This document shows positions 1 through 64,000 of a stretch of DNA of 64,000 nucleotides, piece after piece. Below the pieces are notes generated by a model. That model was not told where the DNA came from, made no database searches, and was given only the letters and a program-made list of their open reading frames with translations. Numbering within the stretch: the first letter of the stretch is position 1; the number at the start of each line of letters is the position of its first letter. Made by a program: the position numbers and the translations under genes. The stretch is from Corallococcus coralloides DSM 2259 (GTDB lineage Bacteria; Myxococcota; Myxococcia; Myxococcales; Myxococcaceae). Location: the NCBI RefSeq assembly GCF_000255295.1, contig NC_017030.1, positions 7,104,328-7,168,327 of the forward strand, given 5' to 3'.

Positions 1-1513
1 TGCGGGCGGCGGCCTTGTAGTCGCCACGCTCGGCGAGGATTTCCACCAGGCCGCGCGTGTTCGCGGGCACCAGCGACGCCACGTCGATGTACGTGGTGAG
101 CAGCGTGTCCGGCGTGGACTTGAGCGGCACATTCTTTCGCACCAGCACGTTGCTCGTCCGCTCGTCCGCGTTCTCCGAGTAGTCGCTGCCCATCCAGAAG
201 ACGAGGTTCTCCGGCGGCACGTTGCGCACCGTGAGCGTCACCTCTTCCAGGTTGAGGTGCTGCAGGGGCAGGTTGCGCCACGCGCTGCGCGGCAGGTAGC
301 GGCCGTTGGCGTTGAAGCGCACCTGGGACTGGCGTGCGGGCACGGAGAAGCCGCGCGACCAGGCGCCCATGAGCGTGCCGCCGCCCACGGAGAACGTGCC
401 CTCCGCGATGGAGAGCGTGTGCGGGCCGCGCTTGAAGTCACCGAAGATGCGGAAGCCGCGCCGCGACGGGGCCACGGAGAACTTCACCTTGGGCTTGAAG
501 CGGATGGCGTCCTGGGCCACCGCGTCGCTCAGCGAGCAGCCCTTGTTGTCGTCGTCGTAGTAGTACGAATCCCACTGCTGGTCGGTGGGGCTCGCCGGGG
601 CGTCCGCCGCCACGTCGCGGCAGCTCACTTCGTAGAAGTAGCCGCTGGAGCCCTCCTGGAGGCTCACGTAGGTGATGTCCAGGCGCTTGCCGCCGTTCAG
701 CCCGAAGCTGCTCGTGGCCGCGGGCGCATGCACGGTGGAGGCGCCACCCGCCGCCGTCAGCCCCTCGCGCAGGGAGAACTGCACCGTCGCGCCGGGCTTG
801 AGCTTGGGGTGGGTGAGCGCCACGGCCAGGGAGTTGCGCGTGTCCGCGCGGGTGCTCCACTTCACGTCGCTGATGACGGCGTCGCCCACGCGGAAGCTGG
901 TGCGGGAGCGCACCGCGGCCAGGTCCACCGGGCCGGAGAAGTCCACGTTCGCCTCCACGCGGTTCTTCAGCAGGTCCATGCGCGTGGGGTAGATCTGCGC
1001 GAACTTGAAGGCGTAGGTCGTGAAGTTGTAGCGCCACTCGCGCGCGGACGGCGGCTTGATGATGCCCGCGTCGGTGTTCACCGCGTCCACGGACACCGTG
1101 TACGTCGTGCCGGCGGCGAAGCCCGTGGACGGAGTGAAGAGCAGCGACGAGGGGCCTGTCCACCGCAGGCTGCCCGCGACCTCCGGCGACACCGTGACGA
1201 CGCTGCCGTCGACGCTCTCGTAGCGCGGGCGCACCGGCAGCGCGAACTCGATGACCACGCCCGTGGGCACTGCGTTCTCGCTGGCCAGTTCGTGGATGAC
1301 GGGCTTGAGCGTCGAGGCCTGCACCGGCGTGGGCGTGGGCGTGAACGTCGTGCTGGCGGTGGGCGCCTCGGTGGAGGCGGGGGTGGCGGGCGGCGTCTTC
1401 GCGGGCTCTTGCTTGCAGCCGGCGGCGAGCGCGCCCACGAGCAACGCCGGCAAGAGCCAGCGGGCACGGGGAGCGCGCGCGGCCTTCGGCGGGACAGGGG
1501 ACTGCGGGGACAT
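1..1513 (-). CDS. alpha-2-macroglobulin-like lipoprotein (N-terminal part, cut by window edge)
   Basis: The gene starts at ATG 1513 behind a strong GGAGG ribosome site and runs off the left edge, so only the first 504 codons are visible. The N-terminus has an Arg-flanked hydrophobic stretch ending in LAAGC, a lipobox with lipidated Cys33, followed by a Thr/Pro/Ala-rich linker. After that come an Ig-like domain (about residues 70-150) and beta-rich segments resembling the MG1 region of bacterial alpha-2-macroglobulins (YfaS type). Family members are very large periplasmic lipoproteins thought to trap foreign proteases. The bait region and thioester motif would lie outside the window, so the class with or without the CxEQ thioester cannot be decided. 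A generic Ig-like lipoprotein is the alternative. Confidence 0.7.
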   Translation of the reverse strand, partial: MSPQSPVPPKAARAPRARWLLPALLVGALAAGCKQEPAKTPPATPASTEAPTASTTFTPTPTPVQASTLKPVIHELASENAVPTGVVIEFALPVRPRYESVDGSVVTVSPEVAGSLRWTGPSSLLFTPSTGFAAGTTYTVSVDAVNTDAGIIKPPSAREWRYNFTTYAFKFAQIYPTRMDLLKNRVEANVDFSGPVDLAAVRSRTSFRVGDAVISDVKWSTRADTRNSLAVALTHPKLKPGATVQFSLREGLTAAGGASTVHAPAATSSFGLNGGKRLDITYVSLQEGSSGYFYEVSCRDVAADAPASPTDQQWDSYYYDDDNKGCSLSDAVAQDAIRFKPKVKFSVAPSRRGFRIFGDFKRGPHTLSIAEGTFSVGGGTLMGAWSRGFSVPARQSQVRFNANGRYLPRSAWRNLPLQHLNLEEVTLTVRNVPPENLVFWMGSDYSENADERTSNVLVRKNVPLKSTPDTLLTTYIDVASLVPANTRGLVEILAERGDYKAAAR

Positions 1514-1645
1514 GTTTCCTCCAGGAGGTGGCGGCGGATCCGATTTCATGCCGCGTGCCGAGCGTGGAGCCTCGGAGGCGCACGGGAAGTGCGGCCCGGC
1601 GACCACGTGCCGGCGCTCCCCCGTGCGCGTCCGCGGGCCCACAGG

Positions 1646-1684
1646 GTGTCCGGGCAGCCACACTCAAGGGTGGCCTCCGGACAC
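1646..1684. repeat. interrupted inverted repeat in the divergent promoter region
   Basis: GTGTCCGG at 1646-1653 is mirrored by CCGGACAC at 1677-1684, with a second inner pair GCCAC (1657-1661) and GTGGC (1670-1674). It lies between the divergent macroglobulin-like gene and the RNA methyltransferase. No T-run follows on either strand, so it is not a classical terminator. It could be an operator or an mRNA leader hairpin; the role is unknown. Confidence 0.5.
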
Positions 1685-1782
1685 GCGGGACGCGGGATTT
1701 CGCGGTGCAGACTGGCGGTGAGACACCTCGGCGGTCAACTGGGGTCCCTGCGACGCGCACCAGGGCGGTAGGGTGCGCCGCC

Positions 1783-2514
1783 ATGGTGCTGCCCGTCCGA
1801 TTCGTCCTCATGCGCCCGCGCAACGCGGAGAACCTGGGTGCCGCCGCCCGCGCCCTGAAGAACTGCGGCCTGTCCGACTGGGCCTGGGTGACGCCGGAGG
1901 TGGAGGACCTGGGTCCCGCCCACCGGCTCGCGGTGCACGCGGAGGACGTGCTGGATGGGGTGAAGCGGCCGGACACGCTGGACGCGGCGGTGTCCGACTG
2001 CGTCTGGGTGGTGGGGACCAGCTCCCGCAAGGTGGAGGGAAAGCGCCGCCTGTCTCCCAGGGCCGTGGGGGAGGAGCTGGTGGCGCGGGCGAAGCAGGGG
2101 CCGGTGGCGCTCGTCTTCGGGGATGAGCGCAGCGGCCTCACCAACGCGGAGGTGGAGCGCTGCCACGACCTGTCCGCGGTGCCCACCGCGCCGGAGCAGC
2201 CCTCCATCAACCTGGCGCAGGCGGTGCTGCTCTACGCCTATGAGGTCCGCATGGCGCACCTCGCGGACAGCGCGCCGCCGCCGGGTCCCCTGCCCCTGGC
2301 CGCCACCGACGCGGAGCTGGCCCGGGTGGAGGCCACGCTGGAGGCGCTCCTGGGCGCGGGCGGATTCCTCGTGGACGAAAAGCCCGGGCGCACGGCGGTG
2401 CGGGACCTGGTCGCGCCCCTGCGCCGCTCCCGGCTCACGCGCAACGAGGCCCGGCTCTGGCTGGCCGCGCTGCACACCGTGCGCAAGCACTTCCCGGGCA
2501 GGGACGACCCCTGA
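1783..2514 (+). CDS. SpoU/TrmH-superfamily RNA 2'-O-methyltransferase, TrmJ-like
   Basis: This 243-residue protein carries the three SPOUT 2'-O-methyltransferase motifs: NAENLGAAARA at 14-24, VFGDERSGL at 111-119 and SINLAQAV at 141-148. These form the knotted AdoMet site and the catalytic region. Length and motif spacing fit TrmJ, which methylates the ribose of tRNA nucleotide 32, and a C-terminal extension of about 80 residues is also TrmJ-like. A different tRNA or rRNA target is possible, so no gene symbol is given. The start is ATG 1783; no strong Shine-Dalgarno is visible, but the SPOUT fold begins immediately after it. It diverges from the macroglobulin-like gene. Confidence 0.88.
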   Translation: MVLPVRFVLMRPRNAENLGAAARALKNCGLSDWAWVTPEVEDLGPAHRLAVHAEDVLDGVKRPDTLDAAVSDCVWVVGTSSRKVEGKRRLSPRAVGEELVARAKQGPVALVFGDERSGLTNAEVERCHDLSAVPTAPEQPSINLAQAVLLYAYEVRMAHLADSAPPPGPLPLAATDAELARVEATLEALLGAGGFLVDEKPGRTAVRDLVAPLRRSRLTRNEARLWLAALHTVRKHFPGRDDP

Positions 2515-2606
2515 GCAGGCAGGGGGACACTCCACCCCTCGCGGCGGGATGCCCGCGCGTCGCTACCTTTCGTGGAACGTCCGAACCTCACGGAAAGGAG
2601 CACCGC

Positions 2607-2834
2607 GTGAACCACATGCCCTACGAGTCGATGATCGTGGGAGGCACCGAGCCCGGCCCTGGCCGTCAGGCGCCAGCCCACGAGGAGGTTTTCGAGGAAC
2701 CCGGCCGCACGCCCGGGACGGCGGAGGACGGCGGGCTGGAGGAGGAGTCCCACCGCATGGCGGACGGCGACGAGCCGGGCCCGACGCCGGGCTCCGCCGA
2801 GGGCGACGACCCCGACGAGCCGGTCCGGCACTAA
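2607..2834 (+). CDS. small acidic Gly/Pro/Glu-rich protein of unknown function
   Basis: A 75-codon reading frame opens with GTG 2607, six bases after a good AAAGGAG site (2594-2600), which is the main reason to accept it. The product is strongly acidic, has no membrane segment and contains two loose repeats of a PGxTPGxAE-type motif, so it is probably disordered. It stands alone between the RNA methyltransferase and the pseudouridine synthase, 46 bp ahead of the latter. I do not recognise a family; it may be a lineage-specific protein. Confidence 0.6.
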   Translation: MNHMPYESMIVGGTEPGPGRQAPAHEEVFEEPGRTPGTAEDGGLEEESHRMADGDEPGPTPGSAEGDDPDEPVRH

Positions 2835-2880
2835 CTGAAGGACACGCCGCCGCCTCAAGCGCGGCTACAGTGCCGCGCCC

Positions 2881-3675
2881 ATGCCTCGCAAGCCCGAACG
2901 GCCCCCCAAATCCCCTCCCCGCCCCAACCGCTGGGAGGGCAAGGAGAAGCCGGACTGGCTCTCCCGCGCGCTCGCCCGCGCGGGCGCCATGCCCCAGGAC
3001 GAGGCGGACGCCGCCATCAAGGCAGGCCGCGTGACGGTCAACGGCCGCGTGGCGACCACGCCCCTGACGCCCGTGCCGCCCGACGCCGTCATCAAGGTGG
3101 ACGGGATGCCGGTGCGCAAGGGAGCGCCCACGCACGTGCTGGCCTTCCACAAGCCCGCGGGGGTGCTGACCTCCACCGCGCGCCAGCACCGCACGGGCAC
3201 GGTGTTCGAGCTCCTGCTGCCCCAACTGCCCCTGGAGCTGAACCGCTTCACCTGGCACGCCGTGGGCCGGCTGGACGTGGACACCACGGGCCTCCTGCTC
3301 TTCACCAATGACGACAAGCTGGTGGCCCACGCCACGTCCCCGGAGACGAACCTGCCCAAGCGCTACGTGGCCACGGTGTTCAGCACCGCGGACGACGCGA
3401 AGGTGGAGCCGCTGCGCCAGGGGATGATGCTGGATGACGGCCCCGCCCGCCCCGCCGGGGTGCGCGTGCGCGACGAGCACACGGTGGAGGTGACGCTCAC
3501 CGAAGGCCGCCACCACCAGGTGAAGCGCATGCTGGGCGCCGTGGGGCTGCCTGCCCGTGCACTCCACCGGGAGGCCGTGGGCGACATCACCCTGGACGAC
3601 ATCCCCGAGGGCGGCTTCCGGCTCCTCACCGAGCAGGAGGTCCGCGAGAAGCTGAATTACTCGGGGCGGGACTGA
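2881..3675 (+). CDS. S4-domain pseudouridine synthase, RsuA/RluB/RluE/RluF family
   Basis: The 264-residue protein has a basic, Pro-rich N-terminus, an S4 RNA-binding domain (about residues 25-75, with AIKAGRVTVNG) and a pseudouridine synthase domain. The active-site motif GRLDVDTTGLLL starts at residue 129, giving catalytic Asp132; EGRHHQVKRML is the other conserved family block. It isomerises a uridine in rRNA. Which 16S or 23S position is modified cannot be read from the sequence. Start is ATG 2881. The downstream transhydrogenase begins 45 bp later on the same strand, but co-transcription is not proven. Confidence 0.92.
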   Translation: MPRKPERPPKSPPRPNRWEGKEKPDWLSRALARAGAMPQDEADAAIKAGRVTVNGRVATTPLTPVPPDAVIKVDGMPVRKGAPTHVLAFHKPAGVLTSTARQHRTGTVFELLLPQLPLELNRFTWHAVGRLDVDTTGLLLFTNDDKLVAHATSPETNLPKRYVATVFSTADDAKVEPLRQGMMLDDGPARPAGVRVRDEHTVEVTLTEGRHHQVKRMLGAVGLPARALHREAVGDITLDDIPEGGFRLLTEQEVREKLNYSGRD

Positions 3676-3720
3676 CTTCCCGGTGCCCTGGCCCCCCGGG
3701 GTGGGGTTAGGGTGCGGCCC

Positions 3721-5124
3721 ATGGCGGACTTCGACCTGGTGGTCATCGGATCAGGCCCCGCGGGGGAATGGGGCGCGGTGCAGGCCTCGCTCGCGGGGAA
3801 GCGGGTGGCGGTGGTGGAGCGGGAGCCGGTGCTCGGCGGCACGGCGGCCAACACCGGCACCCTTCCCTCCAAGACGCTGCGCGAGACGGCGCTGCACCTG
3901 TCCGGCTTCAAGGCGCGCGGCCTCTACAGCGTGGACGCGACGCTGCGCCACGAGGCCACCGTCTCCGACTTCCTCTTCCGCGAGCGCCGCGTGAAGCAGA
4001 TGGAGCGCGAGCGCATCCACAAGAACCTCCAGCGCCACGGCGTGACGCTGTTCCAGGGCGCCGGCTCCTTCGTGGACGCGCACACCGTCGCGGTGAAGCG
4101 CGACGGCGCGGAGGTCGCCCGGCTCATCGCCGGCACCGTCCTCATCGCCACCGGCTCCACCCCGTACCGCCCGCCGATGTACCCCTTCGGCGATCCGCGC
4201 GTGCACGACTCGGATGAAATCCTCGACATCACCACCCTGCCCCGCACGCTGGTGGTGGTGGGCGGCGGTGTCATCGGCTGCGAGTACGCGTGCATGTTCG
4301 CCGCGCTGGGCATCCCGGTGACGCTGGTGGAGGTGAAGAACGACCTGCTCAACTTCCTGGACGCGGAGGTGGGCCAGCGGCTCCGCGACTGCATGGAGAC
4401 ATTGGGCGTCCGGCTGCGCCTGGGCCAGACGGTGGAGTCCGCGCACGTGCCGGAGTCCCACTCGGAGCCCATCCGCCTGCAGCTGTCCACGGGCGAGGTG
4501 CTGGAGGCGGATCAGGTGCTGGTCGCCTCCGGCCGCACCGCGAACACCGCGGGCCTGGGCATCGAGGCGCTGGGCGTGAAGCAGGGCAAGCGCGGCCAGA
4601 TTGAAGTGGGGCTCGCGTACCAGACGGCCGTGCCGCACATCTACGCGGTGGGGGATGTCGTCGGCTTCCCCGCGCTGGCCTCCACGTCCATGGAGCAGGC
4701 CCGCATCGCGGTGGAGCACGCGTTCGGCCCGGGCAAGCGCACGCTCACGCCCATCCTGCCCTACGGCATCTACACCATCCCGGAGGTGTCCATGGCCGGC
4801 GACACGGAGGAGTCCCTGCGCGCGCGGAGCATCCCCTACGTCGTCGGCCGCGCCACCTTCGAGACCAACCCGCGCGGGCAGATCATCGGGGAGAAGCAGG
4901 GCCTCTTGAAGCTGCTCTTCCACCGCGACGACATGAAGCTGTTGGGCGTGCACGTGCTGGGCGAGCAGGCCTCGGAGCTGGTGCACGTGGGGCTCACCGC
5001 GCTGCTCACCGGCTCCACCGCGCAGCTCTTCGTGGAGACCTGCTTCAACTACCCGACGCTGTCGGAGGCCTACAAGGCCGCCACCTACGACGCGTTGGAC
5101 CAGGTCCGCGTCAGCAGCGCCTGA
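3721..5124 (+). CDS. sthA: soluble pyridine nucleotide transhydrogenase, Si-specific (SthA-like flavoprotein)
   Basis: This 467-residue flavoprotein of the disulfide-reductase fold has an FAD site (GSGPAG at 10-15), an NAD(P) site (VVVGGGVIGCEYA) and the C-terminal dimerisation domain. The position of the redox disulfide reads GGTAANTGTLPSK (39-51): both active-site cysteines of lipoamide dehydrogenase are missing. Loss of the second Cys with retention of GT(I/L)PSK is the hallmark of SthA, which balances NADPH and NADH without a disulfide. Here even the first Cys, often kept in SthA, is Ala. The ATG at 3721 follows an in-frame GTG at 3712, but the Rossmann strand starts right after the ATG. 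A related flavoprotein oxidoreductase is the alternative. Confidence 0.82.
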   Translation: MADFDLVVIGSGPAGEWGAVQASLAGKRVAVVEREPVLGGTAANTGTLPSKTLRETALHLSGFKARGLYSVDATLRHEATVSDFLFRERRVKQMERERIHKNLQRHGVTLFQGAGSFVDAHTVAVKRDGAEVARLIAGTVLIATGSTPYRPPMYPFGDPRVHDSDEILDITTLPRTLVVVGGGVIGCEYACMFAALGIPVTLVEVKNDLLNFLDAEVGQRLRDCMETLGVRLRLGQTVESAHVPESHSEPIRLQLSTGEVLEADQVLVASGRTANTAGLGIEALGVKQGKRGQIEVGLAYQTAVPHIYAVGDVVGFPALASTSMEQARIAVEHAFGPGKRTLTPILPYGIYTIPEVSMAGDTEESLRARSIPYVVGRATFETNPRGQIIGEKQGLLKLLFHRDDMKLLGVHVLGEQASELVHVGLTALLTGSTAQLFVETCFNYPTLSEAYKAATYDALDQVRVSSA

Positions 5125-5144
5125 TCCACCGAGGCTCCCGCGCT

Positions 5145-5483
5145 CTAGCGCGAGTCCTTGAGGCTGCCCACCGTGAGGCCCGACTCGCGGGGGGCCACCC
5201 GGTTCACGCCGTCCGAGGACACCCGGGCCAGCGGGGGCGCGGCGGCGGGCGGCGGGGCCTTCGAGGCCGAAGCCCTGGGGGCTGTCCCCTTGGAACCGCC
5301 GCTCTGCCCCGGGGCGCCCTGGAGCAGCGAGCGGATCCGCTCCCAGCGGACCTTCTCCTCCGCCACCAGCCGCACCAGCTCCTCGCGGGCGGAGGCGTCC
5401 GGCAGGTCCGCGGCGGCCGCCGCCACCTTGTCCATGAAGGGCAGCAGGTATCCGAAGTCCCGGTCGAAATTGGGGGTCGCCAT
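5145..5483 (-). CDS. hypothetical protein, 112 residues
   Basis: The N-terminal half is predicted helical with alternating charged and hydrophobic residues. The C-terminal half is a low-complexity Ala/Pro/Ser/Lys linker. ATG 5483 follows AAGGTG and lies 10 bp after the stop of the NTF2-like gene, so the two are probably co-transcribed; an in-frame GTG at 5492 is a possible longer start. It ends 20 bp from the convergent transhydrogenase. I recognise no family, and no signal peptide or membrane span is seen. Confidence 0.6.
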   Translation of the reverse strand: MATPNFDRDFGYLLPFMDKVAAAAADLPDASAREELVRLVAEEKVRWERIRSLLQGAPGQSGGSKGTAPRASASKAPPPAAAPPLARVSSDGVNRVAPRESGLTVGSLKDSR

Positions 5484-5493
5484 GGGGGGCACC

Positions 5494-5856
5494 TTAGCCG
5501 TGGTAGACGCGCGACGCGACGATGCGCCCGCCCTTCACTTCCAGCACCTCCGCCACCGGCAGGGGGGCCTCATTGGGCGCGTGGCGCAGGTACTCCATGA
5601 ACACCCGGTCCCCGTCCGCCGTGAGGGCCGTCTCCTCGTAGCGCAGGCCCGGCAGCCGGGCGATGGCGTCCCTCCACCACCGCTCCAGGGCCGGCCGGCC
5701 CACCAGGCGCCCGCCCGTCTCCGGGTGCAGGACGCGAATCTTGGGCGAGGTGTGTGTTGCATCCTCCGCGTACAGCGCCACCAGCGCGGTGACGTCGTGG
5801 GCGTTGAAGGCCTGGAGCCAGGCCCGGGCCAGGGAGAAGTTTTCGCTCGCGCTCAT
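5494..5856 (-). CDS. SnoaL/NTF2-like domain protein
   Basis: At 120 residues this is a single cone-shaped alpha+beta barrel of the NTF2/SnoaL type. It shows the usual order: N-terminal helix (LARAWLQAFNAHD), the ALYAEDATHTSP segment, a central helix (ALERWWRDAIARLPG) and four strands ending in GGRIVASRVYHG. Such proteins are small hydrolases, isomerases or ligand-binding proteins; the substrate cannot be predicted. ATG 5856 has a GAGG element about ten bases upstream. It is the first gene of a short minus-strand unit that diverges from EF-G. Confidence 0.8.
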   Translation of the reverse strand: MSASENFSLARAWLQAFNAHDVTALVALYAEDATHTSPKIRVLHPETGGRLVGRPALERWWRDAIARLPGLRYEETALTADGDRVFMEYLRHAPNEAPLPVAEVLEVKGGRIVASRVYHG

Positions 5857-6013
5857 TGTTATGAGACCTCAGTCGGAACAGGGACGGCGGAAAGTAGGCG
5901 GATGTACGCCCCGCGTCATGCGGATTTGTCTGGTAACTGGGTCCTGTGGGAAGTAAGGGCCCCGCCTGCTCTGTTCCCTCAGGCAATTTTTTCAATAGAA
6001 GAAGGACCGGATC

Positions 6014-8131
<2,118 letters not shown>

Positions 8132-8161
8132 TCCGGGTGCCCACGCCGCACTGGCTGTAGG

Positions 8162-8196
8162 AAGGGCGCTCCCCGCTTCAAGTGGGGGGCGCCCTT
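8162..8196 (+). terminator. Rho-independent terminator after EF-G
   Basis: A 13-bp stem with one G-T pair (8162-8174 with 8184-8196) encloses a 9-base loop and is followed by a pyrimidine/T-rich stretch. It sits 31 bp after the EF-G stop and separates that transcript from the ABC-F gene. Confidence 0.85.
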
Positions 8197-8235
8197 TCGC
8201 TTTTCCCCTCCCCCCTTTTCGAAAGGTTCCTTTCC

Positions 8236-10173
8236 GTGACGCTGCTTCGCGCCGCCAACGTCCAGCTCGCCTTCGGCAGCCGCACCGTCTTCGAGGGCCT
8301 CACCTTCACCATCGAGGAGGGCGAGCGCGTGGGCCTCGTGGGCGTCAACGGCTCCGGCAAGTCGTCCCTGATGAAGATATTGGCCGGCGCGGCGAAGCCG
8401 GACCTGGGCGAGCTGCAGCTGCGCCGGGGCGCGCGCGTCACCTACCTGCCCCAGGAGCCGGAGTTCCCCGAAGGCGCCACCGTGCAGAGCGAGCTCGCCG
8501 TGTCCCAGGCGCCGCTGAAGGAGGCGCTGGACGCCCACGCGGCGCTGTCGCGGAAGCTGGAGGCGGACCCCGCGCATGCCACCCCGAAGATGCTGGAGCA
8601 GCTGTCCGCGCTGAGCGACCGGATTGAACAGGCGGGCGGCTGGGACACGGAGCACCACGCGAAGACGCTGTTGGACAGGCTGGGCGTGAAGGACTGGGAC
8701 CGGCCCGTGGCGCAGCTGTCCGGAGGCCTGCGCAAGCGCGTGGCGATTGCCCGGGCGCTGCTCACGCGCCCGGACCTGCTGCTGCTGGACGAGCCCACCA
8801 ACCACCTGGACGCGGACACCGTGGACTGGCTGGAGGACGAGCTGGACAAGCTGCCCGGGGCGCTGCTGCTCGTCACGCACGACCGCTACTTCCTGGACGA
8901 CCTGGTCGACCGCATCGTGGAGATCCAGCCCGGCGGCGGCCTCATCTCCTACCCCGGCAACTACGCGGCCTACGTGGAGCAGAAGCTCGTGGCCCAGGAG
9001 AACGCGGAGACGGCGGAGCACAAGCGCGGCCGCTGGATTGCCCAGGAGGTGGCGTGGCTGCGCAAGGGCCCGGAGGCGCGGCGCACCAAGAGCAAGGCCC
9101 GCATCGAGCGTGCGCAGAAGCTGCTGGCGGAGAAGGGCTTCCAGCGCCCCAAGGTGGCGGACCTGAAGGTGGTGGCGGCGCCGCGGCTGGGCCACACCGT
9201 CATCGAGGCCGAAGGGCTGAAGAAGTCCTTTGGCGACCGCAAGGTGCTGGACGGCGTGGACTTCCGGCTCCAGCGCGGCGAGCGCGTGGGCTTCCTGGGG
9301 CCCAACGGCGTGGGCAAGACGACCTTCCTGCGCGTGCTCTTGGGCGAAATCCCGGCGGACAGCGGCAAGCTCGTCATCGGGAAGAACACCAAGGTCGCCT
9401 ACTACGATCAGCAGCGAGCCCAGCTGGACCCGGAGCAGACGGTGTACGACGCGGCCTCCAATGGCGAGGACCACGTGGAGCTGGCGGACCGGAAGGTGGC
9501 CCTGCGCGACTACCTGGAGGACCTGCTCTTCCCGGTGCCCATGCAGCGCATGAAGGTGGGCGCGCTGTCGGGCGGCGAGCGCAACCGGCTGCTGTTGGCG
9601 CGGCTGTTCCTGGAAGGCGCCAACGTGCTGGTGCTGGACGAGCCCACCAACGACCTGGACATCGTCACCCTCAACATCCTGGAGCGGCTGCTCCTGGACT
9701 TCGCGGGCAGCACGCTGCTCGTCACGCACGACCGGTACTTCCTCGACAAGGTGGCCACCGCCATCCTCTCCTTCGACGGAGAGGGCAAGGTCACCCGCTA
9801 CGAGGGCAACTACGACATGTACAAGCGGCTGCGCGAGCAGTCGCAGGCCGCCGCGCTCAAGGCCGCCGCGCTGAAGAAGGACGAGCCGAAGAAGGACGAG
9901 CCCCGCGAGGAGCCCGCCCAGAAGCCCGCGCAGAAGAAGCCCGGGAAGCTCTCCTACAAGGACCAGCGCGAGCTGGACGGCATGGAGGCCACCATCGAGG
10001 CCGCGGAGAAGCGCAAGGCGGAGCTGGAGGCGAAGCTGGCCGACCCCGCCGTCTACAGCCAGGGCTCCAAGGTCGCTGAAGTCAATCAAGCCCTGGAAGC
10101 CACCACCGCTGAAGTGGATCGGCTCTATACGCGATGGCAGGAATTGCAGGACCTGGCGGCTGGAACTGCCTGA
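8236..10173 (+). CDS. ABC-F family ATPase, Uup-like
   Basis: The protein has two ABC ATPase domains in one 645-residue chain and no membrane spans. Walker A motifs are GVNGSGKSS (36-44) and GPNGVGKTT; signatures are LSGGLRKRVAIAR and LSGGERNRLLLAR, each followed by LLLDEPTNHLD or VLDEPTNDLD. The C-terminus is a Lys/Glu-rich linker and an antiparallel coiled coil of about 70 residues, typical of Uup, which acts on ribosomes and can bind DNA. EttA and other ABC-Fs lack this tail. GTG 8236 is chosen because GAAAGG precedes it and the family's N-terminal strand begins there; a longer frame upstream would overlap the terminator. Confidence 0.9.
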   Translation: MTLLRAANVQLAFGSRTVFEGLTFTIEEGERVGLVGVNGSGKSSLMKILAGAAKPDLGELQLRRGARVTYLPQEPEFPEGATVQSELAVSQAPLKEALDAHAALSRKLEADPAHATPKMLEQLSALSDRIEQAGGWDTEHHAKTLLDRLGVKDWDRPVAQLSGGLRKRVAIARALLTRPDLLLLDEPTNHLDADTVDWLEDELDKLPGALLLVTHDRYFLDDLVDRIVEIQPGGGLISYPGNYAAYVEQKLVAQENAETAEHKRGRWIAQEVAWLRKGPEARRTKSKARIERAQKLLAEKGFQRPKVADLKVVAAPRLGHTVIEAEGLKKSFGDRKVLDGVDFRLQRGERVGFLGPNGVGKTTFLRVLLGEIPADSGKLVIGKNTKVAYYDQQRAQLDPEQTVYDAASNGEDHVELADRKVALRDYLEDLLFPVPMQRMKVGALSGGERNRLLLARLFLEGANVLVLDEPTNDLDIVTLNILERLLLDFAGSTLLVTHDRYFLDKVATAILSFDGEGKVTRYEGNYDMYKRLREQSQAAALKAAALKKDEPKKDEPREEPAQKPAQKKPGKLSYKDQRELDGMEATIEAAEKRKAELEAKLADPAVYSQGSKVAEVNQALEATTAEVDRLYTRWQELQDLAAGTA

Positions 10174-10282
10174 CGCGGAGGTATTTGCGCGGGGCAACCA
10201 TCAATCGGTGGCACCCGTGCATGATTTTCGCGGCGCGGGACTCTGGCTAGAGTCCGCGTCCCTCCGCCTCGGGAGTCATCAA

Positions 10283-11197
10283 TTGTTCCGTCCGGCCTCG
10301 GTCCTCGCCGCTGCCCTGCTGTCCCTGCCCTTCTCCGCCCACGCCCTGGAAAGCGGCCCCAAGAGTCCGCTGCCCATCTTTGACCTGCAACGGCTGCGCC
10401 TGGACCCGGCGGCCCTGGGGTCGCTGGTGGTGGGGACGGGCCGGACGCTGGAGTCCGGGCAACTGCGTGTGAGCTTGAACTACCACTACGAGCAGCTGCC
10501 CATGCACTTCCAGACGCGCTGGGAGCCTGGCGAGGGCACGGGCCTGGTGGAGAACAAGATGACCGCCCACATGACGGTGGCCTTCGGCGTGCTGTCCTGG
10601 CTGGAGGTGGGCGGTGAGCTGCCCTTCGTCCTGACGCAGGGGGGAAAGCCCACGCTGGAGTACTACGGGCCGAACTCCGGGGGCATCGCCACGCCGTGGC
10701 TGACGGCCCGGGCGGCCGTGCTGCGCCAGACGAAGGGCGCCCCCATCAACCTCTCGGTGGGGCTCACCGCGGGACTGCCCGTGGGCAGCCGCGAGGCGCA
10801 GGCCTACGAGGAGTACGCGTGGCAGCCGCGTCTGCAATTGGGCTACGTGGGCGAGGGCTTCCAGGTGGGCGGCGAGGCCGGCATCTTCCTGCGCAAGCGC
10901 CAGGACCTGGGCCCCGTGTCCTACGACCCGAAAGACATCGTGGGCAATGAGCTGCGATTGGGCGCCACGGTGACGTCGCTCCACGGCGAGACGACGCGCG
11001 GCGAGGTGAGCGTGCTCACGGGCATCCCGCTGAACGGGGGCCGGGTGGGGGCGGAGCTGCTCATCGCCATCCGCCGCCATGCCCTGTCCACCCTGGACCT
11101 GTACGTGATGGGCGGCCCGGGCGTGGGCGCGGGGTTCGACACGCCCACCTTCCGCTTCGTCGCGGGCGTGTCCTGGGCCACCAGCAAGGTGGACTGA
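10283..11197 (+). CDS. putative outer-membrane or periplasmic beta-rich protein with signal peptide
   Basis: From TTG 10283, seven bases after GGGAG, the product has a clear Sec signal (hydrophobic run ending SAHA-LES). The remaining 280 residues alternate amphipathic strands and turns with many Gly and Tyr, ending in FVAGVSWATSK, which is consistent with a small beta-barrel. Phrases such as TAHMTVAFGVLSWLEVGGELPF resemble the barrel-like N-termini of myxobacterial OmpA-type proteins, but no OmpA peptidoglycan-binding domain follows. The start codon is inferred; an upstream GTG in frame (10208) would bury the signal. Function unknown. Confidence 0.7.
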   Translation: MFRPASVLAAALLSLPFSAHALESGPKSPLPIFDLQRLRLDPAALGSLVVGTGRTLESGQLRVSLNYHYEQLPMHFQTRWEPGEGTGLVENKMTAHMTVAFGVLSWLEVGGELPFVLTQGGKPTLEYYGPNSGGIATPWLTARAAVLRQTKGAPINLSVGLTAGLPVGSREAQAYEEYAWQPRLQLGYVGEGFQVGGEAGIFLRKRQDLGPVSYDPKDIVGNELRLGATVTSLHGETTRGEVSVLTGIPLNGGRVGAELLIAIRRHALSTLDLYVMGGPGVGAGFDTPTFRFVAGVSWATSKVD

Positions 11198-11209
11198 GCC
11201 GGCCAGCCC

Positions 11210-13141
11210 CTACTTCGGCATGAAGCCGAAGGCCTTCACCATCGCGATGGCGATGCCCAACAGGCTTTCGCCCGCGATGAAGCCGGAGGAGACGGGCAGC
11301 ACCGTGTCCTCGGCGAGCTTCGGCTTCAGGCGCTTGATGAGCGCCGCCAGCGCCGCGCCCACGAAGAGGCTGATGGAGCTGGAGCCGGGGATGACCATGG
11401 CCAGCCCCAGGCCGGACGCGGTGGGGATGAAGGCCTTCACCTTCGGGTGCGCCCAGCGCTCCAGCAACACCAGCGTGATGCCCAGCAGCGCGCCAGCCAG
11501 GGCGCCCATGCGCGCGGTGGGGTGCAGCGCGGACATGCCGGAAGCGAGCATCTTCGACACGCCGGCCCACACCATGGATGACGGCGCGGGGAACTGCTCG
11601 GAGCCCAGCACGTCCGCGGTGGGCACCAGCAGGTTGAAGATGGGCACCACCACCACGGCGCCCGCGGCCACGCCGAACAGCTGCGCGAAGAACTGCTGAC
11701 GCGGAGACGCGCCCAACAGCCACCCGGACTTGAGGTCCGTGAGCAGGTCCGCCGAGTGCAGTCCCACGCCGCCCGTGGCGTTGGCGCTCATCACGTTGGC
11801 GGGGATGTTGCCCGGCGCCAGGCCTCCGAAGATGAGCTGGGTGACGGGGCCCAGCGCCTTGGTGGGCGTGGTGTCCGTCTCGCCCGTCACGCGCGACGCG
11901 ACGACGCCCATCACCACCGCCAGGGGCAGCGCGAGCACGCCGGCCCACCACGGAATCTGGAACAGCCAGGCCATGAGGAAGACGGCCACGGGGCCCAGCA
12001 GCGCGAAGCCCAGCGGGAACCAGGCCGGCGGGCACTCGATGTCCGCCAGCGGATCCGCGCCCGCGCCCTCCTGGGGCTTCTTGCCCACCAGCGAGCCCAG
12101 CGCGGAGAAGGAGCGCACCACGCTCCTCCACTGGAAGGCGAAGGACAGGAGGCCGGAGGACACCAGCACCGCGGAGCCCGTCCACAGCGACCATCCATTG
12201 ATGGCCTTGTACGTCACCTCCGGGATGACGCCCTGGCTGAACATGGCCGGCGCCAGGAAGCCGTAGTTGAGGATGGCGCCCAGGAGCATGGACCAGCCGG
12301 TGCGGAAGTTCACCAGCGCGCCCGCGCCGATGAGCAGCAGGCTGAAGTCGAAGGACAGGGACCACTTGCCCGCCTCGCGGCCCAGGATGTTGAACGGCAG
12401 GCTCACCTTCTCCGGCAGGTTCTTCAGCCAGGTGAAGCGCGCGTCGCGCACCAGCACCAGCAGCGCGCCCACCAGCCCCGCGAGCCCCAACATCCGGGCC
12501 TTGTTGCGGGCCACGTCGCCGTGGCCGTGCAGCGCGCGGATGGTCTCCGCGGTCGCCGTGCCGGTGGGGAACGGGAGCGCTTCGATGTTGATGAGCTGGC
12601 GCTTGATGGGGATGGCGGCGAAGACGCCCAGCGCGGAGATGACGGCGAACCAGAGCATCAGCCAGCCGGAGGACGGCAGCGTGCCGGTGAGCATCAGCAG
12701 CGCGGGCACCGCGGCCATGTTGCCGCCGCCCGTCATGTAGCCCGCGGCGGACGCCACGGAGCCCATGGCGTTGTTCTCCAGGTCGGTGAACTCGTTGCGC
12801 AAGAGCTTGAGCGAGCGCAGCGTGCCGAACACCGCGAAGGCCAGGATGCACGCGGTGATGGTGACGCCCAGGCTCCAGCCCGTCTTGAGGACGACGTAGA
12901 GGTTGGACAGGCACATCACCGCGCCAATGAGCATGCCGGCGATGACGGCGCGCACGGTGAGCTGCCGCGCGCCGCCCTGGTAGACGTGCTCCCGCCAGTA
13001 CAGCTCCGGGTCCATGGCCGCGGAGGCACCGGGCCGGTCGGGGACGGCGCCGGGGTCGGGCGCGGGGACGCGGAGCTGGCTGGGGTTCGGGACGGGAGGA
13101 ACCATGGGGGGCGCAAGATAGTGCACGCCCCCCGGGGTCAC
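11210..13141 (-). CDS. OPT-family oligopeptide or metal-chelate transporter
   Basis: The 643-residue polytopic inner-membrane protein has about 14-16 hydrophobic segments. OPT features include an N-terminal block with RAVIAGMLIGAVMCLSN, the NNAMGSVASAAGYMTGGG region and a Gly-rich stretch (ALGPVTQLIFGGLAPGN). Bacterial OPT members move oligopeptides or metal-peptide chelates by proton symport; the substrate is unknown here. GTG 13141 is preceded by GGAG, while ATG 13105 has no ribosome site; both give the same membrane domain. It follows slyD by 33 bp on the same strand, so co-transcription is likely. Confidence 0.9.
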   Translation of the reverse strand: MTPGGVHYLAPPMVPPVPNPSQLRVPAPDPGAVPDRPGASAAMDPELYWREHVYQGGARQLTVRAVIAGMLIGAVMCLSNLYVVLKTGWSLGVTITACILAFAVFGTLRSLKLLRNEFTDLENNAMGSVASAAGYMTGGGNMAAVPALLMLTGTLPSSGWLMLWFAVISALGVFAAIPIKRQLINIEALPFPTGTATAETIRALHGHGDVARNKARMLGLAGLVGALLVLVRDARFTWLKNLPEKVSLPFNILGREAGKWSLSFDFSLLLIGAGALVNFRTGWSMLLGAILNYGFLAPAMFSQGVIPEVTYKAINGWSLWTGSAVLVSSGLLSFAFQWRSVVRSFSALGSLVGKKPQEGAGADPLADIECPPAWFPLGFALLGPVAVFLMAWLFQIPWWAGVLALPLAVVMGVVASRVTGETDTTPTKALGPVTQLIFGGLAPGNIPANVMSANATGGVGLHSADLLTDLKSGWLLGASPRQQFFAQLFGVAAGAVVVVPIFNLLVPTADVLGSEQFPAPSSMVWAGVSKMLASGMSALHPTARMGALAGALLGITLVLLERWAHPKVKAFIPTASGLGLAMVIPGSSSISLFVGAALAALIKRLKPKLAEDTVLPVSSGFIAGESLLGIAIAMVKAFGFMPK

Positions 13142-13174
13142 GAAACGCTCCGTGCCCCATGGATGGAAAAGACG

Positions 13175-13657
13175 CTACCCGTGCGCGCCGCCCGGACCGT
13201 GGACGTGGCCGTGCGCCAGCTCTTCCTGCGTCGCGTCACGCACTTCGCGCACGGTGACGTCGAAGTGGAGCGTCTTGCCGGCGAGCGGGTGGTTGAGGTC
13301 CACCACGACGTGGTCCGGGTTCACGGCGATGATGCGCAGCGGGACGTCGCCGTCCTCCGTCTGGGCCATCAGCGTCCCGCCCACCTGGGGCAGGTACGTG
13401 GTGGGCAGCATGGTGCGGGGGACGTTGCGCACGCCCTCCGGCTTGTGGATGCCGTAGCCCTCTTCCGGGGTCACCACCACCTGCTTGCTGTCCCCCACTC
13501 CCAGGCCGTCCAGCGCGCCCTCCAGGCCGGGGACGATCTGCTTGTGCCCGTGCAGATAGGCGAGCGGCTGGTTCGGGGCGCTCTGGTCGATGATCTGCCC
13601 GTCTCCCAGGTGGAGGCGGTAATCGAGGGCGACGACGCGACCGTTGGCGACTTTCAT
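13175..13657 (-). CDS. slyD: FKBP-type peptidyl-prolyl isomerase, SlyD-like
   Basis: The 160-residue protein has the SlyD plan: a split FKBP domain (VALDYRLHLGDGQIIDQS, then GLEGALDGLGVGD) with an insert-in-flap chaperone domain of about 70 residues. It ends in a short His-rich tail (HGHVHGPGGAHG) that would bind Ni or Zn. SlyD isomerises X-Pro bonds and delivers metal in the cytoplasm. ATG 13657 follows AAGGAG. A co-oriented OPT transporter gene lies 33 bp downstream; a link through metal handling is only an inference. The start of the divergently placed symporter unit is not shared. Confidence 0.9.
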   Translation of the reverse strand: MKVANGRVVALDYRLHLGDGQIIDQSAPNQPLAYLHGHKQIVPGLEGALDGLGVGDSKQVVVTPEEGYGIHKPEGVRNVPRTMLPTTYLPQVGGTLMAQTEDGDVPLRIIAVNPDHVVVDLNHPLAGKTLHFDVTVREVRDATQEELAHGHVHGPGGAHG

Positions 13658-13732
13658 GCGGCGGAAGCTCCTTGGATGCGAAATGCGGCGGAAGGGGACT
13701 TCGGTCAAAGGTGGAACCGGGGTGACGCCACG

Positions 13733-15010
13733 TCAGGCGGCGGGGGACTGTGCCGCCTCCTCGCCGACCGGCCGGTCGGGGGGCTCGCCGCGCGACACGT
13801 ACACGGCGGCCGCCAGGTCTCCGGTGACGTTGAGCACGGTGCGGCACATGTCCAGGAACCGGTCCACGCCGAGGATGAGGCCCAGCCCCTCCACGGGGAT
13901 GTTGAACATGCCCAGGATCATGGCGATGACGGGGATGGAGCCCGCCGGCACGCCCGCGGTGCCAATGCCCGCCAGCACGCAGATGAACATGATGGTCGCC
14001 TGCTGCGTGAGCCCCAGCGGGACGCCATACACCTGCGCGAGGAAGAGGACGGTGACGCCCTCGAAGAGCGCGGTGCCGTTCTGGTTCATCGCGGAGCCGG
14101 CGGTGAGCACGAAGCGGGACACGTTGCGCGGCAGCTTGAGGTTCTCTTCCGCCACCTTGAGGGCGGTGGGCAGCGTGGCGCTGGAGGAGGACGTGGAGAA
14201 CGCGGTGACGATGGCCAGCCGGCAGGAGCGGAAGAACTCCACCGGGTTGCGCCCGCCCAGGAAGCGCACGGACAGCGAGTACATGACGAACATGTGGATG
14301 CCCAACGCCAGCAGCACCACGCCCACGTACGACGCCAGCTGTCCCAGGATGTGGAAGCCCAGGCGCGCCGTCATGGAGAACAGGAGCGCGCCCACGCCCA
14401 CGGGGGCCAGTTTGAGCACCCCGTCGATGAGCTTCATCATCACGTCGTAGAGCCCCTGGACGACGTCCTTGAGGCGCTGCGCGGGCTCGCCCGGCGTGAG
14501 CGCCAGGCCCAGGCCGAAGATGAGCGAGAAGACGATGAGGCCAATCATGTCCCCGTCCGCCGCGGCCTTCAGCGGGTTGGTGGGCACCATGGACATGAAG
14601 AGCGCGCCCGCGGAGGTGTCCCCGGGGGGCGGCGCGGGCTTGATGGTCGTGCCCGTGCGGGCCAGGGCGCGGGCCTCGTCGCTCAGGCCGTCACCGGGCC
14701 TCAGCGTGTTGACGAGCAACAGGCCGATGACCACGGAGATGACGGAGAAGACGACGGTGTAGCCCAGCGTGCGGGCGCCCAGGCGGCCCACCTGCTTCAA
14801 GTCCAGCTCCGCCACGCCCACGACGAGCGCGGAGAACAGGAGCGGCACGACGAGCATCAGGAGCAGGCGGATGAAGATCTGCCCCAGGGGGTTGGTGACG
14901 TGCTCGACGAGCCAGGTGAGCCAGTCCGCGCTCCCGAACACGGCGTTGCAGACGAGCCCGGCCGCCGCGCCGATGGAAATCCCGAGGAGCATCTTCTGAT
15001 GGGGCTTCAT
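13733..15010 (-). CDS. dicarboxylate/amino acid:cation symporter (DAACS, GltP/DctA-like)
   Basis: The 425-residue inner-membrane protein has the full DAACS fold: six N-terminal helices, re-entrant hairpin 1 with FSTSSSSATLP, the NQNGTALF motif in helix 7, and re-entrant hairpin 2 with GTAGVPAGSIP. These residues form the sodium and substrate sites for glutamate, aspartate or C4-dicarboxylates. An Arg or Glu in helix 8 separates substrate classes, but I did not assign it. ATG 15010 overlaps nothing. slyD follows 75 bp downstream on the same strand. Confidence 0.93.
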   Translation of the reverse strand: MKPHQKMLLGISIGAAAGLVCNAVFGSADWLTWLVEHVTNPLGQIFIRLLLMLVVPLLFSALVVGVAELDLKQVGRLGARTLGYTVVFSVISVVIGLLLVNTLRPGDGLSDEARALARTGTTIKPAPPPGDTSAGALFMSMVPTNPLKAAADGDMIGLIVFSLIFGLGLALTPGEPAQRLKDVVQGLYDVMMKLIDGVLKLAPVGVGALLFSMTARLGFHILGQLASYVGVVLLALGIHMFVMYSLSVRFLGGRNPVEFFRSCRLAIVTAFSTSSSSATLPTALKVAEENLKLPRNVSRFVLTAGSAMNQNGTALFEGVTVLFLAQVYGVPLGLTQQATIMFICVLAGIGTAGVPAGSIPVIAMILGMFNIPVEGLGLILGVDRFLDMCRTVLNVTGDLAAAVYVSRGEPPDRPVGEEAAQSPAA

Positions 15011-15039
15011 GAGGGGGCGAAGCCTACCGGTGAAAGGGG

Positions 15040-15720
15040 GTGGCGCCCACCTCGCGTTCAGGAGAAAGCTTCCGCCCCATCGTGGAATCCCTCGTCCAGC
15101 TCACCGAGCCCGCCCTGCCCCCGCCCCTCTTCCAACGGCTGACTCGCCGCGTGGGGGACCTGAAGGGAGAGCGGCTGCGTCACACGTACCAGACGACGTT
15201 CTGGTACGCCTTCGGGCCTCCGGAGAACGTGGTGGAGGAGGTCATCCACACGCTGCGGCCCCGGGTGACGAAGGGCTGGAAGATTGCCGGTGTGGAGTGG
15301 TGGCTGTCGCGGATGCGGGCCACGGACGTGCGGGTGGACTTCCACCAGGACCGGGACGAGCGGCTGGCGTTGGCCACGGGGAAGCTGGTGCACCCGGTGC
15401 GCTCGTCGGTGTTGTTCCTCAACCGGGTGCGGGGCGGCGCGCTGGCGGTGACGCGGGAGCTGCCGTGTGAAGACAACCCGTCGCTCGCGCCGGACCGGCT
15501 GGAGGATTTGACGCTGGTGGCGCCGCGCCCCAACCGGCTGGTGGTGTTCGACGGGACGCTGACGCACGGGGTGCTGGACGCGAACAACCAGGTCCCGGAC
15601 GGCAAGCTGCCGGGCCCTTCGCGCGAGCGGCGCACGCTGGTGATGAACTGGTGGGGCCACCGACCCACGGACGTGCCCCGGTGGAGCGAGACGCGCTTCT
15701 ACCGGGCGCTGGCCAGCTGA
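15040..15720 (+). CDS. 2-oxoglutarate/Fe(II) oxygenase-like protein
   Basis: At 226 residues it shows the facial triad pattern of 2OG-Fe(II) dioxygenases: H102-Q-D104 in a DFHQDRDERLA segment and a distal H176 in DGTLTHGV. The candidate 2OG-binding Arg198 lies about 20 residues later in RERRTLVMNWW. The substrate is unknown; prolyl-hydroxylase-like or small-molecule hydroxylation are both possible. The start is uncertain: GTG 15040 has AAAGGGG almost adjacent, and GTG 15082 also gives an intact domain. Its 3' end overlaps the convergent DNA methyltransferase by 22 bp. Confidence 0.65.
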   Translation: MAPTSRSGESFRPIVESLVQLTEPALPPPLFQRLTRRVGDLKGERLRHTYQTTFWYAFGPPENVVEEVIHTLRPRVTKGWKIAGVEWWLSRMRATDVRVDFHQDRDERLALATGKLVHPVRSSVLFLNRVRGGALAVTRELPCEDNPSLAPDRLEDLTLVAPRPNRLVVFDGTLTHGVLDANNQVPDGKLPGPSRERRTLVMNWWGHRPTDVPRWSETRFYRALAS

Positions 15721-16472
15721 CGGGCGGTCTCGCGCAGGCGGTGGGTGACGCGCTCGGCCCACTCGGGTTCGACCTCCATGCAGGCGGGGCGGCGGCCCAG
15801 GCGCAGGGCGGCGGAGGGCATGGAGCCGCTGCCGGCGAACGGATCCAACACCGTATCGCCGGGGCGGCTCCAGGTGCGGACCAGGGGCTCCAGCACGGAG
15901 AAGGGCTTGTGGTGCGGGTGGCCGCCCCACTGCACGGCCTCCGCGTCATCGTCGTAGCCGCCGACGACGGCCCACACGGTGGGGGCGTCCCCGGGGGCAA
16001 GCGGCGGCGCGGGCGTGCGGGCGATGACGAGGGCGACCTCGTAGACGCGCAGGAGCTGCTCGTTGGCGTTCTTGTCGGTGGTGCGCTTGCCCCAGACGTA
16101 TTCGCCGCGCAGGTGGGTGTAGCCCAGGCCGTGGGCGGCGGTGAGGATGGGCTCCTTGCCCAGCAGGTTGGTCCAGATGATGAGGGGCGCGTCCGGGGTG
16201 AGGTGCGCGGTGGCGCGCGTGAGCCAGGCCTCGGAGAAGACGCGGTAGTCGCGCACGGACTCGAAGCGGACGATGGGGTTGCGGTCGATCTTCTTGTTCG
16301 CGCGGGGGTCGCGCAGGTCCCCGCCCTTGCGGCGCCGGGTGAGCAGGCAATAGGGCGGGTCCGTGTGGAGCAGCGAGGCGCGGGTGTCGCCGAGGGCGGC
16401 CCGGTAGCCCTCGGGCTCGCGCGCGTCGGCGCGGACGCAGCGCAGGGATTCGGGCGTGAGGTCGGAGGTCAT
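15699..16472 (-). CDS. site-specific DNA methyltransferase (N4-C/N6-A), beta-class order, orphan
   Basis: The 257-residue protein has the catalytic motif TDPPY (37-41) ahead of the AdoMet motif DPFAGSG (210-216). This order defines beta-class amino-methyltransferases that make N6-adenine or N4-cytosine. The stretch between them (residues 50-190) holds the target recognition region. No restriction endonuclease or specificity gene is adjacent, so it looks like an orphan enzyme with a regulatory or phage-defence role. ATG 16472 was chosen; an in-frame ATG about nine codons upstream cannot be excluded. It is convergent with, and overlaps, the oxygenase-like gene. Confidence 0.87.
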   Translation of the reverse strand: MTSDLTPESLRCVRADAREPEGYRAALGDTRASLLHTDPPYCLLTRRRKGGDLRDPRANKKIDRNPIVRFESVRDYRVFSEAWLTRATAHLTPDAPLIIWTNLLGKEPILTAAHGLGYTHLRGEYVWGKRTTDKNANEQLLRVYEVALVIARTPAPPLAPGDAPTVWAVVGGYDDDAEAVQWGGHPHHKPFSVLEPLVRTWSRPGDTVLDPFAGSGSMPSAALRLGRRPACMEVEPEWAERVTHRLRETARQLASAR

Positions 16473-16538
16473 CGTGTGGAGCCGCACCCTACCCGGCATG
16501 GGGACGGGGGTGCCGGGATTCTGGCACGCTCGGTGGGC

Positions 16539-17324
16539 ATGAGGATTCGTCACATGGCGGCCCTGCTGGGCTGGCTGCTGCTCTGCGGGTGCCAGTCCGC
16601 GGGCAGCGGACAGCCGCGGCGGGAGTACCGGCAGGCCCTGGATTCCGGCACGAATGCGTGCCGGACCAACCCTGCCTACTGCGCGGTCATGCCCACCCGT
16701 ATCCGCGCGACAGCGCAGGCCGGTGCGTCCGTGGCAGAGGCGCTGAAGGTCATGGATGCAGCGGCCCGAGGCCGCCTGCATGACATCCTGAAGAAGTGCG
16801 CGAACCTGGCGAACGAAGAGGTGAATCTGCGACTCCTCGACGGCAAGACGCCTACGGCGCAGCAGTGCGAGGAGCAGGTTGGGACGGATGCGGCGGGCAA
16901 ACCCATCACCCGGGCCATGCAGTGGGGCCAGGAGAAACACGTGGTAGCCCTTCGCTGCGTCCAGGAGCACCTGTCCGTCGAGCGGCCCGGTGGATTCAGC
17001 CTGGAACAACGGTATGGCTACGACTTGAAGACGGGAGCGCTCCGGTTGATCACCCGCGCCCAAGCGGAAGCGTGGCTTCGGTCCGGACAGGCGGGCCAGC
17101 TTCTGGGCACGCTCATTCCGGATGTCGTCATCCATCTGGGAGAGCCGTTGGAGCCCGAAGCCGCCTTCGACTTCAAGTTTCCGTGCCCTATCAGCAATCC
17201 CGCGAGTTGGAGGCGCTATCCCCGCAACCATCCCTATGAGGGGAAGACGCAAGGTCAGATGTATGAGCAAGCCTTGGGCGTTCGTCCCTGGCTTGTCGTC
17301 CCCATCCATGGGGCATTCCAGTGA
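16539..17324 (+). CDS. lipoprotein toxin candidate with C-terminal PD-(D/E)XK (VRR-NUC-like) nuclease
   Basis: This 261-residue protein starts MRIRH, then a hydrophobic core and lipobox LCGC with lipidated Cys18 and Gln19 at +2, which favours the outer membrane. The middle part is Cys-rich (41, 48, 87, 110, 140). The C-terminus has P194-D195, then D211-F-K213 and a helix with GKTQGQMYEQ (235-244), matching the PD...(D/E)xK...Q layout of VRR-NUC nucleases. The downstream gene starts within its stop codon (GTGA overlap) and belongs to the family that protects against VRR-NUC effectors. A lipidated nuclease with cognate immunity resembles SitA toxins exchanged between myxobacterial outer membranes. 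The nuclease call is motif-based; activity is unproven. Confidence 0.68.
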   Translation: MRIRHMAALLGWLLLCGCQSAGSGQPRREYRQALDSGTNACRTNPAYCAVMPTRIRATAQAGASVAEALKVMDAAARGRLHDILKKCANLANEEVNLRLLDGKTPTAQQCEEQVGTDAAGKPITRAMQWGQEKHVVALRCVQEHLSVERPGGFSLEQRYGYDLKTGALRLITRAQAEAWLRSGQAGQLLGTLIPDVVIHLGEPLEPEAAFDFKFPCPISNPASWRRYPRNHPYEGKTQGQMYEQALGVRPWLVVPIHGAFQ

Positions 17325-18226
17325 CCCGCTCTCATCCCCGCATCCGGATTCGCGCAGGGCATGGAGGCATGTTGCTCCGGGATGGCGTCAGCATTGCCTT
17401 CTACTTGAGGCATTCGCACCAGGACGTCACCCAACGGATTGAACACACCCTCCATGTGTTTCAACAGGCCATCGCCCCGGCATCCCTGGCTTGGTATTGC
17501 GACTACGAAGGGGACTTCCACGAACTCGACAGCACCGGGCGCGAGTTCCTCGAGCAGGAATTCCATGCCCCCCACTTCGCCTATGTCCGACTGGCGGACC
17601 ACATCAACGGCGTGGGCGATTACCAATTCTTCTATGACGGCCAGTGGAGGGAGCAGCCTGATTCCCGTGATGCGGCACGGAGGTTGAGCGCCGTCAGCCT
17701 CTGGCTCCCCACGGAGTTCCTGGAGGCGCAAGGGTCGCATGTCGTCCACGAGCTGGCGTTGAAACTCTCAGCGGACCTGCCGTTTGCCTCCGGGCATGCG
17801 GGACTCGCATTCAATGGCCAGCTCAGTCTCCTGGGTGTCGGCGACTTGATTCATCGCGAACGCCTGCGCCATCCCGGAATGGATGTTCCGGATGAGTCCG
17901 CATCTCATTACCTGGACCAATGCATTCCCGGCGTCCATTGGATGAACTTCCTGGGTCCTCCGGTGCTTACGGAACTGGGCGGTGTGGAGGCCCTTCGTGG
18001 GCGGCTCAAGAATCCTGGCACAACGGTGCAGTCGCTGTCCGGTGGGCGTGCGGTCATCACCCTGGGATGTGAACCTGACGCAGGAGACGTGACACAGAGC
18101 CCAGTGCTCCCGGCATACCGTGAGCTGGCCCGCGTCCTGGAACCGTGGCTGTACTTCCAGGGCGACTCCCGCCCCTGGCGAGACACCGAAGAGCAACGCA
18201 GATGGGAGCGCCGTTTCCTGGACTGA
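17321..18226 (+). CDS. DUF3396 / type VI immunity (TsiV-like) family protein
   Basis: The 301-residue soluble protein with no signal or membrane span is translated from GTG 17321, overlapping the toxin-candidate stop by 4 bp, so the two are translationally coupled. The family pattern is visible: an N-terminal LRDGVSIAFYLRHSH strand-helix, a GVGDYQFFYDG-type block, a central AGLAFN segment and the C-terminal CIPGVHWMNFLGPPVL motif. Proteins of this family (DUF3396) act as cytoplasmic antidotes to VRR-NUC type toxins. The arrangement argues that it neutralises the nuclease encoded just upstream. Assignment rests on remembered family pattern, not on a search. Confidence 0.72.
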   Translation: MTRSHPRIRIRAGHGGMLLRDGVSIAFYLRHSHQDVTQRIEHTLHVFQQAIAPASLAWYCDYEGDFHELDSTGREFLEQEFHAPHFAYVRLADHINGVGDYQFFYDGQWREQPDSRDAARRLSAVSLWLPTEFLEAQGSHVVHELALKLSADLPFASGHAGLAFNGQLSLLGVGDLIHRERLRHPGMDVPDESASHYLDQCIPGVHWMNFLGPPVLTELGGVEALRGRLKNPGTTVQSLSGGRAVITLGCEPDAGDVTQSPVLPAYRELARVLEPWLYFQGDSRPWRDTEEQRRWERRFLD

Positions 18227-18240
18227 GTTGGGATTCAGGC

Positions 18241-19149
18241 TCAGGGGAAGTTGAGGCCACTCCACTGCGCCGTCCGGGCGCCATCCACATCCGTGACGCG
18301 CAGCTGGTAGCCCTCCAGCTCTGCGCTTTTGACATCGAACTCCAGGATCAAGGTCGCCTCAGATTCGGCCGAAATGGGTCCGGTCTGGAAGGGCGGAAAG
18401 GACTGCCACTCCTTTCCCTGCCGGTCCACCAGCACGGCCCTCCCGATGGTCCAAGGCTTCTTGTCGGCCGTCCTCAGTCCCCACTGCACGGCCCGTCGCG
18501 GGCCCGACGTGAACGCCGAACCTCTCATCAGCGTGAGTGAGCACGGGCGCCTGCACTCGATGGACCCCTCTGCTTTCATGGCCCCGATGCCAGGAAGCCG
18601 CGTCGAGGCCGTCAGGAGCCCCCGAAGACCCGTCGGCTCAGGCGCGCTCCCTCCCGAGGAAACACCTTCCTTCCGCAAGCGCTCGATCTCCGCGCGAAGT
18701 TGCTGCACTTCCTGGCGGTACGACTCCGCGGAACGCACCCGTCGGTAGACTTCCACCTGCCGATCCACGGCGCCTGAATCCACCACCAAGGTCAAAGACA
18801 ACCTTGAGGGAAGCGCCGAGCCCGCATCCTTGAAGGGAATGGACAGCTTCAAACTGCTTCCCCCCTGCAAGTCATCGGATGGCACGAGCACGAGAACGGA
18901 GCTGCCCGTGCTCACCCGTGCGAACTGTGCTCGTGAATCCAGGCTCAGTTGGTCCTGCTGGATGTCGGTATCGAAGAGGAGCGTCGTGCTCACCCCAGGC
19001 CCGATGTGGATGGGGCGCGTCCCCACACCGTCCGCTCCCACTTCCATCCGGAGCGTCGCCTCCACCGCATCGTTTCCGACGGGAGGAGCCGCCAATACAT
19101 GGGTCGACCAGAGAAGAACCGGAAGCGCGACGAACAGACAGGAGGGCAC
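18241..19149 (-). CDS. DUF2381 family secreted protein (myxobacterial paralogous family)
   Basis: The 302-residue protein starts at GTG 19149 (GAGGAG ten bases upstream) with a Sec signal ending near HVLAAPP. It has two beta-rich halves joined by a coiled coil rich in Glu/Arg/Leu at about 141-161. The layout (ST..LLFDTDI near residue 50, and a C-terminal domain starting GSIECRRPCSLTL) is that of DUF2381, a family I know only from Myxococcales. DUF2381 genes typically sit beside membrane Ser/Thr kinases, as here (kinase 119 bp upstream on the same strand). Function is unknown; a periplasmic partner or sensor domain for the kinase is a reasonable guess. Confidence 0.78.
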   Translation of the reverse strand: MPSCLFVALPVLLWSTHVLAAPPVGNDAVEATLRMEVGADGVGTRPIHIGPGVSTTLLFDTDIQQDQLSLDSRAQFARVSTGSSVLVLVPSDDLQGGSSLKLSIPFKDAGSALPSRLSLTLVVDSGAVDRQVEVYRRVRSAESYRQEVQQLRAEIERLRKEGVSSGGSAPEPTGLRGLLTASTRLPGIGAMKAEGSIECRRPCSLTLMRGSAFTSGPRRAVQWGLRTADKKPWTIGRAVLVDRQGKEWQSFPPFQTGPISAESEATLILEFDVKSAELEGYQLRVTDVDGARTAQWSGLNFP

Positions 19150-19268
19150 GGTGGGGAGGGCTCCTCGAACCGGGGCAGCAGGAGTTCCCTTCTATCATGA
19201 GGCGTTACGTGCACCTGCCGTTCGCGGATGACTCACCTCCACGAGTAGGCGTCGATGCGGCGAAGCGC

Positions 19269-21146
19269 CTACTCCCTGGGCTCGTAGTACACGTTGAGAC
19301 GCCTGACCGCCAACACACCGTCCAACTGGTTCGGGACCCACCGGGTCGTGGAGGTGGCCGGCGGGAAGTTTGGAAGGTACATAACGTGGCCATATTGACT
19401 GCGATTCTTGTCGAAGTACTCCATGCAAATGGGCACGACCCTCCCGTCAGGTAGGGTGGCCTCCGTGAAGAGCAACCGGGTGATTCCCGGTTCGAACACC
19501 GCGCGGCCCTTCACTTTCGTCCCTATCGGCAAGGCACCGCGCCTCGACCCCTCGTCATGGACGATGCCCTTGAGGGGTCCTTCACGGATCTCCGTCCTGT
19601 TTATCGTATCCTCCGTCAGCCAGAGGCCTTCCCAGGCGATCTGGCCGGACCTCAACTCCTTCATGGCCTCCTTGGCCCCCGCCGGGCACGGTTCGCTGCG
19701 ATCCCTGGGGGTGTTGGCGCTGCCGCCCGCGCACGACGCGCCCACGCAGGCCGCAACGGCTGCTCCAGCGAGCTTCCGCATGACACCGCCGTCCGCTCGC
19801 AGGGGCTTCACGGAGGCGGTCGCAACCTCGGTGGGCACGGGCGGAGTCGGCTCCACCGCAGCGGAAGCACCCGCATCCGGCGAAGACGCCACCGCGAGCA
19901 CGGCGGCATCGGGAAGACTCGGGGTTGGTGTCACGGACGAACTTCCTTTCTCAGACACAGGCGCTACGGCAGGTGGAGGCCGGTCCGGCGTCAGTCGCGC
20001 CAGCCCGAAGATCAAGAAGCCCAGCAGGAGTGCTCCCAGGCCAAGCACCGCGCCGGAACGACGGCGCCGCTTCGGCTCGACGGCCTCCGCGGGTGATGAC
20101 GGTTCCAGGGGCGCTGGCTCACGGACGTGCGCTGTCAGCTCCGTGGAACTCCCAGGGAACTGCGACAGCGACACCACGCCCCGGTCCAGACCGGAAGCAT
20201 CCGGATCCGCCGGGACATCCAGCGAGACCTTCCAGTCCGCGTGGCGCTTGTCCTTCGCCGCGTCCCAGAGTGCCTGCAGCAGCGTCTCCGTCCCCGAGTA
20301 GCGATCCTCGGGACGCTTGGAGAGCAGCCGCATCGCGATGTCCGACAGGCTGGAGGGGACCTTGGGGTTGATGTCCTTTGGCGCTCGCGGCACCACCGCC
20401 TCGATGGCGGGAAGCAATCGTTCGTAGGGAAGGCGTGGGTCGAAGGCGTAGCCATCCGTCAGGCACTCGTAGAGCAGCGCGCCCAGCGCATACAGGTCGC
20501 CTGGGATGCCCGCGTCGAAGTTCGCGCCGGACTTCCAGGAGCCTTCGCGCAGGAAGGTCACGCACTCGGGCGGCAGGAGGTGCGGCGACGCGGGCGCCAC
20601 GCCCACGGTCAGCGTGGAGGCTCCGGGGATGCGCGCCGTGCCCAGGTCGATGAGGATGGGGCGCTCATCCAGCCGGCGGATGAGCAGGTTGTCCGATTTG
20701 AGGTCGCGGTGATGCACGCCCCTGCGGTGGAGATCCGCCACCACCCGCACGACCTCCGTGTAGACGGTCAGCAGGTGCGCGGCGGAGGGCTTCACCCTCC
20801 AGCGCCACTCGTGGAACGTCTCGCCGTCCACGAAGTCGGTGACATGGAAGAGGTAGCCGTCCGGTGGCTCCGGCCAGCGATCCACGGCGTGCACGCGCGG
20901 CAGGTTGGGATGCGGCGCGCACGCGAGCAGCGCCGCCACCTCCCGCGCGATCCGTCCGTTGACGTCCTCTTCATCGCTGGCGTGCTGGTTCGCCGGCCGT
21001 AACGCGAGCTTCAGCGCGTAGACGTGCCCGCCCCGCTCCACCTTGAACACCCGGCCGAAGCCTCCCGCGCCAAGCGTCCCGACGATCCGCCAGGGGCCGA
21101 CGTGGTGACCGACTTCAAGCTGGTCCGGGTGAAGCGGCGTGGTCAT
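19269..21146 (-). CDS. membrane Ser/Thr protein kinase (Hanks type) with unusual C-terminal half
   Basis: A kinase domain fills residues 15-300: glycine loop GAGGFG (26-31), Lys46, catalytic loop HRDLKSDN (146-153) and DLG (167-169) in place of DFG. A juxtamembrane Arg/Lys cluster and one transmembrane segment (about 366-385) follow, then a Pro/Ala/Ser linker. At Met456 a second hydrophobic stretch begins that looks like a full lipoprotein signal (MRKLAGAAVAACVGASC) with a domain of about 150 residues behind it. So this may be a kinase fused to a former lipoprotein gene. Start ATG 21146. It is probably co-transcribed with the DUF2381 gene; phosphorylation targets are unknown. Confidence 0.88.
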   Translation of the reverse strand: MTTPLHPDQLEVGHHVGPWRIVGTLGAGGFGRVFKVERGGHVYALKLALRPANQHASDEEDVNGRIAREVAALLACAPHPNLPRVHAVDRWPEPPDGYLFHVTDFVDGETFHEWRWRVKPSAAHLLTVYTEVVRVVADLHRRGVHHRDLKSDNLLIRRLDERPILIDLGTARIPGASTLTVGVAPASPHLLPPECVTFLREGSWKSGANFDAGIPGDLYALGALLYECLTDGYAFDPRLPYERLLPAIEAVVPRAPKDINPKVPSSLSDIAMRLLSKRPEDRYSGTETLLQALWDAAKDKRHADWKVSLDVPADPDASGLDRGVVSLSQFPGSSTELTAHVREPAPLEPSSPAEAVEPKRRRRSGAVLGLGALLLGFLIFGLARLTPDRPPPAVAPVSEKGSSSVTPTPSLPDAAVLAVASSPDAGASAAVEPTPPVPTEVATASVKPLRADGGVMRKLAGAAVAACVGASCAGGSANTPRDRSEPCPAGAKEAMKELRSGQIAWEGLWLTEDTINRTEIREGPLKGIVHDEGSRRGALPIGTKVKGRAVFEPGITRLLFTEATLPDGRVVPICMEYFDKNRSQYGHVMYLPNFPPATSTTRWVPNQLDGVLAVRRLNVYYEPRE

Positions 21147-21524
21147 GACCGTGACTCAAGCCGTGACACAACCTGGGAGGTGGGGACGACCACCCGGGTT
21201 TTCAGGACCGCCGAGGGCGCCTTCCCTGCCACACCCCACCGCGGAGGTCGGATTCCCCGCAATCCGCGAGCGTGCCCGGCCGATGACGGCGCGGACCCAC
21301 TTGGCGGAACCACCCAGGGAGCGGTGTTCAATGCGGACAACCTCCGGGGTTGACCCTATCTGGCCCTGCGGGGCTGTCACGTTTTTTCGTGACGCAGCAG
21401 GAGGGTCGACCCTGAACGGGCGTCCAACCCGCCAGGCAGCCTGAGGTTCGTGAAACAGGTTTCAGCCCGTCCGGATGTGACAGGGGGCCCTGCCTGGGAT
21501 CGCGTGGGGCCCGTCTCCGGCCAG
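21147..21524. promoter_or_regulatory. intergenic region with nested inverted repeats upstream of the kinase
   Basis: No convincing gene is seen in these 378 bp. The region contains GTCACG (21376-21381) and CGTGAC (21388-21393) separated by six T, with CCTGC (21365-21369) and GCAGG (21397-21401) further out. Two palindromic 11-mers flank it, GGGTTGACCCT (21347-21357) and GGGTCGACCCT (21403-21413), differing at one base. The T-run is inside the loop, so it is not a normal terminator. Position suggests control of the kinase transcript and/or the 3' end of the TfuA gene. Confidence 0.5.
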
Positions 21525-22784
21525 CTATTCGCCTTCGTCGGACGTGTCGTCCGCTTCCGCCAGCGCGCGGGCGGCCTGTTCCCACTGGCCTCCCAATCGC
21601 GCTTCGGAAGCCAGGGCTTCGTCCCAGGAGGGACCATCCGGGAGGAGCCGGGACGCGTGCGTCAAGGCCAGGCGCTCCAGCGCGCGGGCTTCGCACAGGC
21701 GGCGCAGCTCCAGCGCATCGAGCCCGTTCGCGGCGAGGAAGGCCTCACGGCGCGAGGCCCGGACCTTCCGCTCGTTCCACCACTCGGCCTCCTCCGCGGC
21801 GATCTCCTCCTCCGTCGCGTCGAGGCCCAGCGAACGCGCCCAGCCCGCGAGCAGTGCCCGCCGCAGGCCCGCCTCCGCCCAGGCCGCCGCATCGGGCGCG
21901 CCGCGCAGCAGCTCCATCACGCGCCCGGAGTCCACGGCGCGGGAACCCACGCGCGTCATGTCCTCCATCAGGCGCCGGCGCCTCACCAGCGACGAGGGAT
22001 TGCGCCGCGCTCCCGGTTGCATCGGAGGCGCACGGCTCACGAACTCCGCGCCCGCGCGCACGCACTCGATGGCGTCCAGCCGCTTGAGGTCCTCCACTCC
22101 CCCCGCGAACCAGGCGTCCCAGGCTTCGCGCACGGGCCGGGTCCACGCGGGCTCCACGGCCTCGCGGATCCGGGTCCAGGTGCGCTCCTGATAGAAGATG
22201 CCCGCGGCCGCGTCCACCAGGGCCTGTGCCCCCAAACGCCCCAGCACGCGCGCCTTTCGCGCCAGCTCCGCCGCGTGCCGCACGTTCACCAGGGGCACGG
22301 TGAGGGGACGCCAACCGTGTTCGGCGTCCGCGTGCAGCAGCGCCACTTCCGAGTCGTCCACCGCTACGCCGTCGCGATACCAGCCGAAGATGCGGCCCAC
22401 GCCGACCACGCCGTGCTCGGACAGCTCGGCGGCACGCAGCGCGCCCATGCTGCCTCCGCCGAAGACGGCCACTCCGGCCTCCAGCGCCGCGAGCAGTTCG
22501 TGATGCCACACGGACGGCTGCGCCTCGAAGACGCCGTCCACCAGGACCAGTGCGCGGGGCTTGAGCGACAACGCCCGCCACACGTCCCCTTGCCGCGCGG
22601 GAGGCAACACCGTGCACGGCGCGATCCGCCGGGCTTCGGCCGCGGGCAACGAAGGCCCCAGGAACACCACCAGGTCCTCGGACCGGCGCTTCACGCGACT
22701 TCCCTCACGCGCGGACCCGCTCGCGGCATCCGAGACGCCCTGGACCACGGCCCCGGCACCCTTCACACCTGACCGCCGCTTCAC
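21525..22784 (-). CDS. TfuA-like protein, YcaO partner
   Basis: The 419-residue protein's N-terminal half has the TfuA core: VVFLGPSLPAAEA, the VLVDGVFEAQPSVWHHEL segment, and GGGSMGALRAAEL near residue 100. TfuA acts with YcaO to install peptide backbone thioamides, supplying sulfur or presenting substrate. The C-terminal half is helical and charged, longer than a minimal TfuA domain. GTG 22784 overlaps the YcaO stop by 4 bp (GTGA) behind GGAG, which decides the start and shows coupling. No E1-like, protease or transporter gene of a standard RiPP cluster is adjacent. Confidence 0.85.
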   Translation of the reverse strand: MKRRSGVKGAGAVVQGVSDAASGSAREGSRVKRRSEDLVVFLGPSLPAAEARRIAPCTVLPPARQGDVWRALSLKPRALVLVDGVFEAQPSVWHHELLAALEAGVAVFGGGSMGALRAAELSEHGVVGVGRIFGWYRDGVAVDDSEVALLHADAEHGWRPLTVPLVNVRHAAELARKARVLGRLGAQALVDAAAGIFYQERTWTRIREAVEPAWTRPVREAWDAWFAGGVEDLKRLDAIECVRAGAEFVSRAPPMQPGARRNPSSLVRRRRLMEDMTRVGSRAVDSGRVMELLRGAPDAAAWAEAGLRRALLAGWARSLGLDATEEEIAAEEAEWWNERKVRASRREAFLAANGLDALELRRLCEARALERLALTHASRLLPDGPSWDEALASEARLGGQWEQAARALAEADDTSDEGE

Positions 22785-23935
22785 AGGAGCTCCGAGACGC
22801 GCATGCCCGGCACCACGACCTTCCACACGTGCAGCCCGGGCACCGGTGCGTCCAGTGCCACGCCCGCCACCTGTTTGAACCCCGCGCCGTCCAGCAGCGA
22901 CAACACCGTGCGCACCTTCGCCGCCGCGGTCTTCGCTCGCCGGTCCATCGCGTCCGGCATCGCGTCCACCTCGCGACGGGGCCGCACCTCCGATAGGGCT
23001 TGCGCGAACCCCAGCGCCGCCTCGCGGTCCGCCGCCGCCACGTCCTCACGGGCTCCGTGGATGTCCGTCAGCCGCGATTGCGCCGCCTCCAGCAAGGCCT
23101 TCAGCAACGCCTCATCCCGGTCCATCGCGCACGCATAGCCGGCCGTGAGCGGCACCGGCCCTTCGTCCGCGTCCACCAGCACCGCCGCCGCCACGGGCAG
23201 CCCCACCCTCCCGCGCGTCCGGGGCGCGGGCGTCACATCGAAGAGATAGGCCTGAAACCCCTGGGCCTTCAGCGCGTCCCTCAGCGCGGCCGTGCGCGGA
23301 GCCCCGTCCTCCAGCGTCTCCGGCCGCAGCATCCGCCCCACCACGCCCTCCTCCGACCAGCCCTCCGGCAAGGCCCGCGACAGCTGGTCTCGCTCCGTGG
23401 CCTCCAGCAGCGCGTGCAGCAGCGCCGCGTCCGACTCCGGATGCGCCCCGGAGCCATTCGTCGTCCACGCCACCGACACCGGCCCCAGTTCCACCGTCCC
23501 CGCAGGCGGGCAGTACACCCCCTGCGCGGGCACCCAGACCCGCCCGCCCCCGGCCAGCGTCCGCGCCTCGCACCACGAGAGCCGCACCGCCGGCCCCGCG
23601 AGCCTCGGCGCCACCACCGCGCCCGCCGACCCGAGCGACTCCACGCCCCAGACCGTGTCGCCTGTCCGCTCCAGCTCCGTCCGGGAACCCCAGCGCAGCC
23701 GCTCCGGCCGCACCGTCTCCGCCGCCCACAGCTCCGCGGTCTCGAAGAGCGCGCCCCGGGCCGCGGCCTCGAACGTCAGCCCCTTGCCATTACACACCTG
23801 GAGCACGTGCCCACCCGGACGCACCGCGCAGGCGACCTCCACGCCGGTGCGGTCCAGGCCGGTGACGCGGGCAACCCGGGTCACGCCCAGGCCTCGGGCC
23901 AGGGCATCGAGAAAGGCGGGGGAGATGGATTCCAT
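22781..23935 (-). CDS. YcaO-domain ATP-dependent cyclodehydratase/thioamidase
   Basis: The 384-residue protein has YcaO ATP-site helices: GALFETAELWAAE, a central HALLEATERDQL and ALLKALLEAAQSRLT with the E-x-x-Q-x-R pattern. The Pro-rich C-terminal motif of azoline-forming YcaOs (PxPxP) is absent; the chain ends VVVPGMRVSELL, which fits a thioamide-forming rather than azoline-forming type. TfuA is coupled directly downstream. ATG 23935 starts the family's first helix, though an ATG 17 codons upstream is possible. The gene diverges from a peroxiredoxin. The substrate peptide is not in view, so a RiPP precursor elsewhere or a housekeeping protein target are both open. Confidence 0.87.
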   Translation of the reverse strand: MESISPAFLDALARGLGVTRVARVTGLDRTGVEVACAVRPGGHVLQVCNGKGLTFEAAARGALFETAELWAAETVRPERLRWGSRTELERTGDTVWGVESLGSAGAVVAPRLAGPAVRLSWCEARTLAGGGRVWVPAQGVYCPPAGTVELGPVSVAWTTNGSGAHPESDAALLHALLEATERDQLSRALPEGWSEEGVVGRMLRPETLEDGAPRTAALRDALKAQGFQAYLFDVTPAPRTRGRVGLPVAAAVLVDADEGPVPLTAGYACAMDRDEALLKALLEAAQSRLTDIHGAREDVAAADREAALGFAQALSEVRPRREVDAMPDAMDRRAKTAAAKVRTVLSLLDGAGFKQVAGVALDAPVPGLHVWKVVVPGMRVSELL

Positions 23936-24056
23936 CAAGGCAGGTGACACGGAGGGGCACCTTAGCGGACGCCCGGCGCGGCGCGGCATGGGATGACGGG
24001 GAAAACGTGGTAGGGGAAGGACAGCCCCCGCCGTATCGGGATGGAGCGCGCATCGA

Positions 24057-24533
24057 ATGATTGCCGTCGGAGAACTCGCACCGGACTTCGCAGCGACCGA
24101 CTGCCACGGGCAGACCGTTCGATTGTCGGAGCTGCGAGGCCGGCGCGTCGTGCTCTTCTTCTTCCCCCGCGCCTTCACCGTGGGCTGCACCATCGAGAAC
24201 CGCGCCTTCAGGGACAACCACGAGCGGATCCGCTCGCTGGGCGCGGAACTGGTCGGCGTCTCCGTGGACACGCTCACCACCCAGTGCGACTTCGCCGAAC
24301 AAGAGGGCATCCACTTCGCCCTCCTGGGAGATGACGAACGGCGGATCAGCCGCTCCTGGGGCGTGCTGTGGCCGATCCTCAATATCGACCGGCGCGTCAC
24401 CTTCATCATCGGCGCGGACGGCGTCGTGGAACACGTCATCCACCACGAGGTGCGCGTCTACCGCCACCTGGACGACGTGCTGAAGTACCTCCAGGCCCAC
24501 CCCGCCCCGGGCAGCGACTCCGCCTCCGCCTGA
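24057..24533 (+). CDS. peroxiredoxin, AhpC/TSA-Bcp family
   Basis: The 158-residue thioredoxin-fold protein has the peroxidatic motif PRAFTVGCTIENRAFRD, in which Thr and Cys form the peroxide site at about residues 42-45. Bcp-type enzymes reduce hydrogen peroxide and alkyl peroxides with thioredoxin. A resolving Cys five residues on, as in E. coli Bcp, is absent, so it is probably a 1-Cys enzyme. ATG 24057 is preceded by a TGGAG element. It is divergent from ycaO with 121 bp between. Confidence 0.88.
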   Translation: MIAVGELAPDFAATDCHGQTVRLSELRGRRVVLFFFPRAFTVGCTIENRAFRDNHERIRSLGAELVGVSVDTLTTQCDFAEQEGIHFALLGDDERRISRSWGVLWPILNIDRRVTFIIGADGVVEHVIHHEVRVYRHLDDVLKYLQAHPAPGSDSASA

Positions 24534-24597
24534 TGCCTTGCGCCCGCCCGCCTGCCCGGTACCGGACGTCTCCCGCATGTCCCCGGAGGCGAAAAAC

Positions 24598-24622
24598 GGG
24601 CCGGAAAATAACCTTCCGGCCC
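24598..24622. terminator. 9-bp hairpin after the peroxiredoxin gene
   Basis: GGGCCGGAA (24598-24606) pairs perfectly with TTCCGGCCC (24614-24622) around a 7-base loop. Reading on the plus strand it is only weakly followed by T; on the minus strand it is followed by five T. It separates the peroxiredoxin from the sigma-factor operon and may act in either direction. Confidence 0.5.
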
Positions 24623-24641
24623 CTGGAGGGTTTGCGCCCCT

Positions 24642-25256
24642 GTGAGCGGACGGGTCCTTGGACTGGTGCGGCCCGGTGGGGCCGTGAGCGCTCTCTCGGA
24701 TGAGGCCCTGTGCGGGGCCTTCCTCGCGGGGGACGCGACGGCGTTCGGCCAGCTCTTCGAACGGCACCGGGGCCTCGTCTTCTCGCTGATGCGCCGCTAC
24801 ACCGTGAGCGCGGAGGACGCGGCGGACCTGACGCAGCAGGCCTTCCTCCGGGCCCTGGAAGCATCGCGGCGGGTGTTCGCGCGCTTCACGCCCACCACGC
24901 CCACGCCGTTCCGTTCGTGGCTGGTGCGGGTGGCGCTCAACCTGGCGAAGAACCACGCGCGCCAGGGGCTGCGGTGGCGGCCGGTGCTGGTGGAGTCGGT
25001 GACGGATGACGTGGCGGCGGACATGAGCGAGGGCGCGGACGCGTCCCTGGAGCGCACCCAGCAGGGCCAACGGGTGCGCCAGGCGGTGCTGGCCCTGCCC
25101 CGCCGCCAGCGCGAGGTGCTGACGCTGCGGGTGGACGGCGGTCTGCCGTTCAAGGACATCGCGCAGACGCTGGGCATCACGGAGAACAACGCGAAGGTGC
25201 AGTTCCACCACGCGGTGAAACGCTTGAAGGCCGACGTGGCCGGGGAGACGCAGTGA
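24642..25256 (+). CDS. ECF-family RNA polymerase sigma factor
   Basis: The 204-residue protein has sigma region 2 (FGQLFERHRGLVFSLMRRY through DLTQQAFLRALEA) and region 4 (LPRRQREVLTLRVDGGLPFKDIAQTLGI) with no sigma-3 domain, as in ECF factors. GTG 24642 follows GGAGGG at 24625-24630; GTG 24684 is a shorter option that starts nearer the conserved LSDEALCGAF. Its stop codon overlaps the anti-sigma start (TGATG), the usual ECF/anti-sigma arrangement. ECF operons are often self-regulated, but I could not pick out a convincing promoter. Confidence 0.93.
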   Translation: MSGRVLGLVRPGGAVSALSDEALCGAFLAGDATAFGQLFERHRGLVFSLMRRYTVSAEDAADLTQQAFLRALEASRRVFARFTPTTPTPFRSWLVRVALNLAKNHARQGLRWRPVLVESVTDDVAADMSEGADASLERTQQGQRVRQAVLALPRRQREVLTLRVDGGLPFKDIAQTLGITENNAKVQFHHAVKRLKADVAGETQ

Positions 25257-25798
25257 TGGGTGCGTGCGTGGAATACGAGGAGCAGGCGAGCCTCCACGCC
25301 GCGGAGGCGCTGGAGGGCGAGGAGGCCGCGCGCTTCCAGGCCCACCTGGAGTCCTGCGCGGCCTGTCAGGCGGAGGTGGCCTCCGCGCGCGAGGTCCTGG
25401 GCCTGGTGGCGCTGCCACCCCAGACGCCCGTGGAGGTGCGCGCGCAGGAAGGCCTGGGGGTCAGGACGCTGGCGGCGTGGCGCCGGGAGCAGACGCGCCG
25501 GGGCATGGGCCGCCGGGCGCTGGGTTCGCTCGCGGCCGTGGCGGCGGTGGTGGCGCTGATGTTGGGGCCGTCCGCGCTGGAGCGGATCAAGGCGCCCCGC
25601 CCCCCGGTGACGACGCCGGCCTCCGTGCAGTCCGCGAGCGCCCGCGACGACGTGGACGCGGAGACGCTGGCCGCCTTCGAGGCATGGGCCGGGTTGGATC
25701 CGCTGGAGGACGACGGCTCGGGGTACGGCTTGGATGAGGACCTGTCGTGGGACGACTCCGGCCTGGACGGGGACTTCGACCTGGGAGAGACACTGTGA
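25256..25798 (+). CDS. zinc-finger (ZAS) transmembrane anti-sigma factor
   Basis: The 180-residue product starts at ATG 25256, sharing one base with the sigma stop. Its N-terminus shows the ZAS zinc site: an early His, then HLESCAACQAEV (HxxxCxxC) at about 31-42. A transmembrane helix (SLAAVAAVVALMLGPSAL, about 100-117) leads to a short, very acidic outer tail rich in Asp/Gly. It would hold the sigma factor at the inner membrane until a signal arrives. Coupled to the sigma gene upstream and to the next gene by a GTGA overlap. Confidence 0.88.
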   Translation: MGACVEYEEQASLHAAEALEGEEAARFQAHLESCAACQAEVASAREVLGLVALPPQTPVEVRAQEGLGVRTLAAWRREQTRRGMGRRALGSLAAVAAVVALMLGPSALERIKAPRPPVTTPASVQSASARDDVDAETLAAFEAWAGLDPLEDDGSGYGLDEDLSWDDSGLDGDFDLGETL

Positions 25799-26292
25799 AG
25801 ACGATGAAGCGGATGACCTGGGCGCTCGCGTTCGCGCTGCCGATGATGGCGATCGCGCAGCCTGGACCGAGGGAGCCGGGGGCGCGTGACGCCGACCGCA
25901 TGGCCCGGGCCGAGCAGCGGCAGCGGCTGCGGCAGGTGCTGGAGCTGGCGGACACGCTGGAGCTGGACAGCGCGCAGGCTTTGAAGATGGATGAGACGCT
26001 GCGCCGCTTCGAGGACCGGCGCCGGCCGCTGCGCGAGCAGGTGCGGGACTCGGCGCGCATCCTCCACCTGGCGTCGCGGGGCGACAGCGCGGCGCTGGGT
26101 CAGGTGGACTCGGCGGCGCAGAAGGTCTTCGACGCCCGCGCGCAGATCGCCGCGCTGGACCGGGAGCTGTACCAGGCGCTCGCCAAGGACCTGACCCCGG
26201 AGAAGCGCGCGCGGCTGGCCGTGGTCATGGCCCGCTCCGAGGGCATGAAGGGGCTGAAGGCCAAGGGACCGAAGGAATCGCGCGGCGACTGA
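25795..26292 (+). CDS. periplasmic Spy/CpxP/ZraP-like helical protein
   Basis: GTG 25795 overlaps the anti-sigma stop by 4 bp, so this 165-residue protein is the third gene of the ECF operon; ATG 25804 is the alternative. A Sec signal ending in AIAQP is followed by an all-helical, Arg/Glu/Leu-rich body with the KDLTPEKRARLAVVM motif seen in Spy, CpxP and ZraP-like chaperones or metal sensors. The arrangement suggests an envelope-stress module in which this protein senses or relieves the stress. Family membership is by pattern only. Confidence 0.7.
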   Translation: MKTMKRMTWALAFALPMMAIAQPGPREPGARDADRMARAEQRQRLRQVLELADTLELDSAQALKMDETLRRFEDRRRPLREQVRDSARILHLASRGDSAALGQVDSAAQKVFDARAQIAALDRELYQALAKDLTPEKRARLAVVMARSEGMKGLKAKGPKESRGD

Positions 26293-26418
26293 GGACGCCC
26301 CTCCCCGGAGTCGGAGGCGAACGGACGGGCACGGCCGGGCATCCCCCGGAGCCATCCCCAAGGTCATGGCATCGACCGGGCTCCTACCCCAAGGGGCCCC
26401 CTCCCCCTGGAGTCCGCC

Positions 26419-26994
26419 ATGCGTCTGCTGTCCCGTGTTCTTCCCGTGCTCGTGGGCCTTGGGCTCGCGTCCTGCGCGGGCGTCGATGTCGGCACCAACT
26501 ACGACCCCGCCGCCGTCCAGCGCATCCAGCAGTTCCACACCTATGCGTGGCTGACGCATCCCCAGCAGACGAAGGACACGCGCATCAACAACGACATCAC
26601 CAACAGCCAGGTGACGGGGGCGGTGGACCAGGACCTCCAGGCCCGCGGCTACCAGCGGGTGGATGCGAGCGCGAACCCGGACTTCCTCATCGGCTGGCAG
26701 GGCGCCATCAACAAGCGGCTGTCCGCGGAGACGGTGGACAACTACTGGGGCTACCCGTGGGATCCGTTCTGGGGTTCGTACTACGGCCCCTCGCAGACGT
26801 ACGTGCGCGAGTACGACGAGGGCACGCTCATCCTCGACGTGGTGGACGCGAAGGAGAAGAAGCTCGTCTGGCGCGGCACGGCGAAGTCGGACATCGGCGA
26901 GAGCCCGAGCGCCCAGACCGACAGCGGCAAGATTGAAAAAGGCGTGCAGAAGATGCTGAAGGACTTCCCGCCCGAGCCGAAGGAGAAGAAGTAG
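26419..26994 (+). CDS. DUF4136 family lipoprotein
   Basis: The 191-residue protein has lipobox LASC (Cys19) and the DUF4136 layout: an N-terminal VGTNYDP strand, YAWL block, a central VDQDLQARGYQRVDASANPD-type segment, and a Trp/Tyr-rich YWGYPWDPFWGSYYG stretch. It ends with strands LILDVVDAKEKKLVWRGTA and a Lys-rich tail. Family members are outer-membrane lipoproteins of unknown function, common in gammaproteobacteria, Bacteroidetes and myxobacteria. ATG 26419 is clear from the signal peptide. It stands alone between the ECF operon and a convergent lipoprotein gene. Confidence 0.85.
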   Translation: MRLLSRVLPVLVGLGLASCAGVDVGTNYDPAAVQRIQQFHTYAWLTHPQQTKDTRINNDITNSQVTGAVDQDLQARGYQRVDASANPDFLIGWQGAINKRLSAETVDNYWGYPWDPFWGSYYGPSQTYVREYDEGTLILDVVDAKEKKLVWRGTAKSDIGESPSAQTDSGKIEKGVQKMLKDFPPEPKEKK

Positions 26995-27002
26995 GCGCTC
27001 CT

Positions 27003-28148
27003 TCAGCGTGCGCGCCGCCACGCCCGCGTGAGCAGCAGGCCTCCCAGGAGGCCACCCACGCCCAGCAGCACCACCAGCAGCGTGAGCCAGAGGAACACGC
27101 GGTCCACCAGCGGCCCCAGCCGGTCGAACGCGTGGTCCACCCAGCCGCGCGCCAGTCCGTCCAACTGCTGGAGCGTGGCCACGCGCTCGGCGTGCACCGC
27201 GTCCACCACCGCCTGCCGCTCCCGCCCCACGTCCGCGGACACCGCCCGCCGCTCGCCGGTGATGAACTCCTGGAGGCCCAGGCGTTCGGAGTGCAGCGCG
27301 TCCAGCACCGCGCGGCGCTCGCGTTCGATGAGCGCGGGCGAGTTCGCGACCAGCGCGCCCACGCGGTCCAGCAGGTCCACCGTGCGCCCCAGCTCCGCCA
27401 ACGCGGCCTGGACGGTGGGAGCCTGCAGGGCATCCGTCGCGACCAGCTCCGCCTGCCAGCGCGCCTGCCGGGGCAGGCTGGTCGCGTAGAGGTCCACGCG
27501 CGCGGTGAGGTCGCGCGTTTCCTCGACGAGGCCGGCGGCCGTGGACCGCAGGCTTCCGCCCGTCACATCCGAGAGGGAGGCCAGCAGGGCCGTGGTGGAT
27601 TCGCGCGTGACGAGCGGCCCGGTCAGCGGGTGCTCCGCGGCCCAGGCGTGAACCTTGTCGCGCGCCTCGGACACGTCCTCGAGGCCCGTCACCTCGCGCC
27701 ACTCGGCCTCCACCTGGGACTCCAGGTCCACGAGCGTGGCATGGGCGTGCGCCAGCAGCTCCGGCGATGCGTCCACCGCCGTCTGAGGCAGCGAGTCCTC
27801 GAGCTGGGCCAGCAGCGTCCAGGTGTCGATGAGGGCGGCCACCGGATCCGGCTGGAAGAGCGCGCTCTGCACGGCGGGCACCGCGTTGGCCTTGAAGCGC
27901 AGCATGGCCGAGGCCACGTGCGGCGAGCCGGAGCGCGCGGCCAGGTCGTCCGCCAGGGCTTCGATGAGGCCAGAGAAGCGCCGGGCCAGGTCCCGCACCC
28001 GCGTGCGCATCACCGCCACGGACAGGTCGGACCGTCCCACGCGCGTGACCAACTCCGAGCGCTGCGGCTGCAGCGACGCGCATCCACCGCACAGCGCCGC
28101 GAGCAGCACCACCGTCACGACGCGCGCGGAAGGGAGAACCAGGGACAT
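27003..28148 (-). CDS. putative lipoprotein with C-terminal transmembrane helix and long helical body
   Basis: The 381-residue protein begins with a lipoprotein signal ending LCGGC, followed by a largely helical region of about 300 residues. The last part of it has repeats of an ERRAVLDALHSERL / ERQAVVDAVHAERV pattern. A C-terminal transmembrane helix (VFLWLTLLVVLLGVGGLLGGLLL) and a short Arg-rich tail close the chain. Anchors at both ends would tether the coiled region along or across the envelope. The helical repeat resembles methyl-accepting proteins, but no signalling hairpin is seen. ATG 28148 has no strong ribosome site. Function unknown. Confidence 0.7.
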   Translation of the reverse strand: MSLVLPSARVVTVVLLAALCGGCASLQPQRSELVTRVGRSDLSVAVMRTRVRDLARRFSGLIEALADDLAARSGSPHVASAMLRFKANAVPAVQSALFQPDPVAALIDTWTLLAQLEDSLPQTAVDASPELLAHAHATLVDLESQVEAEWREVTGLEDVSEARDKVHAWAAEHPLTGPLVTRESTTALLASLSDVTGGSLRSTAAGLVEETRDLTARVDLYATSLPRQARWQAELVATDALQAPTVQAALAELGRTVDLLDRVGALVANSPALIERERRAVLDALHSERLGLQEFITGERRAVSADVGRERQAVVDAVHAERVATLQQLDGLARGWVDHAFDRLGPLVDRVFLWLTLLVVLLGVGGLLGGLLLTRAWRRAR

Positions 28149-28230
28149 GGGCCGGGCCCAAGCTGCGCACGGCCTGCCCCGCCGCCGAGCAGTCCCCCGG
28201 GGCGGAGCCAACGTCGGACGTCCGACGCCG

Positions 28231-28791
28231 TCACTTCTCCGCGAGCGCCTTGTCGATGGCGGCCTTCAGCTCCGGGCTGTCCGGCGTGACGCTGCTGGGG
28301 AAGGCGGCCTTCACCTGGCCGTCCTTGCCCACCACGTACTTGTGGAAGTTCCACTTGGGCTCGCCATGGTCCCTGGCGAGGAACGCGTAGACGGGGGACT
28401 GGCCCTCGCCCTTCGTCTTCACCTTCTCGAACATGGGGAAGGAGACCTTGAAGCGCAGCTCGCAGAACTTCGCGATCTGCTCGGAGGTGCCCGGCTCCTG
28501 CCCGCCGAAGTCGTTGGACGGGAAGCCCAGCACGACCACGCCCTTGTCCTTGTAGCTGTCGTAGAGCGACTGGAGGCCCTTGTACTGCGGCGTGTAGCCG
28601 CACTCGGACGCGGTGTTCACGACGAGGGCGACCTTGCCCTGGAAGTCCGACAGCTTATCGGGCTTGCCGTCGAGCCGGTTGGCGGAGAGCTGGTGGAAGG
28701 ACATGGCTTTCTTCTCGGTCTTGTCCGCGGCGGTGGCCGCCGTGGAGAGGGAGACCACCGTCGCGACGGTGCACAGCAGGGAGGTTCTCAT
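28231..28791 (-). CDS. secreted glutathione peroxidase-family protein
   Basis: The 186-residue protein has a Sec signal ending TAATAADK. The GPx motifs are complete: NTASECGYTPQY with a peroxidatic Cys in place of selenocysteine, FPSNDFGGQEPG, and WNFHKYVVGKDG. Residues Cys, Gln and Trp of the catalytic site are present. Bacterial Cys-GPx enzymes usually use thioredoxin; an exported form would protect the envelope from lipid peroxides. ATG 28791 is chosen for the signal peptide; an in-frame ATG ten codons upstream adds nothing recognisable. Confidence 0.9.
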   Translation of the reverse strand: MRTSLLCTVATVVSLSTAATAADKTEKKAMSFHQLSANRLDGKPDKLSDFQGKVALVVNTASECGYTPQYKGLQSLYDSYKDKGVVVLGFPSNDFGGQEPGTSEQIAKFCELRFKVSFPMFEKVKTKGEGQSPVYAFLARDHGEPKWNFHKYVVGKDGQVKAAFPSSVTPDSPELKAAIDKALAEK

Positions 28792-28825
28792 GGCGGACGC
28801 AGGATGCCGGAAGGAGCGCATGGAT

Positions 28826-31800
28826 TCACCGTCCCCGTGAGGCGACGCGCGCCTTGGGTTCTTCAGCGGAAAAAACCGACTTGAGCACGCGCCCCGTGGG
28901 CGTCTTGAGCTTCGCCACCTCGCGAGGCGTGCCTTCGCCCACGATGCGGCCTCCGCCCTCGCCGCCCTCCGGCCCCAGCTCCACCACGTGGTCCCCCGCG
29001 GCGATGACCGACGGGTGGTGCTCGATGACGACCAGCGTGTCGCCCCGGTCCACCAGCCGGCCCATGAAGGTGATCAGCTTCTCCACGTCGCCCAGGTGCA
29101 GGCCGGTGGTGGGCTCGTCCAGCACGTACAGCGTGGGCTCGTGACGGGAGGTGGCCGTCAGCTCCGCGGCCAGCTTGAGCCGCTGCGCCTCACCGCCGGA
29201 CAGCGTGTTGGAGCCCTGTCCCAGCTGCAGGTAGCCCACGCCCAGGTCCGCCAGGCACTCCAGCGGCGCGGCGACCTTGGGCAGCGCGCGGAAGACGTCC
29301 TTGGCCTCGTCCGCGGACAGGCGCAGCACGTCGCCCACGGTGAGCCCGTGGTAGCGCACCTCCAGCGTGGCGGCGTCGAAGCGCGCCCCGTTGCAGGCCT
29401 CGCACGGCGTGACGACGTCCGGCAGGAAGGACATCTCGTGGGAGATGGCGCCCTGCCCTTCGCACACCTTGCAGCGGCCACCCGCCGCCGTGTTGAAGGA
29501 GAAGCGCGCGGGCCCGAAGCCGCGAATCTTCGCTTCCGGCGTGGCCGCGAACACGCGGCGCAGTTCGTCCCAGATGCCCAGGAACGTCGCCGGCACCGAG
29601 CGCGGCGTGCGCCCGATGGGCGACTGGTCCACCGACAGCACCCGCTTGATGGACTCCGTGCCCTTGAGCGCGTCGAACGCGCCGGCCTTCGCGGTGACGA
29701 GCCCCAGCTTGTCGCGCAGCGCCGGGTACAGCACCTGCCGGATGAGCGTGCTCTTGCCGGAGCCCGACACGCCGGAGACGACGTTGAGCCGCCCCACCGG
29801 AAGCTTGAGGTCCACGCGCTGGAGGTTGTTCGCGCGAGCGCCCTTCAGCTCCACCCAGGCCTTCGGCTCCCCCCTGCCGGACGGAGGCCGCACCTGCGCG
29901 GCCCGCAGCGCCTGCGCGGTGGGCGAGTCCGACTCCAGCACCACGTCCGGCGTGCCCTCCGCCAGGATGTGGCCGCCGCTCCGGCCCCCCGTGGGCCCCA
30001 GGTCCAGCAGGTGGTCCGCGGCGCGGATGGTGTCCGAGTCATGCTCCACCACCAGCACCGTGGAGCCCGTCTCCACCAGCGCGCGCAGGTTGTCGAGCAG
30101 CCGGTGCGTGTCGCGCGGATGCAGGCCGATGGTGGGCTCGTCCAGCACGTACATCGCGCCGGTGAGGCCCGCGCCCAGCTGCGCGGACAGCCGCAAGCGC
30201 TGCATCTCGCCGCCGGACAGCGTGGCGGCGTTGCGGTCCAGGGACAGGTAGCCCAGGCCCACGCGCTCCAGGAACTCCAGGCGCCGCAGCATCTCCTGCC
30301 GCGCCGTTTCGCCCAGGAGCGCCCGGTCGCCCTTGAGCTTCCAGGTGCGCACGCGCGCGAGCGTGGCCGTCACGGACGCCTGCACGACTTCATGGTAGCG
30401 CGCGCCCTCCAGCCGCACCGCGCGCGGCACCGGGGACAGGCGGGTGCCACCGCACGTGCGGCACGGGGCCGTCTCGCCCTCGGCCATCGCGGCGGCGGCG
30501 CCCTGCACGCCGGTGCCCTCGCACGACTCGCAGCGGCCCTGCTTCGTGTTGAAGGAGAACCAGCGCGGATCCAGCTCCGGCACGGCGGTGCCGCACTTCG
30601 GGCACGTGCGCTCGCTGGACAGCAGCGTCTCCGCCTTGCCCGTGCGCAGCTTCACCGCGCCCTTGCCCCAGTTGAGCGACGCGTCGAACACCTCGCGCGG
30701 CAGCTTCGCGAGCTTGCCCTCGTACATCACGAGGTCGATGTCGTGCTCCTTCGTCTTCGCCAGGCGCGGCGGGTTGTCCGTGGATGCCAGCTCCCCGTCG
30801 ACGATGGCCTGGGTGATGCCCGCGCGAGCCGCCGCGGTGAAGACGTCCAGGTACGTGCCCTTGCGTGCACGCACCGCGGGCGCCAGCACCTGCCCGTCGC
30901 CCTTCGTCGCCAGCACCTGCGCGTAGAGCGCGGCCGGCGTGGTGGCGCCAATGGGCGTGCCGTCATGCGGGCAGTGCGGCTCGCCAATCTTCGCGTACAT
31001 GAGCCGCAGGTAGTGGGCCACCTCCGTGACGGTGGCCACGGTGCTGGTGGACCCCGCGCGCGACGTGCGCTGCTCCAGCGCCACGGTGGGCGGGATGCTG
31101 CTGATGCGCTCCACGTCCGGGCGCGGCAGCGTGGGCAGGAACTGCCGCGCGTACGGCGTCAGCGTCTCCAGGAAGCGGCGCTGGCCCTCCGCGAAGACGA
31201 CGTCGAACACCAGCGAGCTCTTGCCGGAGCCGCTGGGCCCCGTCACCACCGTCATCTTCCCCAGGGGAATCCGGCAGGACACGTCCTTGAGGTTGTGCTC
31301 GCGCGCGTGCTCCACCTCGATGGCGGGCGGCGCTTCCTTCCCGGGGCGGCGCAGCTTCACCGCCTTCGCCAGCGGCTTGCCCTCGCCCCGGAGCGCGGCG
31401 GCGGTGGCGCTGCCCTGCGCCTTCGCCACGTCCGCGGGCGTACCCTCCGCCACCAGCCGGCCACCGTCCCGGCCGCCCTTGGGCCCCAGGTCGATGATCC
31501 AATCCGAGCCCTTCATCACCGACACGTCGTGGTCCACCACGAGCACGCTCGCGCCCCGGTCCACCAGCGCGTGCAGCGACGCCATCACGTGGCGCACGTC
31601 CTCCGCGTGGAGGCCCGCGCTCGGCTCGTCGATGAGGAACAGCGTGCCCTTCGCGTCGCTCGCCAGCGCGCGTGCCAGCTTCAGCCGCTGCGCCTCGCCA
31701 CCGGACAGCGTGGACAGGGGCTGGCCCAGGGGCAGGTAGCCCAGGCCCAGCCGCTGCGCCGGCCCCAGCGTGCGCTTGAGCGCGGAGTCGTCGCCGAAGT

Positions 31801-34129
31801 GCTGGAGCACCTCGTCCACCGTCATCTCCAGCACCTGCGCCACGCTGAAGCCCTGGTGCCGGACGGCGAGCACCTCCTCCTTGAAGCGCCGGCCCCGGCA
31901 CACCGCGCACAACAGGGCCACGTCCGCGAGGAACTGCATCTCCACCGTCTCGTAGCCTTCACCGGAGCAGGCCTCGCAGCGGCCCTTGTCCACGTTGAAG
32001 GAGAAGTGCGCGGAGGTCAGCCCCCGCGCCTCCGCGTCGGGCTCCGAGGCGAAGCGCTCGCGCAGCCGGTCCCACGCCTTGGTGTACGTGGCCGCGTTGC
32101 CGCGCGACGTGCGCCCCAGCGGGGACTGGTCCACGAAGGTGATGGCCTCCACCTGCGCCCCGCCCTCCACCGCCGCCGCGGCGCCGGGGGCCTCCACGTC
32201 CTTCACGCCCAGCCCGCGCGCCAGGTGCCGGTAGAGCACCTCGTCCATCAGCGTGCTCTTGCCGGAGCCGCTGGGGCCGGTGATGGCGCACAGCACGCCC
32301 AGCGGCACGCGCACGGACACGTCCTTCAGGTTGTGCTCGCGCGCCTCGCGGATGACGATTTCGCCCGTGCGGGTGCGCGGCGTGCGCGGCGCCTCCGCCC
32401 CGCCGGACAGCATGCGGCCGGTGGGCAGGTCCTGCCGCTTCGCCAGCGCCTCCGGGGTGCCGTCGAAACACAGCTTGCCGCCGTTGCGTCCCGCGCCCGG
32501 GCCCAGCTCCAGCACGCGGTGCGCGGAGCGGATGATCAGCGGATCATGCTCGATGACCAGCGCGATGTTGCCCCGGTCCGCCAGCTCCGCGATGGCCTCC
32601 GTGAGCGGCGGCACGTCCCCCGGGTGCAGGCCCACGGTGGGCTCATCCAGCACGAAGAGCGCGCCCGTCAGCGACGTGCCCAGCGCCGCGGTTAGCGACA
32701 CGCGCTGCGCCTCGCCGCCCGACAGCGTGCGCGCGGGCCGGTCCAGCGTGAGGTAGCCCAGGCCCACGCGCTGGAGATAGCGCAGGCGCGCGGACAATTC
32801 GCGCCGCGCCAGGTCCCCCTGCCCCGTCAGCGTCTTCAGCCCGTCCAGCCGGGCCAGCGCGTCCGTCAGCTCCAGCCCGTGCCAGGCCGGCAGATCCATG
32901 CCGCCCACGCGCCACGCGCGGGCCTGCTCGTTGAGCCGCGCACCGTGGCAGCTCTCGCAGAGCGTGTACGCGCGATAGCGCGCCAGCAGCACGCGCACGT
33001 GCATCTTGTACGTGCGGCCCTCCATCCACCGGAACCACGCGCGCACGCCCGGGTAGACGCGGCCGCCGTCGTAGTCGCCCTCGCCCTGGAGCACCGCCTC
33101 GCGCTGGGCAGCGGTGAGCTTCTCCCACGGCTTGTCGAAGGGGATGCCCTTCTGCCGGCAGTAGCGCTGGAGCATCTCCCGCTCCCAGCTGGTGGACTGG
33201 CCGGACCACGGGCGGATGGCCCCCTGCGCCAGGCTCAAGCCCGGGTTGGGGATCACCTTCCCCCAGTCGATGCCGATGGTGCGCCCGAAGCCACGGCACG
33301 GCGCGCACGCGCCCACCGGGCTCTGGTAGCTGAAGAGGCCTGGCCTCGCGAGCTCGAACTCACGCGCGCACTTGGGACACACCAGGCCCCGGCGCAGCTT
33401 CCTGGGCGGGGCCTCCGGCAGGAAGAGCAGCGCCTCGCCGTCCGCGCGCGCCCACGCGTCCTCCAGCGCCTGGGTGACGCGGGACAGGTTCGCGTCCGTC
33501 AGCTTCACCCGGTCCACCACCACCTGCGCCACGCCCGCGGGGTCGGTGGCCTCGCCCGGCTTGAGCGTCTCCAGCTCCTTCACCTCGCCCTGCACCATCA
33601 GCCGGTGGTAGCCGTCCTTCAGCAGGCGGGCCCGCGCGTCGATGAACGCGGACGTGTCGGGGATGCGCACCGGGTACGTGAAGACGCCCTGCGCGTCCGG
33701 GTGCTCGCGAAGGGCCGCCTGGGCCGCCACGCGCGCGTCGGTGCGCACCGCCTCCAGGCCACAGTCCGGACACACCGGCATCGCCTCGCGGGTGAAGAGC
33801 GCGGACAGGTACGGCTCCACGTCCGCCAGCGTGGCCACCGTGGAGCGCGAGCTCTTCACCGGCGCGCGCCGGTCCACCGCGACGCCCGCGGCCACCGGCT
33901 CCAGCGCGTCCATGGGCGGCCGCTCCAGCCGCTCGAGGAACTGCCGGGCGTACGGGCTGAAGCTCTCCACGAACCGGCGCTGCCCCTCCGCGTAGAGCGT
34001 GTCGAGCGCGAGGCTCGATTTTCCGCCTCCGGACACGCCGGTGACGCAGACGAACTCCCCTTCGGAGAGATCGACGGACAAATCCTTGAGGTTGTGGGTG
34101 CGGGCGCCGACGAGGTGGGTCTTGTGCAT
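28826..34129 (-). CDS. double-length UvrA-type excinuclease ATPase (tandem UvrA)
   Basis: At 1767 residues this is about twice a normal UvrA. It has four ABC nucleotide sites: Walker A GVSGGGKSS (31-39), GPSGSGKST, GPSGSGKSS and GVSGSGKST, each with an LSGGE signature and DEPT or DEPS Walker B. Zn-binding CPKC...CxxC and CEAC...CAVC type fingers are present in both halves. So two complete UvrA-like units are joined head to tail. UvrA normally dimerises to find DNA damage and load UvrB; here the dimer is pre-fused. The first P-loop has GGGKSS where GSGKSS is usual. ATG 34129 fits family N-termini; an upstream TTG is not favoured. A standard uvrA is expected elsewhere. Confidence 0.92.
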   Translation of the reverse strand: MHKTHLVGARTHNLKDLSVDLSEGEFVCVTGVSGGGKSSLALDTLYAEGQRRFVESFSPYARQFLERLERPPMDALEPVAAGVAVDRRAPVKSSRSTVATLADVEPYLSALFTREAMPVCPDCGLEAVRTDARVAAQAALREHPDAQGVFTYPVRIPDTSAFIDARARLLKDGYHRLMVQGEVKELETLKPGEATDPAGVAQVVVDRVKLTDANLSRVTQALEDAWARADGEALLFLPEAPPRKLRRGLVCPKCAREFELARPGLFSYQSPVGACAPCRGFGRTIGIDWGKVIPNPGLSLAQGAIRPWSGQSTSWEREMLQRYCRQKGIPFDKPWEKLTAAQREAVLQGEGDYDGGRVYPGVRAWFRWMEGRTYKMHVRVLLARYRAYTLCESCHGARLNEQARAWRVGGMDLPAWHGLELTDALARLDGLKTLTGQGDLARRELSARLRYLQRVGLGYLTLDRPARTLSGGEAQRVSLTAALGTSLTGALFVLDEPTVGLHPGDVPPLTEAIAELADRGNIALVIEHDPLIIRSAHRVLELGPGAGRNGGKLCFDGTPEALAKRQDLPTGRMLSGGAEAPRTPRTRTGEIVIREAREHNLKDVSVRVPLGVLCAITGPSGSGKSTLMDEVLYRHLARGLGVKDVEAPGAAAAVEGGAQVEAITFVDQSPLGRTSRGNAATYTKAWDRLRERFASEPDAEARGLTSAHFSFNVDKGRCEACSGEGYETVEMQFLADVALLCAVCRGRRFKEEVLAVRHQGFSVAQVLEMTVDEVLQHFGDDSALKRTLGPAQRLGLGYLPLGQPLSTLSGGEAQRLKLARALASDAKGTLFLIDEPSAGLHAEDVRHVMASLHALVDRGASVLVVDHDVSVMKGSDWIIDLGPKGGRDGGRLVAEGTPADVAKAQGSATAAALRGEGKPLAKAVKLRRPGKEAPPAIEVEHAREHNLKDVSCRIPLGKMTVVTGPSGSGKSSLVFDVVFAEGQRRFLETLTPYARQFLPTLPRPDVERISSIPPTVALEQRTSRAGSTSTVATVTEVAHYLRLMYAKIGEPHCPHDGTPIGATTPAALYAQVLATKGDGQVLAPAVRARKGTYLDVFTAAARAGITQAIVDGELASTDNPPRLAKTKEHDIDLVMYEGKLAKLPREVFDASLNWGKGAVKLRTGKAETLLSSERTCPKCGTAVPELDPRWFSFNTKQGRCESCEGTGVQGAAAAMAEGETAPCRTCGGTRLSPVPRAVRLEGARYHEVVQASVTATLARVRTWKLKGDRALLGETARQEMLRRLEFLERVGLGYLSLDRNAATLSGGEMQRLRLSAQLGAGLTGAMYVLDEPTIGLHPRDTHRLLDNLRALVETGSTVLVVEHDSDTIRAADHLLDLGPTGGRSGGHILAEGTPDVVLESDSPTAQALRAAQVRPPSGRGEPKAWVELKGARANNLQRVDLKLPVGRLNVVSGVSGSGKSTLIRQVLYPALRDKLGLVTAKAGAFDALKGTESIKRVLSVDQSPIGRTPRSVPATFLGIWDELRRVFAATPEAKIRGFGPARFSFNTAAGGRCKVCEGQGAISHEMSFLPDVVTPCEACNGARFDAATLEVRYHGLTVGDVLRLSADEAKDVFRALPKVAAPLECLADLGVGYLQLGQGSNTLSGGEAQRLKLAAELTATSRHEPTLYVLDEPTTGLHLGDVEKLITFMGRLVDRGDTLVVIEHHPSVIAAGDHVVELGPEGGEGGGRIVGEGTPREVAKLKTPTGRVLKSVFSAEEPKARVASRGR

Positions 34130-34297
34130 GCCGGCCGGAGGTTTAACGACCGGACACTCGCGCGCCAATCACAACATGACGGCCAACATCGCCCCGCCCG
34201 GGTGGGTTGGGTGGGGAGCGGGCAGGCTGATACAACGTGCTGCGGCCGGTCACATCCAACGCATCCCGGTGGGAATGCCGGCCGAACGGGGGTGGCC

Positions 34298-35311
34298 ATG
34301 TCCGATGACGTCCAGGCACGCCGTGCGCGGGCCGAAGAGGCCCTTCGGCGCACGAGTGCCTCCCTGGTGTTGCTGGACCTGGGCGGCCACACCGCCACGG
34401 GCTTCGTCATCTCCTCCGAAGGCCACGTCGTCACCAGCCTCCACGCGGTCGCCAGCGCGCGCGCCATCACCGCCGTGCTGCCAGACGGCCTGCGCTCCCC
34501 GGTGGTCCAGGTGGCGGCCGTGGACGAGCGCCGCGACCTGGCCGTCCTGTGCCTGTCCGTCCCGGACCTGGTGCCCGCCCTCGCGCTGGGCCCGGCCACG
34601 CTGCCCTCGGAAGGCGAGGCCCTGCACGTCATCCAGGCCCACGCGGACCGCCCCCCCGAACCTCGCGTCCTCGAAGTCCGGGCGGTGCAGGTGCTGGGCG
34701 AATGGCTCACCCTGCTGGAGTTGTCCCGCACGCTGCCCGAGGACGCGTCGGGCTCACCGGTGCTGGACGCGCGGGGGCAGGTGGTGGGGCTGGCCACCGC
34801 GGCGCTCGCCAACGGCCGCGCGCTGGGGCTGGTCATCCCGGCGCGCTACATCGCGCCGCTCCTCAAGGTGCCCGGCCCGCCCCGGCCGCTGTCCGCGTTG
34901 GATGCGCCCCGGCAGCGCGCCACCCGCGTGCGTCAGGTGCCGCAGCATCCCGTGGGCCTCCTGGAGGGCTGCGCGACGCCGGCCGTGGAGTCCGTGGCCT
35001 CGCTGCTGGGCCATGCCATCAACGTGGGCGCCCCCGCCTACAACCGGGGCGACGTGGAGGGCTGCTACCGGCTCTACGCGCACACCGCCGAACAGCTCAT
35101 CGACGAGCGCGACGACTGCCCCGGCGTCCAGCGCGCGCTGCGCGACGGCCTCTTGCGCTGCGAGGGCCTGAAGGACGTGGAGGACCGGGCCTGGGCCCTG
35201 CGCGACACGTTCGACGGGTTGATGGACGTCATCGGCCGGTGGCGCCAGGCGCGCCCGGCGCCGCTCACCTCCGCCAACAAGCGCCCCCCGCCGAAGACGT
35301 ACCTCAACTAG
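34298..35311 (+). CDS. trypsin-like serine protease, cytoplasmic form
   Basis: The 337-residue protein has an S1/HtrA-type catalytic domain over residues 20-190 with a readable triad: His49 (TSLHAV), Asp80 (RRDLAVL) and Ser151 (EDASGSPV). A helical C-terminal domain of about 130 residues follows, and no PDZ domain is present. No signal peptide is seen, so it may act inside the cell or leave by another route. ATG 34298 has a GGGGGTGG stretch upstream. It diverges from the uvrA-like gene and converges on the DUF2378 gene 21 bp away. The C-terminal domain is not recognised. Confidence 0.8.
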   Translation: MSDDVQARRARAEEALRRTSASLVLLDLGGHTATGFVISSEGHVVTSLHAVASARAITAVLPDGLRSPVVQVAAVDERRDLAVLCLSVPDLVPALALGPATLPSEGEALHVIQAHADRPPEPRVLEVRAVQVLGEWLTLLELSRTLPEDASGSPVLDARGQVVGLATAALANGRALGLVIPARYIAPLLKVPGPPRPLSALDAPRQRATRVRQVPQHPVGLLEGCATPAVESVASLLGHAINVGAPAYNRGDVEGCYRLYAHTAEQLIDERDDCPGVQRALRDGLLRCEGLKDVEDRAWALRDTFDGLMDVIGRWRQARPAPLTSANKRPPPKTYLN

Positions 35312-35332
35312 CGGCGGGGACGCGCGGGCCGC

Positions 35333-35917
35333 TCAGGCCTCGTCCCAGCGGATCCGCAGCGAATAGGTGTGCTCGGCGCGCTCCAGCACGTCCACGCGCG
35401 GCAGCACCCGCGTGCGGCGCAGCACCTGCTCCATCACGCCCGCCACGAAGTCCGGCAGCGGATCCGCGTCCACCACCCGCGCCCGCCACTCGCGCGCGCG
35501 CACCGGCTCCAGCACCAGCTTCATGTCCTCGCGGCCCGCGCGCAGGTACGTGGGCAGCCGCGCCAGGCACCGCTCCGCGCCCAGCAGCGGCGCCGCCGCC
35601 GCGAAGATGCGCCCCACCAGCGTCTGCGCGAACCCCTCCACGTAGTGCGTGCCCAGCACGCGGTTGGCATCCTCGCTCGCAAGGCCCGGGCACGCATGCC
35701 GCCGCGCCACCGCCAGCGACGCGCGCCACACCTCCAAGGGAAGGCGCTCCTCCACCGTGTCCGGGTCGTAGCCCACGTCCCGCAGCGCCTGCGCGAACGG
35801 GCCCGAGGGCCGCAGCGCGTGCTCGAACAGACCTTCGAAGTTCCGGCGCGGCACCCGCACCATCAGCAGCGGCAGGCCAGGCGCCTCCCGCGTCTCCGGA
35901 TGAATCCACGGCTCCAT
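35333..35917 (-). CDS. DUF2378 family protein (myxobacterial paralogous family)
   Basis: The 194-residue soluble protein matches the DUF2378 pattern as I know it: FEGLFEHALRP at the N-terminus, a YPxxxWRxxL-like region (LPLEVWRASLAVARRH) and LGTHYVEGFAQTLVGR. It continues with LARLPTYLRAGRE and a C-terminal half ending YSLRIRWDEA. The family is expanded in Myxococcus and relatives, with no known function. ATG 35917 gives the typical length. It is transcribed away from the M4 protease, with a 372-bp gap between them. Confidence 0.85.
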   Translation of the reverse strand: MEPWIHPETREAPGLPLLMVRVPRRNFEGLFEHALRPSGPFAQALRDVGYDPDTVEERLPLEVWRASLAVARRHACPGLASEDANRVLGTHYVEGFAQTLVGRIFAAAAPLLGAERCLARLPTYLRAGREDMKLVLEPVRAREWRARVVDADPLPDFVAGVMEQVLRRTRVLPRVDVLERAEHTYSLRIRWDEA

Positions 35918-36289
35918 GTCTTCTAACCCCCCCAGGGTCCAGCCCCAGCACCATCCCGGCCGGGAAACCATGTCTCACTGTATCAGCCTCCACGCGCCGG
36001 GCCTGCTCGCCTGGTCGCCGCTGTTGTGGACTTTTCCAACTATTTCTTCCGCATTTTCCCGCCCCGGCCTCGCTGATCCATGACGTCGCGCGTCGGGGAT
36101 TTCAGGAATTCGGGTCACAATGGACCCCGACTGAAAGCAAAAATTGTGTGTCAACCGTTGAATTCACAGGAAGTCCACCGATGCTATCCCCTGATTCCCG
36201 GGCTGCCGCGTTAACTTCTTCAACCCATCGGAAACTCTCGGTGTTCATCGTGCGAGAATTGTTCATCCCCCTTGCAGCGTGAGTGTTCA
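35918..36289. promoter_or_regulatory. AT-richer gap, likely promoter region of the M4 protease
   Basis: No gene is seen in these 372 bp. Base composition is visibly lower in GC than the surroundings from about 36020 to 36270. TTGAAT, 18 bases, TGCTAT (around 36160-36190) is a weak sigma-70-like candidate, and two GAATTC sites with partly mirrored surroundings (36108 and 36160 area) could be part of an operator. None of these is strong enough to call individually. Confidence 0.35.
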
Positions 36290-38422
36290 ATGACCATTCG
36301 CCGCACCGAAGGTTCGACGCCCGTTTCTCTCCGTCCCACCACCGACACCTCCGCGCCGGCGAAGGCCAAGAACGTCCTTCGCGTGAAGGACGGCTTCGAG
36401 TCTGTCTCCCGCACGGGCGCCGCCGCGGGCGCGCAGCCCACGGCCGCCGCCGCGGCGACGTCGCAGGCGTCCACGACGGGGGCCCCCTCCGCGCAGGTCG
36501 GCCGCCTCGCCCTGGACAGCAAGGAGGCGCAGCAGGCCATCCAGACGTCCCTGAAGCACCTCACCCCGCCGCTGACCGCGTCGAACCTGCTGGCCGCGAA
36601 CAAGGCCGGCCCGACGCTGGCCGCCAAGAGCGTGGAGCGCGACGAGCTGGGCATGACCCACGTGCGCCTGGACCGCATGCACGAGGGCGTGAAGGTCTTC
36701 GGCGAGCAGGTCATCAGCCACCTGGGCGCGGACGGCAAGGTGTCCAGCGTCACCGGTGAGCAGAACGCCATCCCCGCGGGCCTGGGGACCCAGAAGACGA
36801 AGCTGGCGCCGCAGCAGGCCATCGACATCGCGAAGAAGGAGCTGGGCGGCAAGGCCGACAAGCAGCCCTCTTCCGAGCGCGTCGTCTACCAGGACGCGGA
36901 CGGCAAGTACCGCGCCGCCTACCAGGTGGAAGTGACGCAGATCGCCGGCCAGGAGAAGCCGAAGAAGCAGAACTACATCATCGACGCCAACACCGGCGCG
37001 GTGCTGGAGAGCTTCAACAAGATTGGCGGCTGGAGCAAGAAGGCCGCCGCGCCGATGCAGGTCAACGGCACCGCCAGCCCCAACGCGGCCATCCCGGACA
37101 AGGGCCAGGTCGAGTCGAAGATCACCTTCCCGGACAACGTGACGGTCGACAAGCTGTCGCTCGACCTGAACATCAAGCACACCTTCAGCGGCGACCTGAA
37201 GGTCACGCTGACCAGCCCCTCCGGCAAGTCCCACGTGGTGCAGGACCGCAAGGGCGGCTCGGCGGACGACATCGCCGGCTCCTTCGACCTGTCCAAGGCG
37301 TTCGCGGGCGAGAACACGAAGGGCGAGTGGACGCTCAAGGTCGAGGACAAGGCCGCGCGTGACGTGGGCACCCTCAACAACTGGAGCCTGAACATCCAGG
37401 CGAAGGAGACCACGCCTCCGCCGACGGATCCGCAGAACCCGCCCGCGGGCACCGCGGACGACCTGTCCATGTACAGCGGCCACGTGGACCTGAAGACCAA
37501 GAAGGAAGCGGACGGCACGTACTCGCTGGAGGACTCGACGCGCGGCAAGGGCGTGGTGACCTACGACGCGAACAACAAGACCACCGCGTCCGGCCAGACG
37601 AAGATCACCGACGACAACGACAAGTGGGGCGAGGCCACCGACCCGGCGCGCGCCAAGGCCGCCGTCGACGCGCACTACGGCGCGGCCATGACCTACGACT
37701 TCATGAAGAACATCATGGGTCGTGACTCCATCGACGGCGCCGGTGAGAAGCTCGTCAGCTACGTGCACGTGCGCAACAACTACGTGAACGCGTTCTGGGA
37801 CGGCGAGAAGATGAGCTACGGCGACGGCGACGGGAAGCAGTCCGGCCCGCTCACCACGCTGGACATCGCGGGCCACGAGATCGCGCACGGCCTCACGGAG
37901 CGCACCGCGGGCCTCATCTACAGCGGCGAGTCCGGCGGCCTGAACGAGTCCTTCTCCGACATCATCGGCACGGGCGTGGAGTGGTACGCCGCGCAGAACA
38001 ACCCCGAGGCCAAGTGGAACTGGACCGTGGGCGAGGCCGCCTGGACGCCGAACAACGGCACCGATGAGGACGGCCTGCGCTACATGAACGACCCGACCAA
38101 GGACAACTACTCGGTCGACAACTACAAGAACTACCCGAAGCAGACGGAGGTGCACGGCTCCAGCGGCATCTCCAACAACGCCTTCTACCTGCTGGTGGAG
38201 GGTGGCAAGAACAAGACGTCCGGCCTGGAGGTGAAGGGCGGCATCGGCATGGAGGACGGCCTGAAGATCTTCACCCGCGCCCTCACCACGTACATGACGC
38301 CGCGCACGACGTTCGCCCAGGCTCGCGAGGCCACCATCAAGGCCGCCACGGACCTGCACGGCGCCGACTCCGTCCAGGTGCAGAAGGTGAAGGACGCCTG
38401 GACCGCGGTGGGCGTGAACTAG
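36290..38422 (+). CDS. M4 (thermolysin-like) metalloprotease with internal P-like domain
   Basis: The order is a low-complexity Ala/Thr/Pro N-terminus, an FTP/PepSY-type propeptide (about 90-250), a P-type beta-sandwich (about 270-371, ending NNWSLNIQ), then the M4 catalytic domain. Zinc ligands are HEIAH (529-533) and Glu553 in GGLNESFSD; the HGSSGISN block supplies the second catalytic His. P domains usually lie C-terminal of such proteases, so the insertion between pro- and catalytic regions is unusual. No Sec or Tat signal is seen after ATG 36290, yet it looks like a zymogen for export. It probably contributes to predatory or nutritive proteolysis. Confidence 0.9.
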   Translation: MTIRRTEGSTPVSLRPTTDTSAPAKAKNVLRVKDGFESVSRTGAAAGAQPTAAAAATSQASTTGAPSAQVGRLALDSKEAQQAIQTSLKHLTPPLTASNLLAANKAGPTLAAKSVERDELGMTHVRLDRMHEGVKVFGEQVISHLGADGKVSSVTGEQNAIPAGLGTQKTKLAPQQAIDIAKKELGGKADKQPSSERVVYQDADGKYRAAYQVEVTQIAGQEKPKKQNYIIDANTGAVLESFNKIGGWSKKAAAPMQVNGTASPNAAIPDKGQVESKITFPDNVTVDKLSLDLNIKHTFSGDLKVTLTSPSGKSHVVQDRKGGSADDIAGSFDLSKAFAGENTKGEWTLKVEDKAARDVGTLNNWSLNIQAKETTPPPTDPQNPPAGTADDLSMYSGHVDLKTKKEADGTYSLEDSTRGKGVVTYDANNKTTASGQTKITDDNDKWGEATDPARAKAAVDAHYGAAMTYDFMKNIMGRDSIDGAGEKLVSYVHVRNNYVNAFWDGEKMSYGDGDGKQSGPLTTLDIAGHEIAHGLTERTAGLIYSGESGGLNESFSDIIGTGVEWYAAQNNPEAKWNWTVGEAAWTPNNGTDEDGLRYMNDPTKDNYSVDNYKNYPKQTEVHGSSGISNNAFYLLVEGGKNKTSGLEVKGGIGMEDGLKIFTRALTTYMTPRTTFAQAREATIKAATDLHGADSVQVQKVKDAWTAVGVN

Positions 38423-38452
38423 TTCCAGCGCTGAAAGCTTCCTGAAACATCC

Positions 38453-38486
38453 GAGGCGGGTCCGGTGTCACCACCGGGCCCGCCTC
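38453..38486 (+). terminator. strong hairpin terminator between M4 protease and aminopeptidase
   Basis: A 15-bp stem with one G-T pair (38453-38467 with 38472-38486) and a TCAC loop is followed by TTCCTTTT. It lies 30 bp after the protease stop and 14 bp before the convergent aminopeptidase stop, so it may serve both. Confidence 0.9.
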
Positions 38487-38499
38487 TTCCTTTTGGCAC

Positions 38500-39810
38500 T
38501 CAGGCGAAGAAGCGGGACAGCACCGCCACCATGCGGGCCACGTCGGACGCGGCGGCCAGCTCGCGGATGGAGTGCATGGACAGCATGGGGTTGCCCACGT
38601 CCACCGTGCGGATGCCCAGCTGCCCCGCGGTGATGGGGCCAATGGTGCTGCCGCAGCCCAGGTCCGTGCGGGTGACGAAGTGCTGGGGCGTGACGCCCGC
38701 CTCCTTGCACAGCGCCGCGAAGTACCCCCAGGACTCGCCGTCCGTCGCGTAGGACTGGTTCACGTTGGTCTTGATGACCGGGCCGCCGCCCAGCTGCGGC
38801 TGGTGCTTGGGCTCGTGCATGGAGGAGTAGTTGGGGTGCACCGCGTGCGCCATGTCCGCGCTCACCATGAACGAGCGGCGGATGGCGCGGTGGAACGCGT
38901 CCGCGCGCCCATCCGAGTGCGCCTGGACGATGCGCTCCAGCAGGTCCTTGAGGAACGGCGACGCGGCGCCCTGCGCGCTGCGGCTGCCGCACTCCTCGTG
39001 ATCGTAGAGCACCACGCCCACCGTGGCCTCGCGCGGGCCGGTGTCCTTCAGGAGCGCGGTGAGCCCGGTGTGGCAGCTGGCCAGGTTGTCCAGGCGGGGC
39101 GCGTGGAGGAACTCCCCGTGCAGACCGGAGCGCGTGGACGGCTGCAAGTCGTAGAGGCACAGGTCGTAGCCCAAGAGGTCGTCCGCGGCGGCCTTCACGC
39201 CCGAGCGGCCCAGTTCCTCCACCAGCAGCCCCTTCAGCTCCGCGGGGCCCGCGCTCTCCAGGCCCAGCACCGGCACCATGTGCTCCTGGGCGTTGAGCTT
39301 CAGGCCCTCCGTGTTGACGCCGCGGTTCAGGTGGATGGCCAGGTTGGGCACGCGCAACAGCGGCCGGCGGAAGTCCACCAGGTGGTGCTGGGGGCGGCCG
39401 TTGTGCAGCGTCACCACGCGGCCCGCGAGCGACAGGTCGCGGTCCGTCCACGTGTGCAGCAGCACCCCGCCATAGATCTCCACGCCCAGCTGCTGGTAGC
39501 CGTGGCGGTTGACGGGCGCGTTGGGCTTGAGGCGCAGGTTGGGCGAGTCCGTGTGCGAGCCCACCAGCCGGAAGCCGGTGGTGTCCACGGGCTTCGTGCC
39601 CAGCTGGAACGCCGCGATGCTCGTGTCGCCACGGATGACGAAGACCTTGTCGCCGGGCTTCAGCGACCAGGACTCGCGCTCGTCCAGCTCGCGGAAGCCC
39701 TGGGCGGTGAGGCGGCGCGCCGTCTCGCGCACGGCGTGGTACGGCGTGGGCGACGCGTCGATGAACTGGAGGAGGTCGTTGGCCTGCGTGTCGATGTCAG
39801 TCGGGCTCAT
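38500..39810 (-). CDS. apeB: M18 family aminopeptidase (ApeB-like)
   Basis: The 436-residue cytosolic di-zinc peptidase has the M18 marks: GSHTDSPNLRLKP, the NxxRGVNTEG-like HLNRGVNTEG, LHGEFLHAPRLDNL, DHEECGSRSAQGA (metal-binding Asp/Glu), MAHAVHPNY and the C-terminal MLSMHSIRE. It removes N-terminal, preferably acidic or neutral, residues from peptides and forms a large tetrahedral complex. ATG 39810 starts at the typical position. It might recycle peptides made by the adjacent M4 protease, though co-regulation is only inferred from position. Confidence 0.94.
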   Translation of the reverse strand: MSPTDIDTQANDLLQFIDASPTPYHAVRETARRLTAQGFRELDERESWSLKPGDKVFVIRGDTSIAAFQLGTKPVDTTGFRLVGSHTDSPNLRLKPNAPVNRHGYQQLGVEIYGGVLLHTWTDRDLSLAGRVVTLHNGRPQHHLVDFRRPLLRVPNLAIHLNRGVNTEGLKLNAQEHMVPVLGLESAGPAELKGLLVEELGRSGVKAAADDLLGYDLCLYDLQPSTRSGLHGEFLHAPRLDNLASCHTGLTALLKDTGPREATVGVVLYDHEECGSRSAQGAASPFLKDLLERIVQAHSDGRADAFHRAIRRSFMVSADMAHAVHPNYSSMHEPKHQPQLGGGPVIKTNVNQSYATDGESWGYFAALCKEAGVTPQHFVTRTDLGCGSTIGPITAGQLGIRTVDVGNPMLSMHSIRELAAASDVARMVAVLSRFFA

Positions 39811-39822
39811 GGGCCCGGCACG

Positions 39823-40656
39823 CTAACGCCGTCCGGCCCCGGTGCCACGTCCGACTGTCACGGCCCGGACAGGCGGAGGGGCGCCCGCCGGCAGGACGGT
39901 GGAGGAGGGGCGCGTCCCGGACGGGGCGTCCAGGAAGGTCCCCAGGAGCACCCAGCGGCGCGCCGCGTCCTCCTTGCCCGGCTTCGCGGCGAGCGGGGTC
40001 GTGTAGTGCCAGAAGGGCAGCCGGTACACGGTGACGCCGCCCACGGTGCTGACCTTGGTGAGCTCGGAGAAGTGCCCGTCCTTCGCGTACACGAGGTACT
40101 GGTGGTCCACGGCGGGCTGCGTGAGGCTCACGTGCATGTCCACGTAGCCGTCGCGCGCGTCCGCCTCCTCCGGGTGGTGGTCGTTGTGCGGGCCGGTGTA
40201 GTCGCCCGGGCCGTAGCAGAGCACCTGGATGCCCCAGCCCCGCTTGAGCGGCCGGCCGCTCACCGTCGCCGCGAAGGCCGCGAACGTGTCCGAGCGCAAG
40301 AGCGCCGTCAGCCCCACGCCTTCCGCCGCGCGCCACGAGCGCGAGCGCCGGCTCTCCAGGAGCGCGGTGCGCACGCGCACCGTCTTGGGCAGCGCCTCCG
40401 TGTAGTTCTCCACCATGCCGGAGATGGAGTCCTCCGGGATGGGGTCCTCCATGGTGACGAGCGTGTCACGCAGCGCGGCGTCCAGGATGTCGCGGGCCTC
40501 CGCGGCCTTCTTCACGTCGATGACGCCCTGCAGCGCGATGAAGGGCCGCGTGGGGTCCAGGAGCGCGCCGCACGTCTCGGAGTCTCGGCCTTCGAGAATG
40601 CGGCGGCCTTTCGGGGTGAGCAGGTCGGCGAACTGGGTGGGCAGGCGCGGGGACAT
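39823..40656 (-). CDS. 2OG-Fe(II) oxygenase-like protein of unknown substrate
   Basis: The 277-residue protein has no annotated relative that I recall. A metal triad can be proposed: H157-N-D159 in TGPHNDHHPEE and H217 in PFWHYTT, with Arg234 or nearby Arg in ARRWVLLGTFLD for the 2-oxoglutarate carboxylate. The strands around them (WGIQVLCYGPGDY, DMHVSLTQP, VTVYRLPFWHY) fit a jelly-roll. The region 83-110 contains an ALPKTVRVRTALLESRRSRSW-type helix. ATG 40656 or ATG 40668 are both possible. It follows 12 bp upstream of apeB on the same strand, so the two may form an operon. Confidence 0.55.
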   Translation of the reverse strand: MSPRLPTQFADLLTPKGRRILEGRDSETCGALLDPTRPFIALQGVIDVKKAAEARDILDAALRDTLVTMEDPIPEDSISGMVENYTEALPKTVRVRTALLESRRSRSWRAAEGVGLTALLRSDTFAAFAATVSGRPLKRGWGIQVLCYGPGDYTGPHNDHHPEEADARDGYVDMHVSLTQPAVDHQYLVYAKDGHFSELTKVSTVGGVTVYRLPFWHYTTPLAAKPGKEDAARRWVLLGTFLDAPSGTRPSSTVLPAGAPPPVRAVTVGRGTGAGRR

Positions 40657-40776
40657 GGCGCGCACCATACCGGGACGGGGGCGGAACGCACGTGCTGGGG
40701 AGGGCACGGGAAGGCAACTCCCCTGCTCTCCCGGCGATAATCCGTTACTCCGACAGCCAGGGTAGAAGGTGCCTCC

Positions 40777-41484
40777 ATGACGCAGATCCGCAACCGTCCC
40801 GCCGCCCCCTCCGTCGCTCCGGCCCGCACGCAGGCGCCGGCCGCGCAGCCCGCCCGGGCCAACCAGGTCACGGAGGCGTCACGCGCGGACGTGCTCAACC
40901 GCGCGGAGCTGGCGCGGACCCGCGCGACGATGGCGCCGGTGCAGGCGACGCCGGGCTCCTGGCGCGGGGGCGCGAACACGGAGGTGGGGCGCGCCATCCA
41001 GACCATGCGTCAGCGCCTGTCCGACGTGAACATCACCATCAAGGGTGACACGCCGCAGAGCCTGTTCGACCGGGCCATCCTGGACAACAAGCACGTCACC
41101 AACGAGCAGATCCTGGCGATGTCCCGGGTGACGCTGGACCAGCTGGCCACCGACCCCAAGACGCGCGCCAAGGTGCTGGAGCGCGTGCCCAACGCGCGCG
41201 AGCTGCCGGTGCATCACTTCACCGTGGCGATGCTGTCCGCGGTGACGGGCATCGACCGCGCGGCGCTGTCGGAGGCCTGTCCGGACCTGGGCCTCACGGG
41301 CGCGCCGAACACGCCGCTGCTCTACGCGGCCAAGACGGAGCGCATGCAGCGCTCCACCGCCCTGCACGACTTCACGGACTACATGCGCGGCGCGGGCGTG
41401 AAGGGCATGAACAAGGCCGTCTGGGGCGTGGAGAACCGCATCCTGTCCGCCGCCGTCTCCGCGCTGGGTGGCGGCCGGTACTGA
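40777..41484 (+). CDS. hypothetical protein with disordered N-terminus, 235 residues
   Basis: After ATG 40777 (GAAGGTG upstream) come about 65 residues of Pro/Ala/Arg/Thr-rich, probably disordered sequence beginning MTQIRN. A helical domain of about 170 residues with moderate conservation-like features (RAILDNKHVTNEQILAM, TVAMLSAVTGID) follows. No signal peptide, membrane span or catalytic motif is visible. The start and low-complexity lead resemble those of the M4 protease at 36290, which may hint at a shared non-Sec export route. No family recognised. Confidence 0.7.
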   Translation: MTQIRNRPAAPSVAPARTQAPAAQPARANQVTEASRADVLNRAELARTRATMAPVQATPGSWRGGANTEVGRAIQTMRQRLSDVNITIKGDTPQSLFDRAILDNKHVTNEQILAMSRVTLDQLATDPKTRAKVLERVPNARELPVHHFTVAMLSAVTGIDRAALSEACPDLGLTGAPNTPLLYAAKTERMQRSTALHDFTDYMRGAGVKGMNKAVWGVENRILSAAVSALGGGRY

Positions 41485-41502
41485 GAAGCCCCCGGAGTCC
41501 CC

Positions 41503-41550
41503 AAGCCCGCGCGGAGGAGGAGGCCTTGAAGCCCCTCCCCTCGCGGGCTT
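41503..41550 (+). terminator. long hairpin between convergent genes
   Basis: AAGCCCGCG (41503-41511) pairs with CGCGGGCTT (41542-41550), and the interior is a GGAGG-rich arm facing a CCTCC-rich arm that extends the stem. CGCTTT follows. It lies between the unknown protein and the convergent acyl-CoA dehydrogenase-like gene. Confidence 0.6.
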
Positions 41551-41625
41551 CGCTTTGGGGCCGCCGCGGCGCACGCGGCGGGGGTCGCGCTCCCTCCTGC
41601 CCTTCGCTGGCTTCGCTTCGGGCTG

Positions 41626-42561
41626 TCAGTCGTCGCCCGCGCCGCCGGCCAGCCGCTGGCGCGCGACCTCCAGCCGCTTCGCGCGCACCTTGGAGGCCAG
41701 GTCGAGCAGGCGCCTGTCGCGCTGCCACCGCTCACGCATCTCCACGTCCACGCCCTCCCAGGCCACCTCGCAGCGCTCCAGCGCGCGGTGCATCTGCGCG
41801 AGCGCGCCGCCCAGCGCCACGTGCACGGCCGGGTCGCTGGGGTCCTCCAGGGCAATCGCGTGGATCATCACCGCGACGGCGACCAGTTCCTCGCGCAGCG
41901 CCACCGGCCAGCCGCAGCGGCGGGCCACCTTCACCAGCCAGCCCAGCACCGCCAGGTTGACGTGGCAGTCCTCCACCGTGCGGAACGGCTTGAGGTAGCG
42001 GGTGTAGCCATCCCCGGGCAGCACGTCCTCCGGCGCCACCTCCACGCCTTCCAGCCGCAGCGCCGCGTGCGGCACCTCCGGCACGAAGCCCAGCGGCGGC
42101 AGCGGCTCCACGGTCACCCCGGATGTGCGCGCGTCCAGCCGCACCATGCGCAGGCGGTTTCGCTCCTGGGCATCCCGGCCCTCGGAGGCGACCACCAGCA
42201 GCTCTTCCGCGTGCGTGCCCAGCGTGACGTAGGTCTTCACGCCATCGAGCGTCCAGCCCGCGCCCTTCGGCGTGAGCTTCGTTTCGATGGCGCTCGGGTG
42301 GCCGCCGCCCGTCTCCGTGGCGCAGAGCGCGGCGCGCCGGTCCGCCGGGAGCTGGGGGAAGAGCGAGCGCAGCGCGGCCTGATAGCCGGAGGAGAACGCG
42401 AACCCCATCCGGTCCATCCGGAAGCCGCTGGCGAGCGCCAGGTCCGCCGGCAACGGGAAGCGCGGCAGCACCGCGAGGTGCCGGCGCCACCAGGCCTCCA
42501 CGGAGTCGAGCGCGGGGAAGTCAGGGGCCTCGGTGAGCAGGAAGCGCAGGACGTCTTTCAC
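41626..42561 (-). CDS. short acyl-CoA dehydrogenase-like protein
   Basis: The 311-residue protein keeps the beta-barrel middle domain of acyl-CoA dehydrogenases (ATETGGGHPSAIETKLTPKG, then WTLDGVKTYVTLGTHAEELLVVA) and a helical C-terminus. Members are normally about 380 residues. Here the first helical domain is short and the C-terminal domain reduced, and I cannot find the usual catalytic Glu motif. It may be an FAD-binding relative with another role or a degenerate copy. GTG 42561 is preceded by GGAAG. It lies 51 bp upstream of no partner and downstream of the SET gene on the same strand. Confidence 0.65.
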   Translation of the reverse strand: MKDVLRFLLTEAPDFPALDSVEAWWRRHLAVLPRFPLPADLALASGFRMDRMGFAFSSGYQAALRSLFPQLPADRRAALCATETGGGHPSAIETKLTPKGAGWTLDGVKTYVTLGTHAEELLVVASEGRDAQERNRLRMVRLDARTSGVTVEPLPPLGFVPEVPHAALRLEGVEVAPEDVLPGDGYTRYLKPFRTVEDCHVNLAVLGWLVKVARRCGWPVALREELVAVAVMIHAIALEDPSDPAVHVALGGALAQMHRALERCEVAWEGVDVEMRERWQRDRRLLDLASKVRAKRLEVARQRLAGGAGDD

Positions 42562-42612
42562 GCTTCCACTCTAATGCCCGGCTCCGGTGCGCGCGCGCTT
42601 CCGTTGGGGGCT

Positions 42613-43278
42613 TCAGCTCGCGGCGCGGCGGCCCGGGGACTTCGCGCGCTGGGTGCCCCGCTTCTTCTTCGCGGCGGCCGGCGGCGCGGCCTTCGACTTC
42701 TTGGCGGACTTCACCTTGGAGGTCGACTTGGACTTCGACGCGGCCTTCGTCTTGGAGGTCGACTTGGACTTCGACGCGGCCTTCTTGCGGCGCGCGGGGG
42801 CCTTCTTCTCCGGGGCGAGGATGGTGCCCCGGCAGGAGGGCGTGCCACAGCGGCAGACGTAGAGCGCCTCGGCCTCCGCGTCCATCTCCGGGGTGCGCTC
42901 GTACGCGTAGTCGTACGTCAGCTCCTCCCCCGGTTCGATGGCGCGCAGCGCGTAGATGTGGATGTGGCCCTTGTCGATGAGCGACTGGCAGTTGGGCTCG
43001 CACGAGTGGTTGATGTAGCGCGACTCGTTGTGGAGGGTCCCCGCGTCCAGCACCGTGTTGTCGTCCAGGTTGAAGAGGAACGTGTGGTGGCGCTCCATCG
43101 ACTCGTCGTCGTAGCGGACGTCCGCCTCGGCCTGGGTGATGCGCTCACCGATGTACTCGATGATGCGCGCGCCCTTGCGGATGCGGCGGGTGGCGAAGGC
43201 GCCCGTGCCCTGGATGGGGGACTGGCGCAGCTCGAAGGGAATCGACGGGGTCGGCTGGAAGGATGAAGAAGTCGTCAT
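42613..43278 (-). CDS. SET-domain lysine methyltransferase with histone-H1-like basic tail
   Basis: Residues 12-130 are a SET domain: GTGAFATRRIRKGA (AdoMet loop), RYINHSCEPNC (88-97) and ELTYDY (119-124). A post-SET zinc site CRC...C (142, 144, 149) uses Cys97 as well. The last 65 residues are almost only Lys, Ala, Ser, Thr, Pro and Arg, like histone H1 or nucleoid proteins, with an internal duplication of a KAASKSKSTSK unit. SET proteins methylate lysines; the tail could bind DNA or be the substrate. ATG 43278 starts just before the SET fold. An eukaryote-like origin is plausible. Confidence 0.9.
   Translation of the reverse strand: MTTSSSFQPTPSIPFELRQSPIQGTGAFATRRIRKGARIIEYIGERITQAEADVRYDDESMERHHTFLFNLDDNTVLDAGTLHNESRYINHSCEPNCQSLIDKGHIHIYALRAIEPGEELTYDYAYERTPEMDAEAEALYVCRCGTPSCRGTILAPEKKAPARRKKAASKSKSTSKTKAASKSKSTSKVKSAKKSKAAPPAAAKKKRGTQRAKSPGRRAAS
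42715..42784. repeat. exact 34-bp tandem duplication inside the SET gene tail
   Basis: The 34-bp stretch 42715-42748 recurs without a mismatch at 42751-42784, a 36-bp period that keeps the reading frame. It encodes the duplicated Lys/Ala/Ser/Thr unit of the basic tail. Exact identity at DNA level implies a recent expansion, so tail length may vary between strains. Confidence 0.9.
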
Positions 43279-43380
43279 CGCGATTAGGGGCGCGGCTGGG
43301 GCGGGTGCGTGTTCAACCAGGACGCTGCCGGGAAGCGCGGTGTAGCGTGCCGCAGTCAAGCGCGCGAAGAAAGGCACTCG

Positions 43381-43755
43381 ATGATGCGGTGGTGGATCGT
43401 GGTCGGCGCGGTGAACGCTTTCCTGTCCGTGGCGGCGGGCGCCTTCGGGGCGCACGCACTGAAGGCCCGGCTTCCCCAGGACCTGCAGGTCATCTTCGAA
43501 ACCGGGGCGCGCTACCACATGTACCACGCGCTCGCGCTGGTGGCGGTGGGGCTCCTGGGCACGGTGCGCCCCTCCGCGCTCCTGGAGTCCTCGGGCTGGG
43601 CGATGCTCGCGGGCATCGTCCTGTTCTCCGGCAGCCTGTACGCGCTGGCCCTCTCCGGCGTGCGCGTGCTGGGCGCCATCACGCCGCTGGGCGGCCTGGG
43701 CTTCCTCGTGGGCTGGGCGCTCCTCGCCGTGGCCGCGTGGCGCACCTCACCGTGA
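43381..43755 (+). CDS. DUF423 small membrane protein (YgdD-like)
   Basis: The 124-residue protein has four hydrophobic helices and the DUF423 signature GAFGAHALK near residue 21 with FETGARYHMYHALAL after it. GAITPLGGLGFLVGWALL closes the family pattern. It is an inner-membrane protein of unknown role. ATG 43381 is placed right behind GAAAGG and agrees with the family's usual length; a longer frame from 43309 lacks support. It diverges from the SET gene. Confidence 0.92.
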   Translation: MMRWWIVVGAVNAFLSVAAGAFGAHALKARLPQDLQVIFETGARYHMYHALALVAVGLLGTVRPSALLESSGWAMLAGIVLFSGSLYALALSGVRVLGAITPLGGLGFLVGWALLAVAAWRTSP

Positions 43756-43773
43756 AGCGGTGAACAGCCCGCG

Positions 43774-44082
43774 TCACTCCCGCAGCAGGGGCGGCAGCGG
43801 GTAGACGACGTCCAGGTCGCGGTGGTTGCGCAGACCGCAGGCCTCGCGCTGCACGGTGAGGTTCCAGCGCAGCCGCTCCGCTTCCTTCCAGAGCGCGCGG
43901 TACGCCGGGTAGCGCTCCACCCGCGCCGCGCCATGCAGGGCGCGCAGCTCCTTCTCCGCTTGAGCCACCTGGGCGAGGGCGTCCTCCAGCTTGTCGCCGG
44001 AGCGGCGCAACCCGGAGGCGCGCTCGCGCTGGAACTCCGCCTCGATGGGCAGCAGGGCGTTGACGTTCACCGGACGGGCCAT
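43774..44082 (-). CDS. hypothetical helical protein, 102 residues
   Basis: The product is a charged helical protein (ALAQVAQAEKELRALHGAARVER, then a Trp/Arg-rich helix) with a short Pro/Leu end. It contains no membrane span, signal or recognised motif. ATG 44082 sits close behind AGGGAAGG; an in-frame ATG at 44133 is the alternative. It converges on the DUF423 gene with 18 bp between and lies 71 bp after the GT87-like gene. Confidence 0.6.
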   Translation of the reverse strand: MARPVNVNALLPIEAEFQRERASGLRRSGDKLEDALAQVAQAEKELRALHGAARVERYPAYRALWKEAERLRWNLTVQREACGLRNHRDLDVVYPLPPLLRE

Positions 44083-44153
44083 GCCTTCCCTGTAACCACG
44101 AGCGCCCGCTTTCGCAGCGGCGCTCCGGTCCAAGCCGGGCAGGCAACCGGGCT

Positions 44154-45413
44154 TCAGGGAGGCGGTGTCGGCGCGGGTGCGTCCTTCGCCTCCGGAAGCA
44201 CCGTGGCGTCAGGGCGTCCCCACCGCCACGCCTCACGGGCCCAGGCGAGCCCCGCGAAGAGCACCATCGCGTTGCGCGCGAGGAGCAGCAGCGTGAATGA
44301 CGGCTGCCAGCCCGTGTTGTAGGTGCTGCCCGCGAAGAGCCCGCGCGTGATGGCGGCGGCCACCAGCAGCACGGCGGACGGCCACGCCCTTCCGGAGAGC
44401 AGCGCGAGCGCGGCGGCCCCGGTGAGCCAGATGAGGTACTGCGGGCTCAGCACCGGGTTGAGGATGACGAAGGCCACGAGCGGCACCAACGTCAGCCGGG
44501 CCGCGTCCTCGATGTGCACCGGAGGCCTGCGCCATGCGGCGCGCACGGACACCGCCACGGCCAGCAGCAGGCCCGCGACCCACACCTGACGGGTGACAGC
44601 GCGGACCATTTCGGCATCCGCGCCGTGCAGCTCATAGGCGGCGGGAGCGTGGACCCACTGGACCTGGGCGAAGCCCATCAGGTGCGCGGCCCAGAGCAGG
44701 CCCGCGCTGAAGGCCTCCACCTGGAGCCCCCGCTCGACGTGGAAGGCCGCGAACCGCCACCACGGCCACACGAAGCTCAGGGGCACCAATGGCAGCACAC
44801 CCGCGACGAGGCCGGTGATGAGGGCCCGCGTCGGCTTCGCGCCCCGGCGCCAGCACACGGCCAGGGCCAGCGGCACGAGCACGGCCGGGTACAGCTTGGT
44901 GACCGTGCCCACCGCGAGCAACGCACCTGCCCAGCCTTCGCGCCGGCGCATCAGGGCCACCACCGCGGCCAGCGCGAGCGCGGCGGGAATCAGGTCGTAG
45001 CGCTTGAGGTAGTGCACGCTCTGGAGCCAGCTGACGACGGAGTACGCCGCGAACGGCACCCACGCGCGCCGCGCCGTGCCCCACCGGCGCACGCCTTCGG
45101 ACAGCAGCAGCCACTTGATGAACGCGTCGATGAGCGTGAGCTGGAGGCCGAACGCGAGGATGAAGCCGCGCAGGTCGCCGCCCGCCCACGTCGCGGGCAC
45201 GAACCACAGGAGCGCGTAGGGCGGGTATTCGAAGCGGAAGTCGCGGTTGGGGACCGCGCCGTCCAGGAACGCACGGGCCGTCCGGAAGTACAGCGGCAGG
45301 TCGCCCTGGCGCGAGGAGAAGGCATAGAGCGCCAGCGGCAACACGGCCACCACGAGCGCGAGCCAGTGCTTGTGCGTCAGCCGCGAGGGCTCGGACGATG
45401 TCGATGCGGACAC
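44154..45413 (-). CDS. GT87/GT39-like polyprenol-dependent mannosyltransferase, membrane protein
   Basis: The 419-residue polytopic protein with about ten helices has the DUF2029/GT87 pattern: PNRDFRFEYPPYALLWF in the first outer loop, then GTVTKLYPAVLVPLAL and ILNPVLSPQYLIWL. GT-C enzymes of this type use polyprenyl-phosphate sugars to build envelope glycans or lipoglycans. The Asp/Glu in the first loop (RDFRFEYPP) is the likely catalytic site. GTG 45413 is taken as start. No partner gene is adjacent, so its product is unknown. Confidence 0.82.
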   Translation of the reverse strand: MSASTSSEPSRLTHKHWLALVVAVLPLALYAFSSRQGDLPLYFRTARAFLDGAVPNRDFRFEYPPYALLWFVPATWAGGDLRGFILAFGLQLTLIDAFIKWLLLSEGVRRWGTARRAWVPFAAYSVVSWLQSVHYLKRYDLIPAALALAAVVALMRRREGWAGALLAVGTVTKLYPAVLVPLALAVCWRRGAKPTRALITGLVAGVLPLVPLSFVWPWWRFAAFHVERGLQVEAFSAGLLWAAHLMGFAQVQWVHAPAAYELHGADAEMVRAVTRQVWVAGLLLAVAVSVRAAWRRPPVHIEDAARLTLVPLVAFVILNPVLSPQYLIWLTGAAALALLSGRAWPSAVLLVAAAITRGLFAGSTYNTGWQPSFTLLLLARNAMVLFAGLAWAREAWRWGRPDATVLPEAKDAPAPTPPP

Positions 45414-45554
45414 GGAGTGTCACTCTGCCTGCGAGGACCGGGCGTTGTCGCCAGGAATGGCGTCCGTCCCCTTCCCTGCCGGGGACACGTCCAGGCGCAT
45501 GGACGTGCGAGGCGGCACCCGACCCGCTAGGTTCCGGCCTGGATTGCCCACCCC

Positions 45555-46109
45555 ATGAAGCTCCACCGCCCCACGAAGGACGAGCTGTTCGCCGCCACCG
45601 GCCGCACCATGCCGGACCTGCTGGCCCCGGACCTGCGGGTGCTCTTCTGCGGCATCAACCCCAGCCTCTACTCCGCGGTGGTGGGCGTGCACTTCGCGCG
45701 GCCGGGCAACCGCTTCTGGCCGTCACTGCACGCGGCGGGCTTCACCCCGCGCCTCCTGAAGCCGGCGGAACAGGAGGAGCTGCTGACCTTGGGCCTGGGC
45801 ATCACCAACGTGGTGGACCGGGCCACGGCGAGCGCGGACCAGCTGGGCGCGGAGGAGTACGCGGAAGGCGCGAAGTCGCTGGCGCGCAAGGTGAAGCGCT
45901 ACCGTCCGAAGTACCTCGCGGTCCTGGGGCTGGGCGCGTACCGCACCGCCTTCTCGCGGCCGAAGGCGAGGTTCGGACCGCAGGAGGAGACGCTGGGCGA
46001 CACGCGGCTGTGGGTGCTGCCCAATCCCAGCGGGCTCAACGCCAGCTACCAGCTCCCGGACCTCGCGCGGCTGTACGGCGAGCTGCGCCGCGCGGTCGAG
46101 ACGCGCTGA
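45555..46109 (+). CDS. mug: G:T/U mismatch-specific DNA glycosylase (Mug/TDG)
   Basis: The 184-residue monofunctional glycosylase of the uracil-DNA glycosylase fold has GINPS (33-37), where Asn activates water as in Mug, and the second motif NPSGLNA near residue 155. The insertion wedge and PGNRFWPSLHAAGF block agree. It removes uracil or thymine from mismatches with guanine in base-excision repair. ATG 45555 begins the typical domain. It ends one base before the convergent CysQ-like gene. Confidence 0.92.
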   Translation: MKLHRPTKDELFAATGRTMPDLLAPDLRVLFCGINPSLYSAVVGVHFARPGNRFWPSLHAAGFTPRLLKPAEQEELLTLGLGITNVVDRATASADQLGAEEYAEGAKSLARKVKRYRPKYLAVLGLGAYRTAFSRPKARFGPQEETLGDTRLWVLPNPSGLNASYQLPDLARLYGELRRAVETR

Positions 46110-46943
46110 CTACTTCAGCAGGCCGGCCTCGCGGGCCACCTGGGACGCCACGGGCAGCACCTTGTCGAAGGCGGCGGCGTTGCACGCGAGCAGGCCCCGG
46201 CGGTTCTGGAGCTCGGAGCCGTCGTACAGGTACGCGTTGCCGGCCAGGTCCGTGAGCACGCCACCCGCGGAGCGGATGACGGCCTCCGGCGCGCAGTTGT
46301 CCCAGCGGTAGCTCTTGTCGCTCACGTGCACGTAGAGGTCGCAGCGGGCCTCCGCCAGCAGGCCGCACTTGAGCCCCACCGAACCGGACTCCGTCTCCTT
46401 CGTGATGCCCAGCCGCTGCACCACCGCGTCCGTCGTCTTCGAGCGGTGCGAGCGCGACACCACGAGCCGCAGCTGCGCCGGATCCGCCACGTCCGACACG
46501 CGCAGCGCGCGGCGGCCCTGCGGGTCCTCCACGAAGCCCTGCTCGCCCACGATGCCGGAGTAGAGGACGTCCCCCACCGCGCGGTAGACGACGCCGAGCG
46601 CCGCCCGGCCCTCCACGGCGAGGCCGATGTGGATGGCGAACTCGCCGTTGCGGTTCACGAACTCCTGCGTGCCGTCGAGCGGATCCACGAACCAGCAGCG
46701 GCTGAAGCGCCTGGCGTCGGAGGCGTCCTCGTTCTCCTCCGCCACCACGCCGTCCGCCGGGAAGGCCTTGCGCAGCTCGTCCACGATGAAGGCGTTGGCG
46801 CGCTCGTCCGCCAGCGTGACGGGCCCGGCGCCTCCGGCCTTGTCCGTGACGGAGAAGTCCGTGGCGTAGACCTGCAGGAGGATGTCACCAGCCTGGCGGG
46901 CGATGCGCCGGGCCACTTCGAGCTCTTGGGCGAGTGCGGGCAT
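46110..46943 (-). CDS. 3'(2'),5'-bisphosphate nucleotidase (CysQ/inositol monophosphatase family)
   Basis: The 277-residue Mg-dependent phosphatase has metal ligands EE (69-70), DPLDGT (87-92) and the WDNCAPEAV motif with the third Asp. The DPLDGTQEFVNRNGEFAIHIGL block with FAIHIGL is more like CysQ than inositol monophosphatase. CysQ removes the 3' phosphate from PAP made by sulfate assimilation. Inositol-phosphate activity cannot be excluded. ATG 46943 is followed at once by the first helix; the stop abuts that of mug. Confidence 0.88.
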   Translation of the reverse strand: MPALAQELEVARRIARQAGDILLQVYATDFSVTDKAGGAGPVTLADERANAFIVDELRKAFPADGVVAEENEDASDARRFSRCWFVDPLDGTQEFVNRNGEFAIHIGLAVEGRAALGVVYRAVGDVLYSGIVGEQGFVEDPQGRRALRVSDVADPAQLRLVVSRSHRSKTTDAVVQRLGITKETESGSVGLKCGLLAEARCDLYVHVSDKSYRWDNCAPEAVIRSAGGVLTDLAGNAYLYDGSELQNRRGLLACNAAAFDKVLPVASQVAREAGLLK

Positions 46944-47111
46944 GGAGGGCCGTGAGTCTACCGGGGCGAATTGCCCCCGTGGGGAAATCTGCCCCGCCTC
47001 GCGCGCCCATCCCTCCGGGGTGGAGGCCCTGGCCCGGGGGCTGCAATGCCCAGGTGGATTCGCCTTCATCGCCCCGGGCAGCGCGGCGGGAGGCAAGCAA
47101 GGACTCGAACG

Positions 47112-47615
47112 ATGATGAAGTGGCTGATGGGGCTGGCCCTGCTGGGCATCGGCGTGGCGCTGGCGTTCGCGGGCGGCCGGATGGTGTACCGCTCGAAGGT
47201 GAGCAAGGACTGGCCCACCGTGCAGGGCACCGTGGTGAGCTCCCGCGTGGAGACCTTGCGCAGCAAGCGCGCGGTGAGCTTCCGCCCGGACGTGAGCTAC
47301 CGCTACGAGGTGAACGGCGTCCCGTACACCTCCGACACGGTGGCCTTCGACGGCCACGGCGCCGGCGGGCTCGCGGAGGCGCAGGCGGTGTCGCACCACT
47401 ACACGGCCGGCGCCCCGGTGACGCTGCACTACGAGCCGGAGGACCCGTCCGTGGCGTGCCTCCAGTGTGGCGACACGGGCCTCGTGAACTACGTGCTGGC
47501 GCTGGGAGGCGCGGTGTTCGCGCTCGTGGCCGGCTGGGGTCTGGTGGAGCTGGCCCGCACCAGCCTGCGCGAGGGCAAGCGCGCCGTCCCCCAGATGCGC
47601 GCGAAGGCCCGCTAA
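47112..47615 (+). CDS. DUF3592 family membrane protein
   Basis: The 167-residue protein has an N-terminal transmembrane helix (LMGLALLGIGVALAFAGG) and a C-terminal one (VNYVLALGGAVFALVAGWGLVEL). Between them is the DUF3592 beta domain, with WPTVQGTVVSS, VSYRYEVNGVPYTSD and PVTLHYEPEDPSVACL. The family is widespread and of unknown function. ATG 47112 directly precedes a second ATG; no strong ribosome site is visible. It starts about 170 bp upstream-divergent from the CysQ-like gene. Confidence 0.88.
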   Translation: MMKWLMGLALLGIGVALAFAGGRMVYRSKVSKDWPTVQGTVVSSRVETLRSKRAVSFRPDVSYRYEVNGVPYTSDTVAFDGHGAGGLAEAQAVSHHYTAGAPVTLHYEPEDPSVACLQCGDTGLVNYVLALGGAVFALVAGWGLVELARTSLREGKRAVPQMRAKAR

Positions 47616-47758
47616 CCTGCTTCAGGCAGGTCCGTTGAGGCGATGTCCACAGTGGGAGTCGCGCGGAGAGGGTGTCGCGAAGGACGGGAGCATCGACCCG
47701 GCGTGGGGCGCGGGCTAGAGTCGGCTCGTCACTCGGCTCGCGGAGACCGGCTCTCTTG

Positions 47759-48211
47759 GTGATCCTGCGCAACGTTACAGATGAAGACCTCCCGATCTTC
47801 TTCGAGCACCAACGGGACGCGGTCGCGCTGCGCATGGCCGCGTTCCCGTCGCGGGAACACGATGCCTTCCTGACCCACTGGCGCACGAAGGTTCTCCGCC
47901 CCGAGAACGCGAACCGCACCATCGTCGTTGGCGGCCTGGTCGCTGGGTACATCAGCAGTTGGGAACAGGACGGCAAGCGCCTCGTCGCCTATTGGATGGG
48001 TCGCGAGCACTGGGGCAAGGGCATCGCGACACAGGCGCTCTCGGAGTTCCTCGTGCTTGTGCCGATTCGTCCGCTCCATGCGTGGGTCGCTGTCCACAAC
48101 GTCGGGTCGATCCGCGTCCTCGAGAAGTGTGGCTTCCGCACGGTGGCCCAGGAGAACCCGCAGCACGCGGACGGAGTTGCCGAGGTACTCATGACGCTGG
48201 GTCCGAAATAG
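47759..48211 (+). CDS. GNAT-family N-acetyltransferase
   Basis: The 150-residue acyltransferase of the RimJ/RimL-like subgroup has LRNVTDEDLPIFFEHQ at the N-terminus, then YWMGREHWGKGIATQAL with the acetyl-CoA loop, and VHNVGSIRVLEKCGFRTV as motif B. The target (protein N-terminus, antibiotic or metabolite) cannot be told. The start is uncertain: GTG 47759 and TTG 47756 lie 13 and 10 bases after GGAG; the domain is complete from either. Codon use looks slightly less GC-extreme than the neighbours. Confidence 0.85.
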   Translation: MILRNVTDEDLPIFFEHQRDAVALRMAAFPSREHDAFLTHWRTKVLRPENANRTIVVGGLVAGYISSWEQDGKRLVAYWMGREHWGKGIATQALSEFLVLVPIRPLHAWVAVHNVGSIRVLEKCGFRTVAQENPQHADGVAEVLMTLGPK

Positions 48212-48395
48212 ACGGGGACCCGCAGGACGCAGGCGGGTTCCCAGCGCACCGCGTCCTGGAGCAACCTCCCTGAAGGGGAGTAGGCGACGCCGGACGCCTT
48301 CCGCGTGGCCAGCTGAGCACTTTCCTCCAGAAGGCTTCGACAGACGCGGCCCACGATGCGCAACCTGGAGCGGACACCCGCTTCCTGGAGAACGC

Positions 48396-48884
48396 ATGCC
48401 CGTCACCATCCGCCCCGCGAAGGACTCGGACGCGCCAGCGCTGGGCCGCATGGGCGCGGCGCTCGCGCGCCAGCACCACGGCTTCGACCCGCAGCGCTTC
48501 ATGGTCCCGGACGACGTGGAGTCCGGCTACCGCTGGTGGCTGGGCAAGGAGGCGCGCCGTCCGCAGGAGGCCGTGGTGCTCGTGGCCGAGCTGGACGGTG
48601 AAGTGGTGGGCTACTGCTACGGCCGGCTGGAGGGCGTGGACTGGAACATGCTCCTCGACAAGTGCGGCGCCCTGCACGACATCTGGGTGGAGGCGAAGGC
48701 GCGCGGCACCGGCACCGGCCGGCTGCTCGCGGAGGCCATGGTGCAGCGGCTCACGGAGATGGGCGCGCCGCGCGTGGTGCTCCACACCGCCGCGAAGAAC
48801 GAAGCCGCGCAGCGCCTATTCGCGCGGCTGGGCTGGCGTCCCACCATGGTGGAGATGACCCGCGAGACGCCGCCCCGCTCATAG
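48396..48884 (+). CDS. GNAT-family N-acetyltransferase
   Basis: The 162-residue protein has the GNAT core: VTIRPAKDSDAPAL, GEVVGYCYGRLEG, then LHDIWVEAKARGTGTGRLLAEAM (motif A, with R-G-T-G-T-G in place of the usual Q/RxxGxG/A) and LHTAAKNEAAQRLFARLGWRPT. ATG 48396 follows CTGGAGAACGC. It is not a close copy of the neighbouring GNAT. Substrate unknown. The last six bases overlap the convergent gene's stop. Confidence 0.87.
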   Translation: MPVTIRPAKDSDAPALGRMGAALARQHHGFDPQRFMVPDDVESGYRWWLGKEARRPQEAVVLVAELDGEVVGYCYGRLEGVDWNMLLDKCGALHDIWVEAKARGTGTGRLLAEAMVQRLTEMGAPRVVLHTAAKNEAAQRLFARLGWRPTMVEMTRETPPRS

Positions 48885-50036
48885 CCTTCCGCCAGGCATC
48901 CGGCCCTGCTGGAAGGCCTCCACCTGCGCGGGCGTGAAGGGCGGCTGGTAGAGGACGCGGTCCTGCTGGCGCGAGCGGAACAGGTCCACGATGAGGTTCA
49001 TCCGGTCCTTCACCGAGCCCCAGTCCCGCGCCGCGCTGCCCGCCGTGTCGTCCGGCGTCCGATCCAACTGCTTCAAGAGGGCGCACAGCTCCGGGTGCTC
49101 CAGCCGCATCAGGTCCGGCGGGAAGTCCGCCGCGGCGGAAAGCGCCGGGATGTCCTCGCCCAGCCGCAGCGTCCGGTCCGGCAGCTCCATGGTCATCAGC
49201 TCGCGCGTCATCAGCTCGCGCCAGCAGCGCTCCAGCCGGTCCGCCAGCGGCGTGAAGACCGCGACCAGCCACGGCTCCGGCATCCCGCTCCCGCGCGCCC
49301 GCAGCAGCTCCCGCAGGTGGTCCAGGAACAGCTCCTTCAGCGGTGCCCCCAGCGCCCCGATGATGGGCTCCTGCAGGCGCACCTGCTCGTGGTAGCCCAC
49401 CAGCGCGTTGGCCAGGAGCACGCGCTCCGCCCGGTCCTTGGTGCGGGTGAGGCTCAGGGCCTCGTGGTACGCGCGCACCGCGCGGATGAGCAGGTCCTGT
49501 CCTCCGGACTCCAGCGGCCCCGGCTTCAGCACGGCCACCACGCGCTCCAGCGCCGCGGGGCTCGTCGCCCCAGGGCCGGTGAAGTGCACCAGCATCGCCG
49601 TGTAGAGCGGTCCCAGCTCCTGGAACACCAGCAGGTTGCCTTGCGCGATGTGATGGGCCACCGCGCTCATCACCGGGTCCATGGCGCGCGACAGCACGGT
49701 GGCCACGCCGGACGGCAGGCCCCACGAGCCCAGGAGCCGGGCCTGCGTCACGCCCAGCCCGCGCATCACGGCTTCCGCGCGGGAGAGCATGTCCCGCTCC
49801 AGCACGGCCACCATCTCCTTGCGGATGAAGGTCCCCGCCGTCTTCGACGCCCAGGTGGAGAAGCCGCACCACGACTGGTCCACCTCCCCCAGCACGCCCG
49901 CGAAGCACACCTTCAGCACGTGGTACGTGTGCGTGATGTGCAGGTTGCGCAGGGGCGCGTTCTGCATGCGGCCAATGGCCTCCACCTCCGCATGCGTCGG
50001 CTGCGGATGGGGGCGTGGCAGCGGTTGGAGCACCAT
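48879..50036 (-). CDS. conserved-looking hypothetical protein, helical, 385 residues
   Basis: The protein is soluble and predicted almost fully helical, without signal peptide. A dense N-terminal block (HITHTYHVLKVCFAGVLGE, DQSWCGFSTWASKTAG, RKEMV) at about 30-90 has the His/Trp/Lys composition of a conserved active or ligand site. The rest is amphipathic helix. I do not recognise the family. ATG 50036 is chosen because GGAG lies 12 bases upstream and the block starts soon after; an ATG at 50084 and a longer frame to 50117 are alternatives. It converges on a GNAT gene with a 6-bp overlap. Confidence 0.65.
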   Translation of the reverse strand: MVLQPLPRPHPQPTHAEVEAIGRMQNAPLRNLHITHTYHVLKVCFAGVLGEVDQSWCGFSTWASKTAGTFIRKEMVAVLERDMLSRAEAVMRGLGVTQARLLGSWGLPSGVATVLSRAMDPVMSAVAHHIAQGNLLVFQELGPLYTAMLVHFTGPGATSPAALERVVAVLKPGPLESGGQDLLIRAVRAYHEALSLTRTKDRAERVLLANALVGYHEQVRLQEPIIGALGAPLKELFLDHLRELLRARGSGMPEPWLVAVFTPLADRLERCWRELMTRELMTMELPDRTLRLGEDIPALSAAADFPPDLMRLEHPELCALLKQLDRTPDDTAGSAARDWGSVKDRMNLIVDLFRSRQQDRVLYQPPFTPAQVEAFQQGRMPGGRL

Positions 50037-50139
50037 GGCGGAACGAGCTCCGGGAAGCAGGGGCGGCAGTGCCCGCTCCAGCATGGAGCATCCGCCCCAC
50101 GGCCCGCCATCACCCACCAGTGAGGGTGCGAAACGACGA

Positions 50140-50165
50140 AGCCCCGGGTGCTTCCACCCGGGGCT
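50140..50165 (-). terminator. hairpin terminator downstream of glnS
   Basis: An 11-bp perfect stem (50140-50150 with 50155-50165) closes a 4-base loop, GAAG when read on the minus strand. It lies 33 bp after the glnS stop and is followed by a moderately T-rich stretch (TTCGTCGTTTCG). Confidence 0.75.
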
Positions 50166-50198
50166 CCGTGATGACTCAGCAGCGCGGGAAGGAGCGCC

Positions 50199-51881
<1,683 letters not shown>

Positions 51882-51940
51882 GATGGTGCGAATCCTCTGG
51901 GAAGCTGAACCAGGGGAGCAAGGTTTTCCTGCCCCCCGCG

Positions 51941-53488
51941 TCAGACCTCGGCCAGCAGCGACTCCCAGGCCTTGAGCGCCCGTTCAGCGGACAACTCGTC
52001 CGCCCGCTCCAGGGCCCGCTGGCGCAGCCCGTCCCGCCACTTCACGTCCGTCACCACCCGCCCCAGGGCCTGGGCCATGGCCGCGTCGTCCCCCATGGGC
52101 ACCAGCACCCCCGCCCGCCCCCCGTCCAGGGCCTCCGAGGGGCCGGAGGGGCAGTCCGTGCTGACGATGGGGCAGCCCAGCGCGAGCGCCTCCAGCAGCA
52201 CCATGGGGAGCCCCTCGTAGCGCGAGGACAGGGCGAACGCCGTGGCCCGCCGCATCAGCGCGTGCGGGTTGTCCGCGTAGCCCGGCATGAACACGGAGGA
52301 CGCCACGCCCAGTTCCGCGACCAGCGCCTTGAGCTCCGCCTCCAGCGAGCCCACTCCCAGGATGAGCAGGTTCGTGTCCGCCCCGGCCGCCCGCATCCGG
52401 GCGTGCGCGCGGATGAGCATGTCGAAGGACTTCTGCGGCTCCAGGCGTCCCACCGCGATGATCACCGGCTTCTGGAACACCGGCACCGCCCACGCGGGCA
52501 GGGGAGCGTCCGCCGCGGCACGGATGCGGTCCGCGTCGACGAAGTTGGGGATGACCTCCAGCCGGTCGCGGTCCACGTTCACCAGCTCCGCGAACGCCTT
52601 CGCGGAGTCGTAGCCACACGCCACGATGCGGTCCATGCCCGGGTAGAGCACCTTCAATCCCCAGAGCTGACGCTTCGGCTGCTCGCGGTGGAAGGCCCCC
52701 CAGTCGAAGTGCACCATCCCCAACACCGGCTTGCCCAGGAGGGCACCCGCCATCCGCGCCAGCAGGGCCGCCCTGCCCTCCTGCCCGGAGACGATGATGT
52801 CCGCCTTGCGCGCTTCCTGGAACAGCCGCCAGAGCATCCGCGGCAGCTCCCGGCGCCGGTAGGCCTCCACGCCCACGCCCCAGGAGATGGGCACGTCCGC
52901 GGGGATGCGCCCGATCGTGTCCGGCGGCGGCGGCCCATGGTGGAAGAACAGCGAGGGATCGAACCGCTCCCGGTCCAGGCCCGCCAACACGTTGCACACG
53001 GAGCGCTCGATGCCCCCCGTCCCCATGAAGACGAGCGTGAACAACACGCGCCGCCGCCCTGGAGCCGGGACCGCCATCTCTTGCCGCGCCTGCAGTTCCA
53101 ATGTCTGGGATTCCCGGTAAGAAGCGACTTTTGGCTCTCCCGCCCGGCGTACGAGTGTCCGGCGAGCCCACCCCTGGAGTTGGTCGCTGATCAATAGCCC
53201 ACACACCTTGCGATAGGTAGCGAAGGTCACCCATCGCCGCCACCCAGGAGACAGTTGCACGCTGTCCTGCCGGTGGATCTCCCCGGGGCGCCAACGCCAT
53301 TTCGCAACAGCGGCCTTCACCGGCCCGCTGATACATCGTTGAAACACCCTCACGGTATCCTGACGGGCGAGCTCCAGCATTGACGCGTCAAGATGCGCCG
53401 GGCGCGTCAGGGGACGCGGTTCATTGCTTGGGGACTCAACGAGTCCGGGGGCCGACTGCCAGGAACTGGATTCCGGGTATAGGCTCAC
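51941..53488 (-). CDS. GT4-family glycosyltransferase with long N-terminal extension
   Basis: The chain has two Rossmann halves (GT-B): [18 protein letters not shown] in the acceptor half, and [20 protein letters not shown] and [24 protein letters not shown] (EX7E) in the donor half. That is the normal GT4 core of about 370 residues. An additional stretch of about 130 residues in front is Arg/Trp-rich and unlike the family. GTG 53488 has GAGG close by; ATG 53380 gives a shorter protein. It starts 11 bp from the divergent hydrolase, so both share one promoter region. It probably builds a surface glycan. Confidence 0.85.
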
Positions 53489-53499
53489 AATCCATCCTC

Positions 53500-54399
53500 G
53501 TGAAAAGCCTCCTCCGCCCCCGCCCCGCCCGTTTCATCGCGCTCGCCCTTCTGGGCGTGCTCGCGGTGGCGGCCGTCATCGCGTACCGCAATGTCCGCGC
53601 CGCACGCGCTGTCTTGCACCCCGCGCGCCAGCCTTTGAAGCCGGTGGCGGAAGGCGTGCTCGCGGGGCGCACGGACGTGGTGCTGCGCACGCGGGACGGC
53701 CTGGCGCTGCGCGGCTGGTACGTGCCGTCGCGCAACCGCGCGGCGGTGGTGGTGATGCACGGCTTCGCGGAGAACCGCACGCAGATGCTCTTCGAGGCGG
53801 AGGTGCTCTCACGCGCGGGTTACGGCGTGCTGCTCTTCGACTCGCGCGGCCACGGCGAGAGCGAGGGCGACCTGGTGACCTGGGGCGACCGCGAGCGCGA
53901 GGACCTGCGCGCGGCGGTGGACTTCCTCTCGCACCGCGACGACGTGGAGCCGTCCCGCCTGGGCGTGCTGGGCTTCTCCATGGGCGGCACCACCGCGATG
54001 CTGGAGGCCCTCGATGACGAGCGCCTCAAGGCGGTGGCCGCCGCGGGCGCGTACCCGTCGCTGGAGGCGGACACGCGCTACAGCTACGGCAGGTGGGGAC
54101 CGCTGAGCGTCCAGCCGGCGCTCTGGACCCTGCGCCTGTCCGGCGTGGACGTGGACGCGGTGGACCCCATGAAGCGCCTGTGTGACTTGAAGGGCCGGCC
54201 GCTCCTGCTGATCAACGGCGACGTCGACGAGTACGCGCCTGCGTTCCTCCAGGACGCGCTCTTCCAGGCCGCGTGCGAGCCCAAGACCTACTGGGTGGTG
54301 CCCGGCGCGCATCACGGCGAGTACGCGAAGAAGGCCCCGGAGGAGTACGCGCACCACCTGCGCGACTTCTTCAACGCGGCGCTGCTCAGCGGCTCCTGA
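53500..54399 (+). CDS. membrane-anchored alpha/beta hydrolase
   Basis: The 299-residue protein has an N-terminal signal anchor (ALALLGVLAVAAVIAY, 13-28), then the alpha/beta hydrolase domain: oxyanion loop MHGFAENR (86-93), FDSRGHGESEG, nucleophile Ser160 in GFSMGG, Asp in NGDVDEYAP and His in GAHHGEY. It resembles family S9-like BEM46 hydrolases. The substrate is unknown (ester or peptide). GTG 53500 is 11 bp from the start of the divergent glycosyltransferase. Its end overlaps the convergent Bpt gene by 14 bp. Confidence 0.87.
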   Translation: MKSLLRPRPARFIALALLGVLAVAAVIAYRNVRAARAVLHPARQPLKPVAEGVLAGRTDVVLRTRDGLALRGWYVPSRNRAAVVVMHGFAENRTQMLFEAEVLSRAGYGVLLFDSRGHGESEGDLVTWGDREREDLRAAVDFLSHRDDVEPSRLGVLGFSMGGTTAMLEALDDERLKAVAAAGAYPSLEADTRYSYGRWGPLSVQPALWTLRLSGVDVDAVDPMKRLCDLKGRPLLLINGDVDEYAPAFLQDALFQAACEPKTYWVVPGAHHGEYAKKAPEEYAHHLRDFFNAALLSGS

Positions 54400-55201
54400 G
54401 CACCGCCTCCGGGCCCACCCGCTCTGGCGCTGGCGCGTCAGCCGCGGCGTCTGGCACGTCAGCCGCGGCGGCACGCCACTCGGGCGGCGCATCCAGCGCG
54501 GGGCGGCCCTCCAGCAGCTCATGCGGGCGGAAGCCGGCCTTGTAGCGCAGCGAGTCGCACGCCAGCACGCGGTAGCCCAGGTACACGTAGGGGATTCCCC
54601 GCTCGCGCGCCAGCTCCACCTGGAACAGCACGCTCGCCTTGCCCAGGGACAGCCGCGCGTAGGCCGGGTCGTAGAAGAAGTACACCGCGCTCCACGCGTG
54701 CGGCGTCTCGTCGCACAGGCCCAGGCCCACCAGCTTCGGGCCTGACGGGTCGCTGTCGTCGTACCAGGCCACCTCGCGCGCGGACGGGTGCGGGAAGGCG
54801 AACTGGAGCGAATACTCGCGCGCGCCCAGCTCGGACGCCTCCCAGTCCCGGGACGACTCGCGGTTCGCGTGCCACGCGCGGTACAGCGCCAGGCGCTCCT
54901 CGTCCACGCGCGGCGGGCCCACCTCCACGCGCAGGTGCGCGCACGCGGCGCGGGCCCGGCGCTGGCTGCGGTTGGGCGTGAAGCCCGCCACCGGCACGCG
55001 CAGGGACACGCACTCGTGGCACGACGCGCAAGCGGGCCGGAAGTACTGCGGACCGAAGCGGCGCCATCCGCGCACGAGCAGGTGCTCGTACTCCTGCGCC
55101 GTCACGTTGCGCATCAGCAGCGTCTCCAGGGACGCCTCCCGCCCCGGCAGATAGCTGCACGGGCGCGGATCTTCGATTTCGTGTGCCAGCAGGACGGCCA
55201 T
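54386..55201 (-). CDS. bpt: aminoacyl-tRNA--protein transferase (Bpt/Ate1 type)
   Basis: The 271-residue protein shows the Ate/Bpt pattern: CSYLPGREASLE (15-26), then GWRRFGPQYFRPACASCHEC with the family's Cys pairs, and the C-terminal GLGLCDETPHAWSAVYFFYDP. It continues with LGYRVLACDSLRYKAGFRPHE, the domain of the GNAT-like transferase core. These enzymes add Leu or Arg to proteins with acidic N-terminal residues, making N-degrons for ClpS-ClpAP. The last 40 residues are Ala/Asp/Pro-rich and not conserved. ATG 55201 has AGGAAGGG seven bases upstream. Confidence 0.9.
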   Translation of the reverse strand: MAVLLAHEIEDPRPCSYLPGREASLETLLMRNVTAQEYEHLLVRGWRRFGPQYFRPACASCHECVSLRVPVAGFTPNRSQRRARAACAHLRVEVGPPRVDEERLALYRAWHANRESSRDWEASELGAREYSLQFAFPHPSAREVAWYDDSDPSGPKLVGLGLCDETPHAWSAVYFFYDPAYARLSLGKASVLFQVELARERGIPYVYLGYRVLACDSLRYKAGFRPHELLEGRPALDAPPEWRAAAADVPDAAADAPAPERVGPEAVLRSR

Positions 55202-55378
55202 CGGTGTTCCCTTCCTGTCGGCCCCAGGCTCCGGCGTCAAGCCATGCCTGCCCGTCCGGCGACCCACCATTCGTCTGAAACGACCCGGCGGTGCGGGCCG
55301 TTTCGTATCCAGAAGTGGCACACCGGCTGCAAGTCACCCGGCTGAAGCCGTACCGCTTGCGGAAGGGGAGGAACGCAC

Positions 55379-55549
55379 ATGGCCCGCGAGGAACTGCATC
55401 CCGGATGGCTGCCGCTGGACCCCGACGAGGCGGACGGCCCCCTCTCGGGCGACGCCTTCTTCGAGGAGGACGAGGCCTTCCACGCCGCCCCTGGCGCCGA
55501 CGCCGCGGACGACCTGGACGCCTTCGATTTCGCCGTCGCCAGCTACTGA
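55379..55549 (+). CDS. small acidic protein, 56 residues
   Basis: A short frame from ATG 55379 has an excellent ribosome site (GGGGAGGA ending eight bases upstream) and ends at TGA 55549. The peptide begins MAREELHPGW and is very acidic: the centre has DEAD-like Asp/Glu/Phe clusters (FFEEDEAF) and ends FDFAVASY. It has no membrane segment or cysteine. A hairpin follows. No family is known to me; the strong ribosome site and amino-acid bias make it a credible gene. Confidence 0.55.
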   Translation: MAREELHPGWLPLDPDEADGPLSGDAFFEEDEAFHAAPGADAADDLDAFDFAVASY

Positions 55550-55554
55550 GAAAC

Positions 55555-55574
55555 CCGTGGCCCCTGAGCCACGG
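55555..55574 (+). terminator. short hairpin after the small acidic gene
   Basis: CCGTGGC (55555-55561) pairs with GCCACGG (55568-55574) around six bases. It lies six bases after the stop codon. There is no T-run, so termination strength is doubtful. The 230 bp that follow, up to the GT2 gene, hold no other gene that I can support. Confidence 0.4.
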
Positions 55575-55810
55575 TGTGGCAGCCCTGTCGCGATCCGACC
55601 GTGATTCTTTCCGGTCCGCTCCCGGATGGGGCAGTAGAAACTTCCAAGAAACCGCGAGACTGCTTCCCGCGTTCGCTTCCCCGGACAGCAGGCGGGTAAC
55701 ACCGGACACAGGGGCCGGGGCGCAATGCCCCCGGGTGGCGGAATGCCCCTCGCGCGTCAGGCCCGGCTGGCTTCTCAGTCGTGGGGCGCCACCGGTATAA
55801 ACCGGGGCCT

Positions 55811-56662
55811 ATGTCATCAGTCGACGTCTCGGTGGTGATGCCCACGTACAAGCGCGAGAAGGACGTGGTGGAGGCCATCTACTCCGCGCTGCGTCAAGAA
55901 GGCGTCCAGGTGGAGGTCATCGTCCTGGACGACTCCGCGGAGGGCACGGCCCGCGACGCGGTGCAGGGCATTGGCGATGCCCGCGTGCGTTACTTCAAGC
56001 AGGAGGTGCCCTCCAAGGGGCGCCCCGCGCTGGTGCGAAACCACGGCGCCACGCTGGCCACGGGCCGCTACCTGCACTTCCTGGACGACGACGACCTGCT
56101 CGCCGAAGGGGCGCTCAAGGCCATGGTGTCGGCGCTGGACGCGCGGCCTGACGCGGGCGTCGCGGTGGGCTGGGTGGTGCCCTTCAGCGAGGATCCGGAG
56201 TGGCTGGAGGACAAGAGCACCTACTTCGAGCGCGTGGCGAAGGTGGGGGCCATGACGCCCAACAGCGCGTGGACGGTGGCGCACATCCTGTTCCTGGGCA
56301 CGCTGTACGTGAACTCCGCGTGCATGGTGCGCCGCGAATACTTCCAGCCCCTGGGCGGGTTCGATCCGAACATCCCCGTCTACGAGGACGTGGACTTCTA
56401 CATGCGCGGCATCCGCCGTTACGGCCACGTCTACGTGAACCGGCCCATCCTCAACTACCGGGTGGGCAAGCCGTCGCTGATGAACGACCTGGGCAAGACG
56501 GGCGCGAAGGTGGAGAAGTCCGTGGCGGAGTCCAACGCCATCATCCACAACAAGTACCGGCGCGAGCACGGCGAGCTGGAGTACCGGCTCCTGCAGATGG
56601 CCACGCGCGCGCTCAAGGGCCGCTTCGGCCTCACGCGCTACCTCCCCCTCAAGCTGCCGTAA
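55811..56662 (+). CDS. GT2-family glycosyltransferase
   Basis: The 283-residue GT-A enzyme has VSVVMPTYKREKDVV at the start, the VLDD strand end (39-41), GRPALVRNHGATLATG and the metal-binding LDDDD at 91-95. VYEDVDFYMRG supplies the catalytic ED-like motif. No membrane spans. It transfers a sugar to an unknown acceptor in the cytoplasm, probably for a surface or capsule glycan. ATG 55811 was preferred over an in-frame codon ten residues upstream because the family starts there. The decarboxylase gene follows 25 bp downstream, so they form an operon. Confidence 0.9.
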   Translation: MSSVDVSVVMPTYKREKDVVEAIYSALRQEGVQVEVIVLDDSAEGTARDAVQGIGDARVRYFKQEVPSKGRPALVRNHGATLATGRYLHFLDDDDLLAEGALKAMVSALDARPDAGVAVGWVVPFSEDPEWLEDKSTYFERVAKVGAMTPNSAWTVAHILFLGTLYVNSACMVRREYFQPLGGFDPNIPVYEDVDFYMRGIRRYGHVYVNRPILNYRVGKPSLMNDLGKTGAKVEKSVAESNAIIHNKYRREHGELEYRLLQMATRALKGRFGLTRYLPLKLP

Positions 56663-56687
56663 GCGTTTCCTGAAAGGGCCTCTCCCC

Positions 56688-58136
56688 GTGAGCCTGCGTC
56701 GTCGTCTCGTTGGAACCGCCAAGCGCCAGTTGAAGCAGACCCTGGGGCCCGTCGTGCAGCGCGCGATGGCCCCCGCCCGCGCCTTCCTCCCCCCGGAGAC
56801 GTGGAGCCTGGAGTCGCGCGGCGGCCAGGGCCTCTTCCTGGAGGGCGTGTCGCTGTCCCAGCTGGCCCAGGAGTACGGCTCGCCGCTGCACGTGGTGCAC
56901 CTGGCGGCGCTGCACCGCAACGCGGACGCGTTCCAGGCGGTGCCCCCGGGCGCGGCGGGCGGCTGCGAGGTGTATTACTCGTACAAGACCAACCCCGTGC
57001 CGGGCGTGCTGTCCGCGCTGCACGCGCGCGGCGTGGGCGCGGAAGTCATCTCCGCCTATGAGCTGTGGCTCGCGCTCAAGCTGGGCGTGGCGCCGGAGCG
57101 CATCGTCTACAACGGCCCGGTGAAGTCGGACGCGTCCATCCGCGAGTCCATCACCCGGGGCATTGGCCTCCTGGCCGCGAACCACCGCGAGGAGCTGGAC
57201 GTCTTCTCGCGCCACGCGGCGGAGCTGGGCAAGCGCCCGCGCGTGGCCGTGCGGGTGACGACGATGTCGGGCTGGACGTCGCAGTTCGGCACGCCCATCG
57301 CGGGCGGACAGGCGATGGCGGCGTACCGGCAGGCGTTGGCCTCCGGCAACCTGGACGTGGTGGGCCTGCACGCGCACCGGGGCGAGCTCATCCGCACGGA
57401 GGCGGAGCTGGAGGGCTTCGTTGGCGCGGTGCTGGACTTCGCGGACGAGCTGCACCGCGAGCTGGGGTTGGACCTGGAGGTGCTGGACCTGGGCGGCAGC
57501 CTCTGCACGCCGACGGTGGAGCACATCGAGCAGCGGGACTGGCGGCTCAACCTCACCTTCCAGCGCGACCTGCCCGCGCCGGACTTCGCGGCGGCGCTCT
57601 CCATCGAGCGGTACGTGGCGAAGGTGGTGGCCCAGGTGGAGGCGCACTACGCGAAGAAGGGCCGCAAGCGCCCGCGCATCTTCCTGGAGCCGGGCCGCGC
57701 GATGACGGGCAACACGCAGCTCTTGCTGGGCCGCGTGCACGCGCTCAAGGACGGCGGCGAGCGGACGTGGGCGGTGCTCGACATGGGCATCAACCACGCC
57801 GAATGCGTGCGCAACGAGTACCACCAGCTCTTCCACGTGGAACGGCCGGCCGCGCCCGCGCACCGGGCGTACACGGTGGTGGGCCCCATCTGCACCCCGG
57901 CGGACACGCTGTACCACGCGGTGCGACTGCCGGAGCTGAAGGTGGGCGACACGCTGGCCATCATGGACGCGGGCGCGTACTTCGTGCCCTTCGGCACGTC
58001 CTTCTCCTTCCCGCAGCCGGCCATCGTGGGCGTGGAGGGCGGGAAGGTGCGACGGCTGCGCCGCGCGGAGACGCACGAGGACCTGATCACCTTCGATGAC
58101 CTGGTCCCCGCGGCCCCTGCGCGCGCGGCGAGCTAG
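56688..58136 (+). CDS. fold-type III PLP decarboxylase (diaminopimelate/ornithine decarboxylase-like)
   Basis: The 482-residue protein binds PLP through Lys100 in YYSYKTNP. Other family points are GAEVISAYEL, the GLHAHRGE segment, LDLGGS, EPGRAMTG and the C-terminal GPICTPADTL, where the Cys lies near the active site of the partner subunit. About 45 extra residues at the N-terminus are basic and not conserved. Lysine biosynthesis is unlikely as sole role: placement in an operon with a GT2 suggests decarboxylation of an amino acid used in a secondary or surface product. GTG 56688 follows AAAGGG. Confidence 0.87.
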   Translation: MSLRRRLVGTAKRQLKQTLGPVVQRAMAPARAFLPPETWSLESRGGQGLFLEGVSLSQLAQEYGSPLHVVHLAALHRNADAFQAVPPGAAGGCEVYYSYKTNPVPGVLSALHARGVGAEVISAYELWLALKLGVAPERIVYNGPVKSDASIRESITRGIGLLAANHREELDVFSRHAAELGKRPRVAVRVTTMSGWTSQFGTPIAGGQAMAAYRQALASGNLDVVGLHAHRGELIRTEAELEGFVGAVLDFADELHRELGLDLEVLDLGGSLCTPTVEHIEQRDWRLNLTFQRDLPAPDFAAALSIERYVAKVVAQVEAHYAKKGRKRPRIFLEPGRAMTGNTQLLLGRVHALKDGGERTWAVLDMGINHAECVRNEYHQLFHVERPAAPAHRAYTVVGPICTPADTLYHAVRLPELKVGDTLAIMDAGAYFVPFGTSFSFPQPAIVGVEGGKVRRLRRAETHEDLITFDDLVPAAPARAAS

Positions 58137-58141
58137 CGGCC

Positions 58142-61100
58142 CTACGCCTGGGGCCGCCGCTTCCGCGAACGCCTCGCGGATGCGAAGAGGCCAATGAGTG
58201 CGAGGCTCCACGGCGCTGAAGCCGGCGTCGCCTGACACCCGCAGCCTCCGGAGTCGGTCTCCGGCACGTTGGGGCCAGGGCCAGCATCCGGGGCGCCTGC
58301 GTCCGTTGAACCGGCATCCTCCGAGCCCGCGTCCGTAGCTCCGGCGTCGGTCGAGCCCGCATCCGCGGTGCCTGCGTCCTGCACGCCGGCATCCGCAGTG
58401 CCCGCATCCTCGGCTCCGGCGTCGGTGGTGCCCGCGTCCTGAGCACCCGCGTCGGCCGTGCCCGCATCCTCCGAGCCCGCGTCCGGAGCACCGGCATCCT
58501 CGGTGCCCGCATCCGGCTCACCGGCGTCCCCCGTGCCCGCGTCCGGAGCACCCGCATCGGGCGTGCCCGCATCCGGCCCGGGGAGCGGCGTCACGGTGAT
58601 GTGGAAGGTGCACGTCCCGGTGTTCCCGGAGCTGTCCGTCGCCGTGAAGGTCACCGGCGTCACTCCCACCGGGAAGCTCCCGCCCGACGCGGTGTCCGCG
58701 CTCGCGGTGGGCACCTCGCCCGAATCATCGTGCACGGTCGCGGCCGGGAACGTCACGACCGCGCCCGCCTCACTCGAGGCAGGCACCGTCGCGTCCCGAG
58801 GACAGGCGAGCCTGGGCGGGCGGGTGTCCGGGATGAGTCCCGACAGCTGGAACAACGCCCGTCCCGTCCCGTCGCTCGCGGAGAAGTAGACGGCCGAGCC
58901 ATTCACCGTGAGCCGCTGGGGACTCGATGAGGCCGGCCCGGCGAGGACGTCCGAGACGAGCGTGGGCTCCCCCGTGGGCGAGTCCAGCCGCCACAACTCG
59001 CGGCCCCCGGCGGGTGTCTCCGCCACGAAGAGCAACGGCCCCGACGGCGAGACCAGCGTGAGCTGATCCGGCAGCGACGAGCCACGCCCCGGATGCAGGT
59101 CCGCCACCCGCACCGTGCCCTGCGCCGTCCCGTCCGTGCGCCACAGCTCCGTCCCCGACGCATCCTCCTTCCCAGCGAAGAAGGCGATGTCGCCCCAGCT
59201 GACGAAGCCCTCGGAGGAACCGAGCGCGACGGCCGAGCCCACCGGCTGCGTCCCCTGCGCCGTTCCGTCCGTCGTCCACAAGCGGTTCGCGGAGGTCTGG
59301 GCCCAGAAGATGACCCGGTCCCGCAGGGGGTGGAGGCGAAAGGGCGACGAGCTGCTCGCGCCGGAATTGATGTCGGCCACGCGCACGGTCCCGGCAGGGG
59401 TCCCGTCCGTCTTCCACAGCTCCCGGCCCGAGGTGCCGTCATCGGCGGAGAAGAGGGTCAGCGCACCCAGGGGCGCGAAGCCCGAAGGCTCGGAGCTCTT
59501 CGAGCCCACCGCGATGTCCTTCAGGACGAAGGTTCCGCCCGGCGTGCCGTCGCTCGTGTACAGCTCGTTGCCCAGCGAGGAGTTGAGCCCCGTGAGGTAG
59601 ACCCTGCCGTTGGAGACGCCCAGGTTGCGCGCGTTCAGCACGCCGGGGTTGGTCAGGCGCGTCCCCGCTTCGGTGCCATCCGTCTGCCATAGCCCCACGG
59701 ACAGGTTCGGGGTGTTGGCGATGAAGAAGCCGAGCCCGTTCGGCAGCACGAGGACGCCCTCCAGGACGGAGCCCGGCAGAATCTTGAAGGCCTCCGTGCC
59801 CTCGGCGGTCGCATCGGTCATCCACAAGCTCAGTCCGCGAGCGATGAGCAGGCGCTCTCCGAAAGGGCTCATGAGGGGGACGTAAACGGTCTCGGGCATC
59901 GCGGGCGCGAGCACCCGGGTCCCCGCGGCCGTGCCATCCGAGCGCCAGACGACGTAGCCCCCGGACGCGGTGGGCACGCCCAGCATGAGCCAGTCGTCGA
60001 AGGCCCGCATCCCGGAGGTGTCTCCCTGGCGCTGGGCGGGGGTGACGTCCTTGACCATCCGGGTCCCGGCCTCGGTGCCGTCGGTCCGCCACACCTCCTG
60101 GCCGTGGACGCCGTCGTCCGCGGGGAAGAGGACCACGCCGCCCAGGCGCACGCTTTCGCTCAGGTCCAGCCCATAGCGGCCCCCGGTCGGCTGCGGCGAG
60201 ACGACGTCCTTCAGCAGGACGGTGCCGTTCGCGGTGCCGTCCGTCTTCCACAGCACCCCGGACCCACTGGGGGTCAGCCCCACGAAGACCAGCCCGCCGT
60301 CGACCTGGAGGAACTCCGGCCCCACGAACCCGCTCGAGGTGCCCGGGTTGACGTCCTTGAGCATCCCGCTGCCCGCGACGGTTCCATCCGAGGACCACGG
60401 CTCGCATCCGGACTGCGAGGTGCACGCGGAGAAGTAGAGCCGGTCGCCCAGGCGCGTCACCCCGCGGGGGTTCGAATCGGCGCTGCCCGGCCGCAGGTCG
60501 AGCACCTGCGTGCCCGCCGCCGTGCCGTCCGTGGCGCACAGCTCCGTGCCGGTGGCCGGCGTGTAGCACAGCATGTACGCGCGCCCGTCCAGGGTCGCGA
60601 AGCCCGTATCGGAGGTGCCCACGACGTAGGTGTTGGCGGCGTGGAGCAGCAACGTGGTGCCCGCCGCCGTGCCGTCCGTGGCGAAGAGGGAGCGGCTGGT
60701 GGACGTGGAGGCCGCCGAGAAGATCAGCTTGCCGTCGAGCTCTCCCAGCAGCACGGGACTGCCCGCCGCGCCTCCCGGGCCCACGTCCGCGACCAGGACC
60801 GTGCCCTCCGCCGTGCCGTCCGTGGCGCACAGCTCGATGCCCGCGCTCCCGGTGCCCAGGGCGCAGGCGAAATACAGCCGGTCCCCCATCACCCGCCACG
60901 AGCCGGTGAACTGCTCCGCCGTCACCTTCATCGCCGCCGTGGCGATGACCTGCGTTCCCTGCGCCGTGCCGTCCGAGCGGTAGAGCGACGTGCCCACGCT
61001 GAAGTAGAGCGCGTCCTTGAAGACGACCGGCGGCGTGGGGCTGGACGCGAAGGGCGTGTCCAGCATGAGCCGCGTGCCCTCGGGAGTGCCGTCCGACGTC

Positions 61101-61486
61101 CAGAGGTCCTCCACCTGGAGCCAGTAGGCCCGCCCCCCCAGCGTGACCATGTGGGGCTCGTTCTGGAAGGAGTCCACCGTCGGCGCCAGGTCGCGCACGA
61201 GCGACGTCCCGGCCTCCGTTCCATCCGTGCGGAAGAGGCCCTTGCGGGTCCTGGAGAAGAACAGGGCGAAGCCGTCCACCTCCGTGAACCCGGCCGGAAG
61301 CGTGTCCTGCTTCGTGGCCGTGGCGGTGGAGAAGGCCGTCACCTTCGCCACCGACGTCAGGCCCTGGGTGCGCGCTTCCAACACGCTCGCGGCCCCGGCC
61401 GGTTCCTCGTTCGTGCAAGCCAACAGCCCCAGGGCGCAAAGGCCCCCCAGCGCGCCTGCGCGCGCGCCCCCCATGCGTCGTTTCAT
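58142..61486 (-). CDS. ELWxxDGTxxGT-repeat surface lipoprotein with HYR-like domain, DAG stalk and MYXO-CTERM-like tail
   Basis: The 1114-residue protein has lipobox LLAC (Cys24). Residues about 70-880 hold 16 copies of an (E)LWxTDGTxxGT repeat, probably a beta-propeller. A HYR/Ig-like domain (starting near [17 protein letters not shown]) is next. Twenty DAG units with a five-residue period make a stalk, and the end is GCGC, a hydrophobic helix and RRSRKRR. The last part matches the MYXO-CTERM sorting signal cut at the membrane by a rhombosortase/myxosortase-like enzyme. So it would be an exposed envelope or secreted protein. ATG 61486 has AGGT close upstream. The ligand is unknown. Confidence 0.9.
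58280..58576. repeat. 15-bp-period DAG-coding repeat tract
   Basis: About 20 imperfect 15-bp units encode xxDAG repeats of the surface-protein stalk. Units vary at the first two codons and at wobble positions. Tract length is likely to differ between strains. Though regular, it is inside a reading frame and has no spacers, so it is not a CRISPR array. Confidence 0.9.
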
Positions 61487-61499
61487 GTGACCTGCTCGT

Positions 61500-62819
61500 C
61501 TAGCGGTTGAAGACCATCATCCGAAGGAAGGCGCGGGGGTGGCGCGCGGCCCCGTACGAGATGGTGGCCAGCTCCACCGCCGCGGGCGTCATGTCGTCCC
61601 GGTCGATGAGCGGATCCACGGCCGTCGCCTTGTGGGTGTTGAACCACTGCCGCCACTGCCGGGCTTCGTCCGCCGGCAGCGCGCCGGACAGCCGCTGGAG
61701 GTTGAGCAGCATCTCCAGCGCGATGCGGTTGCAGAACACCGCGTCCTCGTGCGCGGCGCTGGCGTCGCGTGCGTCCTCCACCGCGCGCTTGAGCGCGTCC
61801 CGGTCCCCGGTGGCCGCGTGGTACGCGAGCAGCGGCAGGGGCAGCCCCCGCGCGATGTCGAAGCCCATCTGCCCGTAGAAGCGCGGGTTGAAGTCGATGA
61901 GGAGGTACGAGTCCTTCGTCTGGATGAACTCCACCTCGAAGACGCCGTGGTAGCCCAGCTTCTTGCACAGCCGGGTGAGGCCCTCGACCAGGTCCGGGCG
62001 CAGCGGCGCGGACTCGAAGCAGACGCCCACGCCCAGGCGGCGCGGACGCTGGAGGACCTTCATCGCGGCGCGGGCCTCGAAGAGCTCGCCGGACTCATCC
62101 ACGAAGCCGGAGAGGCTGTAGATGCCCTCCGCGGCCTCCGGGTGGAACTCCTGCACCATGGGGTTCACCACGGCCGGGTCGAACTTCACGAGCATGGGCG
62201 CGTAGGTGTCCCGCGCGAACTCGCGGTACTCGCGCGCCAGGTCGTCCGGCGAGGACACCGGCTGGCCCTTGCGGTGCGTGGCGTGGAGGATCTGCGTGGT
62301 GGGCTTGAGCAGCACCGGGAAGTTCGCCTGGCGGCGCACCGCTTCCAGGTCCTCCTCCGACTGGGGGAACCAGGTGCGCGGCAGGTGCAGGCCCACCTCC
62401 GTGCCCACTTCGTAGAGGCGGCGCTTGTTGAGCAGGCCGTACACCGCGTCCACGCCCGGGTCGTAGAGGTGGAAGAGGTCCTCCAGCTTGGAGCGGTGCG
62501 CGGAGATGAGCCACGCCAGCTCGTCGCTCGTCGGATAGAGCACGTGCTTGACGGGCTCGCGCAGGCCGAAGTCCACCAGCCACTGGAGGAAGGCCTCCGG
62601 CTGGGACTCCGGCGGGCACTGCACGCGGCGGCTGACGAAGCGCGAGTAGCTGGCCGGCCCCAACCGGCCGGTGTCCGCCACCGTCACGTCCACGCCGTGG
62701 CGGCCCAGACAGCGGGCGGCGGCCAGGGTGCCGTAGAAGTTGGCGGAGAACAGCAACGCGGGGGGCCGGGCCGCGATGACGGCCGCGGGGGCCTCATCGG
62801 AGTAGGCGGCCTCTTCCAT
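61500..62819 (-). CDS. ATP-grasp domain protein
   Basis: The protein is 439 residues from ATG 62819, which sits six bases after GGAG and just ahead of the PALLFSANFYGTLAAARCLG strand. An N-terminal pre-ATP-grasp Rossmann fold leads to the ATP-grasp domain (PVLLKPTTQILH for the phosphate loop, FEVEFIQTKDSYLLIDFNPRFYG with the metal-binding Glu and Asn). It would ligate a carboxylate to an amine or thiol by an acyl-phosphate, as in carnosine or peptide ligases. An open frame continues upstream to 62999 with a signal-like leader, but a periplasmic ATP enzyme makes little sense. It converges with nothing and ends 13 bp from the surface-protein start on the same strand. Confidence 0.85.
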   Translation of the reverse strand: MEEAAYSDEAPAAVIAARPPALLFSANFYGTLAAARCLGRHGVDVTVADTGRLGPASYSRFVSRRVQCPPESQPEAFLQWLVDFGLREPVKHVLYPTSDELAWLISAHRSKLEDLFHLYDPGVDAVYGLLNKRRLYEVGTEVGLHLPRTWFPQSEEDLEAVRRQANFPVLLKPTTQILHATHRKGQPVSSPDDLAREYREFARDTYAPMLVKFDPAVVNPMVQEFHPEAAEGIYSLSGFVDESGELFEARAAMKVLQRPRRLGVGVCFESAPLRPDLVEGLTRLCKKLGYHGVFEVEFIQTKDSYLLIDFNPRFYGQMGFDIARGLPLPLLAYHAATGDRDALKRAVEDARDASAAHEDAVFCNRIALEMLLNLQRLSGALPADEARQWRQWFNTHKATAVDPLIDRDDMTPAAVELATISYGAARHPRAFLRMMVFNR

Positions 62820-63123
62820 CTCATGCTCCAGTTTCGCGGGGTCGGCCTCGCGGCGCGCGCGCGCGGAGGAACGACGGGATTGGCGGTGGGGACGCTGCGC
62901 GAGACGACCCCCTCCAAGCTCGGAGGTCGACGGGCCGGCGGCGGACGAGGTGCTTGCCATCAGCCCCGCGGCGAGAAGCGTCAGAAGGTGCCTGTTCATG
63001 TCGAAGCCGTCTGCCTCTGGCGAAGCGGGGGGCCGCCGGAAGCTGAATTCCCGACAGAATACCTTTTCCGGCGGCGCTTGGGACCGGCTCCCGCATGATT
63101 GCACCCCCAAGGAGTGACCGGGC
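62820..63123. other. gap of about 300 bp upstream of the ATP-grasp gene
   Basis: Apart from the in-frame upstream extension of the ATP-grasp gene discussed there (to 62999), I see no gene. The stretch 63000-63110 is somewhat AT-richer and may carry a promoter on the minus strand. No clear hairpin or repeat was found. Confidence 0.4.
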
Positions 63124-63978
63124 TCAGGCGGGAGTGCCGCCGGGCGGGCTCCAGCGCAGGAATCCCCGGGCCAGGAGCCACGCGTCGGTCGCGACCCCTG
63201 GCGTCGTTCTCGCGAGGCGCACGGCGGACTCGGCGAAGGCGTCCGGAGGCGCGGTGTGGCCCTCCGTGCGCGCGGCCTTCCATGCCGCCTCCCACGCCTG
63301 GAAGAAGGCGTGCATGGGGTCGCCAGGGCGGACGCGGCGGCGCAGGTCGCGGGGCAGCCAGTCGCGCAGGAGCAGCGGCGCGAAGCCCCGGGAGAAGTCG
63401 GTGTGGAAGAGGAGGCCCTCGCGCGTGGGGGCTTCCGTTTCCGGTGTCCGGCGCAGCAGGTGGGCCACCAGCACCGCGCCGTCCGTGTCGGAGGAGCCCT
63501 CCACCAGCAGCCCCCCGGGCAGCAGGTGCCGCGACATCGCGCGGTGGGCCTCCGGGATGCGCTCCGGCGCGCCCTGGCGCAGGAGGTTCATGGCGCGCAC
63601 CAGGCGGGCGGGTTCGTCCGGTGTCAGCGGGAGCGCGAAGCCGCCCTCGCGAAAGTGCGTGCGCGCATCCGCGTGGTCTCGCGCGGCGGCCGTGGCGCGC
63701 TCGGGGTCCAGCTCCACGCCCACCACGGACAGCTCCGGGTTCAGCGCGCGAAAGGCGCTGGCGCTCTCCAGCGTGGTCCACGGGTGCTCCCCGAAGCCCA
63801 CGTCCACGAAGGCCGCGCGAGCCCAGGGGCCGTCGTCACGCGTGAGCAACGGGGCCTCGAGCTGGCACAGGTACGCGTCCAGTGCGCGCAGCCGCCCACG
63901 CGCGGTCCTCCCCCGGGTGCGGGTGTCCAGTTCCTGGGCCATGGGCACGACATGGGCGCTCCGGGCCGGAGGCGTCAA
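63124..63978 (-). CDS. class I SAM-dependent methyltransferase-like protein
   Basis: The 284-residue protein has a Rossmann-like motif I AFVDVGFGEHPWTT (about 54-67) and motif II VVGVELDPERA, separated by a short insert; ALPLTPDE lies later and LLPGGLLVEGSSD reads as motif post-III. The second half (HTDFSRGFAPLLLRDWLPRDLRRR) is helical and unlike standard methyltransferases. Motif I lacks the usual GxGxG (it is GFGEHP), so cofactor binding is not certain. TTG 63978 is preceded six bases upstream by GGAGGGG; ATG 63942 is the alternative. Near the window edge; substrate unknown. Confidence 0.7.
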   Translation of the reverse strand: MTPPARSAHVVPMAQELDTRTRGRTARGRLRALDAYLCQLEAPLLTRDDGPWARAAFVDVGFGEHPWTTLESASAFRALNPELSVVGVELDPERATAAARDHADARTHFREGGFALPLTPDEPARLVRAMNLLRQGAPERIPEAHRAMSRHLLPGGLLVEGSSDTDGAVLVAHLLRRTPETEAPTREGLLFHTDFSRGFAPLLLRDWLPRDLRRRVRPGDPMHAFFQAWEAAWKAARTEGHTAPPDAFAESAVRLARTTPGVATDAWLLARGFLRWSPPGGTPA

Positions 63979-64000
63979 GCGTTCCCCTCCGGTTGTAGCG

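Follow-up and report, generated by a model that had tools for sequence, protein, structure and literature searches.

The window analysed here is a 64,000-nucleotide stretch of Corallococcus coralloides DSM 2259. It contains two overlapping genes on the minus strand, encoding a YcaO-domain enzyme and a TfuA protein, with a peroxiredoxin gene on one side and a short open reading frame (ORF) on the other:

24057-24533, plus strand: peroxiredoxin (PF00578, 117 bits), divergent from ycaO and 121 bp away from it
22781-23935, minus strand: YcaO-domain enzyme of 384 aa (PF02624, 187.1 bits; cut-off 25.7)
22781-22784, minus strand: GTGA stop/start overlap, ycaO then tfuA, read from the sequence
21525-22784, minus strand: TfuA of 419 aa, with an N-terminal TfuA domain and a helical C-terminal domain (PF07812, 137.3 bits; cut-off 30)
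21156-21380, minus strand: ORF of 74 aa in the 378-bp gap downstream of tfuA, over a conserved element upstream of a kinase gene

The genome consists of one contig of 10,080,619 bases and contains three YcaO genes and one TfuA gene. It also encodes three ThiS-family proteins, which could carry sulphur.

The two genes are closely joined. An earlier note on this DNA had described them as overlapping by GTGA, and this is confirmed at 22781-22784; 31 of 36 related loci permit an in-frame 4-bp overlap of the same kind, ATGA or GTGA (40 loci were supplied, four of which were skipped as they contain no TfuA ORF), so the overlap is not due to chance. At its N-terminus (22695-22784, minus strand) the TfuA gene contains approximately 30 extra codons with a repeated VKRRS in comparison to three related loci (L035-L037); the TfuA of L034 is equal in length. 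Given these extra codons, a second GTG may possibly serve as the start of TfuA. The C-terminus of YcaO reads ...VVVPGMRVSELL and ends in SELL. A PxPxP C-terminus is the motif of azoline-forming cyclodehydratases, and it is absent from this YcaO, as had also been noted before. The SELL ending is shared by 21 of 21 aligned orthologues and by 53 of the 61 complete YcaO ORFs from a one-genome-per-species scan, the species of which overlap with the 21 aligned (nine of the 70 loci scanned had no complete ORF). Five of the other eight end in SGLL, SPLL or TELL, one stops short of the end, and two from Eremiobacterota are wholly different. Six residues (E65, E68, E178, E181, R182 and E283) are invariant in all 21 aligned orthologues. 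The calculated pI of YcaO is 5.59, with a range of 5.35-11.14 over 26 orthologues.

The AlphaFold model of YcaO (pLDDT 89.9) is matched best in the PDB by 6peu and 6pe3, both of which are M. jannaschii YcaO (MJ1094), and a profile search against the M. jannaschii YcaO structures gives an E-value of 4e-25. The PF02624 domain and the fold match to 6pe3/6peu place the protein in the YcaO superfamily. Superimposing residues 36-252 of the TfuA model onto M. acetivorans TfuA (6xp8) gives a Z-score of 28.6 (rmsd 1.9 for 215 aligned residues, 32% identity), which together with the PF07812 domain assigns it to the TfuA family. Both proteins fall below the cut-offs of the McrA-type models TIGR03266 and NF033432 (YcaO 108.2 bits against 365, TfuA 171.4 bits against 235.2), with the core YcaO, the orthologous group to which the window protein belongs, scoring 103-111 bits on the McrA-type model in four orthologues. 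McrA is absent from the window genome, where PF02249 gives no match at E ≤ 0.01; the control finds it in two methanogens. At 1e-3 the EcYcaO model NF040716 does not match the window YcaO, which reaches 79.9 bits on the azoline cyclodehydratase (SagD) model TIGR03604, the cut-off of which is 219.25. From the presence of TfuA, the match to a McrA-type fold and the missing azoline signature, we infer that the pair performs thioamide chemistry.

The C-terminal domain of TfuA (residues about 274-393) is structurally reminiscent of PrsA1 (Z 7.0), the PEB4/Cj1289 entry (Z 6.6) and SurA (Z 6.2), all values below the level trusted alone. Alignment with hhalign against a three-row SurA-type alignment gives a probability of 27.7% (P 6e-4), and a PDB profile search returned no SurA- or PrsA-like match. 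The SurA/PrsA-like nature of the modelled domain is suggestive only. As a C-terminal domain is also found in RiPP-like paralogues (five rows, one truncated), it is not special to the core clade.

To describe the neighbourhood, the positions of YcaO and TfuA in the loci of relatives were set by tblastn. In the core of the family the pair is flanked by peroxiredoxin, sigma/anti-sigma and uvrA genes on one side and by a methylase and a transporter on the other. The distant genera of the family (L058-L071) have a phosphatase-like gene, a metallophosphatase and an AMP ligase, with EF-G in seven loci, and elsewhere in the order the flanks are a sensor kinase, a response regulator and an ABC-F gene (names assigned by eye in both cases). 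In the lineages examined, TfuA is the sole constant neighbour of YcaO wherever the sequence reaches far enough. Peroxiredoxin is a frequent neighbour in the family and is not shown beside the pair in L042, L044, L049 and L050; judged by this gene order, it is outside the ycaO-tfuA unit. In the window, a block encoding a kinase, a DUF2381 protein and a TsiV-like (type VI immunity) protein adjoins the pair (17321-21146), an arrangement found in only some genera.

The earlier note found no precursor gene near the pair, and this is borne out, with the amendment that it did not mention the 74-aa ORF, which exists and was rejected. The comparison of neighbourhoods that it had called for gives the same answer: beside the homologues of this subtype, none of the lineages examined keeps a precursor, and at the loci compared the pair is without the adjacent precursor gene by which a thioamidated RiPP cluster is defined. 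The gaps in the window are 121 bp between YcaO and peroxiredoxin and 378 bp between TfuA and the kinase. In L049 the next genes lie 32 bp upstream and 16 bp downstream, and in L050 54 bp and 38 bp, so there is no room for a precursor in either. A linked precursor, be it the 74-aa ORF or another overlooked short ORF, would be consistent with the conservation of this frame, at 62-87 aa, in all five Corallococcus loci compared and with the match of its first 24 codons to Myxococcus-group loci. However, the conserved start coincides with an element of about 72 nt upstream of the kinase gene (21309-21380, minus strand; GTGACAG...GGTCAACC...GGAGGTT...CCCTGGGTGGTT), which is common to Corallococcus and other kinase-bearing genera, with or without ycaO-tfuA. 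The first 72 nt of the ORF are present upstream of the kinase in all four genomes that have lost the pair (see below), where protein similarity ends at residue 24, and the element has no match in the pair-bearing, kinase-less loci L042, L044 and L046-L052. The element therefore follows the kinase gene, and perhaps represents the promoter or leader of the kinase operon. The frame also stops after 27 codons in L082 (read by eye). As its conserved start goes with the kinase gene and not with the pair, the ORF was rejected as a precursor; a linked precursor is disfavoured, and we regard it as extremely improbable. A conserved 79-aa protein located downstream in several genera (ROF79) was likewise not taken as a precursor because it is seen in only part of the loci. 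By eye it resembles a Rho-binding antiterminator. The search for RiPP leaders covered two families, NHLP and Nif11. Nif11 has no match in the window genome, and NHLP has one weak match, below cut-off, some 5 kb away from another YcaO, of SagD type.

Within the family, 84 of 96 genomes match YcaO, four of them via a 35% identical paralogue alone (G060, G069, G071 and G072), giving 80 genomes with the core YcaO. The core pair is missing from the other 16, some of which are incomplete, and is thus dispensable. At phylum level, the YcaO orthologue profile matches 114 of 195 genomes at E ≤ 1e-30, a count that includes the four paralogue-only genomes and five weak matches (G133, G138, G156, G192 and G194). 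Clear orthologues are spread over four families (f1, f2, f3 and f6), all within the same order, and the two listed matches outside the order are weak. A one-genome-per-species collection yielded 70 YcaO loci in a scan seeded from two conserved motifs, which can miss distant relatives; all but three of these carry a myxobacterial or deltaproteobacterial label, and the three comprise two from Eremiobacterota (27-28% identity) and one filed under Comamonas (68%). The latter, Comamonas sp. KCTC 72670 (L112), is perhaps a mislabelled or contaminated genome.

Distances between the proteins follow those of EF-G over 26 genomes (Mantel r 0.894 for YcaO and 0.893 for TfuA; none of 2000 permutations as high). 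The YcaO tree regains most groups of the EF-G tree, with G015 placed differently and with long, unsure deep branches. Against four Corallococcus genomes, dN/dS is 0.17-0.32 for YcaO and 0.14-0.24 for TfuA; these values are near those of peroxiredoxin (0.16-0.18) and mostly below those of the kinase (0.30-0.42) and the DUF2381 protein (0.38-0.59). On these sequence comparisons, ycaO-tfuA is a vertically inherited core unit of the order under purifying selection. Between the window and other core genera YcaO is 62-72% identical and EF-G 85-90%. This lower conservation means that a very rigid substrate is not evident.

One lineage within the genus g19 lacks the pair. In four genomes both flanks of the locus are intact and ycaO and tfuA are gone with no remnant. 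The EF-G tree groups these four genomes (support 87/63), consistent with one change, and they adjoin G057, which has the pair. All four hold a paralogous YcaO, and in two it is shown with TfuA (L092 and L093).

Three candidate substrates were compared between genomes with and without the pair. For EF-G, not a single column separates 26 pair-bearing from four pair-less genomes, and it was rejected. The EF-G gene (6014-8131) lies downstream of ycaO-tfuA in the window and convergent to it, at about 15 kb; seven of the 40 scanned loci (L060, L062, L064, L065, L066, L069 and L071) show it downstream and convergent as well, at 6-8 kb. Its proximity in the window and the seven distant loci is possibly a trace of old synteny. 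In peroxiredoxin, all four pair-less genomes depart from 17 pair-bearing rows at two columns (R to K, and V to L or M), both conservative changes; it was not retained as a substrate, and in four loci it is not shown near the pair. Myxobacteria have the uL16 loop RMGTGKG, which reads identically in two rows without the pair and five with it, so that the loop is uninformative; none of the eight correctly read rows has a pair-specific change.

The conclusion that the substrate is encoded in trans is well supported by these comparisons. The earlier note had allowed for a substrate encoded elsewhere, and the loci bear this out: no linked precursor is kept, L049 and L050 have no room for one, and the pair is cleanly absent from four genomes. 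Its further suggestion of a cellular protein as the substrate is now the better of the two remaining readings, given order-wide vertical inheritance and the absence of a RiPP-type gene kept beside the pair, and stands as a candidate substrate class only. On this best but unproven reading, the substrate is most likely a conserved cellular protein. We therefore consider it somewhat probable that ycaO-tfuA is a two-gene, translationally coupled thioamidation unit that modifies, in trans, a conserved cellular protein of the Myxococcales. In the chemistry described for the family TfuA supplies sulphide equivalents and YcaO activates a backbone amide with ATP to form a thioamide (PMC5589413; PMC13063428). 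Here, a thiocarboxylated ThiS-type carrier would probably be the source from which TfuA releases sulphide equivalents, and with these YcaO would attack a single backbone amide in the substrate. YcaO would then phosphorylate the oxyanion with ATP and eliminate phosphate to give the thioamide (+15.977 Da, where oxidation adds +15.995). The helical C-terminal domain of TfuA may help to hold the substrate.

The other remaining reading is a RiPP pathway with its precursor encoded elsewhere in the genome, in which the substrate is a short peptide, exported or used as a signal once it has been thioamidated by the pair. RiPP precursors located away from their enzymes do exist. The bacterial TfuA-YcaO products named in one survey are thioamidated RiPPs of Actinobacteria (PMC8120280), and other myxobacteria contain paralogous YcaO-TfuA pairs in a RiPP-like setting, next to a kinase-like protein of very large size and, in L094, to short ORFs. 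Against this, in the lineages examined tfuA alone keeps its place beside ycaO, the leader search gave nothing for Nif11 and only the weak NHLP match near the SagD-type YcaO, and the vertical, order-wide retention of the core YcaO (80 of 96 family genomes) is set against a patchier paralogue (30 of 96). Such a pathway is rather unlikely. A different YcaO chemistry (azoline, amidine or ATP-dependent proteolysis), or loss of the catalytic role, is suggested by the divergence of this YcaO on the McrA-type model, at 108 bits for a cut-off of 365, a cut-off that three RiPP-like paralogues (215-249 bits) also fail to reach. The adjacent and mostly coupled TfuA, the low SagD score, the lack of PxPxP, the six invariant residues and purifying selection all argue against it, and we think it a poor prospect.

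As a special case of a cellular-protein substrate, the target of this TfuA-type YcaO could be uL16 or another ribosomal protein. Thioamidation of uL16 is known in Pseudomonadota, and the loop RMGTGKG occurs in myxobacteria. However, the loop is the same with and without the pair, the EcYcaO model has no match at 1e-3, the pI of 5.59 compares with 4.4 reported for EcYcaO (PMC13063428), and according to the authors of that study suspected uL16 enzymes are without a nearby TfuA. A ribosomal target of this kind is very unlikely.

Thioamidation of a conserved cellular protein in trans has parallels in known systems. The methanogen ycaO-tfuA pair modifies a protein, forming the thioglycine of McrA (PMC5589413), and like the core pair it consists of adjacent genes with ycaO first and a stop/start overlap. 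The myxobacterial pair differs in falling below both NCBIfam cut-offs, in the extra C-terminal domain of its TfuA, in the SELL end of its YcaO and in belonging to a genome without McrA. EcYcaO, which thioamidates uL16 (PMC13063428), is likewise a YcaO without a linked precursor, and a cellular protein as target would be a shared feature. It differs in that it is described as having no TfuA, as acidic and as containing a tetratricopeptide domain, and it belongs to another family model, which is unmatched here. For EcYcaO, a proteome-wide AlphaFold3 screen has already been carried out. In thioamitide and TfuA-related RiPP clusters (PMC6511847; PMC8120280) YcaO and TfuA side by side form the calling rule, which this locus also satisfies; in contrast to such clusters, the pair has no precursor, only tfuA is linked, and it is a vertical core gene unit and not a patchy cluster.

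This bears on how TfuA loci of Corallococcus have been classified. In Malit et al. (PMC8120280) the TfuA gene cluster families that dominate in proteobacteria are treated as putative thioamidated RiPPs, with Corallococcus as one of the genera named, and a TfuA-related cluster is listed in a myxobacterial genome (PMC7321100). Since the window genome has a single TfuA, any entry of this genome in PMC8120280 should be the ycaO-tfuA locus. The evidence argues against filing the core pair as a putative RiPP cluster, and serves as a warning for genome mining that 'TfuA-related cluster' calls can be housekeeping enzymes. In the open-licence literature we found no paper on the pair as a protein-modifying enzyme in myxobacteria. 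According to Rice et al. (PMC13063428), uL16 is the second case of YcaO-catalysed protein thioamidation and more are expected; YcaO-made backbone thioamides are given there as known in two proteins only, McrA and uL16, and that of uL16 was overlooked for decades because +16 Da resembles oxidation. If the preferred reading is true, its target would be only the third protein known with a YcaO-made backbone thioamide. We put at about even the chances of the fuller proposal: that the Myxococcales have a dedicated, ancestral thioamidation of a third cellular protein, McrA and uL16 being the first two, performed by a distinct clade of SELL YcaO enzymes and a TfuA with a chaperone-like substrate-binding domain, with one g19 lineage as a natural deletion usable for target finding. 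A core, precursor-free pair across the order, together with pair-less sister genomes, makes the search for this third protein directly testable. M. xanthus, a soil bacterium, is genetically manipulable, and one record under that name (L116) has the YcaO.

The RiPP-like paralogues form a separate group. A paralogous YcaO (31-36% identity) is present in 30 of the 96 family genomes, and TfuA was found beside it in each of the four genomes checked (L092-L095). These myxobacterial pairs consist of the same two enzymes at about 30-37% identity to the core pair; they differ from it in their patchier distribution, their position beside a large kinase-like gene, the C-terminus of their YcaO and their closer relation to the McrA model, on which three of the paralogous YcaOs score 215-249 bits. 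The kinase-like protein, of about 1150-1190 residues, adjoins the pair in L093-L095. One Corallococcus locus (L094:8457-19863) contains two RiPP-like YcaO-TfuA pairs separated by a large kinase-like gene, with short ORFs upstream, and is a candidate for a true thioamidated RiPP cluster.
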